Source of the DNA: Melioribacter roseus
Lineage (GTDB): Bacteria > Bacteroidota > Ignavibacteria > Ignavibacteriales > Melioribacteraceae
NCBI GenBank assembly: GCA_020723165.1
Contig: DYJK01000002.1
Location: 31,650-77,197 of the forward strand
DNA: 45,548 bases
Direction: 5' to 3'
Shown here: piece by piece, positions 1 to 45,548 of the stretch
How positions within the stretch are numbered: position 1 is the stretch's first letter
Layout: each line of letters starts with the position of its first letter
Notes under the pieces: model-generated
Databases searched by the model: none
What the model was told of the DNA's origin: nothing
Seen by the model: the letters and a program-made list of their open reading frames with translations, nothing else
Translations under genes and position numbers: made by a program

Positions 1-1263
1 TAATCCCATTCTTCTATCACCGGGGCGGTGGATAATACCATCAATCCACCCGGTACCGGTAACCGGATTACCTGATAATGTAAATTTAGTTTCAAGACCG
101 GTTGTAGGATCTACGAATGGAACGCCGGTTGTAGAAATCTTACCTTCCAACAAATTATGGAATTGAACTGCACCAATCGGTTCGCCATCTTCAGGATCTG
201 TATAAACCGGGTCACTATTAATAAAGAAAAAGAATGCAGACATAGGAAGGTTTCTATAATCATCTAAATACTGACCATTGAAAACTGCTCTGCTGCCTTC
301 TGAAGGAACGATTGGGCCCTGGAAGAAATCGAATCCTCCGGTGGGAACATATTCACCAAACTGAGCATCAAAATCATCGCCATTATAAATAAAACCTAAA
401 CTCAGGTCAACATCGCAACCGGTATAATCGTCACCGGCATCTCCTAAGTCAGGATCACTCCACATACATACATACATATCTTCAATATCAACACCGCTTT
501 TATTTATTAAAGTATATTTGCGGAATAGTGCATTACCAAGACCGCCGGAAGCATTATAACCCCAAATTGTAGCTTGCATTTCGCAGCCAAGCCCAAGTGT
601 ACCATAGAATGCTTGCTGAGCTGAAGGATCTAAATCGTTGCAAACAAACCAAATTGTTTGATCAGCACCGGGAACACCTGGAACATCAACTGCCGGATTG
701 TATGAACCATTACCATCAACATCTTCGTATGGTGCACCATAAATCGCCGGCCATTCGTTCCAGTCTTTATCATAATATAAATAAACACTATCTGCAGTCC
801 AATTATCACCTTTTGCAATTTCATTACTGAAATCAGCGTCTGGATCTTTATAATCACGTCTTACTCTATAAATTCTTACGTGAGCTAAATTACCGTCTTC
901 ACCAGTTCCATTATCTAAAATTCGTCCGGGAACCTGGCTATGGAAATAAGTAGAACCGCCAATACGGAATTCTCCATTATAGGTTCCACCATAGACAAAA
1001 CCGGATTCATAAAAGACGGTTGTATTTGAACCTTGGGGATACTCAAAACCTGAATCCTGACCGTTAAGATCAGACATACCATCATTTCTAAATATTGTAG
1101 CTACATTATTGATAGTAAACCAGGTTGCTTGAGGATTACCAAGTACTTTATTTAATCTAGATTTTCCCTTGCCACTATTTTCACCTTTAGCTTGAACATC
1201 AGGTTGAAAAGTGATAAGAGAAATCAGAATTAGAAAATAAACTATTCTATTTAAGTATTTCAT
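1..1263 (-). CDS. Secreted hypothetical protein, C-terminus beyond window
   Basis: This reading frame stays open from the start codon to the left edge (about 420 codons), so the C-terminus is missing. The first residues form a signal peptide (MKYLNRIVYFLILISLI), so the protein is exported. ATG at 1263 is preferred over ATG at 1269 because AGGAG lies 8 nt before the former and only 2 nt before the latter. The visible part is rich in Gly, Asp and aromatic residues. It contains an Asp-rich loop (EDVDGNGSYNP, near residue 180) like calcium-binding DxDxDG loops, and a segment reading DMYVCMWSDPDLGD. I know this as a type of large secreted protein in Ignavibacteria that often ends in a type IX sorting domain, but that end is not visible here. 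It lies 30 nt after the TonB receptor, on the same strand, so the two are probably co-transcribed. Function unknown. Confidence 0.8.
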   Translation of the reverse strand, partial: MKYLNRIVYFLILISLITFQPDVQAKGENSGKGKSRLNKVLGNPQATWFTINNVATIFRNDGMSDLNGQDSGFEYPQGSNTTVFYESGFVYGGTYNGEFRIGGSTYFHSQVPGRILDNGTGEDGNLAHVRIYRVRRDYKDPDADFSNEIAKGDNWTADSVYLYYDKDWNEWPAIYGAPYEDVDGNGSYNPAVDVPGVPGADQTIWFVCNDLDPSAQQAFYGTLGLGCEMQATIWGYNASGGLGNALFRKYTLINKSGVDIEDMYVCMWSDPDLGDAGDDYTGCDVDLSLGFIYNGDDFDAQFGEYVPTGGFDFFQGPIVPSEGSRAVFNGQYLDDYRNLPMSAFFFFINSDPVYTDPEDGEPIGAVQFHNLLEGKISTTGVPFVDPTTGLETKFTLSGNPVTGTGWIDGIIHRPGDRRMGL

Positions 1264-1293
1264 TTTCATTTCTCCTATTTATTTCATTGATAA

Positions 1294-4278
1294 TTAATAT
1301 TCTAACCTGATGCCAAGTCTTATCTGGCGTGATGGGCCATATAAGAAGCTTGCATTATCAATGTTCAATCCTCTATAAAGTTGAGCGTATGCATCTCCAA
1401 ACAAATTAATTTTATCAGCAATGTTTTCAGGATCTGTAACATAACCATCGTCATCAGCAGAACCGGTTCCGATGAATACGTTTGTAACATTCTTTTTATC
1501 AAACAAATTGATCACAAAAATGTAAACATTTGCCGATAAACGATCCCAAATCTGGAATGTTTTGTCAAGTCTTAAATCGACCTGGAAGTTTGAAGGCATT
1601 TGTGATGAATTTAAAGGTTCAAGAGCTAACCTAAAACGACCGTCACCGCTGAGTGGCTGGGTATTACCAATTTGCAACGGATTACCTTCACCACGGGTAA
1701 ATGGTCTTCCGCTTTCATATGTGAGTAACACTGAAACTCCGGTGTTACTTAAGAATGAAGGACCGTCATTTTCACCAAAACGGTAATCTAAATTCATACG
1801 AGCTGTAATATCACGATTGAACTCGAGAGGAGAAATATATTTTGGAGTATATGGTTGACCGGGAACAAGAGGAGCGCCAACAATACCACGGTTTGAACCG
1901 GCAAATGAACCGGTACCGCGTGCATCCTGGAATGATATAGAACCGTTCATAGATAAACGTTCAAATCTGCGCATTGTTAAGCTAATTTCAATACCTTTTG
2001 TTGTTGCAAAGTCACCATTTGTTTTAACGTAATAATCGCCGAAAGATGCTTCAGCTTCTTGAAGAACAAATACTACTTGATCTTTAATGTCCCTATAATA
2101 ACCGGTAACGTCAAAAGCCAAGAAATCTGTTAACTGTTGTGAGAAACCTATTTCATATTGTGTTGTTCTTGTTGGTCTCAAACCAGGACCGGTAAAATTA
2201 TTACCAAAGAAACGACCGGTAAGCAACATATATGCATAGGTATTATAACCCCAATATGATTCTGTAAGAGCCGGCTGTTGAACGAACTTTCCATACTGTG
2301 CATGGAAAACTGTTTTATCAGTAACCGGGAACGAAAAACCGATTCTCGGGCTTACAGAACTGAATGTTGGGGCGTCAACCCATCCGCTTTCAATCAAAGT
2401 TTTATTATTACGATTGATTGATAATGATGGCTGGGTAGGATCGAGCAGTTGTTTATTGTCAATATCGAAGTAATCATATCTTAAACCAACATTAAGAATA
2501 AGATCTTCATACTCAATTTTATCTTGAATGTAAGCAGATGCAAATACCGGTTTATGAGGTGCATAGAAACCTTCTTCATCGGTTTCATTACCATATACAT
2601 CATAACCAAAAGCATTGACACCACCAGTAATTAAAATATCTTTTTTGATTTCATCAACTGTCTTTCCAGCATTTAACGGATCTCCCAATTGAACATTTAA
2701 GAGATCAGCTAAAGTAGCCGATGGTACAAATGGTAAACTCCATGATCTTAATGTATAAGTCTGGTATTCACCACCTATCTTAAATGAATGTGTCTTACCA
2801 AGTAAGAAAGATAGAGTACCGTTAAAACTCCAACTGTTGTTTTCAGATTTAGCATAATTGACCGGAACGTTACCATTAACATTAAAATCCCAGTCAAATA
2901 TTGTATATGGTTGTGGAGTTTTGTAACGTCCGTAGTTCTTGCCTCTTGCATCAGCATCTGTACGAGTCCAAATCCAGCCGGCTTCAGCATTTGCAACGCT
3001 ATCACCGTAGATCCACGGATCTTTTGGTAAATATCTGTCAAATGTTTCACCTTGTTGGAAATAGTAACCGGCACTTAATTCATAAAACATATTCTGACTT
3101 AATACGTGTGTTAACTTCAAGCTGAATGTACCGTTTGATGATTCATTAATACCAACACGGTTATTTAATAAGTTAAGAATACCGAATGCACCTTGATCAC
3201 TATTTGAACTTGTATAGTTACCGGTTAGTCTTACAAGTATGGGTTTAAAATCCATATTTAGAGTGCCGGTATAAGTAAAGTTTTGTGATTGGTTTTTAGG
3301 ACGTGCGCCAGCCGGATAAACAATATTAACAGTGTCACCGGTTAATGGATCGCCTAAAATTCCCATATTTAATCCCGGGTAATTTGTAGGGTCATTATCA
3401 CGGTTATAAACATAGTTTATATTAGCAAAGAATTTAAAGCGTTGGTCAAAAATTGGTCCGCTTAAAACACCGCTCAATTCATTGTATCCCCACCAATAAG
3501 CGCCAAGTCGTTTTTCACCATCATATGCATCATCTCTTCCCTTGAAAGTAACGTTATCAGTAATGTATTCAAAGCTGGCTTTAATATCAGAACCACCGCT
3601 CTTTAATGACTGCCTAACAATACCGGCATTAGCATTACCAAATTCAGCAGTGTAACCGCCGGTTTGAACTTGAATTTCTTCTAGAGCATCTTGAGAAATT
3701 GTAACACCCCTGGCACCGCTTATCGGGTTCTTAATAGAAACACCTTCTAAGTAGTAACCGGTTTCATCACTTCTACCACCGCGGATATGGAAATTTCCGT
3801 TTGCAGAAATTACACCGGCAGTAAGAGTAATAATATTATTTACACCTCTAACCGGAAGAGCTTCGATATCTTCCGAGGTAGTAATTCTAACAGCATTTGT
3901 ATTGTCTTTTTGCACAAGAGGTTTTTGTGCAACTATTTCTACAGTACCTACTTGAATATCTTCGCTTGGTAGTTCGAAGTCAATGTAGGTTGTAAGGTCT
4001 GCGTTAATTCTTACATTAGAAATTGTAATAGTTTGGTAGCCGAGATAAGAAGCGCGAACTTGATAAACACCGGCATCCAGATTTTGTAAGAGAAATTCAC
4101 CGCTTGCATCTGTTGCTGCACCAGTAGATGTGCCCATAACAATTACGTTAGCACCTATCAATGCTTCGCCAGTTTGCAAGTCAACTACTTTTCCCTTAAT
4201 CCGTCCCTTTGTACCAGCGGTTAATAGTACCGGGCAAAGAGCTAGAAATAGCAAAAAGTAAAAAATCCTTCGATGCAT
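1294..4278 (-). CDS. TonB-dependent receptor, SusC/CarboxypepD_reg type
   Basis: An outer-membrane receptor of 994 residues that would import a substrate using TonB energy. A signal peptide (about 1-22) is followed by a carboxypeptidase-regulatory-like domain (about 25-110, GKVVDLQTGEALIGANV). Next come a plug domain (about 115-235, with FHIRGGRSDETGYYLEGV and EFGNANAGIV) and a beta-barrel rich in aromatic residues that ends in Tyr (IRLGIRLEY), as expected for outer-membrane barrels. AAGGAG sits 6 nt before the ATG. A 21-codon leader ORF ends inside this ribosome binding site, and two promoter-like sites lie further upstream. The gene downstream encodes a secreted protein. No SusD homologue is visible, so the substrate cannot be named; it could be a peptide, glycan or siderophore. 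The family assignment is secure. Confidence 0.95.
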   Translation of the reverse strand: MHRRIFYFLLFLALCPVLLTAGTKGRIKGKVVDLQTGEALIGANVIVMGTSTGAATDASGEFLLQNLDAGVYQVRASYLGYQTITISNVRINADLTTYIDFELPSEDIQVGTVEIVAQKPLVQKDNTNAVRITTSEDIEALPVRGVNNIITLTAGVISANGNFHIRGGRSDETGYYLEGVSIKNPISGARGVTISQDALEEIQVQTGGYTAEFGNANAGIVRQSLKSGGSDIKASFEYITDNVTFKGRDDAYDGEKRLGAYWWGYNELSGVLSGPIFDQRFKFFANINYVYNRDNDPTNYPGLNMGILGDPLTGDTVNIVYPAGARPKNQSQNFTYTGTLNMDFKPILVRLTGNYTSSNSDQGAFGILNLLNNRVGINESSNGTFSLKLTHVLSQNMFYELSAGYYFQQGETFDRYLPKDPWIYGDSVANAEAGWIWTRTDADARGKNYGRYKTPQPYTIFDWDFNVNGNVPVNYAKSENNSWSFNGTLSFLLGKTHSFKIGGEYQTYTLRSWSLPFVPSATLADLLNVQLGDPLNAGKTVDEIKKDILITGGVNAFGYDVYGNETDEEGFYAPHKPVFASAYIQDKIEYEDLILNVGLRYDYFDIDNKQLLDPTQPSLSINRNNKTLIESGWVDAPTFSSVSPRIGFSFPVTDKTVFHAQYGKFVQQPALTESYWGYNTYAYMLLTGRFFGNNFTGPGLRPTRTTQYEIGFSQQLTDFLAFDVTGYYRDIKDQVVFVLQEAEASFGDYYVKTNGDFATTKGIEISLTMRRFERLSMNGSISFQDARGTGSFAGSNRGIVGAPLVPGQPYTPKYISPLEFNRDITARMNLDYRFGENDGPSFLSNTGVSVLLTYESGRPFTRGEGNPLQIGNTQPLSGDGRFRLALEPLNSSQMPSNFQVDLRLDKTFQIWDRLSANVYIFVINLFDKKNVTNVFIGTGSADDDGYVTDPENIADKINLFGDAYAQLYRGLNIDNASFLYGPSRQIRLGIRLEY

Positions 4279-4288
4279 ACTTTACTCC

Positions 4289-4354
4289 TTAATTTGTTGA
4301 TTTAATTAAGAAAGGGTTTTTTTTGAAGTGAAAACTTGTAAAATCAAATGTCAA
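4289..4354 (-). CDS. Putative 21-residue leader peptide upstream of TonB receptor
   Basis: A short ORF starts with TTG at 4354, five nt after a perfect Shine-Dalgarno AAGGAGGT (4360-4367), one of the strongest ribosome binding sites noticed in this window. It encodes 21 residues, five of them Phe, beginning MTFDFTSFHFKKN. Its TAA stop (4289-4291) lies inside the AAGGAG of the receptor gene, so ribosomes finishing it would sit on the next start site. This geometry suits translational coupling or a leader-peptide switch. It could also be a chance ORF or a degraded gene start; the strong Shine-Dalgarno is the main argument that it is translated. No function is known. Confidence 0.45.
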   Translation of the reverse strand: MTFDFTSFHFKKNPFLIKSTN

Positions 4355-4527
4355 TAAGTACCTCCTTCTTTAAAGAGTGTTATTGATGTTAAGTTTTAGT
4401 TAATTATAAAAACTTTAATATGGTTCTCAATTTTTGCCCTCATTAAAATGGAACCATCAATTTGATTTTTGAGTCTAAAATGCTGCAAATAATAAAAAGT
4501 TTATTTTTTTGTCTTAGAAGCGTGTTC

Positions 4528-4556
4528 AAAATAACTCAATGACCTTTCTAAGTCAA
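4528..4556 (-). promoter_or_regulatory. Proximal promoter candidate for the TonB receptor
   Basis: On the minus strand TTGACT (4551-4556) is followed after exactly 17 nt by TATTTT (4528-4533), a sigma70-like arrangement. It would give a leader of about 240 nt before the receptor gene. The distal site at 4610-4638 has the same architecture. Confidence 0.45.
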
Positions 4557-4609
4557 GTATTTATTAATTTTTTTGAGAAATTCAAAAAGTATCTCTCATT
4601 TTTGGTTTG

Positions 4610-4638
4610 AAAATAATATATCACTCTTCTTTTGTCAA
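4610..4638 (-). promoter_or_regulatory. Distal promoter candidate for the TonB receptor
   Basis: On the minus strand TTGACA (4633-4638), 17 nt, then TATTTT (4610-4615). The extended form CTTGAC-N17-TTATTTT is shared exactly with the site 82 bp downstream at 4528-4556, which argues against chance for both. Confidence 0.45.
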
Positions 4639-4703
4639 GGTGTTAAATAAGTAGCATAAAAATTCGTCCCCGCCAAAATTGAACGAAAATTGCACTTTCA
4701 ACT

Positions 4704-5708
4704 TCATCTGTTTCCTTCATCTTTACGAGAACATATTTTTATATTAACACCACTCTCATTATAGATAGCTATTCCCCCAAAGTATGTACAAAACCATTTA
4801 TTGTTTTTATCATCAGCATATACATAAAAAACGTGATTGTCCGGCAAACCGGAATTTGTTTCTAAAAAATGATTCCATGAATTATTGTGCAAACTTAATA
4901 CACCGCTACTAAATGAAGTCAACCATATTTTATTATTTGTATCCGAAGCAGCCGATCGGAATCCTATAAAAGGAATATCAGAATTATTTTTATTATAAGA
5001 TCTATATTTGTTTTCATCATAAATACCTAAGCTGCCGTATTTGTACGCGAACAAAATTCTTCCTTGTTTATCTGATGTGATTTGATAAATTCCATAGTCA
5101 TCACACTTACCAAAAATTTCATCTTGAATGAGCCATTCTCCATTTTTTATTAAAAGTGTTTCTTCTGTTGTACCGATCCAAACGTTATCGCTGCTATCAA
5201 TAAATACAGAAGTTATTTTATTAACCGGTAGTTTAGAGTTCGACGAGTTAAAAATTTGGAATGACTTTCCATCAAATTTAACTAACCCTTCATAACTTGT
5301 TCCTATCCAAATATTATTTTTTGAATCTACTGCTAAAGAATAAATACCATCATCTGGGATAACAGAATTTTTCGAATTGTACAAAACCCATTCTTCACCT
5401 TTTATATGAACTAAACCTCCGCCATACGTTCCAATCCATAAATCACCATTATTATCAACGGCAAGAGCTTTAATATTATTATGTGGTAATTTTGAATTGG
5501 AGCTATCATACAAAGTCCAATCATTTCCATTAAAAAAAACGAGACCGGCATCATAAGTGCCGATCCAATAATTTTTATCTCTATCTTGTATTACACACTG
5601 AATGGAATTTGTAGGTAAACCTGGATTACTTTTATTATAAATAATCCATTGGTTTGACTGGGAATATAGATTAATGATTTGTAAAAAAAATATTATTAAT
5701 AATCTCAT
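4704..5708 (-). CDS. Secreted seven-bladed Reg_prop beta-propeller protein
   Basis: The mature part consists almost wholly of two-component-regulator propeller repeats. Seven blade signatures can be counted: NYWIGTYDAGL, DLWIGTYGGGL, NIWIGTSYEGL, NVWIGTTEETL, a divergent RILFAYKYGSL, KIWLTSFSSGV and NKWFCTYFGGI. Seven make a complete propeller. The N-terminus is a hydrophobic signal peptide (MRLLIIFFLQIINLYSQ), so the protein is periplasmic or secreted. ATG at 5708 is chosen because it starts directly at the signal peptide. A TTG at 5723 would add five residues and overlap the trxA stop; neither start has a clear ribosome binding site. Unlike most Reg_prop proteins it has no kinase or DNA-binding output domain, so it cannot signal alone. 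It follows trxA with a 7-nt gap. Its ligand is unknown. Confidence 0.85.
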   Translation of the reverse strand: MRLLIIFFLQIINLYSQSNQWIIYNKSNPGLPTNSIQCVIQDRDKNYWIGTYDAGLVFFNGNDWTLYDSSNSKLPHNNIKALAVDNNGDLWIGTYGGGLVHIKGEEWVLYNSKNSVIPDDGIYSLAVDSKNNIWIGTSYEGLVKFDGKSFQIFNSSNSKLPVNKITSVFIDSSDNVWIGTTEETLLIKNGEWLIQDEIFGKCDDYGIYQITSDKQGRILFAYKYGSLGIYDENKYRSYNKNNSDIPFIGFRSAASDTNNKIWLTSFSSGVLSLHNNSWNHFLETNSGLPDNHVFYVYADDKNNKWFCTYFGGIAIYNESGVNIKICSRKDEGNR

Positions 5709-5715
5709 CAAAAGA

Positions 5716-6036
5716 TTATACAAGTTTACCCAACTTTTCTACAAAAACTGTTTTTGGCACAGCCCCAATGATTGTATCTTTAAGTTCCCCACTCTTAAAA
5801 AATAATACTGTTGGAATACTTCTAACTCCAAATTTGATTGCTGTCTGCTGATTATCATCAACATCTAGCTTGCCAACTTTAACTTTGCCTTCATATTCTG
5901 CCGATAGCTCTTCAATAATTGGCGCTATCATCCGGCACGGACCACACCAGGCAGCCCAAAAATCTACAATTACAGGCACATCGGATTTTAACGCTTCTGT
6001 ATCAAAATTTCCATCTGTAAAAGTGAAAGGTTTCAT
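5716..6036 (-). CDS. trxA: Thioredoxin
   Basis: A 106-residue cytoplasmic thiol-disulfide oxidoreductase of classic thioredoxin length. It carries the WCGPCR redox motif at residues 30-35 after the conserved VIVDFWAAW strand, and the cis-proline motif SIPT near residue 74. There is no signal peptide, so it is the cytoplasmic type and not a TlpA-like periplasmic form. AAGGAG lies 11 nt before the ATG. The gene is fourth from last... in order, it follows the SDR and acyl-CoA dehydrogenase genes and precedes the propeller gene, all close together on one strand, so it is probably read from the promoter near 8100. No special link to the neighbouring genes is evident. Confidence 0.95.
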   Translation of the reverse strand: MKPFTFTDGNFDTEALKSDVPVIVDFWAAWCGPCRMIAPIIEELSAEYEGKVKVGKLDVDDNQQTAIKFGVRSIPTVLFFKSGELKDTIIGAVPKTVFVEKLGKLV

Positions 6037-6074
6037 ATTTATAAATACTCCTTGATTAATTTAATACACCGTAA

Positions 6075-7217
6075 TTATACTATACCATTTTTCTTTAAAA
6101 CTTCCCTCGCAATAATTCCTTTTTGAATTTCGTTTGTTCCTTCAAAAATTCTATTGATACGGGAATCTCTGTAAAATCTTTCAATCGGTAGTTCGCGCGA
6201 GTAGCCCATGCCGCCATGAATTTGAACTGCATAATCAACAATTTTATCCAACGATTCCGAGCAGAATAATTTAACGATAGCAGATTGTCTTGAAATATCT
6301 TTTTTCAAGTCGTAATCTACTGCTGTACGGTATACTATCGACTCCATTGCGTAAACTAAAGTAGCCATTTCAGCAAGCATAAATTGTATCGCTTGAAAAT
6401 GTGAAATTGTCTGATCGAATTGTTTTCTTTGCTTAGCATATCGGGAAGACATTTCCAATACTTCTTTTGCCGAACCGGTACATGCAGCGCCGAGTCCCAA
6501 TCTACCGGCATCAAGAGTTTTCATTGCAAGAATAAATCCTCTGCCGTCGGTACCAATTAAATTTTCTTTTGGTATTCTAACATTATCAAATGTAATAGGA
6601 TTTGTTGTACTTCCTTTAATTCCCATTTTCTTCTCCGGTGGGCCGGCATGAAAACCCTGGGTACTTGTTTCAACTATAAATGCACTTACACCTTTAGATG
6701 TACGTGCAAACACGCTAACTATATTTGCAATACCTCCATTTGTAATCCATAACTTTTCACCATTAAGGACCCACTCATTACCATCTAATTCTGCACGTGT
6801 TTTAACATTAAAAGAATCGGAACCGGCTTGTGCTTCAGTTAAACAAAAAGCGCCTATCTTCTCTCCCTTGGCAAGCGGAACAAGATATTTTTGTTTCTGT
6901 TCTTCGGTTCCGCCAATGTAAATTACATTAGCACCAATTGATTGATGTGCACCGATAAATGTTGCAGTTGACATACAGCCGCGTGCAATCTCTTCTTGCA
7001 TCAAACAATAGCCAATCTCACCGAATCCCCCTCCACCATATTCTTCGGGAAAGGAGACTCCGAGAAATCCGAGTTCGCCAAGTTTTTTAATCAGGTCATC
7101 AGGAATTTTTTCTTCAGCATCAATTTTAGAAGCGATTGGTTTAATTTCATTATTAACAAAATCGCGTGCCATTTCACGAAGCATTTTTTGCTCTTCGGTA
7201 AAAGTGAATTCAGTCAT
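6075..7217 (-). CDS. Acyl-CoA dehydrogenase
   Basis: An FAD-dependent enzyme that introduces a trans-2,3 double bond in acyl-CoA during beta-oxidation or branched-chain amino acid breakdown, passing electrons to ETF. The length (380 residues) is typical. The N-terminal helical domain begins FTEEQKMLREMARDFV. The middle domain carries the FAD/substrate signature (AFCLTEAQAGSDSFNVKT and WITNGGIANI). The C-terminal domain has QRKQFDQTISHFQAIQ and the segment YRDSRINRIFEGTNEIQ, whose Glu in FEGT is the catalytic base position of the short/medium-chain type. Substrate chain length cannot be fixed from sequence; the closest general class is short-chain/butyryl-CoA dehydrogenase. It lies 15 nt after the SDR gene and 38 nt before trxA. 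Confidence 0.95.
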   Translation of the reverse strand: MTEFTFTEEQKMLREMARDFVNNEIKPIASKIDAEEKIPDDLIKKLGELGFLGVSFPEEYGGGGFGEIGYCLMQEEIARGCMSTATFIGAHQSIGANVIYIGGTEEQKQKYLVPLAKGEKIGAFCLTEAQAGSDSFNVKTRAELDGNEWVLNGEKLWITNGGIANIVSVFARTSKGVSAFIVETSTQGFHAGPPEKKMGIKGSTTNPITFDNVRIPKENLIGTDGRGFILAMKTLDAGRLGLGAACTGSAKEVLEMSSRYAKQRKQFDQTISHFQAIQFMLAEMATLVYAMESIVYRTAVDYDLKKDISRQSAIVKLFCSESLDKIVDYAVQIHGGMGYSRELPIERFYRDSRINRIFEGTNEIQKGIIAREVLKKNGIV

Positions 7218-7232
7218 AGATTGTTTCCAGGT

Positions 7233-8057
7233 TTATTTAATAATGCTACTTGTATTTTCACCAATATAATTTACAATATACTCTCCGCCATCTACACCAA
7301 TTACATTACCTGAAATCCAACTTGCTCTTTCATCACATAAAAGAACAATGGCCTTTGCAACATCTTCAGGGGTTGTTAATCTGTTATGAGGATTTTTCAT
7401 CTTAGCCGAGCTCATCATTTTATCAAACATAGGAATTTTATTCCCAGCCGGTGTATCTGTTACTCCGGCCATAATAGAGTTACATGCAATATTCATCGGG
7501 CCAAGTTCTACTGAAAGCTGACGTATGTGTGCTTCGAGTGCGGCTTTTGCTGCCGAGACTGCACCATAATTAGGAATAACTGTGTGTGAACCGGCACTTG
7601 TTAAAGCGAAAATTCTTCCTCCTTGTGCAAAAAGATTTCTGTGTACTAAACCTTGAGTCCAGTAAACTAAAGAATGAGCCATTACATCAAGCGTCATGTT
7701 CATTTGTGCCGGTGAAATACAATCATTCGTATTTTTCGATATGTATGGTTTTAATGTTCCGAATGCAAGCGAATGGATTAATACATGTACATGCGGATGT
7801 TCTTTTACTGCAAATCTTTCTTTTATTTCATCAAGTGTATCATTTATTTTTATTTGATCGGCGGCATTGATATTAAAGAAGACCGCTTTCTGCCCGGTCC
7901 GTTCTATCTTTTTAATAACTTGTTGAACAGCGGGCATTGTTGCCTGGCGATCGAGATGAATACCAAAAATATTATAACCGGATTTTGAAAGTTCAATAGC
8001 GGAAGCGCCTCCAAATCCGCTTGAAGCACCTAATATAAGTGCCCATTTATGTTCCAT
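7233..8057 (-). CDS. SDR-family enoyl-ACP reductase-like protein (FabI/FabL type)
   Basis: A 274-residue short-chain dehydrogenase. The N-terminal nucleotide-binding motif is GASSGFGGASA. The active site has Tyr and Lys separated by six residues (NYGAVSAAKAALE), as in FabI and FabL enoyl-ACP reductases, instead of the usual YxxxK. The rest (RQLSVELGPMNIACNSIMAG, then GNVIGVDGGEYI near the C-terminus) matches divergent SDRs of that kind. The likely reaction is NAD(P)H-dependent reduction of an enoyl thioester; 2,4-dienoyl-CoA reductase activity is an alternative. It is the first gene of the operon with acyl-CoA dehydrogenase, trxA and the propeller gene, 29 nt from a good promoter match. The operon partner fits fatty-acid metabolism, but biosynthesis and breakdown cannot be told apart. 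Confidence 0.8.
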   Translation of the reverse strand: MEHKWALILGASSGFGGASAIELSKSGYNIFGIHLDRQATMPAVQQVIKKIERTGQKAVFFNINAADQIKINDTLDEIKERFAVKEHPHVHVLIHSLAFGTLKPYISKNTNDCISPAQMNMTLDVMAHSLVYWTQGLVHRNLFAQGGRIFALTSAGSHTVIPNYGAVSAAKAALEAHIRQLSVELGPMNIACNSIMAGVTDTPAGNKIPMFDKMMSSAKMKNPHNRLTTPEDVAKAIVLLCDERASWISGNVIGVDGGEYIVNYIGENTSSIIK

Positions 8058-8085
8058 TTACTACCCTCTTCTTTTAATAGTGGCA

Positions 8086-8116
8086 CAAACTTAAGAAATC
8101 AAATATAGAAATCAAA
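8086..8116 (-). promoter_or_regulatory. Bacteroidota-type promoter for the SDR-acyl-CoA dehydrogenase-trxA operon
   Basis: On the minus strand TTTG (8113-8116) is followed after exactly 19 nt by TAAGTTTG (8086-8093). This matches the known Bacteroidota housekeeping promoter pattern TTTG-N19-TAnnTTTG. The TAAGTTTG box ends 28 nt before the ATG at 8057, giving a short leader. Confidence 0.6.
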
Positions 8117-8171
8117 CGATATCGATTTTTGAATTTTATTTGAGTTGAATTTTCGGAAAAAACTAATGGTG

Positions 8172-8642
8172 CTAAAATTTAAAATCACTTTTTTTAGTTA
8201 ATATATAATTCAAATCTGATTTTATCTTCTTCCTATTTCTATCTAACATCGTTAACCGGTCTCTCATATTGGTTAGTCTAACAAAATAGATTTGATTTTT
8301 TTCCGGCTGATCATAATTAAGAACAAATACCGTAGCATTAACATCATTTTCAAATCCGCGTTCAGTATTAAGTTTTCCATGAGACATGAATGGTTGAGCA
8401 TCCTTTCCCAGATACACTTCGACTAATTCGTACGATTGAAAATCATCGGCAATTTTCAATGTCATCTTAATTCCTTCACAGTCTGCACACGGAATAATCC
8501 CCTCATAAATTTCGAATTGAGATGACTGAACAGTTTCACTTTTCTGTTTTGGCAAAGAATCATTTTCTTCACCGGATTTTTGAACACAACCCCCTGATAA
8601 TGTGACAACCAGAACGGATACAATTAAAATTAATTTCTTCAT
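8172..8642 (-). CDS. NlpE-like copper-resistance/envelope-stress lipoprotein
   Basis: A 156-residue exported protein with a signal peptide ending LSGGC, a somewhat unusual lipobox whose Cys (about residue 19) would be lipidated. After a Ser/Lys-rich linker, the segment YEGIIPCADCEGIKMTLKI (about 46-64) is the signature of the NlpE N-terminal domain, including its CxxC pair. The following residues form the expected small beta-barrel (YELVEVYLG, FMSHGKLNTE, LTMLDRN). In enterobacteria NlpE senses surface contact and copper at the outer membrane through the Cpx system. No Cpx genes are visible here, so only the fold is claimed. It lies 32 nt after dnaE and may be co-transcribed with it. Confidence 0.85.
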   Translation of the reverse strand: MKKLILIVSVLVVTLSGGCVQKSGEENDSLPKQKSETVQSSQFEIYEGIIPCADCEGIKMTLKIADDFQSYELVEVYLGKDAQPFMSHGKLNTERGFENDVNATVFVLNYDQPEKNQIYFVRLTNMRDRLTMLDRNRKKIKSDLNYILTKKSDFKF

Positions 8643-8674
8643 TTAACAAATTTTTTCTGTAAAGACTAACATCA

Positions 8675-11600
8675 TTAATTTGGGAAATAAACTATTGCCT
8701 CATCTCCGAGTAACGTACGAAGAGTATCTACAAATTTATCAGTTAAACTAACCCGGTAATCGATAGTAAACTCTCTTATCGAACCATTATCCTTAATACA
8801 AATCAATACCGGGACGTTGCCTTCGTTTTCTTCCAACAGCAATTTTATATGTGTGATAACGTATTCATCATGAAGCGAAGTATCGAGAATAATACCCAGT
8901 CGTTTGGTGAGCTTGACTCTAACAACATCGAGGTTAAGTGCTTCATCTACGTGCAGTTTAATTGTATCACCGCTGCTTTCAAGTTTACCTTTAACCATTA
9001 TTGTGGATTCCGGGTAAATGATCTCGCTGAAATCTTTGTAAGCTTTTGAAAACATTATGCAATCGCACGAGCCGGAAAAATCATCGAGTTTAAAGAACGC
9101 CATTTTCCTACCCGATTTATCAGTCTTTGGGGTAACATCGGTAACTACTCCGCAAACACGTACCTGATCATTCAGATTAAATGTTGAAGGTTCGCCAAGA
9201 TGAACCGTTGCAAATGAATTATATTCAATCTCATACTTTCTTAGCGGGTGATCACTCAAATAAAATCCCAATACTTGTCTTTCTTTTGCAAGCCGTTCTT
9301 TTGTTTCCCATGGTCTTACATCGGGTAAAGAAGGTTCTTCAAAATCGATAACTTGTGCGGAACCGCCAAATAAACTATTACTGTGCGATTCTTTAACGGA
9401 TTTCATTCTACTTCCGATACCTAATGCTTCTTCAATTGCAGCTAAATATTGTGCACGTGAACCGCCAAGCGAATCGAATGCACCGGCAAGAACTAATCCT
9501 TCTAATGCTCTTTTATTCACAATTCTCGTATCAATATTCGAACAAAAATCATAAATACTTTTAAAATCCCTATTCAAATTTTCGTGTGCTCTTTGAATTT
9601 CCTGAACTGCTTGTACACCAACATTTTTGATCGCAGCCATTCCGAAAATAATCTCACCACTTTTTACCTTAAACATTACAGTGGGATGATTAATATCAGG
9701 CGGCTGTACTTTAACACCAAGTTTTCTGCAATCTTCTAAAAGAATTGTAACTTTATCAGTGCTGTCATACTTGTTAGAAAGATTTGCTGCGAGAAACTCT
9801 TCTAAGTAATGGGATTTTAAATAGGCAGTTTGATATGCGACAACACTATATGCAACAGCGTGAGATTTATTAAAACCGTAATTGGCAAATTTATCGATCG
9901 CTTCAAAAATTTCTTCGGCTATTTTTTTTTCAATTTTATTTTTTGATGCGCCTTCAACAAATTTTTCTCTTTGTTGTTTCATTGCAGCAAGATCTTTTTT
10001 ACCCATAGCTCTGCGCAAAAGATCTGCTTCTGCTAAACTCATTCCGGCAACTTTATTAGCAATCTGAATAACCTGTTCTTGATAAACAATAACTCCATAA
10101 GTTTCTTTAAGAATCTCTTCCAGCACCGGGTGCAGATAAACAATTTTTTTCTTGCCGTGTTTCCTTGCAATAAAATCATCTATAAATTCCATTGGCCCCG
10201 GACGGTACAAAGCATTCATAGCTGAAAGATCTGTAATGCTGTTAGGTTTTAGCTTTTTTAAGTATTCGCGCATCGGGGCAGATTCAAACTGGAATACAGC
10301 CGTGGTTTGCCCCCTTCCAAACAATTCATAGGTTTTTTTGTCGTCGATAGGTATATCATCAACATTGATATCGATGCTGCGTGTTTGTTTAACTTGTTCT
10401 AAAGTATCTCTTATAATTGAAAGAGTATCGAGACCGAGAAAATCCATTTTCAGTAATCCGGCATCTTCAAGGTCCTTCATGTTAAATTGAGTAACAACAT
10501 CACCTTCGTCACCATAGGTTGCAAGGGGAACAAATTCACTAACCTCACCCGGTGTAATTACAACACCGGCAGCATGTTTGGATGCATTGCGATTCATTCC
10601 TTCAAGTATTCGTGCATATTTCAGCAGTTCTTTCATCAAAGGATCATTTGTTTTTTTCAGCCAGCTCAATTCGGCTACTTCATCCAAAGCTTGATCTATC
10701 GTGAACACTCTGCCAAACTTCGATGGAATCCATTTGGTTATGTTATCTACTTGCGGTATCGGAATTTTCAGAACGCGTGCAACATCCCTAATTACTTGTT
10801 TGGAAGATAAACGGTTGAATGTAATAATTTGTGCGACCGAGTTATCGCCGTATTTCTCTTTTACGTAATTAATTACTTTACTTCGTTCATCATCGGCAAA
10901 ATCAACATCGATATCGGGCATCGATTTACGAGCCGGGTTTAAAAATCTTTCAAAGAGTAAATTGTATTCAAGCGGATTGACGTTTGTTATTCCAAGTACA
11001 TATGCAACCAAACTTCCGGCAGCACTGCCTCTGCCGGGTCCTACCGGAATCCCTCTTGCTTTTGATGCATTGATAAAATCTTGCACAATTAAAAAATAGC
11101 CGGCATAACCCATTTTGTCTATTACATCGAGTTCATATTTAAAACGCTCTTCAACTTCCGGGGTAATTTTTTTAATCTTTTTATCTAATCGTTCATAAGA
11201 AAGTTGGTTAAGATATTCTTCCAATGATTTGGCATCTGAATTTTCTGGTATTGGAAAAATCGGGAAATGGTGTCCTTCGAAATCGAGTTTTAAATTTATT
11301 TTTTCGTCAATCTCCAAAGTATTTTCAATAGCATCTTTATAATTCTTAAAAATTTTTTTCATCTCATCTGCTGACTTAAAATAGATTTGATCGGTTCCAT
11401 AACGTAGGTCGTGATAATCGGCAGTGCCTGATTTATCGCCAAGCATAATCAAAATATTGTGAGCTATCGAATGATCTTTTTCTATGTAATGAATATCGTT
11501 TGTTGCGACAAGTTTAACACCGAGATCTTTAGCTAATTTCGGCATACCGTTTAAGATTGGTTGCTCAATATCCATTCCGTGATCTTGAATTTCCAAATAG

Positions 11601-12130
11601 AAATCATCGTTAAAAATTTCTTTAAGCTTAACCGCTACTTCTCTTGCTTTGGTCCAATCATCATTTATCAGGTGCACAGATACCGGTCCGGCCGGACATG
11701 CAGTTGTACAGATCAATCCCTCGCTGTATTGTTTCAAAACTTCAAGGTCAATGCGTGGACGGTAATAAAATCCTTCCGTATGACCAATGGTTGTTAACCT
11801 CATTAAATTTTTATAACCGGTTTTATTTTTAGCGAGCAGTAGAAGGTGGTTGTAATGTTTCGTTTTTTTCTTTCCATTTCCATATTCACCGGATTTATCG
11901 AAGCGTGTTTTATCAATAACGATATACGCTTCCATCCCGATAATTGGTTTAATTCCTTCCTTTTTTGCTTTCTTATAAAACTCGGATACGCCGAACATTA
12001 CACCATGATCAGTTAGAGCAACGGCATGCATGTTATTTTTCTTTGCAGCTAAAATTAAATCCTCTACAGTACACGCACCATCTTGCAGACTGTAGTGTGA
12101 ATGATTATGTATGTGAATAAAATCTGACAT
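8675..12130 (-). CDS. dnaE: DNA polymerase III subunit alpha
   Basis: The replicative polymerase subunit, 1151 residues, near the usual DnaE length of about 1160. The N-terminal PHP domain (about 1-220) keeps HNHSHYSLQDG and LTDHGVMFG. The palm carries GPGRGSAAGSLVAYVLG and the catalytic aspartates of PDIDVDF near residue 400, with the third in KMDFLGLDTLS. Finger and HhH regions follow (LYRPGPMEFIDDFI, GYGFNKSHA-like NYGFNKSHAVAYS). A C-terminal OB fold is visible (VRVCGVVTDVTPK to CDCIMFSKAYKDF). No 3'-5' exonuclease domain is inserted, so this is DnaE and not PolC. The ATG has no Shine-Dalgarno. The gene is preceded by a repeat-rich spacer and dut, and followed by the NlpE-like gene. Confidence 0.98.
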   Translation of the reverse strand: MSDFIHIHNHSHYSLQDGACTVEDLILAAKKNNMHAVALTDHGVMFGVSEFYKKAKKEGIKPIIGMEAYIVIDKTRFDKSGEYGNGKKKTKHYNHLLLLAKNKTGYKNLMRLTTIGHTEGFYYRPRIDLEVLKQYSEGLICTTACPAGPVSVHLINDDWTKAREVAVKLKEIFNDDFYLEIQDHGMDIEQPILNGMPKLAKDLGVKLVATNDIHYIEKDHSIAHNILIMLGDKSGTADYHDLRYGTDQIYFKSADEMKKIFKNYKDAIENTLEIDEKINLKLDFEGHHFPIFPIPENSDAKSLEEYLNQLSYERLDKKIKKITPEVEERFKYELDVIDKMGYAGYFLIVQDFINASKARGIPVGPGRGSAAGSLVAYVLGITNVNPLEYNLLFERFLNPARKSMPDIDVDFADDERSKVINYVKEKYGDNSVAQIITFNRLSSKQVIRDVARVLKIPIPQVDNITKWIPSKFGRVFTIDQALDEVAELSWLKKTNDPLMKELLKYARILEGMNRNASKHAAGVVITPGEVSEFVPLATYGDEGDVVTQFNMKDLEDAGLLKMDFLGLDTLSIIRDTLEQVKQTRSIDINVDDIPIDDKKTYELFGRGQTTAVFQFESAPMREYLKKLKPNSITDLSAMNALYRPGPMEFIDDFIARKHGKKKIVYLHPVLEEILKETYGVIVYQEQVIQIANKVAGMSLAEADLLRRAMGKKDLAAMKQQREKFVEGASKNKIEKKIAEEIFEAIDKFANYGFNKSHAVAYSVVAYQTAYLKSHYLEEFLAANLSNKYDSTDKVTILLEDCRKLGVKVQPPDINHPTVMFKVKSGEIIFGMAAIKNVGVQAVQEIQRAHENLNRDFKSIYDFCSNIDTRIVNKRALEGLVLAGAFDSLGGSRAQYLAAIEEALGIGSRMKSVKESHSNSLFGGSAQVIDFEEPSLPDVRPWETKERLAKERQVLGFYLSDHPLRKYEIEYNSFATVHLGEPSTFNLNDQVRVCGVVTDVTPKTDKSGRKMAFFKLDDFSGSCDCIMFSKAYKDFSEIIYPESTIMVKGKLESSGDTIKLHVDEALNLDVVRVKLTKRLGIILDTSLHDEYVITHIKLLLEENEGNVPVLICIKDNGSIREFTIDYRVSLTDKFVDTLRTLLGDEAIVYFPN

Positions 12131-12300
12131 GTTCTAGATACTCGTTTCTTGTCCGAAGGGCTCCTTCGGCGTTACTGGATTCTGGATATTTTACCAGATC
12201 ATTACTTAGTAAATCGTAATTCCTGAATTATAATTAATTCTTCGTAATTCGTAATTATTTTTTCGTGCTTCGTAACTCGTACTTCGTACTTACTTCGTGC
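12131..12300. repeat. Repeat-rich spacer with TTCGTAA/TTCGTAC units and a hairpin
   Basis: The dnaE-dut spacer contains several imperfect copies of TTCGTAA, CTCGTAC and TTCGTAC between about 12240 and 12300, a direct repeat CTGGATTCTGGAT near 12175, and a perfect 7-bp hairpin CCGAAGG-GCT-CCTTCGG at 12153-12169. The last codons and stop of dut (ACG AAG TAA) are made of the same repeat unit. There is no T-run after the hairpin on either strand, so a rho-independent terminator is unlikely. Confidence 0.6.
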
Positions 12301-12745
12301 CGGTGTGGCCAAAACCTCCCTCACCGCGTTTGCTTTCTTCTAAATCAAATGTCTCTTCAAATAATGCTTTGTAAACTTTTGACAAAACCATTTGAGCTAT
12401 GCGATCACCACGTTTGATTATAAAATCATCATTGCCGAAATTGAATAAGATAACTTTTATTTCTCCACGATAATCAGAATCGATAGTACCGGGAGTGTTT
12501 AAAACTCCAATACCATACTTAGCTGCCAAACCACTCCTGGGACGAACCTGAATTTCATAACCTAATGGAATTTCAACCCGGAGGTTTGTCGGCACTAATG
12601 CAAATTTTCCTTTCTCAATAATTATATCATCATCAACAGCAGCACGGAGATCGAGCCCGCTGCTTCCTTCTGTTGAGTATTCAGGTAAAGGAATATCTGA
12701 AAAATCAGAAGATACTTTATGAATTTTTATTTTTAATTCTTTCAT
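12290..12745 (-). CDS. dut: dUTP diphosphatase
   Basis: A trimeric dUTPase of 151 residues that hydrolyses dUTP to dUMP and pyrophosphate, keeping uracil out of DNA and supplying dTMP synthesis. All five family motifs are visible in order: [42 protein letters not shown] with the catalytic Asp, [11 protein letters not shown], and the C-terminal arm [12 protein letters not shown] (the usual GFGSTG has His for Ser). No Shine-Dalgarno is seen. It follows the flippase gene by 15 nt on the same strand. The gene ends inside a short-repeat region, so the last two residues (TK) are encoded by repeat sequence. Confidence 0.97.
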
Positions 12746-12760
12746 AGTAGTCTTGGTTTG

Positions 12761-14224
12761 TTATTTAATTCGAAGTAAAATTTTGCTCACCTTTATTAAT
12801 TCATCTTTACTAATTATTCTTAATGCAATTAATGCTGCCACGAACAATATTAATAAAATCAGTTTAGAAAGGAATTCCAATCCGTAGTTGAACCATAGGA
12901 AGTAGTACACGGAACCGGTTATAAAAATCAAAGCAATAATTTTAATGATTTTCTTGTGTTCGTATTTAATCATATAGAACTTCTGGGAAAAATAAAAAAG
13001 TCCCGATGCCATTGTAATATAACTTGTAAGAGCAGCAAATGCTGCGCCGAAAATTCCAATTATAGGTATTAATAAAAAATTCAATAAAATATTTATTGCA
13101 GCACCAGCCCCGGTTACCAAAGGAATATATTTAGTTTTCTCTTCGATGTAAATTCCGGCAGTAAAGTTTACATATAACCCGTTAAACAAGTACGCCAATA
13201 AGATTACGGGTACTATATAAAGACCGCCCCAAAATTCCGAACCAATGATGTGGAACTTGTGAAAGATTTCTATCTTGGCAAAGTCTTCTACGAACAGAGT
13301 CAATAAAATCCATATAAAACTTGCAACAAGAAGAAATAGAGTTAAAATTTTTGAAAATATTTCTTTAGCTTTTTCTTCTCGCGCATTAGTTAAAAAGAAC
13401 GGCTGCCATGCATATTGAAACATCGAAACAAATAACATCATAAATACACCAAGTTTATGATTTGCTTGATATATTCCAACAGTATCATAATCTGTAAGAG
13501 ATAAAACTATAGGCCTATCAACGACCTGAACGATCATTGCCGATAAACTTGCCGGTAAGTATGGTATTCCAAACTTTATCATCTTGACTAATATTTCTTT
13601 ATATACTTTTAACTCTAAACTTTGAATAATATCCGGCAACAGTGCAACAAAAGAAAAAATGGATGCGACGAGATTTGCAATAAATATTGCCTCTATCCCT
13701 AAGTCGAATTTAAGTACCAGCACAAAATTAAGTGTGATATTTATGAGTATGTTGATAATCTTTATCGTTGTGAACTTAAATGCTTTTCTCCGCATTCTAA
13801 GATTTGCAAAGGGAACTAGAGCAACAGCGTCAAATAATAAAATTGGAATAATATAGTAGTATAGATGTGAATATTTCACCGGGATTTCCATTAACGATAT
13901 GAATGTTCCGCTAAAGGAGAATAAGCATAACGAAAAAAATATCGATGTTAATCCAACAAAAAGAAAAGGCGTTGAGAAGACTTTCTTCTTATCATTTTCA
14001 TCGGCTATGGATGAGTATTTCATAAATGCAGCATCCATGCCGTAGATAAAAATAATATTTATGAAAGCGATGTAAGCGAAGATATTTGAGAACACACCGT
14101 TTTCGTATGGAGGGAAAATATTTGTGTAAAACGGTGTAAGAAGAAATACGAGAAATCTTCCTACTATTGTACTGATACCATATATAATAGTGTCTTTGGT
14201 AAGTTCTTTTATTTTTTCAATCAT
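12761..14224 (-). CDS. Polysaccharide flippase (Wzx/RfbX, MOP superfamily)
   Basis: A 487-residue inner-membrane protein with about 14 hydrophobic segments, as expected for MOP-family exporters. The N-terminus (LTKDTIIYGISTIVGRFLVFLL) is typical of the polysaccharide biosynthesis family; PFYTNIFPPYENGVFSNI is the usual loop after the first helix. It would flip undecaprenyl-linked oligosaccharide to the periplasmic face. It is separated from the main glycosyltransferase genes by accA and a thioesterase gene but lies on the same strand, upstream of dut. It is one of four flippase-like genes in the window and its lipid-linked substrate is unknown. Confidence 0.9.
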   Translation of the reverse strand: MIEKIKELTKDTIIYGISTIVGRFLVFLLTPFYTNIFPPYENGVFSNIFAYIAFINIIFIYGMDAAFMKYSSIADENDKKKVFSTPFLFVGLTSIFFSLCLFSFSGTFISLMEIPVKYSHLYYYIIPILLFDAVALVPFANLRMRRKAFKFTTIKIINILINITLNFVLVLKFDLGIEAIFIANLVASIFSFVALLPDIIQSLELKVYKEILVKMIKFGIPYLPASLSAMIVQVVDRPIVLSLTDYDTVGIYQANHKLGVFMMLFVSMFQYAWQPFFLTNAREEKAKEIFSKILTLFLLVASFIWILLTLFVEDFAKIEIFHKFHIIGSEFWGGLYIVPVILLAYLFNGLYVNFTAGIYIEEKTKYIPLVTGAGAAINILLNFLLIPIIGIFGAAFAALTSYITMASGLFYFSQKFYMIKYEHKKIIKIIALIFITGSVYYFLWFNYGLEFLSKLILLILFVAALIALRIISKDELIKVSKILLRIK

Positions 14225-14264
14225 CTTAAAGAATTTTTCAAATAACGGTCTGAGCCGTCAAACT

Positions 14265-14678
14265 TTACTTTCTAAAATATTTAGCTAATGCATCTACATA
14301 AATTTTAGGCGGTCTTACTGCTTTTTTATTTTCTTCTTTGATAAAAATGTGAGTGGTAAATCCTTCAGTTATCACTTCATTAGTCTCTTTATTTGTAATC
14401 ACATATTCAATATGAACTTTTGGTGTAAACAATTCTTTAACCGTAGCTTTAATTAATAACACATCATCATAATGAGCCGGGCTAAAATATTTTAAACCGG
14501 CTTCTAGTAAAGGTAATTGATAACCGGCTTTTTCGATTTCGCTGTAAGAAACTCCTGATTGTCTCAGAAGTTCTGTTCTTCCGACTTCAAAATATTCCAA
14601 ATATTTACCGTTATAGACAAATTGCATTTTGTCCGTATCTGCATAGCGGACACGGATTTCTGTAGTATTAGTCAGCAT
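14265..14678 (-). CDS. Acyl-CoA thioesterase, YbgC/FadM-like hotdog fold
   Basis: A 137-residue single hotdog-fold protein, normal for 4HBT thioesterases. The N-terminal motif VRYADTDKMQFVYNGKYLEYFEVGRTELLR contains the Asp and the helix typical of the YbgC/FadM group (written here as a motif spanning residues about 10-38). It probably hydrolyses acyl-CoA or acyl-ACP thioesters in the cytoplasm. The gene lies between accA and a flippase gene, so it may belong with fatty-acid supply and not with polysaccharide synthesis. Next to its start the sequence repeats CTGACTAAT twice. Substrate not determinable. Confidence 0.88.
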   Translation of the reverse strand: MLTNTTEIRVRYADTDKMQFVYNGKYLEYFEVGRTELLRQSGVSYSEIEKAGYQLPLLEAGLKYFSPAHYDDVLLIKATVKELFTPKVHIEYVITNKETNEVITEGFTTHIFIKEENKKAVRPPKIYVDALAKYFRK

Positions 14679-14746
14679 TAGTCAGTTCAATATAATTGAG
14701 AAGTAAGTTGTTAAATAACTGTTGTTTGGTATTTGAGTATTGATAA

Positions 14747-15697
14747 TTATTCCTGGTACACTCCCATCTTGCCAAATTTTTCGAGACGGTTTTGAATCAA
14801 CTTATCAGGTTTTATTTTCATAAGTATATCAAGTTCTTCTTTTAAAACAGATTTCAAAGTGTTAGCCATAGTTTGATGATCTTTATGCGCACCACCGAGT
14901 GGTTCCGGAATTATCCGGTCTATAATTCCTTGTTCAAGCAAATCCTCCGCAGTAAGTCTTAAAGATTCTGCAGCTTGTTCTTTATAATCCCAGCTTCTCC
15001 ACAAAATACTCGAACACGATTCAGGACTGATTACCGAATACCAGGTATTCTGCAGCATCAATACTCTATCACCAATACCAAGACCAAGAGCGCCGCCGCT
15101 TGCACCTTCGCCAATTATTGTAATAATTATTGGTACACGAAGATGACTCATCTCCAAAAGGTTACGAGCAATCGCTTCAGCTTGTCCGCGCTGTTCTGCT
15201 TCAATACCGGGATAAGCACCGGGCGTATCGAGCATAGTAACAACCGGCTTACCAAATTTTTCGGCAAGTTTCATTAATCGTAATGCTTTACGGTAACCTT
15301 CCGGGTTGGGCATACCGAAATTTCTGTAAAGATTCGATTTTGTGTCCCGACCTTTTTGATGCCCAATTATCATCACTTTGTGTTGATCAAGTTTTGCAAA
15401 TCCGCCAACGATTGCATGATCATCCTTATATAATCGATCACCATGGAGTTCTGTAAATCCTTCGGTGATCATGTAAATATAATCTAATGTGTAAGGGCGT
15501 TCCGGGTGACGGGCTAACTGAACACGCTGCCATCTTGTTAAATTATCATAGATACTTTTCTTTAATTCGTTAACTTTTTCTTCGAGGGTCCTTATTTCAT
15601 TTGATATATCGAGATGACCTTCGTATTTGCGCATCTCCTCAATTTTATTTTCCAATTCGATAATCGGTTTTTCAAAATCAAGTACGTTTTTAGCCAT
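14747..15697 (-). CDS. accA: Acetyl-CoA carboxylase carboxyltransferase subunit alpha
   Basis: A 316-residue subunit that, with AccD, transfers the carboxyl group from biotin carboxyl carrier protein to acetyl-CoA, the first step of fatty-acid synthesis. The N-terminal helical part ([18 protein letters not shown], then [19 protein letters not shown]) and the crotonase core ([74 protein letters not shown]) match the family throughout. GGAG lies 5 nt before the ATG and inside the last codons of the upstream fusion gene, whose stop is 2 nt away, so the two are translationally linked. accD is not in the window. Confidence 0.97.
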
Positions 15698-15699
15698 TA

Positions 15700-17691
15700 T
15701 TACTCCGTCTTAAATAACATTTTTGAAAATGATCTTCCAAGGATTTCTAAATCAAGCCATATGTTTTGGTTCTTTGCATAATAAAGATCAAGCTTTTTAT
15801 GTTCTTCTATCTCTTGCGATTCAATATTTTCTACATACCAGAAACCGGTTAATCCCTTTTTACCGATAAACAGCCCGTCAAGATCAGATGAAAGTAAAGG
15901 TCCAACAAAACTTTTTTTACCAATTAATACTTCGGGAACACCAAGCATGAATTTAATGAAATCGCTCTTCTTCGAGGTGAACTTCTGAAATAAATATATG
16001 AAAGGATAAACCAAAAGTAAAATTAACATTAAACTCAGAATTAAATCGAATAACTGTTTTGTAATTTGATATGAAAATGAAGAAATATTATACTGAACTT
16101 TTAGCAGCGGAATATCATCAAGAACTGCGATGGAAGATTTACCAACAAGATAGTCGAGTTCGTTACCGGCAACCATAAATTCAACATTCAATCCGTGGCA
16201 GTCTGAAACTACCGCAAATATCTGGCTGAAAGATAATCCTTCCGAAGTAAAAATTACTTTATTTATTTTTTCTTCTGTTATCAATTTCCTGATATTATCT
16301 ACTGCACCAATAATTTTATAGCTGCTAACATTTTCACCAATTCTTTTTCTTGTTAACCCTACCAAACCGCTTACTTGATAAAAACCGGTAAAATTAGATT
16401 TCAGTTTTGAAGCAAGCTGGGCAGCATTTTCTTCATCACCAACAATAATAGTTTTTGTTTTTTTTGTTTCCGAGCTAAATCCAACTTTGAACAATACCTT
16501 AAAGATAATCCTCCATATCGAAAAAGATATGAATGAAAGCACGTAAGTAATAAGTACAACTGCCCGGCTGAATGCGAACTGCTTAAAGAAATATGTTAAA
16601 GCAGCAAGTACAATCATTCCGGCAAATAAAGAAATGTAACTCCTAAAGATTGAAACAATATTTTTTCTGTATACGCCGCCGAGAGCCGAAATAAAAATTT
16701 GAAGTAATGCCGGGACAAAATAGACCCACGGTACTGCAAATGCCGGGAAACCGAGCCAATGTTCATTGGCATAAATTTTTTCTGCGTAGTAAACAGCACC
16801 ACTGAAAAATATAAAATCAAAAAGTATGCTGATGATCGAGTATTTATAAACGTTGGCAAACGCTATTAATTTTCTGAATAATATTGCGGACTGCAATATT
16901 GCTTCAACCAATAATGAGGTTGAAAAATGTTTTTTAACAAAAAGGTGCATTGCATCATAGAAGATTTTTGTTTCGTCAATGCTGCTTCTTTTTGTACTCT
17001 CGCCTTTGTAATGGATTACTTCAGTAGTATGAACATAATAAACTTTATAACCGGCTTTTTGTGAACGGTAACATAAATCGAGGTCCTCCCCGTACATAAA
17101 AAACTGCTGATCAAATCCGCCTATCTTTTCAAATACTTCCCTTCTCAACATCATAAAAGCGCCGCTTACAGCATCAACTTCATATGTTTGGTTTTCATCA
17201 AGGTATGTTAGGTTATACTTTGCAAATAATTTACTCTTCGGAAAAAGTTTACTCAGACCCATTACTTTTGTAAAAGAAGTCCATGGACCGGGGAAAGCTC
17301 TTCTACATGCGAGCTGAAGTGTTCCATCCGGATTTAAAACTTTGCACCCGGCAATTCCGGCATCCGGGGTAGAGTTAAAAAATTGAATCATCTTGGTAAG
17401 TGTTTCTTCTTTTACAATTGTATCGGGATTGATAAGCAGAAAAAATTTTCCCCCGGCAATAGCAAGTCCTTGATTGTTGGCGGTTCCGAATCCAACATTT
17501 TTTTCATTCACAATCAGTTTAACATCGGGATACTTTTCACGGATCAACTCAACGCTGCCGTCATCGGAAGCATTATCAACTATAATAATCTCGGCAGAAA
17601 TATTATGAAGAGATTTTTTTATGGAAGAAAGTAAGTTGAGAAGAAATTCCTTCACATTATAGTTAACTATAATAATAGATAGTTCTATCAT
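15700..17691 (-). CDS. GT2 glycosyltransferase fused to a degenerate phosphoglycosyl transferase
   Basis: A 663-residue fusion. Residues 1-270 are a family 2 glycosyltransferase of the rhamnosyltransferase kind ([46 protein letters not shown]). Then come about four membrane helices (275-400), a nucleotide-binding CoA_binding_3-like domain (about 410-530, [14 protein letters not shown]) and a stretch resembling the end of a bacterial sugar transferase. That end keeps the first helix ([16 protein letters not shown]), a SFVGP motif, KGLTGFWYV (usually PGITGWAQV) and [18 protein letters not shown]. The KFRTM segment, the DPRVTTIGRLLRK segment and the catalytic Asp-Glu of DE-PQ are absent. The sugar transferase half is therefore probably inactive and may serve as a membrane anchor or partner-binding part. 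No Shine-Dalgarno; the start is 6 nt after the upstream stop. Confidence 0.85.
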
Positions 17692-17697
17692 CGCAGA

Positions 17698-18414
17698 TTA
17701 ATTAAGTTTCCCGATTAGAGATCTTAAACGCAGTTTCCAAACCATTAATACGGCTTCCCTAACAATTTTTTTTGACATCTTTGATGTACCTTGAATACGG
17801 TCGGCAAATGTAATAGGTACTTCTACAATTTTAAAATTTTTCTTCCACGCTAAGAAATTCATTTCAATTTGGAACGAGTATCCGTTCGATTCAATTTTAT
17901 CAAGATTAATCGATTTTAAAACTTCTTTCCTGAAACATTTAAACCCACCGGTAGCATCTTTAACCGGCATACCGGTAACTATCCTCGTATAAACATTAGC
18001 AAAATAACTTAGCAGCAATCTTCTTATCGGCCAGTTGATAACACGGACACCATCAATGTATCTGCTGCCAATTACAAGGTCGTTATGTTTAATATTTTCC
18101 AAAAATGTTTCTACCTCTTTCGGATCGTGCGAAAAATCCGCATCCATTTGAATTACTGCTTCATATTCATTCTCAAGCATAAATTTAAATCCGGCAACGT
18201 ATGCTGTTCCAAGTCCCATCTTTCCATTACGTTTTATTAAATGAACACGGTTATCTTTCTCAGAAAATTTTTTTACAAACTCAGCAGTTCCGTCCGGTGA
18301 ATTATCATCAACAACAAGGACATTCAATTCGGGATACATGTTAAGAATAAGCGGTATCAACTTTTGAATGTTGGTTATCTCGTTATATGTAGGAATTATA
18401 ATTAATGTTTTCAT
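17698..18414 (-). CDS. Polyprenol-phosphate mannose synthase-like GT2 (DPM1 type)
   Basis: A 238-residue GT2 enzyme without C-terminal membrane helices. The motifs IIPTYNEITNIQKLI, VVDDNSPDGTAE, QMDADFSHDP, VIGSRYIDG and DATGGFKCFRKEVL match the dolichol/polyprenol-phosphate mannosyl or glucosyl transferase family. It would transfer a sugar from a nucleotide donor (GDP-mannose or similar) to undecaprenyl phosphate at the inner membrane, providing a lipid-linked single-sugar donor. Its ATG shares one base with the TAA of the upstream sugar transferase (TAATG), a sign of translational coupling. No GtrA-type flippase is next to it. Confidence 0.9.
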   Translation of the reverse strand: MKTLIIIPTYNEITNIQKLIPLILNMYPELNVLVVDDNSPDGTAEFVKKFSEKDNRVHLIKRNGKMGLGTAYVAGFKFMLENEYEAVIQMDADFSHDPKEVETFLENIKHNDLVIGSRYIDGVRVINWPIRRLLLSYFANVYTRIVTGMPVKDATGGFKCFRKEVLKSINLDKIESNGYSFQIEMNFLAWKKNFKIVEVPITFADRIQGTSKMSKKIVREAVLMVWKLRLRSLIGKLN

Positions 18415-19820
18415 TATTCTTCAAAATGTCCTTTGCCAAAGAGTACAACAAATATAGTTCTAAAAATTATTTTAAAGTCCATTCTCAAACTCATATTTTC
18501 TATATAGTAGAGATCATACCGCAATTTCGCTCTCACGTCTTCAATATTTTCATCGTATTTATGTTTTACTTGTGCCCAGCCGGTTATTCCTGGTCTAACT
18601 TTCAACCTTCTTTTATAGAGTGGAATTTCTTGCGAAAGTTTTTCGACAAAGAAAGGCCTTTCCGGACGCGGACCAACAAAACTCATATCACCTTTTAAAA
18701 CATTGTAAACCTGGGGAATTTCATCCACCCTAATTTTTCTAAGTAGTCTTCCAATTGTAGTAACACGCGGATCACCTTTCATAGACCAAACCGGTCCCGA
18801 ATATTTTTCAGCGTCTTTTATCATCGTTCGGAATTTTACAATCTTAAAAACTTTATTGTTCATTCCGCTTCTATCCTGACGGTAAAATATCTTGCCTTTG
18901 CTATCAATCTTAATAGCGATCGAACTTAAAATAGTTATTGGTAATGTTATGATAAGCAACATTAACGAAAGTACAATATCCATAAGCCGTTTAAGTTTTT
19001 TTTCCCATTCAGGCATCAGTTCCGGCATAACATCTATTAACGGAACTCCGTAAATCTGGGATGTTCTAACTTGTCCGCTGATTAAATCGTACAGATCGGG
19101 AACAATTTTAATATCAACACTATTCCCCTCACACTTCGAAATTACTTCCAGCAAAGTATCTTCATGATGACGTTCAAGTGAGATTAATACATTTTTAATG
19201 CTATGTTCTTTGATAATCACTTCAAGATTATCAACAGCTCCTAAAACACTAATTCCTTGATATTCTTTAGTTAAATTTTCTTTGAGTACGGCAATGTATC
19301 CAACAACATCCAAACCAAGTGCACGGTGTTTTATAATTGTATTATGCAGCTCGTTTGCTTTTTGATTAAAACCAACAATAACAGCATTACGTCTTCCTAT
19401 TCCTTTTATCAGCAAATTTCTTTGAACGCTTCTTACAGCTAATCTGCCGATACTTACTAAAAGGAGAAAGATTCCCCAATAGACGAAAATATATAAGGGG
19501 AATGCAGTTTGAACACCGGACTTGTAATCATCATAAACTATTAAGATGAATAAAATAAATATTCCAACAAAAGAAGCTTTGAACAAGGTGGATAGTTCAT
19601 CAAAACGGGATTGTGCAAACCAGGTCCGGTACATACCGACAAATGTAAAAATGATAACCCAGTATAAATAGACAGCAAATAATGGGAAGAGAAAATCGGG
19701 CTGTGAGATTAAATCGAATAGCCCGGTTTCTACACGTAAGAAATAAAAAATAACAAACGCAAAATTGACTGTTAAAAAATCAGTTAACAGTATTAGAAGT
19801 CTTTCAACTTTTTTACTCAA
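18414..19820 (-). CDS. Polyprenyl glycosylphosphotransferase (initiating sugar transferase)
   Basis: A 468-residue polytopic phosphoglycosyl transferase that loads the first sugar phosphate on undecaprenyl phosphate. Four N-terminal membrane helices (about 10-125) precede a CoA_binding_3-like domain (NAVIVGFNQKANELHN, about 145-260). The catalytic domain (about 275-468) has KRLMDIVLSLMLL, KIVKFRTM, GDPRVTTIGRLLRK, VDEIPQVYNVLKGDMSFVGP with the catalytic Asp-Glu, and RPGITGWAQV. The start is TTG: GAGG lies 5 nt upstream and there is no in-frame ATG nearby. It sits between lhgO and the DPM1-like gene. The sugar specificity cannot be read; the sequence lacks the GLRG motif of the WcaJ-like copy at 27133-28530. 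Confidence 0.93.
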   Translation of the reverse strand: MSKKVERLLILLTDFLTVNFAFVIFYFLRVETGLFDLISQPDFLFPLFAVYLYWVIIFTFVGMYRTWFAQSRFDELSTLFKASFVGIFILFILIVYDDYKSGVQTAFPLYIFVYWGIFLLLVSIGRLAVRSVQRNLLIKGIGRRNAVIVGFNQKANELHNTIIKHRALGLDVVGYIAVLKENLTKEYQGISVLGAVDNLEVIIKEHSIKNVLISLERHHEDTLLEVISKCEGNSVDIKIVPDLYDLISGQVRTSQIYGVPLIDVMPELMPEWEKKLKRLMDIVLSLMLLIITLPITILSSIAIKIDSKGKIFYRQDRSGMNNKVFKIVKFRTMIKDAEKYSGPVWSMKGDPRVTTIGRLLRKIRVDEIPQVYNVLKGDMSFVGPRPERPFFVEKLSQEIPLYKRRLKVRPGITGWAQVKHKYDENIEDVRAKLRYDLYYIENMSLRMDFKIIFRTIFVVLFGKGHFEE

Positions 19821-19837
19821 TTCTACCTCGGTATGAA

Positions 19838-21034
19838 CTAATTCAAATTATGTAAAACTTTTTCTGAAATATAATCTCCAATTGATAACGAACTTGTAGC
19901 AGCCGGTGATGGTGCGTTGCAAACATGAATAACCCTACTGTCCTCTACGATAAAAAAATCATCGAGCAGACCACCTTCTTTGCTGCATGCTTGTGCGCGT
20001 ACGCCGGCACCCCCTTTTCCAAGATCATCTTTTGATATTTCGGGAATCATCCTTTGCAACGCTTTTACAAAAGCACTTTTATTGATCGATCTGTAATACT
20101 CACCCAAACCGGTTTTCCAATTTTTCTTTATTACTTTATGAAAACCTTTCCAGGCAATTGTCTGATAAAAATCTGAAAAGTTGAAACTTGTTTTTGAATA
20201 CCCTTCACGTTTAAATGCAAGAACTGCGTTTGGACCGGCTTCTACTTTACCATCGATCATTCTTGTAAAATGCACACCGAGGAATGGAAATTCGGGATCG
20301 GGAACGGGATAGATTAATGACTTAACTAAATATTTTTTTTCATCTTTTAATTTGTAATACTCGCCGCGGAACGGAATTATTCTTATATCTAAATGAGGGT
20401 GCGTAGTTTTTGCTATCCTATCGGAATGTAAACCGGCACAAGTAACTACCATTTTTGATGTGTACGAAGATGAATCTGTAATCACTTCACAATAATCCGT
20501 TTTAATTTTAATATCTGTCACACCCTGATTGAATTTTATCTCGGTATTATAGTTACGTATTAACTCTAAATATTTTTCCGATACTTCTTTGTAATCAATT
20601 ATACCGGTTTGAGGGACAAATAGTCCGGCAGCAGATTCTACATGCGGCTCAATTTCTTTTACTTCTTCCTTAGACAATTTTTTTAGACCTTCCAAACCGT
20701 TCTGTGTACCCCTATCAAATAATTTATCCATGTAAGGAATTTCTTTTTCATCAACTGCGACAATTACTTTACCGCAGATATCGAACTTTACCTCATTCCT
20801 ATTGCAAAAATCGATCAGCATTTTATAGCCGCGTACGCAATTAAGAGCTTTTAAACTTCCCGGTTTGTAATAAATTCCCGAATGAATCACACCGCTGTTA
20901 TTACCGGTTTGATGTTTCGAAACGGAATCTTCCTTTTCCAACAACAACAATTTAAGGGATGAATTCTTTTCAAGAATTTTTAAACTTGTTGCCAGTCCAA
21001 CAATACCGGCACCTACAACAATAATATCAAACAT
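19838..21034 (-). CDS. lhgO: L-2-hydroxyglutarate oxidase
   Basis: A 398-residue FAD-dependent oxidase/dehydrogenase that converts L-2-hydroxyglutarate to 2-oxoglutarate, feeding electrons to the membrane quinone pool in E. coli. The N-terminal FAD motif is IIVVGAGIVGLATSLK, followed by the LhgO-type HQTGNNSGVIHSGIYY and KPGSLKALNCVRGYKML. The C-terminal FAD-binding end has GKGGAGVRAQACSKEG and HVCNAPSPAATSSLSIG. Its ATG directly follows the TAA of the upstream GT2 gene and its Shine-Dalgarno GGAGAG lies within that gene, so it is an integral operon member. Its presence among polysaccharide genes is unexpected; no polysaccharide role is established. Confidence 0.92.
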   Translation of the reverse strand: MFDIIVVGAGIVGLATSLKILEKNSSLKLLLLEKEDSVSKHQTGNNSGVIHSGIYYKPGSLKALNCVRGYKMLIDFCNRNEVKFDICGKVIVAVDEKEIPYMDKLFDRGTQNGLEGLKKLSKEEVKEIEPHVESAAGLFVPQTGIIDYKEVSEKYLELIRNYNTEIKFNQGVTDIKIKTDYCEVITDSSSYTSKMVVTCAGLHSDRIAKTTHPHLDIRIIPFRGEYYKLKDEKKYLVKSLIYPVPDPEFPFLGVHFTRMIDGKVEAGPNAVLAFKREGYSKTSFNFSDFYQTIAWKGFHKVIKKNWKTGLGEYYRSINKSAFVKALQRMIPEISKDDLGKGGAGVRAQACSKEGGLLDDFFIVEDSRVIHVCNAPSPAATSSLSIGDYISEKVLHNLN

Positions 21035-22198
21035 TTATCTCTCCGTAGAATCCCAGGTTACACTATGCTTATTTCTGATAAACTTTATAAAACCTTCAGC
21101 TATTGCCACATTAGAAACAACAAAAAAATACGGTATAGAAAAAATTTGAATGCGTACTTTAATCAACGAAAGTAAATAGCCGCCGAATGCTAAAAGATAA
21201 AATGCTAATTGAAGAAAATAAATTTTTCTTATCAATGTATTTCCATCTGCCAGGAAGAAACTTAAGATAAATAATAGAACGAGCATTGCCGGAAGAAACC
21301 AACGGGTTACTTTATGCGATAAGTAACTATAGCTTAATAATATATTCTTGTGCCATAATAAATTTTTGAAATAGATCAGCGTTTGAAAATTTGTAGCACC
21401 AAATCTCACTTTCCTATTATATTCAGAAATAAGATTCAAGCCGGTATATTCATAAGCAGCGGCGTCTTTGGCAAAGGCAAATTTGTAATTTTGCGAGAGC
21501 ACCCAAAGCGAAACAAACAGATCATCTGTTACAGCTTTTTCTGTTGGAATATTTTTATAGAATTCTTTTCTAATGGCAAAAATTCCCCCGTTAGCGGCAA
21601 GCATTATTCCGCATTTACCCTCGGCTTGTTTAATGAAAGTTTCATACTGCCAGTATTTTGCTTCCTCTACTCCTTCGTTCCTGATGGTTTCGTTATCAAT
21701 AAGTATTAATCTGCCGCAAACACCGCCGACTTGCGGATCAGAAAAATCCCGGACTAAATTTTTTAAGACATCTTTATCAAACACTGTATTAGCATCGGTG
21801 AAAACTATAATTTCATTATTAACTTTTCTTACCAGCTCATTCAAGATGCCGGCTTTTCCTTTTCTATCCGAAGATATAACCGGTTTAAGCCAGCTATATT
21901 TTTTTTCACTTTCTAAAAGAATTTCATTCGTTCTATCCCAGGAATCATCTGAACCGATAAATACTTCAATTTTACTAAGATTGTAATTAAGTCCGGCAAT
22001 ATTTTGAATTCTTTTTTCAATTACTTTCTCTTCGTTAAAAGCAGCTATCAGGATAGATATTGTAGGTTCGTAATTAGAATTAACCTGGATTTCGCTTTTT
22101 CTTCTGCTGATTAAGTAGATTATCAATGGATAAATGAAAAAGGAGTTAATCACAAGAACTAAAACTGTAAAGAAGAATATTTCTAAGACCGTAATCAT
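21035..22198 (-). CDS. Membrane-anchored processive-type GT2 glycosyltransferase
   Basis: A 387-residue inner-membrane enzyme. One N-terminal helix (VLEIFFFTVLVLVINSFFIYP) and two or three C-terminal helices (about 300-375) flank a GT2 domain of the cellulose-synthase-like layout. Visible motifs are SILIAAFNEEKVIEKR, GSDDSWDRTNEIL, VFTDANTVFDKD, GIMLAANGGIFAIRKEF and VTDDLFVSLWVL, where the Asp pair fits the catalytic position. The last motif of processive enzymes, QxxRW, appears only as RKVRFGATNFQ, so processivity is uncertain. It overlaps the upstream GT4 by ATGA and abuts lhgO, so the three are co-translated. Confidence 0.9.
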   Translation of the reverse strand: MITVLEIFFFTVLVLVINSFFIYPLIIYLISRRKSEIQVNSNYEPTISILIAAFNEEKVIEKRIQNIAGLNYNLSKIEVFIGSDDSWDRTNEILLESEKKYSWLKPVISSDRKGKAGILNELVRKVNNEIIVFTDANTVFDKDVLKNLVRDFSDPQVGGVCGRLILIDNETIRNEGVEEAKYWQYETFIKQAEGKCGIMLAANGGIFAIRKEFYKNIPTEKAVTDDLFVSLWVLSQNYKFAFAKDAAAYEYTGLNLISEYNRKVRFGATNFQTLIYFKNLLWHKNILLSYSYLSHKVTRWFLPAMLVLLFILSFFLADGNTLIRKIYFLQLAFYLLAFGGYLLSLIKVRIQIFSIPYFFVVSNVAIAEGFIKFIRNKHSVTWDSTER

Positions 22199-23403
22199 TG
22201 TGTTTTTTCTTTTATCAATTCCGAATAGAGAATTTCAAATCGTATTGCAATTATTTCCCACAAATAATTTTCTTCCACCAATTTTCGTCCGTTTGCAACC
22301 ATTCCTTGTGAATCATATTTATAATCAAAATAATCGAGTATACATTGAGAAAAATCTTTTTCGTTATCAGCAATTAACAATTCTTTTTGATCCGATGCCG
22401 GTATTCCCTCTTTACCAACAGTTGTTGTGATTACATTTTTACCGGCTGCAAGCAGTTCTAATATTTTAACCCGTACACCGCTTCCAATTCTTAACGGAAT
22501 AATCACTAATGCTTTATCTGCAAGTTCTTTCCAAATATTATTGATGAATCCTTTAACAATAATATTTTTACGAACATTATCTCTTATTACAATTTTCTTC
22601 GGTAAATCGCTCCCGTAAATATAAAGTTTTGTACCTGGTTTTTTATCAACGATTGATGGAAAAATATTGTTAGCGAACCATAAAAACCCGTCCAAATTCG
22701 GATACCAATTTAGTGAGCCGATATGTGCAATCGATAATTTTTCTTCATCAACGTTCTTTAACAACAACAATTCTTTTTCAATTCCCAATGGAATGACCTT
22801 ACGCTTAATTGAAGGATTTAATAAATGTAATCTCCCTGAATCTTCTTCGCTCATCATTATTACTCTATCAAATTTTGAGCAGAGTGCCGGTTCATATTTT
22901 AGAAACTTTTTATACTGGATATACGAAAACAATTTCAATACGGGATTAGTTTGATTACGATAATATCTTTCCATTATCGTCAATTCTAAATTTTCTTGCC
23001 TAAGAACTATCGGCGCGTCGGATAACTTTTTAATTTCATTAATTATCCATCCCATGTGGGAGTTGGTTATATGAATTATATCAAATTTATTACGATGTAA
23101 GAAATCAACTAAAAATTCTTTTAATTCTCTTCTAACGTATTTGGAAAGATTGTAAGGTACCGGGCTTGCTAGATTCTTTAGAGCATCTAAAAAATTATTG
23201 GGAGTACTTACATCAAGAACATGGAGTTTGGCAAATTTTTCTATTTCCGGTTTTACCTTCTCAAGATTCTCATTTTGCCGGTATGCTATAATTTCTATTT
23301 CATGTCCAAGTTGTGAGAGATGTTTAATAATTCCCCACATACTTTTTTTGTGACCATCTACCGGGGGATAAGGAATTTTAGGAAGTACCTGGAGTATTTT
23401 CAT
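22195..23403 (-). CDS. GT4 glycosyltransferase
   Basis: A GT-B fold glycosyltransferase of about 402 residues. The N-terminal domain begins MKILQVLPKIPYPPVDGHKK, the usual glycosyltransferase 4-like start with a glycine-rich loop. The C-terminal domain has LSIAHIGSLNWYPNLDGFLWF and the nucleotide-sugar binding region IPLRIGSGVRVKILELLAAGK, as in the PEP-CTERM/EpsH-associated GT4 group. ATG at 23403 is preferred over one 11 codons upstream: it begins at the conserved first strand and avoids overlap with the preceding gene. It overlaps the next gene by ATGA. Donor and acceptor sugars unknown. Confidence 0.9.
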   Translation of the reverse strand: MKILQVLPKIPYPPVDGHKKSMWGIIKHLSQLGHEIEIIAYRQNENLEKVKPEIEKFAKLHVLDVSTPNNFLDALKNLASPVPYNLSKYVRRELKEFLVDFLHRNKFDIIHITNSHMGWIINEIKKLSDAPIVLRQENLELTIMERYYRNQTNPVLKLFSYIQYKKFLKYEPALCSKFDRVIMMSEEDSGRLHLLNPSIKRKVIPLGIEKELLLLKNVDEEKLSIAHIGSLNWYPNLDGFLWFANNIFPSIVDKKPGTKLYIYGSDLPKKIVIRDNVRKNIIVKGFINNIWKELADKALVIIPLRIGSGVRVKILELLAAGKNVITTTVGKEGIPASDQKELLIADNEKDFSQCILDYFDYKYDSQGMVANGRKLVEENYLWEIIAIRFEILYSELIKEKTQ

Positions 23404-23407
23404 CTGC

Positions 23408-24340
23408 TCAATTAAATAAATTTTTAGGATAAACAAATAATTGTTTAAAGAAGTAATATCCTTTAATAATCAAATTTCTGTTTATTGAAATTAAACCGGC
23501 TAATGTGAAGACAATGCTGCGTAAGAATAATCCAATCCAATGAATTATTATTACAAAAAAGAAATTGATAGCTGAAAAATGTTTTTGGTAGAACTGAATT
23601 TTGCCGATCGTTTGATTTTTATATTTGAACCATAAATTTTCATCAGCAGTAGAACCGCCATAGTGAATCAATTTTAAATCCGGCAGAAAAACTATTTTAC
23701 CACCGCTCATCTTAAAGCGGTAACAAAGATCGGTTTCTTCCGAATAGAAAAAAAACCTTTCATCGAACCCGTTAAGCTTCATTATTTCCGCTTTCGGGCA
23801 AAACATAAAAGCACCACGGATTACATCTACCTCGGTAGGTTCTTTCAATTCTATTTCATTTTGATAGTACTTATTAAAAATTTTCAAATGTTTAAATATC
23901 TTATACAAGAAAAAGTTTTCAGTCATAGCATTCCATACTGAAGGAAAGTTTACAACGCTTTCTTGTTTTGATTTATCCGCATTTAAAAGCTGTATACCGG
24001 CAAATATTTTATCACTACGGCTTTCTGCAAAGTCGAAAACTTTCTTGATAACATTATCAACAAACAAAACATCATTATTTAAGAAAAGAAGATATTTGCC
24101 ATGAGCAAAGTTTAGTGCTTTATTATTCGCCGCAGCAAAACCAATGTTACATTCATTCTTTATTAATTTTATTCCCGGATACTTACTAACAATTTCTTCA
24201 ACGTTTCCTTCTTCAGATTTGTTATCTACGACAATAATTTCGAAGTTCACACCCTTTGCATAATTGAAGAGAGAATGCAAACAACTATCGAGAAGCTTAA
24301 GCGAGTTGAAATTAACAATTACAACGGTGATATCTATCAT
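23408..24340 (-). CDS. GT2 glycosyltransferase, rhamnosyltransferase-like
   Basis: A 310-residue cytoplasmic-face GT2 enzyme. Motifs: TVVIVNFNSLKLLDSCL, IIVVDNKSEEGNVEE, GFAAANNKAL, YLLFLNNDV (the donor-binding Asp), DVIRGAFMFCP and FDERFFFYSEETDLCYRFK. A hydrophobic segment near the C-terminus (INFFFVIIIHWIGLFLRSIVFTLAG) would hold it on the membrane. ATG at 24340 is chosen over an ATG six codons upstream: it forms an ATGA overlap with the stop of the flippase gene and begins exactly at the conserved MIDITVVIVN. It resembles the family of dTDP-rhamnosyl transferases, but specificity is not certain. Confidence 0.9.
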   Translation of the reverse strand: MIDITVVIVNFNSLKLLDSCLHSLFNYAKGVNFEIIVVDNKSEEGNVEEIVSKYPGIKLIKNECNIGFAAANNKALNFAHGKYLLFLNNDVLFVDNVIKKVFDFAESRSDKIFAGIQLLNADKSKQESVVNFPSVWNAMTENFFLYKIFKHLKIFNKYYQNEIELKEPTEVDVIRGAFMFCPKAEIMKLNGFDERFFFYSEETDLCYRFKMSGGKIVFLPDLKLIHYGGSTADENLWFKYKNQTIGKIQFYQKHFSAINFFFVIIIHWIGLFLRSIVFTLAGLISINRNLIIKGYYFFKQLFVYPKNLFN

Positions 24341-25773
24341 CGTAAATATTTGTTCCATTTTTCTTTATTTAGCAACCGTAAGATTACTTCCCATTCTTCT
24401 TTTTCAAAATAGTTTAAGATTATTAACGGTACTATAATAACAATACACGAAGTTACTAAATATAAAACGAGAGACAGAAATGATAGCCTGTAGATAATTA
24501 TCGTCGTAACAACTACCCATGATAAAAGTTTTAGATTAACAAACGAAAGTTTAAAATTATTCTTTAATAAAGCCCATGTTAGGAAAACAAATCCCAAAAA
24601 CCCGGCAGCAATCTTAGCAAAACCAACCCCGGTGTATGAATACTGCGGAATCAAGATTAAATTAAGCAAAGTATTTGATACGACCAGCACTAAGGAGTAA
24701 ATAAAATTTAATTTTTGTTTACTATGTGCGGTTAACAAATCCAATGTAAAAAAATTAAAGAACATAAAAACCAGCGACCAAAAAATCATTACAGAAGGAA
24801 GACTGGCTGAGCGGTATTTAATTCCAAAAACCAACTGAACTATTACTTCCGATTTGAATGAAAATATCAACGCTAATGCAAAAGAAATTATAAATAGAAC
24901 TTTGAACACCATTGCATTAATAGCATCGATTTTAAACCTATCTTGTAGATTTTTTACAAGGAATGGGAAGACTGTTGTAACGATAACACCCGGGATGATA
25001 TTCAAAGGCATTGTAAGTCTGGAGGCGGCAGAATAGATACCGGCAGAATATTCGTCTCTCAGCGTTTTCAGAAGAACTACATCAAATTGCTGATAGACAA
25101 TTGCAAGCAATACAAACCCGGCAAGTGGTAAAGCTTCTTTTAACAGCCAGGCGGATTTGTAAAAAACAATCTTGGGTTTAAAACCAAATTTTTTCTTGAG
25201 AAAAACAAATTGAATAACAAAACCGGGGATTGTTGAAAACACATAAGCAAAAACAAAATAATAAATTCCCCCGTTGAAAAAGGGCATTAATATTACTGAC
25301 ACAAGCATTAATAAATTATCGAGTATGGTTAATGTCATCGGGTAATGCATTTTCAGGTGAACTTTGAACGGGGTTGCCAGCAGTTCCCTGAAATTAGCCA
25401 TTCGCGTGGAAAAAATTACACTTAGAAAAAGAACATTTGATAAGATAAATTCTGTTGAAGAGAATTTTAGAAAATAGATTACAGCATCAAATAATATTAA
25501 AACAATAAAAAAAAGTACCAGACGAATAGATAAGGCACTGTTTAATATTTTGTGGCTATCTACTTCTTTTGATGATTCGCGGAAAACGATAGGTCCCAAA
25601 CCAAAATCAATAATTTTTGAAAGGATTCCAACAACAGCCACAAGATAGCCGAACGTACCAAATTCTTGAACAGATAAATATCTTGCACCAATAACAAAGT
25701 AAACGAACGTGAGTGCAAGTGATACACTCTGCCCTATTGTTAGTGAAAAAACATTTTTAGTAATTTTTTCGAT
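24337..25773 (-). CDS. Polysaccharide flippase with apparent ATC start codon
   Basis: A MOP-family oligosaccharide flippase with about twelve hydrophobic segments. The first conventional start is GTG at 25641, but that omits the first membrane helix. In frame upstream, from 25773, the sequence reads IEKITKNVFSLTIGQSVSLA and then LTFVYFVIGARYLSVQEFG, a typical flippase N-terminus. Between the in-frame TAG (25777-25779) and the GTG there is no ATG, GTG or TTG. The codon where Met is expected is ATC (25771-25773), with GAAGGA 6 nt upstream. So either ATC is used as a rare start or the base is an error. The full product would have 478 residues, a normal length. It is the first gene of the minus-strand run down to the lhgO region. 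Confidence 0.85.
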   Translation of the reverse strand: MEKITKNVFSLTIGQSVSLALTFVYFVIGARYLSVQEFGTFGYLVAVVGILSKIIDFGLGPIVFRESSKEVDSHKILNSALSIRLVLFFIVLILFDAVIYFLKFSSTEFILSNVLFLSVIFSTRMANFRELLATPFKVHLKMHYPMTLTILDNLLMLVSVILMPFFNGGIYYFVFAYVFSTIPGFVIQFVFLKKKFGFKPKIVFYKSAWLLKEALPLAGFVLLAIVYQQFDVVLLKTLRDEYSAGIYSAASRLTMPLNIIPGVIVTTVFPFLVKNLQDRFKIDAINAMVFKVLFIISFALALIFSFKSEVIVQLVFGIKYRSASLPSVMIFWSLVFMFFNFFTLDLLTAHSKQKLNFIYSLVLVVSNTLLNLILIPQYSYTGVGFAKIAAGFLGFVFLTWALLKNNFKLSFVNLKLLSWVVVTTIIIYRLSFLSLVLYLVTSCIVIIVPLIILNYFEKEEWEVILRLLNKEKWNKYLR

Positions 25774-25940
25774 GGTCTATCCTTCAATAATTACAATTGT
25801 TTTAATTAGCCGTGCTTAAGTTTAGACTCTTCTAATAGCTGTTATAGAAGATTAATGTTTCTAAAAAATTACCTTTAAATATCTTTTTAATAAGAGTAAA
25901 TTTACAAAAATAAAATTCATAGATATTTCAAAATATTTTG

Positions 25941-27113
25941 ATGATTAAATCCAGGTTCAATACCGAGATTCCCCTTTACTTAACAATCGCAACGGTTTTT
26001 AGTTTTTTACTTTCACTATTTCTTTTACAAATATTTGCCGGGCTTTTGGTAATTCTTTATCTCTTTGAAAAATTTGAAGATAAGAAAAAGGGATTCGATT
26101 TTTTTGGACTAGCATTTCTAGTTTTCATTATTGTTAGAATTATATCTATCATCTTTTCCGAATTTCCATCAGTCAGTGCCGAATCAATTTATAAAGATAT
26201 GCTGTTTTACCTGGGCTTCTATGCTCTTAATTTCTACTTAAAAGTTTTTGATGAAAAGAAATACACAATAATTATTAATTCTTTTGCCGCTGCCGCAGTA
26301 TTAATTACCTTGATAGGAGCTATACGGTTTAACCTTGGAGCCGTTGAAAGAGCACAAACTTTTTCTTCGGGTTACACCACTTTTTCTGCATATCTGCTTA
26401 CCGGGTTGGGTGTGCAACTTTTTTTGTTTGACGATACAAAATCAAAACGATCTATATTAATTTGGATGGCCGGTACGGCAGTTATATTATACGGAATAAT
26501 TATTTCATTAGGTCGTACAAATATTGCAATTGCCGGACTGATGTTTTTAATTTTCATTATCATTAGAAAATTAAAAATTAGGTATGCAGTAATCGTTATC
26601 CTTTTAACCGCTGTTCTTTCTGTTATCTCTTTTTCAGCAAACACACTGCTTGTTTCTCAAAGAATAGGTACACCATTACAGCTTTCTGATCGCGATATAA
26701 TTTACAAAGGTGCTAAGGAAATTTTATTTGATCATCCGCTGCTCGGATTTGGGCCCCGTACGTTTCCGCAGATATTTCCAGATTCACTCAAATCACAATT
26801 ATCCGATACCGGTATAGGAAGCTGGCACAACGATTTCCTTCAGATCTATTTTGAGAGTGGTCTCCTTGGTGAAATTATATTTCTAATTTTACTTACTATG
26901 CCATTCATAATAAGTATCAAATATCTAAGGAAGGATTACATCAACAAAAACATTTTACTGGGGGCACTATTTAGTATAGGAGGATTAATTCTTTCGGCTG
27001 TTACTTCGGTATTTATCAATTCCCCGGTTCTATCCGTTGTGTTTGCTTTTTTATTTGCTATTGTTGCTAGGGAAAATAAAATTTTCAACTCTCTTAAAAA
27101 ATCTACAGTATAA
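25941..27113 (+). CDS. O-antigen ligase/polymerase family membrane protein
   Basis: A 390-residue inner-membrane protein with ten or more hydrophobic segments. The large periplasmic loop and the following helix carry LLGFGPRTFPQIF and SWHNDFLQIYFESGLLGEIIF, the characteristic HN...E.G pattern of the Wzy_C/O-antigen ligase family. It either joins repeat units (Wzy) or ligates polymer to its acceptor (WaaL); sequence alone does not separate these. ATG at 25941 is preferred to TTG immediately before it. It is one of only three plus-strand genes, divergent from the flippase gene by about 165 bp and convergent with the sugar transferase gene, so it has its own promoter. Confidence 0.88.
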   Translation: MIKSRFNTEIPLYLTIATVFSFLLSLFLLQIFAGLLVILYLFEKFEDKKKGFDFFGLAFLVFIIVRIISIIFSEFPSVSAESIYKDMLFYLGFYALNFYLKVFDEKKYTIIINSFAAAAVLITLIGAIRFNLGAVERAQTFSSGYTTFSAYLLTGLGVQLFLFDDTKSKRSILIWMAGTAVILYGIIISLGRTNIAIAGLMFLIFIIIRKLKIRYAVIVILLTAVLSVISFSANTLLVSQRIGTPLQLSDRDIIYKGAKEILFDHPLLGFGPRTFPQIFPDSLKSQLSDTGIGSWHNDFLQIYFESGLLGEIIFLILLTMPFIISIKYLRKDYINKNILLGALFSIGGLILSAVTSVFINSPVLSVVFAFLFAIVARENKIFNSLKKSTV

Positions 27114-27132
27114 AACTCTAAACACGAAAAAG

Positions 27133-28530
27133 TTAGTGAGCTTTTGTATCTCGCTTGATCATTTGCCAAACAGTTAAGAAAATTATTCGAAGGTCTAAAA
27201 AGAAATCCCAATTCTCTATATACCAAATATCATATTCGATTCTTTTGATGGTCCTCTTTTTATTTTCGACCGGATCGGTTACATCGCCTCTTAGTCCGTG
27301 AATCTGTGCCCAGCCGGTCAGGCCGGGTTTAACTAAGTGACGTAATTTGATTGCGTCAAAGTATTCCAGATATTCCTGGTTGAAAGCAACTGCATGCGGA
27401 CGCGGACCAACAATCGACATTTCCCCTTTGAGTATATTCCAGAACTGCGGCAGTTCATCAAAATTATACTTTCTTAAATACTTGCCGATTGTTGTAACCC
27501 GAGGATCGTTTTCAAGTGTCGGATTAAAACTATCTTCTTGATTTTTTTGCTTATAATACATCGAGCGGAATTTATAACAACTGAACTTTTCATTTTTCAG
27601 ACCGATCCTATCTTGAATAAAAAAGACCGGGCCGCGTGAAGTTAATTTGATTAATAAAGCTATCAGCGGAATAAGCCAGCTTAAAATTAAAATCATTACT
27701 ATAATGCTAAAAATTATATCGAATGTTCTTTTAATAAATCGTAATTGAATTTCTGCCAGAGGTTCATTCCGGACAGTAATGATCGGGAAATTTCCGATTG
27801 TACTTAACATAAATTTTTTTGAGAGAAATTGAAAATAATCCGGTATGATGTGTGTCCTAACCGCATTTCTATTACATATATTAACAATGTTATTAAGTCT
27901 GAGCGAATCGTAATTTGACGCCGCAATTATGACATCATCAATTTTATATTGATTAATTACCTCATTAAGATCATTCAACCCGCCTAATAGTTTTTTACCG
28001 GGATTGCCATCATCAACAAATCCGATTAAGTTAAAACCAAGCACCGGGTTAGATTCAACTTGCGCAGAAAACTCAACACCAATATTGTTAGCTCCAACAA
28101 TCAATAAATTTTTAACATACTTCCCTTTTGCCCGTAAAATTTTTTGTAATGATTTGAAAGATATTGTTCGAGCGCTTATAAAAGAGATTAACAGAATAAA
28201 ATAAGATAGAATAAAATTACGGGTGAATAAATTTTCCTTTTTTGCAAAGATGAAAATTATTGCTGCAATTATTTGAAGCAATACATTTTTAAAAATCAGT
28301 TGAGCTTGAAAGCGGAACTCATGCGGATTGAAATTATCGTAAAGATCGGTAATGTTGGTTGTGATATACCATAAGATATTCAGCCCTAGCATCAGAATGA
28401 ACATGTATGGTCTTTCATAAAGAATGTGCGAGGGTTGTGCTATCCATGCAGAAAAAAGAAAGGATAAATTAAGAAGTAAAATATCGAGCCAAAGTTTGAT
28501 CGAATAAAGAGACTTTCGGTTTGTAATCAT
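27133..28530 (-). CDS. Undecaprenyl-phosphate glucose phosphotransferase-like (WcaJ type)
   Basis: A 465-residue polytopic phosphoglycosyl transferase with four or five N-terminal membrane helices, a CoA_binding_3-like domain (NLLIVGANNIGVEFSAQV, about 145-260) and a sugar transferase domain from about 265. The catalytic part keeps KRTFDIIFSIIVMIL, CYKFRSMYY, NDPRVTTIGKYLRK, FDELPQFWNILKGEMSIVGP with the Asp-Glu pair, and KPGLTGWAQIHGLRGD. The last motif (GWAQIxGLRG) is typical of WcaJ/EpsE-like glucose-1-phosphate transferases. It is the second complete initiating enzyme in the window and is paired with the convergent ligase/polymerase-like gene. It lies 20 nt downstream of the GT9 gene. No Shine-Dalgarno. 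Confidence 0.93.
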   Translation of the reverse strand: MITNRKSLYSIKLWLDILLLNLSFLFSAWIAQPSHILYERPYMFILMLGLNILWYITTNITDLYDNFNPHEFRFQAQLIFKNVLLQIIAAIIFIFAKKENLFTRNFILSYFILLISFISARTISFKSLQKILRAKGKYVKNLLIVGANNIGVEFSAQVESNPVLGFNLIGFVDDGNPGKKLLGGLNDLNEVINQYKIDDVIIAASNYDSLRLNNIVNICNRNAVRTHIIPDYFQFLSKKFMLSTIGNFPIITVRNEPLAEIQLRFIKRTFDIIFSIIVMILILSWLIPLIALLIKLTSRGPVFFIQDRIGLKNEKFSCYKFRSMYYKQKNQEDSFNPTLENDPRVTTIGKYLRKYNFDELPQFWNILKGEMSIVGPRPHAVAFNQEYLEYFDAIKLRHLVKPGLTGWAQIHGLRGDVTDPVENKKRTIKRIEYDIWYIENWDFFLDLRIIFLTVWQMIKRDTKAH

Positions 28531-28550
28531 AGATATATATTATATTGATT

Positions 28551-29582
28551 TCAGTTACTGTTTTGTTTGAGGAAGTTTTTTATCCTTTCAATTACACTTT
28601 CAACAGAAATATTTTGCATACAGATATTATTACTGCATTCTGCAAAGGTTTTACCGTTATAACACGGAGAACACGGAAGTTTGGCACCACCCCATAGTAT
28701 TTCTGCATTTTCATTGATACCGATTCTTTCTTTCGGATTAACCGGGCCAAACAACGCAACTATTTTTATGCTTGAAAGTTTAGCAAGATGCAGAATACCG
28801 GTATCATGTGTTACCAATATTTCGGAGTTGTTAAAAATATCTATTAAATCTAATAGATCGGTTTTACTAATCAAATTAATAAACGGTAAACCGGAAAATT
28901 CTTGCACTACCCAGCTATCAGAATCTGCACCCACTAAAATAATCTTATTACCACCGGCAATAAGTTTTTTTGCCAGTTCTACATAATTGGTTATATCCCA
29001 TCTTCTTAGATCATCATTTCGTAAAATGTTTTTTGATCCGCCCGGAGCTAATATCACTCTTGGCGATTTAGTGTTTCCTAATAATTCTTCAGCACGATTC
29101 TGTGCAGATAATTTGATCCTAGGTAGTCTTGAGTTTTGCAATTGCCAATCATTATTTCCTAAAATCATCCGGGAATATTCATCACTATGATATCTGCCGG
29201 CTAGTAAAAAATTTTCTTCATTACTGCTGCCGAAGTCTTTGTAAATACCGGTGCTAACCGGCAAAAGTAATATTTTATATCGTCTATCGCGGTAACAATT
29301 AAGAACAATATGAAAGCGCTTACCGGCTAAATATTTCCACAAGTTAAAGATGGTTGTAAACTTTTTTAAAAAAGAACCGTGGTATAATTTCTTTTCATCA
29401 ATTGAATAGATTTTGTTAACTCTACCAAAGCTCGATACGAGCGGCTCAACGATCTTGCCGCAGACCCATGTGATTTCGGCACCCGGATATTTTTCATCAA
29501 TCGCCGTAATCAAACTTGAAGCCATTACAACATCACCGATAGCACCAAGTTTGAATATCAATATTTTGGTCGATCTATTCAT
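28551..29582 (-). CDS. GT9 glycosyltransferase, heptosyltransferase-like
   Basis: A 343-residue GT-B enzyme of the lipopolysaccharide heptosyltransferase family. The N-terminal motif KILIFKLGAIGDVVMASSLI and the C-terminal VTHDTGILHLAKLSSIKIVALFGPVNPKER are the family signatures (His-Asp-Thr-Gly...His, then FGP.P). Near the end, four Cys in PCSPCYNGKTFAECSNNIC follow the usual pattern of the family. It would add a heptose or related sugar from a nucleotide donor in the cytoplasm. It is the first gene of a two-gene operon with the WcaJ-type transferase. The region to the divergent GT2 gene (130 bp) must carry both promoters. Confidence 0.92.
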   Translation of the reverse strand: MNRSTKILIFKLGAIGDVVMASSLITAIDEKYPGAEITWVCGKIVEPLVSSFGRVNKIYSIDEKKLYHGSFLKKFTTIFNLWKYLAGKRFHIVLNCYRDRRYKILLLPVSTGIYKDFGSSNEENFLLAGRYHSDEYSRMILGNNDWQLQNSRLPRIKLSAQNRAEELLGNTKSPRVILAPGGSKNILRNDDLRRWDITNYVELAKKLIAGGNKIILVGADSDSWVVQEFSGLPFINLISKTDLLDLIDIFNNSEILVTHDTGILHLAKLSSIKIVALFGPVNPKERIGINENAEILWGGAKLPCSPCYNGKTFAECSNNICMQNISVESVIERIKNFLKQNSN

Positions 29583-29712
29583 ACTATATTTTTATAATGT
29601 AAATATTTCTTAAAATACTTTTTGAAGGAAATACTTTATCTTTGTGCCGAACTATATTCATTCTACTTAATCGTATTCTTATGCAAATTGTATTCAAAAG
29701 GATATTGCTTTA

Positions 29713-30528
29713 ATGTTATCTATAATCATAGTCCAACATAATAACCAAAACTTAACAATACAAGCGATAGAATCTATTAAGACAAATTTAAGAAAAGATT
29801 ACGAAGTGATTGTTGTTGACAATTGTTCAAACGATAATGACCCCAATATTTTAAAAGAGTTGTTCCCGGAAATCAAACTAATCATAAATAAAGAAAACCT
29901 CGGCTTTGGCAAAGCAAATAACACCGGGACAAAAACAGCTAACGGAGAAATACTTTTTTTCCTGAATAACGATACAATAATAAAATCTGATTTTGTACGG
30001 CACATCGAATATTATTTCCAGAATGATCCCTCCATTGGAATAATCGGGCCTAAACTTTTAAATGGTGACTTTTCCCTACAGTTATCACACGATAATTTGC
30101 CTTCATTTGTTAATGAATTTGTAACTAAATTCAGTTCAAAATTATTTTACCAGAATTTCGATCCTATTGTTAAGATAAAATCAAAAAAATATTCAGTAAG
30201 AAAAAATGTTGGGTTTGTTACCGGGGCTGCTTTGTTCATTCGAAAAAATCTTTTTATAGATTTAGGAGGTTTCGATGAACAAATGTTTATGTATTTTGAA
30301 GATGCCGATCTTTGTATGCGAGTTAAAGATTCCGGTTATAAAATTTTATTTATTCCAGAAGTAGAAATAATACATTTGCGTGGTGCAAGCTGGCATAATG
30401 ATAATTTTGACAGCTTAAAAAATCATTACCGCAAAAGCCAGTTACTTTATTATTCTAAACATAGATCGAGTTTTGAAAATTTATTGTTAAAATATTTTTT
30501 ACTACTATCAGGTAAATATCCTGGATGA
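29713..30528 (+). CDS. GT2 glycosyltransferase
   Basis: A 271-residue GT2 enzyme. Motifs: LSIIIVQHNNQNLTIQAI, VIVVDNCSNDNDPNIL, NLGFGKANNTG, ILFFLNNDT (donor-binding), GFVTGAALFIRKNLF and FDEQMFMYFEDADLCMRVK. It is a soluble, membrane-associated type with no clear C-terminal helix, and belongs to the same rhamnosyltransferase-like group as those at 15700, 23408 and 37118. AAGGA lies 12 nt before the ATG, a long spacing. It starts a plus-strand pair with the flippase gene 20 bp downstream. Substrate unknown. Confidence 0.9.
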   Translation: MLSIIIVQHNNQNLTIQAIESIKTNLRKDYEVIVVDNCSNDNDPNILKELFPEIKLIINKENLGFGKANNTGTKTANGEILFFLNNDTIIKSDFVRHIEYYFQNDPSIGIIGPKLLNGDFSLQLSHDNLPSFVNEFVTKFSSKLFYQNFDPIVKIKSKKYSVRKNVGFVTGAALFIRKNLFIDLGGFDEQMFMYFEDADLCMRVKDSGYKILFIPEVEIIHLRGASWHNDNFDSLKNHYRKSQLLYYSKHRSSFENLLLKYFLLLSGKYPG

Positions 30529-30548
30529 GTATATAATTTGGAACAGCA

Positions 30549-32081
30549 ATGTTAAAAAAATGGCTGCCCGGTTTTATTGGTTTAAGCGTACTTGCTTTGT
30601 TAGGACGTTTACTCGGCCTCGTCCGCGAAATATTGATGGCATCTAAGTTCGGTGCCAGCGATATAACAGATGCATACCTTACAACACTTCTCCTTTTCGA
30701 TATTGCTATAGCAGCTAATGCATCTATCCTTTCCGGTACATTATCATATTATACGGAAATTAAAAAGTCGTCTGTTTTCTCTAACGCAATTTTTAAACTC
30801 GGGTTAAAGATATTAGGATTATTTTTAATTATTGCAATGCTACTTTACCCGTTTATTGATGAGATCGTCCTTATCATTTTTTCAAGATCGCTTACGACCG
30901 CTCAAATCATTATTGATACTTCAAGATTATTATTCTTTCTCTTAGCTTTTATCCTTGCATGCGGACTTTTTTCTGCTCTTCTACAAAGACGAGGATATAT
31001 TACAAATCCCGGAAGATTGACAATATTCTTAAACATCTCATCAATTTTATTCCTAATCTTTTTCTCTAAAGAAATCGGGATTATCTCGCTTCCATTAGGA
31101 TTACTTATCGGTGGTATTTTCTTTTTCGCATATCAAATTGTATTAATACAAAAAACAAAAATGCACGATTCAAAAAATTCTTTTGAAGACAAATTTAATT
31201 TGTTTGGTTGGAGTGCTGTTGTTTTGTTGATCTTCTTTAATTCATTACTGCCAAGTTTATCGGGACTAATAGAGCGTTACTTCGCATATAACTTTTCAGA
31301 AGGTATTTTTTCGCACTACCAGTATGCAGTAAAAATTATTTTGTTGCCTTTAACAATAGTTAGTTTTGCAATCAGCACTTCACTGCTGCCGGTACAAACA
31401 CAATCTATAAGCGAGGGCAATAAAAAGGAATTCATGGATTCTACCAATAATGGAATTTTAATTTCGATTATCACTTCAGCACTATTTGCCCTTATATTTG
31501 CAACACTTTCGGAACCGATAATAAAATTAATCTATGAGCGTGGGCATTTCTCAACACACGATAGTATAGAGACTGCACATGCACTGGAAATTATGTCGAT
31601 AGGATTAATCCCATTTTTATTAAACCCGGTACTCATTAATATCTTTTACTCCTTAAAAGCTGTTAAAAATTTAATAGCTATTAATCTGTTTTTTATTGTT
31701 GTTCAAGTTGCACTCCTGATATTATTTACAACGATTTTTACCAGCATTGAAGCTTTAACAATAACCTGGGTAATTATTGTTTGGGTAAACAACATTTCGT
31801 TAATTGTTTTTATCGGACGGTTTAAAAACATACATTTTGATAGGACTATTGTATTAAAATTATCTCTTGTTGTTTTAATTACTGCCGTAACTTCACTACT
31901 TAGTAGAAAGATGATAGGTTCAGTTTTTAATAATAGTATAAATGATAGCAGCTGGTTAGTTTTATTGAATACTATCGGGATTGGCTTATTGTTAATTATT
32001 TTCTTTGCACTAATTACTTATTTCGTTTTTCGTGATAAACTTATAGGTATGCTTTCTTCATTAAAGAAAATTAGAGATTAG
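30549..32081 (+). CDS. MurJ/MviN-family lipid flippase
   Basis: A 510-residue membrane protein with about 14 hydrophobic segments. The N-terminus GFIGLSVLALLGRLLGLVREILMASKFGASDITDAYL is the MurJ/MviN signature (residues about 8-44). Later segments include GLIERYFAYNFSEGIFSHYQYAVKI and LIYERGHFSTHDS, also typical of MurJ. MurJ flips lipid II for peptidoglycan synthesis. The segment after the first helix (ANASILSGTLSYYTEI) differs from housekeeping MurJ, and the gene is paired with a GT2 inside a polysaccharide locus, so it may be a paralogue that flips another lipid-linked sugar. A second murJ elsewhere in the genome would favour that. Confidence 0.88.
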   Translation: MLKKWLPGFIGLSVLALLGRLLGLVREILMASKFGASDITDAYLTTLLLFDIAIAANASILSGTLSYYTEIKKSSVFSNAIFKLGLKILGLFLIIAMLLYPFIDEIVLIIFSRSLTTAQIIIDTSRLLFFLLAFILACGLFSALLQRRGYITNPGRLTIFLNISSILFLIFFSKEIGIISLPLGLLIGGIFFFAYQIVLIQKTKMHDSKNSFEDKFNLFGWSAVVLLIFFNSLLPSLSGLIERYFAYNFSEGIFSHYQYAVKIILLPLTIVSFAISTSLLPVQTQSISEGNKKEFMDSTNNGILISIITSALFALIFATLSEPIIKLIYERGHFSTHDSIETAHALEIMSIGLIPFLLNPVLINIFYSLKAVKNLIAINLFFIVVQVALLILFTTIFTSIEALTITWVIIVWVNNISLIVFIGRFKNIHFDRTIVLKLSLVVLITAVTSLLSRKMIGSVFNNSINDSSWLVLLNTIGIGLLLIIFFALITYFVFRDKLIGMLSSLKKIRD

Positions 32082-32101
32082 CACTTCCCAGGTTTAGTGC
32101 A

Positions 32102-33211
32102 TCAACCGCCGAAGTGATCTGCAATTTTATCATCAATATATTGTTTTAATTTTTCTTTGAATTTAGTACGACCAAATTCTAATGCGTGTTTACGAATAGT
32201 TTGAGGATTGAATTTTTTTTCGTCAAAAGAATTAACTGTTCTGATTAATTCCTCTTTTGTTTGTTTATAGAAAAATATTCCGGTTGCGTTCTCGCTATTG
32301 TTAACAACTGTTTCTAATGCACCGCCCAAACCAAATGCTATGACCGGTTTTCCACACGCCATCGCTTCGAGCGGAACAATACCGAAATCTTCAACACCCG
32401 GAAAGATTAATGCTTTACAACCACGATATATTTTTGCTAATTCTTCATCACCTCGCCAACCTAAAAACTCAATATTACTTTTAGAAATTGATTTCAATTT
32501 CTCACCTTCGGGTCCGGTGCCGACAATTAACAATTTTTTCCCGGTTTCATTAAATGCTTCGACAGCTATCTCAACTTTTTTATAAGGAACGAGAGCGCTT
32601 ACTATCAAAAAGTAATCTTCACTTTTTTCAGATATTTGAAACAATGATGTATCAACCGGCGGATGAATAACATCGGCATCGCGGTTGTAGTATTCTTTAA
32701 TGCGTCGTGCAACATTATATGAATTTGCTATATAATGGTGAACACGATTACTAGTTGCTACATCCCATTTACGCAGCAACGGTGCAATTAGACTCATTGC
32801 AGCTCTTGTAACTACACCGGCTTTGCCTTTGCCGAAATACTCATCGTACATTTCCCAGACGTAACGCATGGGAGTATGGCAGTAACAAATATGGAGGGCA
32901 TTCTTGTTTGGTTTAGCACTTTTAACAACACAATGACTTGTAGAAATAATTAAATCATAATCGGAAAAATCTATTGATTCGATTGCAAGAGGAAAAAGTG
33001 GTAAATAGTTGCGGTACTTCTCCGATTTAAAAGGTAACTTATCAATAAAGGAAGTTTTTATTTTCATCGCCTCTACAGTAGGAGAGAGCGAGCCTTTATT
33101 ATGTAGAAGAGTATAAAGGTCGGCACCAGGAAAAAGTTCACAAAGAACTTCCAGAACTTTTTCACCACCACGCATACCGGTAAGCCAATCATGAACTAAG
33201 GCAATGTTCAT
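32102..33211 (-). CDS. GT4 glycosyltransferase, WbaZ-like
   Basis: A 369-residue GT-B enzyme. The N-terminus MNIALVHDWLTGMRGGEKVLE and the segment ICYCHTPMRYVWEMYDEYF mark the WbaZ-like mannosyltransferase branch of GT4. The C-terminal domain has DYFLIVSALVPYKKVEIAVEAF and FPGVEDFGIVPLEAMACGKPVIAFG with the nucleotide-sugar-binding Glu pair. It probably transfers mannose or a related sugar to an undecaprenyl-linked oligosaccharide. It converges with the MurJ-like gene and stands alone, separated by 166 bp from the epimerase gene upstream. No Shine-Dalgarno is seen. Confidence 0.92.
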   Translation of the reverse strand: MNIALVHDWLTGMRGGEKVLEVLCELFPGADLYTLLHNKGSLSPTVEAMKIKTSFIDKLPFKSEKYRNYLPLFPLAIESIDFSDYDLIISTSHCVVKSAKPNKNALHICYCHTPMRYVWEMYDEYFGKGKAGVVTRAAMSLIAPLLRKWDVATSNRVHHYIANSYNVARRIKEYYNRDADVIHPPVDTSLFQISEKSEDYFLIVSALVPYKKVEIAVEAFNETGKKLLIVGTGPEGEKLKSISKSNIEFLGWRGDEELAKIYRGCKALIFPGVEDFGIVPLEAMACGKPVIAFGLGGALETVVNNSENATGIFFYKQTKEELIRTVNSFDEKKFNPQTIRKHALEFGRTKFKEKLKQYIDDKIADHFGG

Positions 33212-33377
33212 AATATAAAGAATGGTTATTTAACTGAATAACTAAAAGTATTGACAATATATTTTATTCAAAAGAAGGAATGAGACATTCCACATAAATT
33301 AAACAACAACAAATAAAATTTCGTAAAAATTTCCTACTAATATTGTTGAACAAACTTTTTTAAAAGTTTAATAAACC

Positions 33378-34364
33378 TTATATGTAATGTTTTATATTTG
33401 TTTTGTAATATTCAAATGTTTTCAATATCCCGTTTTCTAAAGAATATTCCGGTTGCCAATTAGTAATAGCTTTAAGTTTAGAAATATCAACGCGAATATC
33501 ACCAGTTTCAACTTTTTCATAATCAGCTGGCCATGGTATAAACTCAATACTCCCATTACCAACAATTCTAACAACACTTTTAACCATATCACAAAATTTT
33601 GTTGAAGTACCAGAACCAATGTTTATGACCTCGCCAACTGATAATGACGTTTCTGCAATTCTAATCATGGCATTAACAATATCGTTTATAAATATATAAT
33701 CTCTAAGTTGTTTTCCATCGCCATAAATTTTGATCACTTCCCCTTTCATCGCTAGTCTTATAAACCACCCAACTAAAGAATATTTGCTGTGCTTTATTTG
33801 TTGCCTGGGGCCGTATGGGTTAGTAATTCTTAGTACCGTTGTTGGAATACCAAAATCCTTATAATACATCAGTAAGTATTTTTCTGATGTAAGTTTATGT
33901 ATCCCATACAAACTTAGGGGATTTGTTGGACAATCTTCAGAGACTAAAGGTTTTTCTACTTTTCCATAGACCATTCTGGAACTGGAAAAAATAATTCTGC
34001 ATTTGGGATTATATCTACGTAATAATTCAAGAATATTTAGTGTTGAACGTGCATTAAGATCCAGATCCATTTCGGGAATATTTAAACTATCGATGTAACT
34101 TACTTGAGCAGCCAAATGAAATATTATATTAGCTTTTTTAAGCAGATCAATTAATTTGTTACTATGAAGAACATCATCAATAATAATTTCTATTTTATTC
34201 GCTATGTCCTTAATATTGAATAGATTGCCTCCATATAGAGGATTTAGATTATCAATTATTATTACATTCGCTCCACAGTCAACCATTCGATGTGCAATTG
34301 TACTTCCAATAAACCCTAAACCGCCAGTGATTAATACGTTTTTATTTTTATAATAATTTATCAT
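33378..34364 (-). CDS. NAD-dependent nucleotide-sugar epimerase
   Basis: A 328-residue extended SDR. The Rossmann motif is VLITGGLGFIGSTIAHRMV and the catalytic residues are the Ser in FSSSRMVYG and YGIHK (YxxxK). The position that carries Asp-Glu in dTDP-glucose 4,6-dehydratases (TDEVYG) reads SSRMVYG, so this is an epimerase or related enzyme, not a dehydratase. UDP-glucose 4-epimerase-like activity is the likeliest. Other signatures: LRITNPYGPRQQ and GDGKQLRDYIFINDIV. It stands in the CCGG-poor O-antigen cassette, 19 nt after a GT4 gene. Exact sugar unknown. Confidence 0.9.
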   Translation of the reverse strand: MINYYKNKNVLITGGLGFIGSTIAHRMVDCGANVIIIDNLNPLYGGNLFNIKDIANKIEIIIDDVLHSNKLIDLLKKANIIFHLAAQVSYIDSLNIPEMDLDLNARSTLNILELLRRYNPKCRIIFSSSRMVYGKVEKPLVSEDCPTNPLSLYGIHKLTSEKYLLMYYKDFGIPTTVLRITNPYGPRQQIKHSKYSLVGWFIRLAMKGEVIKIYGDGKQLRDYIFINDIVNAMIRIAETSLSVGEVINIGSGTSTKFCDMVKSVVRIVGNGSIEFIPWPADYEKVETGDIRVDISKLKAITNWQPEYSLENGILKTFEYYKTNIKHYI

Positions 34365-34383
34365 TTGAAATAACTCACAATAT

Positions 34384-35517
34384 TCAATTATTTATCTCGG
34401 ATTCAAAAAGCTGCTTGTAATTATTCACCATATTTTTCAACGAGAATATTTCTTTCATTTTAATATGATTTTGAATTATAGTGTTTCCATTCAGTTTAAT
34501 GAAATTGAGTTTTTGTATATACTCTTCTCTATTATCAAGCGTAAAAAGCTGACGCTCGTCATTATCCACTATATCAACATTTCCCCCAACCTTCGTAGCC
34601 AAGATTGGTACATTTGCATAAATGGCCTCTATTAAACTAATAGATACACCCTCATAACGTGATGCTAAAGTAAATAAATCAAATCCTTTCATATATTGAT
34701 AAGAATTCTTTAACTCACCGATTAAAAATATATCATTAGGCAATTCACTTTCTGATATCATTCTATAATATTTCCTTCGATCAGGTCCCTCGCCAATAAT
34801 GATTAATTTAGCATTTGGAATTATTTTTTTGATATTTGGAAAAATTGAAATCAAGAATTCAAAATTTTTCTGATAAATAAGTCTACCGGTTGAACCAATT
34901 AAAAAGGAATTGTCAAAGTTGCTCTTACAGATTTGCGAGAAGTAACTACGCACTTCAGCTCTACTTTTAAAATGTAAATCTTGTCCATCAATACCATTAT
35001 AAATAACCGGTGCGTCGTCAATCATTCCAGCATCAATAACTTCTTGTAGATTCGATTTACACTCAAATATAATTTTATTAACAGATTTCAATAGAAAACG
35101 GTAATATATTTTTGCAAGAAATTTTAATATATAACTAGGGTTATAGTTTCTATCAATAAATGATAATCCATGAAAAGTAAAAAAGGTTTTGGGTTTATTC
35201 TTCAACATAAAAGTTGAAATACCACCAATTAATGTATTAGAACTATTAAGGTGGATTATATTATATTTATTAAGTTTAATTAATTTGCGTAGTTCACATA
35301 CAAAGTAAATTGCATTGAAAAGGTTTAAATCACGTTTAAGAGATTGAAGGTAGTAGTAATTTATATCATACTTTTTAAGTTCATTAAATAAAAAACTACC
35401 TTCGCCAGCAGCTACTTCAATTTCACAGTTAAGTTCTTTAAATGCACGAGCCAAGTTTAAAACAAATACTTGCGCGCCACCTATATCAGACTTTGTAACT
35501 ACCAAAAGAATTTTCAT
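34384..35517 (-). CDS. GT4 glycosyltransferase
   Basis: A 377-residue GT-B enzyme. The N-terminus KILLVVTKSDIGGAQVFVLNLA is the standard glycosyltransferase 4-like start (GGAQ loop). The C-terminal domain contains LIGSTGRLIYQKNFEFLISIF and LASRYEGVSISLIEAIYANVPILATKVGGN, the donor-binding region with its Glu residues. It acts in the cytoplasm on lipid-linked sugar chains. It precedes the epimerase gene and follows a 334-bp non-coding stretch, so it may have its own promoter. Substrate unknown. Confidence 0.92.
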   Translation of the reverse strand: MKILLVVTKSDIGGAQVFVLNLARAFKELNCEIEVAAGEGSFLFNELKKYDINYYYLQSLKRDLNLFNAIYFVCELRKLIKLNKYNIIHLNSSNTLIGGISTFMLKNKPKTFFTFHGLSFIDRNYNPSYILKFLAKIYYRFLLKSVNKIIFECKSNLQEVIDAGMIDDAPVIYNGIDGQDLHFKSRAEVRSYFSQICKSNFDNSFLIGSTGRLIYQKNFEFLISIFPNIKKIIPNAKLIIIGEGPDRRKYYRMISESELPNDIFLIGELKNSYQYMKGFDLFTLASRYEGVSISLIEAIYANVPILATKVGGNVDIVDNDERQLFTLDNREEYIQKLNFIKLNGNTIIQNHIKMKEIFSLKNMVNNYKQLFESEINN

Positions 35518-35851
35518 TTTTTTATTCGGTTTACTCTAAAAAAGTAAAAAATTTGGTTTTTTCAACTTTGAATTTAAGCTAAATCAAAACATTTTTTCAT
35601 CAACAATACCTTTTTAAATCGAACTTCTCATTAAATACATTTCCCAAAAACGATTTATGAAAATTTATTAAAAATGCCAACAAGTTTGCTGTTAAATCCT
35701 ATCTGTTAATTTTTCTGATAAATCATTTAGTTATTATCAAGAATCTGCCCAAGTTAGATATACACCTAAGGGTAACTTCAATCTTCTTTTCAAAAAAATC
35801 AGGATTTTTAATTAGCTTCGTATTACTCACAATTATTTTATCAGCTATCTT
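35518..35851. other. 334-bp non-coding stretch inside the O-antigen cassette
   Basis: Very AT-rich. The only item of note is a 35-codon minus-strand frame from GTG 35830 to TGA 35723 with a plausible amino-acid composition (begins VSNTKLIKNPDFFEKKI) and no ribosome binding site. It may be the remnant of a deleted gene. I see no promoter, terminator or known RNA. Confidence 0.4.
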
Positions 35852-37072
35852 TTAGAAATTTATATTAATAGAATTTTTAGAACATTGAGTAGAATCTTCA
35901 AAATACCTCTCGATAATTTTAAAGGTATCTTCTGATTCAATTTCCTTTACGTAATAGTTACTAATATTAGGATGTATTTCTGCGTCTTTAGATGATATAA
36001 GATTATGAATTACAATTGCTTTTTTGTTTGAAATGGGAAAAAACAAAGTCCCGATACAATTTTTATAGAACGAGATTGTATTACAATTAATAGCACACAT
36101 GTGAGCCGCAAACGAATCAAGTGTTAATGCTACTTTTGCATATTTACTTAGAATATAAAATTCATCAATAGTAAGTTTACGAACCCCATTTACAATACGC
36201 TCTTTTAGCTGAGCCGCATTAAGTACTAAAGATTCGAAAAGTTTCTGGCTTCGATCAGAGGTTCCACAAATAATTATTTTATAATTAGTATCCATGAGAA
36301 TAATTTGTACTATTTTATGCCAGAATTCTTTTCCCATTGCACGATTGAGTCCATTTTTTTTCCCGGTTTCTGTATGTAGAATAATAAAATCATCATTAAA
36401 GTAAGTTTCTAGTGGATGTTTTTTTTCAAAACCCTCCTTAGGTAAAAAATAGTAAGGTTCTAAAGCTGCTAATGAAGTGTCTATATCTATTTTTTTAATC
36501 TCCTCCAAAATTGCTTCAAGCATATGAAAATTTTCTTTTGGAGGAAATAAAACTTCATCTGTTAGTAATGAACCAAATCCACCAGAACCAAATCCAATCC
36601 TTCTTTTTATATTACCACGATAACAAATCAGATTACCATTCGGATGAGAAATTCTACCTTCAATAGAAAGATCATATTTCTTTGAGGTAATAATTTTTAG
36701 AGCATTCACCGACGACCTCCAGTGTTGAATGATTTTTTCCCAAATTGGAATGTTTGCTCTAATTTGTCGCAAATGATTATAAAATAAAATATTATCAATG
36801 TAGGGATTATTTTTTAATACCGGTTGACACCACTCACCTACCAGTATATCTATTTGAGCATGCGGAAAACGTGTTTTAATCAATGGAAAAACAAAAGACA
36901 AAATCAAAACATCCCCCAAATGTCCTAGAGCAACAATTAGAATTTTTTGGGGTTCCGTAAATTTTTCAAAAGTATTCTTCTTATAAAATTTTAAAAAAAG
37001 GTCTACAATCAAATCAGTAATCAATTGCAGACTTCTTTTCCCAAAACCAACAGTACTGTATTGATGTTTCAT
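35852..37072 (-). CDS. GT9 glycosyltransferase, heptosyltransferase-like
   Basis: A 406-residue enzyme of the heptosyltransferase family. The N-terminal motif is PQKILIVALGHLGDVLILSFVF. The central part is GRISHPNGNLICYRGNIKRRIGFG and the C-terminal domain LTLDSFAAHMCAINCNTISFYK. The usual His-Asp-Thr-Gly is replaced by Leu-Asp-Ser-Phe-Ala-Ala-His, as in several O-antigen GT9 proteins, so the sugar may not be a heptose. It differs strongly from the other GT9 at 28551 and lies in the CCGG-poor cassette. The gap to the GT2 gene upstream is 45 bp. Confidence 0.85.
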   Translation of the reverse strand: MKHQYSTVGFGKRSLQLITDLIVDLFLKFYKKNTFEKFTEPQKILIVALGHLGDVLILSFVFPLIKTRFPHAQIDILVGEWCQPVLKNNPYIDNILFYNHLRQIRANIPIWEKIIQHWRSSVNALKIITSKKYDLSIEGRISHPNGNLICYRGNIKRRIGFGSGGFGSLLTDEVLFPPKENFHMLEAILEEIKKIDIDTSLAALEPYYFLPKEGFEKKHPLETYFNDDFIILHTETGKKNGLNRAMGKEFWHKIVQIILMDTNYKIIICGTSDRSQKLFESLVLNAAQLKERIVNGVRKLTIDEFYILSKYAKVALTLDSFAAHMCAINCNTISFYKNCIGTLFFPISNKKAIVIHNLISSKDAEIHPNISNYYVKEIESEDTFKIIERYFEDSTQCSKNSININF

Positions 37073-37117
37073 TAAAAAATAATCTTAAATTGATTTTGTA
37101 CTACTAAAGTCTCGAAT

Positions 37118-38008
37118 TTATTTTCCCATTTTTCCAGAAGCAAAATCCCTTATGGACTTCCAAACTGCCTCAACCTTTTTAAATTCACCGGAAATAATCC
37201 AAAAAACACTTTTAATTATCATTGTTATTCCAATATATAAGCCAGTAATAAAATAAAAATTGTTAAAATTCTTTTTTACGAAATACAATCTATTTCTTGT
37301 TTCATAGTATAATGCAACTGCAGAAAGATTCCTTTTAGTTGAACTTTTGACTTTGTGGTAAATAATGGAATTTGATTCAACAAAAATTTTGTAACCAGTT
37401 CTTAAAACTCTTAGACATAAGTCAGTGTCTTCATTGTATAAAAAAAAATTCTCATCAAATCCTTCAATTTTTTGAAAGACTTCTTTTTTTATTAACATGC
37501 AACAACCCGAAACAAATTCTACTAAAGAAGCCTTTTTATTTATGAATGATAATTTATCTGAATAAGCAACACCAGCGCCACGTATTTTATTGATTTTCCC
37601 ACCAGCACTCCATATAATTTGAGGTTTATTATAATAATTAATAAGCGGCGCAACTATTCCCGCTTGTTCATCTAACTTAAATTTATTAATTAACAGTCCA
37701 AGAAAATCTGGTTCAACAATAGTATCGTTATTCAATATTAGTATAAAATCCGTTCCTTTCTTTAAGGAGTATTTAATTCCTAAATTATTACCACCGGAGA
37801 AACCTAGATTATCTTTGCTAATAATAATTTCCTTAACATAATCACCAAATTTTTCTTTGATTATGTTAACATCATCACCAGAAGAATTATTATCAACAAC
37901 TATAACTTCATGATTTGGGTAATTAATTTTTTGTAACGATTCAAGACATTCCAGCGTGTCCTTCAGTCCATTCCAATTCAATATTATTATGCTAACTTTT
38001 GGCGGCAT
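37118..38008 (-). CDS. GT2 glycosyltransferase, rhamnosyltransferase-like
   Basis: A 296-residue GT2 enzyme. Motifs: VSIIILNWNGLKDTLECLES, VIVVDNNSSGDDVNII, NLGFSGGNNLGIKY, FILILNNDTIVEP, EFVSGCCMLIKKEVF and FDENFFLYNEDTDLCLRVL. A hydrophobic C-terminal segment (FITGLYIGITMIIKSVFWIISG) is a probable membrane anchor. It follows the Wzy gene by 30 bp and precedes the GT9 gene. The family includes dTDP-rhamnosyltransferases; the presence of rmlB in the same locus fits a deoxysugar donor, but this is inference. Confidence 0.92.
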   Translation of the reverse strand: MPPKVSIIILNWNGLKDTLECLESLQKINYPNHEVIVVDNNSSGDDVNIIKEKFGDYVKEIIISKDNLGFSGGNNLGIKYSLKKGTDFILILNNDTIVEPDFLGLLINKFKLDEQAGIVAPLINYYNKPQIIWSAGGKINKIRGAGVAYSDKLSFINKKASLVEFVSGCCMLIKKEVFQKIEGFDENFFLYNEDTDLCLRVLRTGYKIFVESNSIIYHKVKSSTKRNLSAVALYYETRNRLYFVKKNFNNFYFITGLYIGITMIIKSVFWIISGEFKKVEAVWKSIRDFASGKMGK

Positions 38009-38038
38009 CTATTTAAAAGTTTTTGAAGGATAATTCAA

Positions 38039-39289
38039 TCACAGTAAGCTGTATTTTCTTTGAATAATTTTTCCAACCGAAATAATTAATACCGTATTAA
38101 AAACAAAGTGCAATAAACCTATAACATTGACAAAAAAAGAAATTGATATTAAAAAGATGATAATCGAATATGAACAGATAAAAATAAACGAAGGCTCTCT
38201 CCTCATTTTATAGTAAATGGTCGAACTTAATAATCCTAATACAAATGGTATGAAACTGAGTCCAAACACTCCAAAATCTCTGTAATAATCCCAAAACATA
38301 GAGTAGGTATTATAACTGCTGTTCAAAAAAGGAAAATCGTTAAAGTTAAAATACTCCATCGCAGCTTTTTTAATACCTGTAAGAGATAGTATAAAATGCA
38401 ATGTATAATAACCAAATGTATGATTTTCAAGATGATTTACTGCCCTTACAAAATTTTCCAAGTTCATAACGAAATACATATAGGGTTCAGTCAAAATTGC
38501 GTACTTAAAATCAAATTTCATTTGCGCCACTGAATACATAAATTCTAATGCGAAAGAACTTATTCTCAAGAACTGTACAGAATACATTAGTCCAATAAAA
38601 ATTACAAATGATATGAATACATTTTTAAATTTCAAAAAATTACTCGAATAATAGAGCATTGTTAAAACCGCTACAATTGCAAAAATCATATTAAATCTTT
38701 GCAAAAGAGTCAAATAAGTTAAAAATGTGACTACGATAATACTAATCAGTAAATACTTAATTGCCCTTTTAGGATTTATCATTCTAATGTAGGCAACTAT
38801 AAATAGAATTAATGGAGTGGCAATATGGACTGTTAAACCTATACCAAAAACTCCCCAAAACATTCTTGATTGCCCAGACATAAAATGAAATGCTGGTAAA
38901 TAACCTTCAATAATATAATTCCCCAAAAAGGAAAAAATATAAATTAAAAACAAAATTAAAATTATATTACGAAATTTTTTTTTATCTACAATATTACTTG
39001 TAAAAAAAGATCGAATATCACGTAGCGAGATAATCCTCTTTTGAAAATTTATTACATAAACCACAAACGAACCAAGAAAAAATGAAATAATACCAATTGA
39101 TAGCATCAGCCACTCATAATTATTCCATTCATGCTGAAGTCTGCTGAGCTTTAGCTCTGTTAATCCAATAGTTAATGACCATACTATCCCAAATACTTTT
39201 GAGGGTGAAAATAAATCAGTTCCTCTCTTAAAGGAAGAGGCAATTAAAAGGAAGAAAATAATAAAAGATACTACTGAGATTAATGACAT
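38039..39289 (-). CDS. Oligosaccharide repeat-unit polymerase (Wzy)
   Basis: A 416-residue integral membrane protein with about twelve hydrophobic segments and a loop between about 240 and 310 holding charged and aromatic residues (YAILTEPYMYFVMNLENFVRA, near a conserved Wzy-type position). Such Wzy proteins polymerise undecaprenyl-linked repeat units in the periplasm. They have little sequence similarity, so the call rests on topology, length and position directly after Wzx in transcription order and before the glycosyltransferases. It is unlike the ligase/polymerase candidate at 25941 in sequence and lacks that protein's HN motif. Confidence 0.85.
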   Translation of the reverse strand: MSLISVVSFIIFFLLIASSFKRGTDLFSPSKVFGIVWSLTIGLTELKLSRLQHEWNNYEWLMLSIGIISFFLGSFVVYVINFQKRIISLRDIRSFFTSNIVDKKKFRNIILILFLIYIFSFLGNYIIEGYLPAFHFMSGQSRMFWGVFGIGLTVHIATPLILFIVAYIRMINPKRAIKYLLISIIVVTFLTYLTLLQRFNMIFAIVAVLTMLYYSSNFLKFKNVFISFVIFIGLMYSVQFLRISSFALEFMYSVAQMKFDFKYAILTEPYMYFVMNLENFVRAVNHLENHTFGYYTLHFILSLTGIKKAAMEYFNFNDFPFLNSSYNTYSMFWDYYRDFGVFGLSFIPFVLGLLSSTIYYKMRREPSFIFICSYSIIIFLISISFFVNVIGLLHFVFNTVLIISVGKIIQRKYSLL

Positions 39290-39296
39290 ACCTAAT

Positions 39297-40742
39297 TTAT
39301 TTTACGACGCGATAGTTTTTTATAATGTTTAGTTCTAAGAAATATTTTTTTTCTGGTTCATTCAATAATTTGTTAAACGTAAAAATAAAATAATACGCAA
39401 AGGGTATAATGCTTAAATACCAAACATTTAAAAGATTGAATACCCAAAAAAGAATTGAAATTAACAATACAACAATTATAAAAGCTGGTTTGACAAATAA
39501 GTTATTCCAATTAGGTGTATCGTTTTTAGTAAAAAAGAAAAATGACAACCCTACAAGAACGTTAGTTATAAGAGAAGTCATTGCTGCACCCTTTATATCA
39601 AACCTAGGAATCAGTAAATAGTTTAAAATAAAATTTATGAATGTAGCGGATACGACAACAAACATTCTGATTTTCTGCCTATTTGAAGTTGTAAGCATTA
39701 ATCCTCGCGTTTCCGAAATCAATCTTATAAAAACAATAACCGCAAATATTTTAAGGATTGGTACAGCCTCTATGTATTCCTTTTTTCCATAAATCAAACT
39801 AATTAGTTGCTCTGAAAAGAAAAATATTGAGATGCTAATCGGAATTGAAATAATTATTAAAAATTTATTTAATGCAAAACCAACTGTTTTCCACATTTCA
39901 AAATTTTCGGAATTTAGCCTTGATAAGGTAGGCATAAAGCTGTTTACTAAAACATCTGTTATTAATAGTGGTAATAATATTAATCTAAAAACTGCTTGAT
40001 AAATACCAACACTTTCTTCACTTTTCAGAAAAGCAAGTAGTATCGTATCAAGCTGAAAGTAAAGATTACCAAAAACTAAAAACATTCCGAAAATCAGAAC
40101 CTTTTTAATAACTATACTAGAATTTATTAATTTTGGTTTAAATGATATATCTGGTTGAATAGCAACAACATAAAATACTGCAATAAACAATCCAATAATT
40201 CTTATTATTGCAAAAACTAAAGAAATAACAATTATACTTTCTTTAAAAAGTATTAATATAAAAATGATGAACAAAGCACCGAAATTTATAAGAAACGATA
40301 CTTTTGCTTCATGTTCAAACTTTTCATTACCCCTGAAGAATGCGAATAAAAAATTTGTAAGGGTAGTGAACAAGGCATAAAAACTGAAAATGATTAACAA
40401 ATAACATACTTGGGTGCTAAAATTTCCAATGAAAGCAAGAACAATCATTCCGCAAAAAGAAGATATTGTGAGAATTAATTTAATAGAGAGTAGCTTTCTA
40501 AATAATTCATTGGAAGAATTAAGATTTCTTGGTAATTCAGTAGTTAGTAATATGTCGAGTCCAAAATCTGCAAAGAGAACAAATATAGCAGCGAAGGTTT
40601 GAGCTATAGTAAACTGACCAAAAATTTCTTTTCCATAATAACGTGCTATTAACCAAAAAAGGATTACGTTTGCAAATAATCGGAAAAAAGTTGATAGGAA
40701 TGAAAAAAAAGAATTTCTACTAATTTTCTTAAATTCAGACAT
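39297..40742 (-). CDS. O-antigen flippase (Wzx)
   Basis: A 481-residue MOP-family flippase with about 12-14 membrane segments. The N-terminus ISRNSFFSFLSTFFRLFANVILFWLIARYYGKEIFGQF matches the family (residues about 6-44); a later segment FGNLYFQLDTILLAFLKSEESVGIYQAVFRL is its second conserved region. It would move lipid-linked repeat units to the periplasmic side for the adjacent Wzy. Its ATG overlaps the TAA of the Wzz-like gene by one base (TAATG), and the Wzy gene begins 7 nt after its stop. It is the right-hand limit of the CCGG-poor cassette. Confidence 0.92.
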   Translation of the reverse strand: MSEFKKISRNSFFSFLSTFFRLFANVILFWLIARYYGKEIFGQFTIAQTFAAIFVLFADFGLDILLTTELPRNLNSSNELFRKLLSIKLILTISSFCGMIVLAFIGNFSTQVCYLLIIFSFYALFTTLTNFLFAFFRGNEKFEHEAKVSFLINFGALFIIFILILFKESIIVISLVFAIIRIIGLFIAVFYVVAIQPDISFKPKLINSSIVIKKVLIFGMFLVFGNLYFQLDTILLAFLKSEESVGIYQAVFRLILLPLLITDVLVNSFMPTLSRLNSENFEMWKTVGFALNKFLIIISIPISISIFFFSEQLISLIYGKKEYIEAVPILKIFAVIVFIRLISETRGLMLTTSNRQKIRMFVVVSATFINFILNYLLIPRFDIKGAAMTSLITNVLVGLSFFFFTKNDTPNWNNLFVKPAFIIVVLLISILFWVFNLLNVWYLSIIPFAYYFIFTFNKLLNEPEKKYFLELNIIKNYRVVK

Positions 40743-41995
40743 TAAGAAATTTTCCTATCCTTAACTCTTCCTAATCGAAAATCATTTTTAAGAGATGTTG
40801 TAATATATTTATATAATTCGAGATTACTCTCCTTCATTTTTATTATTAATACATGCAAGAATACTAAGAAAAAACCCACAATGATGGAGACAACTGCTGA
40901 TATGGCAGCGTATATAGTCCCCTTAGGTTTTGCCTTTCTATCTGCCGGACCGGCTTTATCCAAAACCAGCACGCTTGGTGTGTTGCGAGCTTCTTCTACA
41001 CGGGCTTGTTCATAGAGCGGCTGAACAAACTCTAGTATTTTATATTGGATTTCCAGGTTGCGGTAAATTTTTAAGTATTCATTGCCAAGTTCAGGAGCTT
41101 GCTTAAACGGTATTAAAAGTTTTACATCTTGCTGTGATTTATCTGTGCCAGCATTTAACCGATCAATTTTTTTCTGGAGTTCATCAAGCTCTATTTTAGT
41201 TGTTGTTGTAACCGGATGATCACTTCCGTATGTTTGATTTAATACGCTAAGTTCAATTTCTTTTTTGTATAAATCTGTATAAATGCTAGCCATCGATTTA
41301 ACTGTTGCTTCTAATTGTTCAGGAACTGCTATCACCCCGTATTTTTCCTGAAACTTTCTCATACCATCTTCTAAATCATTAATATCTTTAACATTTTGTA
41401 AATAGCGTTTCTCAACAAATTCTCTATTTGCAGTTGCATTAGTTACACTTAACTCTGTATTAATTTCGTTCAATCGCTCAACCATATAATTTGCAATGTC
41501 TGCGGCTTTCTTCGGATCTTTATCGTAAACAGTTATCGTTAAATTTCCTTCATCCTGAATTTCCAATTCAAGGTTGGACTGCCACTCTTTAACAACTTTT
41601 TCGTAGTAGTCGTCTTCGTAATCATATTCTTTGCGTAGACCAAACTTTTTAATGATATCATTCGTAACAGTTGCACTCATCAAGATTGCCATGTATCTGT
41701 CTGTTTCCGAATTTCCGCCGGTTAATGCCGCGAGCCCTTTGCTTGCCGAGAAACCTTTTGCCAAACTTGAAATTCCCGAAAGCGTTGAGAGCAGATCATT
41801 TTTCTCAGCTGGTAATACTGAGGCAGTGGATTTATACCACTTTGGTGCTAATAAGGCATAAGTAGTAGCCCCGGCAGTTATAATAAATACAAACCAAAAT
41901 AAAAACCAGCGGTACTTAACTGTGATCGTTAGGAATTCAAAAAAAGTAGAACCTACTGTCTGCATCTGATCATTTTGATTTAATGGTTCAGTCAT
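40742..41995 (-). CDS. Wzz-like chain-length determinant / polysaccharide co-polymerase
   Basis: A 417-residue inner-membrane protein. Two membrane helices (about 30-50, FLFWFVFIITAGATTYALL, and about 375-400, IYAAISAVVSIIVGFFLVF) enclose a periplasmic domain with a Wzz fold near the start (KWYKSTASVLPAEK) and a long coiled-coil region (about 200-300, DINDLEDGMRKFQEKYG to ELDELQKKIDRLN). There is no cytoplasmic tyrosine kinase domain. It would set polymer length together with Wzy and contact the exporter. It lies 13 nt after the SLBB exporter gene; AGG is found 7 nt before the ATG. Confidence 0.92.
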   Translation of the reverse strand: MTEPLNQNDQMQTVGSTFFEFLTITVKYRWFLFWFVFIITAGATTYALLAPKWYKSTASVLPAEKNDLLSTLSGISSLAKGFSASKGLAALTGGNSETDRYMAILMSATVTNDIIKKFGLRKEYDYEDDYYEKVVKEWQSNLELEIQDEGNLTITVYDKDPKKAADIANYMVERLNEINTELSVTNATANREFVEKRYLQNVKDINDLEDGMRKFQEKYGVIAVPEQLEATVKSMASIYTDLYKKEIELSVLNQTYGSDHPVTTTTKIELDELQKKIDRLNAGTDKSQQDVKLLIPFKQAPELGNEYLKIYRNLEIQYKILEFVQPLYEQARVEEARNTPSVLVLDKAGPADRKAKPKGTIYAAISAVVSIIVGFFLVFLHVLIIKMKESNLELYKYITTSLKNDFRLGRVKDRKIS

Positions 41996-42008
41996 TGATT
42001 AACCTAAA

Positions 42009-43463
42009 TTATTTTCCAAACTGTGTTAATAGTAAAACTACTGTTGCTACACTGCCGATTACTCCGATTATTCCGCTGAACTTTGAAAAGTCATACCAAA
42101 AATTTCTTGGTATTTCTTTCGGTACATAAATATAATCACCGGGTTCTAAATTTAATTTTTCTTTTTCTTTGGTTACCCAATTCATTTCTTTCCCTTTGAT
42201 CACCACGATTTCTTCTTCGTCTTCACGTGCTGTTTCGGCTAAACCGCCAGCTTTTTCGATGTAATACTTATAATTTTCTCCAGGTATGTATTTCAAATAA
42301 CCGGCTTTGGGTACTTGCCCAAATACATAAACGTAATCAAATTTCTCCGGGACCAAAATTAAATCGCCATCCTTTACAACAAATTTAGAAGCATCCGATG
42401 CGCTGTCGTTCAATTGTGTAAAATCTACCAAACTTTCTGCTTTTAGAATACGCAGTTGATTATCAATATTATAAAACAGCGTGTCCTCTTCCAGTAAGTT
42501 ATATAAACGTGTCATTTCTAGTAACTGTTTCTGCTGTTTGAGATAAAGCTGTGTTTCAGGCGTCAGCAACATGTCGGTGTTATCCAAATATTCCCGGGTC
42601 AATTTGTATTTCTGAAGCATTTCAATAGAGTTAAAATTTCTAACAACTTCCGCACGCGATAAATCTGCATTAGTTTTAAATCCGCCGACTCTGTTAATAA
42701 CATCTGTTAGATTCATACCATCAGCAGTTACATAAATGAATCCTGGGAATTTTATTTCACCAAGTACAAGTACTTTGTAATCTCTTTTTTGATTTTCATC
42801 GGCTAATATTTTTATTCTATCTCCGCTTTTCAGTTCTACATCATTATTAATATCAGCCAAAATAATTTCTTCTTTATCCCCGGAATTGTTAAGCCGTGAA
42901 ATCTCGGCTTTGTTAATGTTGTCGTATGCATTATTTAATCCGCCGGCAAAAAGAATAACATCGGAAAGTTTATCACCTTCTACAAATTGGTAATTCCCTG
43001 GTTTATTTACAGCACCATCAACAGAAACAACATTTTTCTCATCATCGTAAGCCGGGAAAATAATCACATCATCATTCTTCAAGAAAGGATTATGGCTAAA
43101 ATCACCGGTTAATCTAAATCTTAAAAGATCAATTTTTCTTTCTTCACCGTTGATATGTTTTAATGTAATATTTCTTAAAGCGTATTTCTTAATTTCTTTT
43201 GTGATTTGATTGAGTAACTGTTTATCGTTTTTACCGGAGAGTAAACGTGATTCTGCCTCGGCATATAATGCGGTTATAAAATGATCAAGTCGTTGTGTTT
43301 TGAATGCGGTAAAAGATCCGGTAACTATAAATTCTCCGCCAATAGTTACTGTTATTGGCTGAGATAGTAGAATATTACCTAGCTGATTATTTTTCTTCTC
43401 GTCCTCTTGTGCAAAGAGTGATCCAACAAATAATATCATTAAAAGAAAAAATATTTTTTTCAT
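42009..43463 (-). CDS. SLBB-domain polysaccharide export protein without Poly_export domain
   Basis: A 484-residue exported protein with a signal peptide (MKKIFFLLMILFVGSLFAQ) lacking a lipobox Cys. It contains four SLBB-like units: about 35-140, 145-240 (VVSVDGAVNKPGNYQFVEG), 245-365 (VLVLGEIKFPGFIYVTADG, with an inserted helical stretch near 275-345) and 372-455 (DYVYVFGQVPKAGYL). A C-terminal hydrophobic helix (GIIGVIGSVATVVLLL) resembles the pore-forming helix of Wza. The Poly_export domain with its PGD motif, normally at the N-terminus of Wza, is not visible. It is probably the outer-membrane export component working with the adjacent Wzz-like protein. No Shine-Dalgarno is evident. Confidence 0.85.
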   Translation of the reverse strand: MKKIFFLLMILFVGSLFAQEDEKKNNQLGNILLSQPITVTIGGEFIVTGSFTAFKTQRLDHFITALYAEAESRLLSGKNDKQLLNQITKEIKKYALRNITLKHINGEERKIDLLRFRLTGDFSHNPFLKNDDVIIFPAYDDEKNVVSVDGAVNKPGNYQFVEGDKLSDVILFAGGLNNAYDNINKAEISRLNNSGDKEEIILADINNDVELKSGDRIKILADENQKRDYKVLVLGEIKFPGFIYVTADGMNLTDVINRVGGFKTNADLSRAEVVRNFNSIEMLQKYKLTREYLDNTDMLLTPETQLYLKQQKQLLEMTRLYNLLEEDTLFYNIDNQLRILKAESLVDFTQLNDSASDASKFVVKDGDLILVPEKFDYVYVFGQVPKAGYLKYIPGENYKYYIEKAGGLAETAREDEEEIVVIKGKEMNWVTKEKEKLNLEPGDYIYVPKEIPRNFWYDFSKFSGIIGVIGSVATVVLLLTQFGK

Positions 43464-43523
43464 ATTAATCGCCTATTTTTCAGATAAAGCAGACTTTATT
43501 TTTAAGCTACTATAATTCTTAAT

Positions 43524-43561
43524 AGAACGCGGATGGCGCTGATTTAACTGATTATCGCGGT
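43524..43561. repeat. Imperfect GCGGAT/CTGAT intergenic repeat
   Basis: The spacer between the SLBB exporter and rmlB contains GCGGATGGCGCTGAT followed by TTAACTGATTATCGCGG. GAT recurs about every nine bases and GC-rich ends flank the element. Similar GCGGATnnCGCTGATTT elements are, from memory, common in intergenic regions of environmental bacterial genomes. It is much GC-richer than the surrounding spacer. Confidence 0.5.
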
Positions 43562-43628
43562 TAAACTTCAAAAAATTATTATCACCAAATAAGTTCTGTG
43601 TTATCGGTTTAATCCTTGTTCTATTATT

Positions 43629-44648
43629 TTAGTTTTTCCCGTACTGAAGATTGTAATAATCTTTATATGAGCCGTTAATAATTCTTTCCCACCAATTCTT
43701 GTTTGATAAGTACCAATCAATTGTTTTCCCTATTGCCTCTTCAAATTCAAACCCCGGCTTCCAGCCGAGTTCATTCTGAATTTTTGTAGAATCTATTGCA
43801 TAGCGCCTATCATGGCCGGGACGATCTTTAACATACTCAATTAATTCAATCGGCTTATTCAATTTACTCAATATTAATTTCACTATCTCGATATTTTTCA
43901 TTTCACGGCTTGCACCAATATTGTAAACCTCTCCTACACGTCCTTTCTCTAACACCAACTCGACTGCTTTGTTATGGTCGGTCACATAGATCCAATCACG
44001 AACGTTTAATCCATCACCATAAACCGGAAGCGTTTTGTTGTTTAGGGAATTTATAATCATAAGCGGAATTAATTTTTCGGGAAATTGAAAAGGTCCGTAA
44101 TTATTCGAACATCTTGTAATCACAACGGGTAAACCGTAAGTATGATGAAATGATAATGCCATCAGGTCCGCAGATGCTTTGCTTGATGAATACGGGCTAT
44201 TTGGCGAAAGGGGTGTATGCTCTGTAAACAAACCTTCCGGGCCAAGACTACCATAAACTTCATCTGTGGAAATTTGTACAAACTTTTTTACGCAGTACCT
44301 TTTTGCGGCTTCGAGAAGAACATTTGTACCAATCACATTTGTACGATAAAATATTTCGGAGCCGAGTATGCTTCTATCCACATGAGATTCTGCGGCAAAG
44401 TTAATAACATAATTAATTGAATATTTCTTGAAGAGATAATCAACCAATTCATAATTAGTAATATCACCTTTTACGAATTGATAATTCTTTTTCTGTTCAA
44501 CACTTTTTAGATTTTCAAGGTTACCGGCATAAGTTAATTTATCGAGATTAACTACAAAGGCATCATTCCTATTAGATAGAATATAGTTAATAAAATTACT
44601 GCCGATAAACCCGGCACCGCCGGTTATTAATATGTTTTTAATTTCCAT
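43629..44648 (-). CDS. rfbB: dTDP-glucose 4,6-dehydratase
   Basis: A 339-residue extended SDR that converts dTDP-glucose to dTDP-4-keto-6-deoxyglucose, the committed step toward dTDP-rhamnose and other deoxysugars. The signatures are complete: ILITGGAGFIGSNFINYI, NLDKLTYAGNLENL, NFAAESHVDRSI, ISTDEVYGSLG with the catalytic Asp-Glu, YSSSKASADL (YxxxK), RCSNNYGPFQFPEKLIPL and DRPGHDRRYAID. The partner genes rmlA, rmlC and rmlD are absent from the window, so the end product is open. It lies between the OMP gene (19 bp) and the exporter gene (165 bp). Also called rmlB. Confidence 0.97.
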   Translation of the reverse strand: MEIKNILITGGAGFIGSNFINYILSNRNDAFVVNLDKLTYAGNLENLKSVEQKKNYQFVKGDITNYELVDYLFKKYSINYVINFAAESHVDRSILGSEIFYRTNVIGTNVLLEAAKRYCVKKFVQISTDEVYGSLGPEGLFTEHTPLSPNSPYSSSKASADLMALSFHHTYGLPVVITRCSNNYGPFQFPEKLIPLMIINSLNNKTLPVYGDGLNVRDWIYVTDHNKAVELVLEKGRVGEVYNIGASREMKNIEIVKLILSKLNKPIELIEYVKDRPGHDRRYAIDSTKIQNELGWKPGFEFEEAIGKTIDWYLSNKNWWERIINGSYKDYYNLQYGKN

Positions 44649-44667
44649 CTATAAGATTTGCTAAAAG

Positions 44668-45411
44668 TTAGTAAGCAAAAAATCCGAAGTAGATCCCGGT
44701 TTGAATAAAGAAATTATTTGCATCTAGATCATCAGGTACACCGCTAGTAGAATTATCATTATTAGCGGACCAATCATTACCAAAGGTTAAGGTGTAACCG
44801 CCTCCAACTCTTAAAGCAACAAATCTGTTGATCGGTATATCAACATTTAAAGTTGGAGTAAATAAATAAAATGTATTCTTGATTTCATCACTAACATTAT
44901 TTGTCATTACTATACCGCCCGAAGTTACTTTATCCCAGATATCTCTCCATGATTGAGAACCGCTGTTCTGATATACTTCAACACTTTGTGAACCGGCACC
45001 TATTATAGCTCCAACGGATACACCAACATATTTAACAAACGGTAATGTATATTCAACCGTTAAACCGCCAAAGCCAAAATTATATTTTACTTCCCTATTC
45101 AAACTTCCAACTTTACCGGACGTACTTGATGTTCCACTCAATCCAATACCGCCAATCCTGAGATTATCAACAAACATAATGTAAGCATAGCCACCGCCCC
45201 CCCATAAAACCATACCTGAATTAGATAATTCTTCTAATCCGGCTTTTTTGATTTCTGTGTTAACGGGATCCAAATTAGGGATAATCCATGTTGGTGTTAT
45301 TCCGCCGGCAATTCCAAAACGGGCTACCCACCCAACATCTTCTCCTTCTTCTTGTGCTTGTATAAAATTAAATGAAATAAAAAGTAGAATTAACGATATA
45401 ATCTTTTTCAT
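44668..45411 (-). CDS. Outer-membrane beta-barrel protein, function unknown
   Basis: A 247-residue exported protein. A signal peptide (MKKIISLILLFISFNFIQAQ) is followed by alternating polar/aromatic strands (YAYIMFVDNLRIGGIGLSG, YNFGFGGLTVEYTLPFVKY, VALRVGGGYTLTFG) and a C-terminal strand ending in an aromatic residue (FFIQTGIYFGFFAY), all typical of an outer-membrane barrel of 8-10 strands. I do not recognise a specific family. It is the first gene of the minus-strand polysaccharide run visible at the right end and may be co-transcribed with rmlB 19 bp downstream, but a role in export is not shown. Confidence 0.75.
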   Translation of the reverse strand: MKKIISLILLFISFNFIQAQEEGEDVGWVARFGIAGGITPTWIIPNLDPVNTEIKKAGLEELSNSGMVLWGGGGYAYIMFVDNLRIGGIGLSGTSSTSGKVGSLNREVKYNFGFGGLTVEYTLPFVKYVGVSVGAIIGAGSQSVEVYQNSGSQSWRDIWDKVTSGGIVMTNNVSDEIKNTFYLFTPTLNVDIPINRFVALRVGGGYTLTFGNDWSANNDNSTSGVPDDLDANNFFIQTGIYFGFFAY

Positions 45412-45509
45412 CGGTTAGGAATATTTTTTTGGTGGGATAAATTAGCAATTCCATACCTAAAAGAAAAATTTAACACGGGTAAAAAATTAGGGCTGTAGTA
45501 ACTCTTTAA

Positions 45510-45546
45510 AAATGTCAGTAATTAAAACTCCATAGAAATGTCAGTG
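45510..45546. repeat. Direct repeat AAATGTCAGT near the right edge
   Basis: Two copies, AAATGTCAGTA (45510-45520) and AAATGTCAGTG (45536-45546), lie 26 bp apart just before the window ends. Spaced short repeats of this kind occur at the ends of IS21-family elements, but no transposase is visible, so a mobile element is only a possibility. Confidence 0.3.
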
Positions 45547-45548
45547 AT

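Follow-up and report, generated by a model that had tools for sequence, protein, structure and literature searches.

A Short Leader Reading Frame with a Strong Shine-Dalgarno Sequence Is Probably Coupled to Translation of a TonB-Dependent Receptor in Melioribacter roseus

We describe a short open reading frame (ORF) in the 5' leader of a TonB-dependent receptor gene of Melioribacter roseus. This leader is probably an upstream ORF that is translationally coupled to the receptor, with a strong Shine-Dalgarno (SD) sequence, SD1, that would load ribosomes and a stop codon that would hand them over at the receptor's own SD, SD2. Comparison with related genomes establishes that the leader SD, the start codon, the open frame and the position of the stop are conserved, and that the start of the receptor gene is constrained at its synonymous sites. 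We infer that the leader is translated, that its coupling to the receptor acts positively and that SD2 pairs in the cell as predicted. This type of control is already known and the leader is a new instance of it; our literature search found no paper describing this leader, which does not mean that none exists. Viewed across relatives, the locus clearly illustrates a leader gene whose reading frame, but not whose peptide, has been retained; it precedes the gene for an outer-membrane receptor and belongs to a lineage with few strong SDs. Re-initiation coupling should be directly testable in the cultured relatives Melioribacter and Stygiobacter.

Results

Architecture of the locus

The window is the whole analysed stretch of 45,548 nucleotides from contig DYJK01000002.1, and all features described here lie on its minus strand. 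Domain matches (CarbopepD_reg_2, Plug and beta-barrel) identify the gene at 1294-4278 as a TonB-dependent receptor of 994 amino acids. Its 5' leader contains the short ORF (4289-4354), which does not overlap any other gene. Direct reading confirmed the layout given in the preliminary description: SD1, AAGGAGGT, at 4360-4367 is separated by 5 nt from a TTG start codon (4354-4352) that opens a frame of 21 codons, five of them Phe, encoding the peptide LTFDFTSFHFKKNPFLIKSTN. The frame ends in a TAA at 4291-4289 that overlaps SD2 (AAGGAG, 4285-4290), and the receptor ATG follows at 4278, 10 nt past the TAA. Two further elements lie within the leader frame, namely the nucleotide motif TTACAAGTTTT at 4331-4341 and the pyrimidine-rich ACCCTTTCTTAA at 4306-4317. 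For the latter, pairing with either SD1 or SD2 is predicted, with no covariation.

Strength and rarity of the leader SD

Duplex energies were calculated with an 11-nt 16S rRNA tail taken from one relative (G078); the tail pattern had no match in G000 or G009. SD1 reaches -13.9 kcal/mol and SD2 -7.7 kcal/mol, and the corresponding medians among the 24 core leaders defined below are -13.35 and -7.7 kcal/mol. The preliminary description had singled out the strength of this SD as unusual, and this holds, as the median for 205 sampled genes is -4.5 kcal/mol and just 6 of them reach -12 kcal/mol. In roughly 400 kb of the same genome plus the window, 314 genes were crudely called, and AGGAGG stands before 10 of them.

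The string itself is not enriched. There are 69 genome-wide matches to AAGGAGGT versus 111 for a reversed control, with many of the 30 matches inspected falling within genes, and GGAGGT shows no enrichment within the window. The arrangement AAGGAGGT-N5-TTG occurs a single time in the genome. A scan of sampled intergenic stretches that required GGAGG and used crude gene calls returned no other GGAGG-led leader ORFs, with one hit in 166 regions of this genome and one in 183 of G009, the receptor's leader both times. In the stretches sampled, then, there is no sign of a genome-wide class of such leaders.

Conservation among relatives

Upstream regions of related receptors were gathered (108, of which 87 are distinct). 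A family-wide search at E 1e-250 matched 39 of 79 genomes, from which 19 loci and 11 stretches were read. A core set of 24 distinct leaders that align with one another was chosen by eye as orthologs that carry GGAGG and a CCCTTTCTT-type block. Five loci with similar receptor starts and no long ORF (L010, L012, L013, L014 and L015) were assigned to the outgroup, and L067/L150, which contains the 3' part of the leader on a contig that ends before SD1, was excluded. L170 is counted among the 24 leaders and is absent from the tree and the codon test (n=23). The core receptors form a monophyletic group that does not include the five outgroup loci (support 0.938, 23 tested).

The preliminary description had proposed comparing the leader in related genomes, with loss of the frame or the SD in close relatives counting against it; both are kept there, as are the TTG and the stop position. 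GGAGG is invariant in all 24 core leaders and is followed 5-6 nt later by TTG in 22 of them, with TTA in the remaining two (L062 and L064). Every core leader has 15-23 open codons in the leader frame, while at least 15 codons are open in the +1 frame of 2 leaders and in the +2 frame of 5. In 19 of the 24 leaders the stop falls on SD2 or beyond it, a count in which L124, whose stop comes one codon early, was scored as a miss. Four others (L006, L066, L152 and L157) stop 10-18 nt ahead of the GGAG of SD2, which suggests that single indels are tolerated. The gap between stop and ATG is 10 nt here, as in 12 of the 24 leaders in all, and ranges from 1 to 26 nt.

Indels inside the leader shift the frame and yet mostly restore it, so that the same stop is usually reached. 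When the 5' and 3' halves of different leaders were swapped, 231 of 552 recombinants had a well-placed stop versus the 19 of 24 natural leaders. Among 5000 random matchings of halves, the share reaching 19 was 0.0002, and with one leader per genus P was 0.045. We regard this as moderate evidence, because relatedness is only partly controlled.

The peptide is not kept in the same way. Because of indels between relatives, the leader frame passes through TTACAAGTTTT in each of the three possible phases, and through CCCTTTCTT in two or more. By hand count, the core leader peptides contain from 1 to 6 Phe; their C-termini differ (for example STN, INK and NKE), and PFL is present in many of them. 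The conservation of nucleotide motifs whatever frame reads them points to an additional constraint at the RNA level.

Outgroup leaders

GGAGG occupies the same place in 12 further leaders outside the core clade, all of which lack a long ORF; L009 (a near-copy of L008), L024 and the pair L030 and L119 were left out of this set. A start codon lies 5-7 nt from GGAGG in 6 of the 12, against a background of 0.054 (P 1.7e-5), and opens ORFs of 2-6 codons. Thus, either the long ORF arose after the strong SD or it disappeared outside the core, and the pattern leaves room for an SD role that does not depend on the ORF. Five outgroup leaders (L012, L021, L023, L008 and L011) have no ordinary start or a very short ORF, yet contain a long open frame from the expected position.

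Receptor start and predicted RNA pairing

Of 439 windows along the gene, the one spanning receptor codons 2-16 shows the strongest synonymous conservation (0.76 versus 0.11 elsewhere). The synonymous sites of codons 1-10 (4249-4278) are frozen, and the segment 4262-4253 is able to pair with SD2. For example, Arg3 is encoded by CGA, which makes up 54 of 1117 Arg codons, in 22 of 23 receptors; TAC encodes Tyr7 in all 23 and TTG encodes Leu9 in 22. The string ATG-NNN-CGA-AA, with its rare Arg codon, also recurs at the starts of related receptors at many loci.

For the predicted helix between the receptor start and SD2, 95.8% of the cells are paired. Ten of the 24 leaders were folded to assess SD2, which has a predicted unpaired probability of 0.001-0.059 in them, versus a median of 0.25 for 32 other genes that carry GGAG. 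When the codons were recoded synonymously, SD2 remained mostly paired (mean unpaired 0.06-0.15), so the encoded amino acids explain much of this pairing. Folding energies were not below those of shuffled sequences (z -1.9 to 1.4), and positions 1-12000 of the window gave no Rfam match up to E 1. Additionally, a conserved hairpin was considered and rejected, as RNAalifold proposed 12 pairs with no two-sided change among them, and as the two helices singled out here showed a single two-sided change, with covariation that did not exceed that of shuffles.

An upstream promoter-like element

An element of the form TTAGACT-N17-GTTCC-N9-AGGGCAAAA lies 5' of the leader at 4432-4478. The full pattern has 5 matches in 10 genomes, all of them 5' of this receptor, and its reversed control has none. 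GTTCC is present in 18 of the 24 core leaders (0.6 expected), and by hand count TTAGAC lies exactly 24 nt ahead of GTTCC in 17 of 22 leaders that contain GTTCC. The element, rigid in its spacing and found with this receptor alone in those genomes, is possibly a promoter for some sigma factor. A sigma70-like candidate, TTGAGA-TATAAT at 4430-4403, was rejected, as no conserved site was apparent by eye in the upstream listings and 3 sites were found versus 2.2 expected from shuffling. Together, the frozen receptor start and the gene-specific upstream element would mark the receptor as tightly controlled.

Discussion

Translational coupling as the favoured explanation

The observations above can be assembled into a mechanism in which SD1 would load ribosomes on a frame of about 20 codons, opened by TTG, in which the exact sequence would hardly matter. 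These ribosomes would terminate on or beside the weaker SD2, whose predicted pairing with the first receptor codons would keep it shut. An arriving leader ribosome may then melt this pairing, re-initiate 10 nt downstream, or both, and receptor output would in this manner track translation of the leader. In the four leaders with an early stop, the footprint of the terminating ribosome could presumably still reach SD2.

The preliminary description had suggested that the leader controls the receptor either by coupling or by ribosome stalling. The SD, TTG, frame and stop kept among relatives argue for coupling, which is probable, whereas the peptide, its C-terminus and its Phe count vary and make stalling unlikely. 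That the peptide is not conserved, while a frozen receptor start is able to pair with SD2, favours coupling over both stalling and attenuation.

Alternative explanations

We have weighed several other readings against coupling. The strong SD may act without any ORF, serving ribosome standby or mRNA stabilisation, with the ORF a by-product. The STAB-SD of cry genes is likewise a strong SD in a 5' leader; it lies near the mRNA 5' end, acts without translation and needs no ORF. The outgroups fit such a role, as they retain GGAGG in place despite frames of 2-6 codons or no ordinary start. The core clade, however, keeps an open frame in all 24 leaders that is mostly restored after indels, and even the outgroups have more start codons at 5-7 nt than the background predicts; we therefore judge an ORF-free role unlikely, though it retains an appreciable share of probability. 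It is rather doubtful that SD1, ACCCUUUCUU, SD2 and the first receptor codons constitute an alternative-pairing switch that responds to translation of the leader, to an RNA-binding protein or to a small RNA. The four elements show complementarity in sequence order and are strongly conserved, and the frozen synonymous sites of the receptor start also speak for it, but covariation is absent, folding z-scores are near 0 and the middle elements are altered in L007 and L127.

A nascent-peptide stall or a Phe-dependent attenuator is suggested by the five Phe among 21 codons and by PFL in many leaders. An arrest peptide would have a conserved sequence near its stall site, where we find differing C-termini and DNA read in three frames, and an amino-acid attenuator would have a conserved run of regulatory codons and a terminator, where we find 1-6 Phe and no terminator-like site within 4200-4720. 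As neither the C-termini nor the Phe content is kept, and as the downstream gene encodes a receptor and not an enzyme of Phe biosynthesis, we consider this explanation very improbable. That an SD-like string and an open frame arose by chance in AT-rich DNA is compatible with the lack of enrichment of GGAGGT in the window and of AAGGAGGT in the genome, but it is contradicted by conservation in 24 leaders of one clade and is hardly credible.

Comparison with known systems

Coupling of the kind that we favour has both statistical and experimental precedents. Korolev et al. (2016, PMC4833913), in the portions used here, proposed that leader genes raise translation through ribosome re-initiation, noting that a ribosome covers about 12 nt downstream and that leader genes of Bacteroidetes peak at stop-start distances of 11-14 bp. 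The present leader resembles that set in being a short upstream ORF with no conserved role for its peptide and a stop some 10-14 bp short of the main start codon; its 10-nt gap corresponds to a distance of 11 in their convention, within the spacing of re-initiation leaders. The work is statistical and, in those same portions, names no such receptor, whereas we follow one orthologous leader across 24 relatives; unlike that set, this leader has a very strong SD and is followed by a frozen receptor start. The mgtQ-mgtB pair of Salmonella (PMC8092293) is an experimental precedent for a short ORF that frees the sequestered ribosome-binding site of a transporter gene. The likeness lies in a short ORF ahead of a transporter-type gene; that SD2 is hidden is a prediction here, with folding z-scores near 0 and no covariation. 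However, mgtQ sits between two genes and depends on Asp/Glu codons (PMC8092293), whereas the leader peptide described here is not conserved.

A third comparison concerns rpsU, where an extended SD is reported for other Bacteroidota, a phylum that makes little use of SDs, in connection with autoregulation of bS21 (PMC9976891); the string 'ignavibacteri' is absent from the text available for that article. Both are isolated, extended SDs in a low-SD phylum, but the rpsU SD serves the main gene whereas SD1 serves a leader ORF (PMC9976891). The -13.9 kcal/mol of SD1, computed with our own 11-nt tail and energy model and not with the pipeline of PMC9976891, lies beyond the bS21-sensitive threshold of -13 kcal/mol given there. 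It could be imagined that the leader senses the state of the ribosome, with its extended SD used mainly by ribosomes with a free anti-SD (such as those lacking bS21) and coupling relaying the signal to the receptor. We assign this idea very little probability; if true, it would link envelope uptake to ribosome composition. The rpsU gene, too, carries an extended SD in all five genomes of the family Melioribacteraceae examined (L213-L217), with energies of -13.3 to -15.7 kcal/mol against a 15-nt tail.

A second leader in another family

A related arrangement was observed in another family of the order, where L030 and L119 contain an ATG-started leader of 29-31 codons with AAGGAGGT and a stop near the SD of a related receptor. 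These two leaders differ at 15 positions, 9 of them third positions, and 3 of the 14 changed codons are synonymous. By peptide homolog search, the L030 leader peptide, MNYNRYTGLKFPSAGIHLIKKLTEDFNKV, is present in 2 of 163 genomes of the order.

Follow-up and report, generated by a model that had tools for sequence, protein, structure and literature searches.

Large phosphoglycosyl transferases (Lg-PGTs) such as WbaP and WcaJ are built from a four-helix bundle, a PF13727 DUF, a hairpin region, a re-entrant helix and a C-terminal half, and the purpose of the bundle and DUF is only partly known. The DUFs of WbaP dimerise mainly through the hairpin, which a monomer model places poorly (PMC10942596), and a myxobacterial Lg-PGT without the hairpin has been proposed to need a partner protein for dimerisation (PMC12802240). 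When a second enzyme is fused to a monotopic PGT (monoPGT), the protein belongs to the Bi-PGT class (PMC10942596). A lineage that has given up catalysis while keeping the bundle and DUF offers a natural test of a placement or docking role for these parts. Here we describe a candidate, in which a glycosyltransferase is joined to what appears to be a dead monoPGT; we found no description of such a fusion in the open-licence literature, which is an incomplete body.

The window, the whole stretch of Melioribacter roseus DNA that was analysed (45,548 nucleotides), holds a 663-residue reading frame at 15700-17691 that is open from its ATG; positions are those of the window, and every window feature named below lies on the minus strand. 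Residues 1-255 (16927-17691) form a GT2 domain, which is matched by Glycos_transf_2 at residues 5-191 (3e-26), gives fold matches to WrtF, GalNAc-T2 and RmlT, and reaches fold Z scores above 20 to GT-A enzymes. The motifs D39-N40, N88-P89-D90 and G201-E202-D203 show no variation among 24 members drawn from three phyla; because the donor and catalytic motifs are kept, this domain should transfer sugar, in keeping with the original prediction, which took it to be intact. A linker and four predicted transmembrane helices (283-308, 322-337, 348-368 and 376-401) follow at residues 256-405 (16477-16926), as placed by the AF2 model and the WbaP alignment, and lead into a CoA_binding_3, or DUF, Rossmann-like domain at residues 410-508 (16168-16464), for which the PF13727 match spans residues 342-505 (4e-10) and the model matches WbaP and 3nkl (Z 12.6 for the latter). 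A beta-hairpin segment occupies residues 509-540 (16072-16167), the place of the domain-swapped dimer hairpin in WbaP; position 517 and K518 do not vary in those 24 members, and strands at 521-524 and 527-531 have pLDDT below 50 in the monomer AF2 model, of which this segment is the least confident stretch. Residue conservation marks a predicted re-entrant PGT membrane helix at residues 541-571 (15979-16071), with Pro563 kept and modelled helices at 539-558 and 561-571. Alignments place the site of the missing core, from KFRTM to Asp-Glu, at residues ~575-590 (15922-15969), and a C-terminal PGT remnant fills residues 591-663 (15703-15921). Judged from sequence and model, the Lg-PGT arrangement of a four-helix bundle and PF13727 ahead of a PGT domain is present, and the parts that had been listed as retained (helices, CoA_binding_3, first sugar-transferase helix and C-terminal segment) were all recovered by Pfam and the WbaP alignment.

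The match of the fusion to Bac_transf (PF02397) is limited to profile positions 97-178 of 179; the two other PGTs of the window (18414-19820 and 27133-28530), which had been called intact, match the entire profile. A profile alignment identifies fusion residues 280-660 as homologous to S. enterica WbaP, which is longer by ~62 residues that include the YKFRSM segment. The helix that formerly bore the Asp-Glu dyad persists in the fusion with K-F at the dyad positions, so we attribute the loss of the core to an internal deletion together with substitutions. The claim that everything from KFRTM to Asp-Glu is missing thus stands for the core and its dyad and needs amending for the dyad helix, which is present with its dyad replaced.

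We then aligned 118 full-length members of the family with 42 intact PGTs from the same loci. Asp-Glu and KFR[ST]M occur in 0/118 members and in 42/42 intact PGTs. One acidic residue stands at the dyad site in 14 of the 118, with Asp-Glu in none and no conserved acidic pair there, and the Arg after SFVGP (GPRP) is mostly lost. The re-entrant-helix Pro is retained in 111/118 members, the Asp at the start of that helix in 116/118, and three further residues, the Gly of SFVGP and one Tyr and one Asp from the C-terminal helices, in 118/118. PglC contacts UndP through arginines that include Arg88 and Arg145 (PMC10519829); by position in the alignments, Arg88 falls in the region lost from the fusion and Arg145 has no basic counterpart. 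Because the dyad, the core, the GPRP Arg and the UndP arginines are gone, the C-terminal half should do no PGT chemistry. Compared with monotopic PGTs, then, the fusion is homologous to WbaP and PglC by profile and fold, appears from its sequence to keep the re-entrant helix with its Pro, and lacks the Asp-Glu dyad, which together with the invariant GT2 motifs upholds the notion of a GT2 that carries a pseudo-enzyme domain; on its sequence, the protein is best called a pseudo-Lg-PGT joined to a GT2.

Other accounts of the missing core were rejected. In full-length members, a catalytic dyad was not found at any other place in the domain, and the core is absent from every homologue. A single DEHPQ string occurs in a 570-residue member (L168), but the profile match of that protein goes no further than position 510, leaving no PGT remnant, so the string is not a PGT dyad. 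The spacing leaves no DNA for a core in another reading frame. Finally, the same deletion is seen in every homologue, in independent genomes and phyla, which excludes an assembly deletion and takes the deletion beyond Ignavibacteria, the class in which the original prediction had suggested looking for it.

Because a fold search with the whole model returned GT2 matches throughout, we modelled the C-terminal half separately. Foldseek ranks WbaP first among the matches to this model (8t53, E 1e-11). A rigid-body superposition on that structure is poor, so the domains of the fusion and WbaP are placed differently. Within the C-terminal model, residues 263-387 can be superposed on PglC (8e37) over 120 residues at 3.1 Å (Z 10.7).

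Two genes upstream of the fusion, where the true initiating enzyme had been placed, lies an intact Lg-PGT (18414-19820; domain searches, loci and alignment), probably the initiating enzyme of the operon. Between the two is a Dpm1-like GT2 of the polyprenol-phosphate sugar synthase type (17698-18414; domain searches and loci). An accA homologue, named from its sequence, begins 2 bases downstream (14747-15697) and is the most conserved neighbour, followed by a conserved 4HBT-type thioesterase-like gene, named by inspection (14265-14678). The order PGT, Dpm1-like GT, fusion, accA, 4HBT thioesterase is conserved across Ignavibacteria and is extended downstream in close relatives by a MATE-type gene and dnaE. 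Among the loci read, the neighbours include a PGT in 40, a Dpm1-like gene in 44 and accA in 55, and Dpm1-like and accA genes also flank the fusion in Marinimicrobium L061 and KSB1 L068. The second intact Lg-PGT of the window (27133-28530) is of the WcaJ type by domain searches and falls on a more distant branch of true PGTs in our tree.

The family spreads far beyond Ignavibacteria, and the dead-PGT fusion is common to several bacterial phyla. Within the family and order sample it was found in 57 of 58 genomes, G043 being the exception; 55 genomes have it at full length, and the copies of G020 and G027 are partial. A class-wide search with a profile built from 24 members (E ≤ 1e-60) matched 234 of 245 genomes, mostly with one long match each, and 140 of 296 genomes in a phylum-wide sample match at E ≤ 1e-100. 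Fusion family members are also found in 54/61 Marinimicrobia genomes, in 38/39 genomes of KSB1 relatives and in 25/39 genomes of one further phylum, where the PGT remnant is absent. In that phylum (L167-L172), the fusion stops after the DUF at ~550 residues, with the GT2, helices and DUF kept. Some Bacteroidia retain ~390-430 residues, essentially the GT2, and have lost the whole C-terminal half; in one of these (L125), accA and the thioesterase-like gene are still found downstream. Eighty Acidobacteriota gave matches to the GT2 only and none to the C-terminal half, and viral contigs searched with the PGT gave no matches.

Our tree separates the dead PGT parts, as a single clade, from every true PGT (SH-aLRT 100, branch length 1.0); the branching order within that clade is unsure because some branches are long and the tree search was quick. 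A recent duplication of the adjoining PGT is unsupported, the dead clade being deep and separate. Because the dead PGTs sit on one side of this branch, and given their distribution across groups and the missing C-terminal half in the 80 Acidobacteriota, these sequence comparisons indicate that the core was lost once, early, in the common ancestor of the Bacteroidota, Marinimicrobia and KSB1-like members. Comparisons of close pairs gave dN/dS values mostly of 0.06-0.14 (highest 0.23) for the PGT part and somewhat lower ones, 0.02-0.06, for the GT2; the former are if anything overestimated, because dS is depressed at codons 553-568 in Ignavibacteriales. Mean pairwise identity is 0.57 in the hairpin segment, 0.48 in the PGT part and 0.45 in the DUF. 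The substitution rates indicate that the PGT shell is kept under purifying selection.

Synonymous sites in codons 553-568 (window 15991-16016; consensus TTTTGGTTTATCCTTTCATATATTTA) are strongly conserved in Ignavibacteriales: same-codon identity is up to 1.77 times that expected, where the gene averages 1.12 (sd 0.13). This patch of the re-entrant-helix codons overlaps a promoter-like TTTACT-17-TATATT (15993-16021), ~300 bases upstream of accA, that is possibly an internal promoter for that gene. In a genome-wide motif search, near-exact matches were confined to the fusion gene, and weaker matches were about as frequent as those to the control pattern.

The reading we favour, at roughly even odds, is that the dead PGT, without catalysing anything, both anchors a second-step glycosyltransferase at the membrane and docks it beside the initiating PGT. 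The GT2 would act on a polyprenol-linked acceptor while the catalytically dead Lg-PGT holds it at the membrane, retaining the membrane placement and oligomer surfaces of an Lg-PGT (four-helix bundle, DUF hairpin). Whether in a mixed dimer with the true Lg-PGT encoded two genes upstream or as a homodimer lying next to one of that enzyme, it might position the GT2 where the Und-PP-sugar product exits the true PGT, and the GT2 would add the next sugar at that spot. We infer a docking and anchoring role because what remains of the PGT is its placement and pairing parts, namely the helix bundle, DUF, hairpin and re-entrant helix, and the WbaP and myxobacterial hairpin data, together with the low-confidence hairpin here, suggest docking next to the operon PGT. 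If true, this would be a concrete example of a pseudo-enzyme holding together two consecutive steps in the making of a lipid-linked glycan.

Evidence bearing on a partnership with the true PGT comes from the conserved gene order, genome content and coevolution. Six genomes have a single PGT, which adjoins the fusion in four of them (G061, G073, G082 and G092) and is on another contig in the remaining two. Five genomes keep an Lg-PGT with the fusion absent (G062, G065, G126, G174 and G220), which rules out strict co-loss. G043, from the same order as M. roseus, lacks the fusion and has no large PGT among the matches listed; the lone PGT among those matches has a 248-residue frame. In mirror-tree comparisons, GT2 distances track the PGT (partial r 0.60) more than the Dpm1-like gene (0.17), and dead-PGT distances give partial r of 0.45-0.61 with the PGT versus 0.48-0.50 with the Dpm1-like gene, so that the analysis agrees with linkage of the three genes without singling out the PGT. 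No intact PGT was detected in six Marinimicrobia genome bins that carry the fusion. These bins and the remnant-free lineages weaken an obligate PGT partnership.

The same observations favour a simpler scheme, in which the dead PGT fixes the GT2 to the membrane and aids its encounter with a lipid-linked acceptor, the true PGT being uninvolved. Retention of the re-entrant-helix Pro and the dispensability of the remnants in some lineages would fit such an anchor. The UndP arginines of PglC are not kept, however, and a DUF and hairpin would be superfluous for simple anchoring yet are constrained, and we consider this scheme rather unlikely. Less probable again is a regulatory module, with the DUF as a sensor of uridine nucleotides that adjusts the activity of the GT2 or of the PGT next door. 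The WbaP DUF binds uridine nucleotides and UMP inhibits WbaP (PMC10942596), and the DUF persists in the phylum whose members have no PGT remnant, but regulation would not account for why the re-entrant helix and C-terminal half have been kept. We think it very unlikely that the PGT part is a functionless leftover in slow decay. It is degraded in Bacteroidia and lost in places, and the promoter-like element could preserve part of it in Ignavibacteriales as DNA; against this stand dN/dS well below 1 across the PGT part, residues invariant over three phyla and near-universal retention in several groups. That the remnant is still catalytic through a rebuilt active site, to which the invariant Tyr and Asp of the C-terminal helices might lend themselves, is scarcely credible given the loss of the dyad, the KFR[ST]M region and the GPRP Arg and the lack of a conserved acidic pair.

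In a broader speculation, to which we assign a low probability, the fusion, the Dpm1-like enzyme and the adjoining Lg-PGT would form a membrane complex in which the dead PGT and the live one pair as a mixed dimer. Its product would be an ancient glycan that Bacteroidota share with phyla close to them, possibly the common core of the protein O-glycans of Bacteroidota. The machinery for core O-glycan synthesis in Bacteroidota is stated to be unidentified (PMC12871550), and we draw the connection from the breadth of the fusion and its Dpm1-like neighbour. The fusion in any case marks an uncharacterised, nearly universal glycan gene in Ignavibacteria, Marinimicrobia and KSB1 relatives.

Related fusions are found elsewhere in these genomes. 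Two proteins, L209:2575-4944 (790 residues, followed by a Dpm1-like gene) and L210:2828-5299 (824 residues), join a GT2 to an intact Lg-PGT and are placed among true PGTs in the tree, independent of the dead-PGT family, indicating that GT2 and Lg-PGT were joined more than once. In Marinimicrobia, L205:1032-3602, L207:2754-5303 and L206:2833-5286 carry a monotopic PGT behind a polytopic PGT (PF00953, WecA/MraY type), combining both PGT superfamilies in chains of ~820-860 residues; L207 is assigned by sequence only, and the polytopic half of L206 is below the cut-off and appears degenerate.

Among described systems, the GT2 of the fusion matches rhamnosyltransferase, EpsD and mycofactocin-type NCBIfam models below their cut-offs; it shares with these the NPD and GED motifs and differs in carrying a C-terminal PGT shell. 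Like a Bi-PGT, and like L209 and L210 with their intact PGT, the fusion joins a second enzyme to a monoPGT, and it would work as half of a bifunctional PGT, but because the catalytic core was tested for and is absent, so that the PGT half is dead as far as can be read from its residues, we do not file it in that class. It is closest to the Lg-PGTs WbaP and WcaJ, with which it shares the bundle, DUF, hairpin region, re-entrant helix and C-terminal half, and from which it differs in its deleted catalytic core, its missing Asp-Glu and the GT2 that stands in front.
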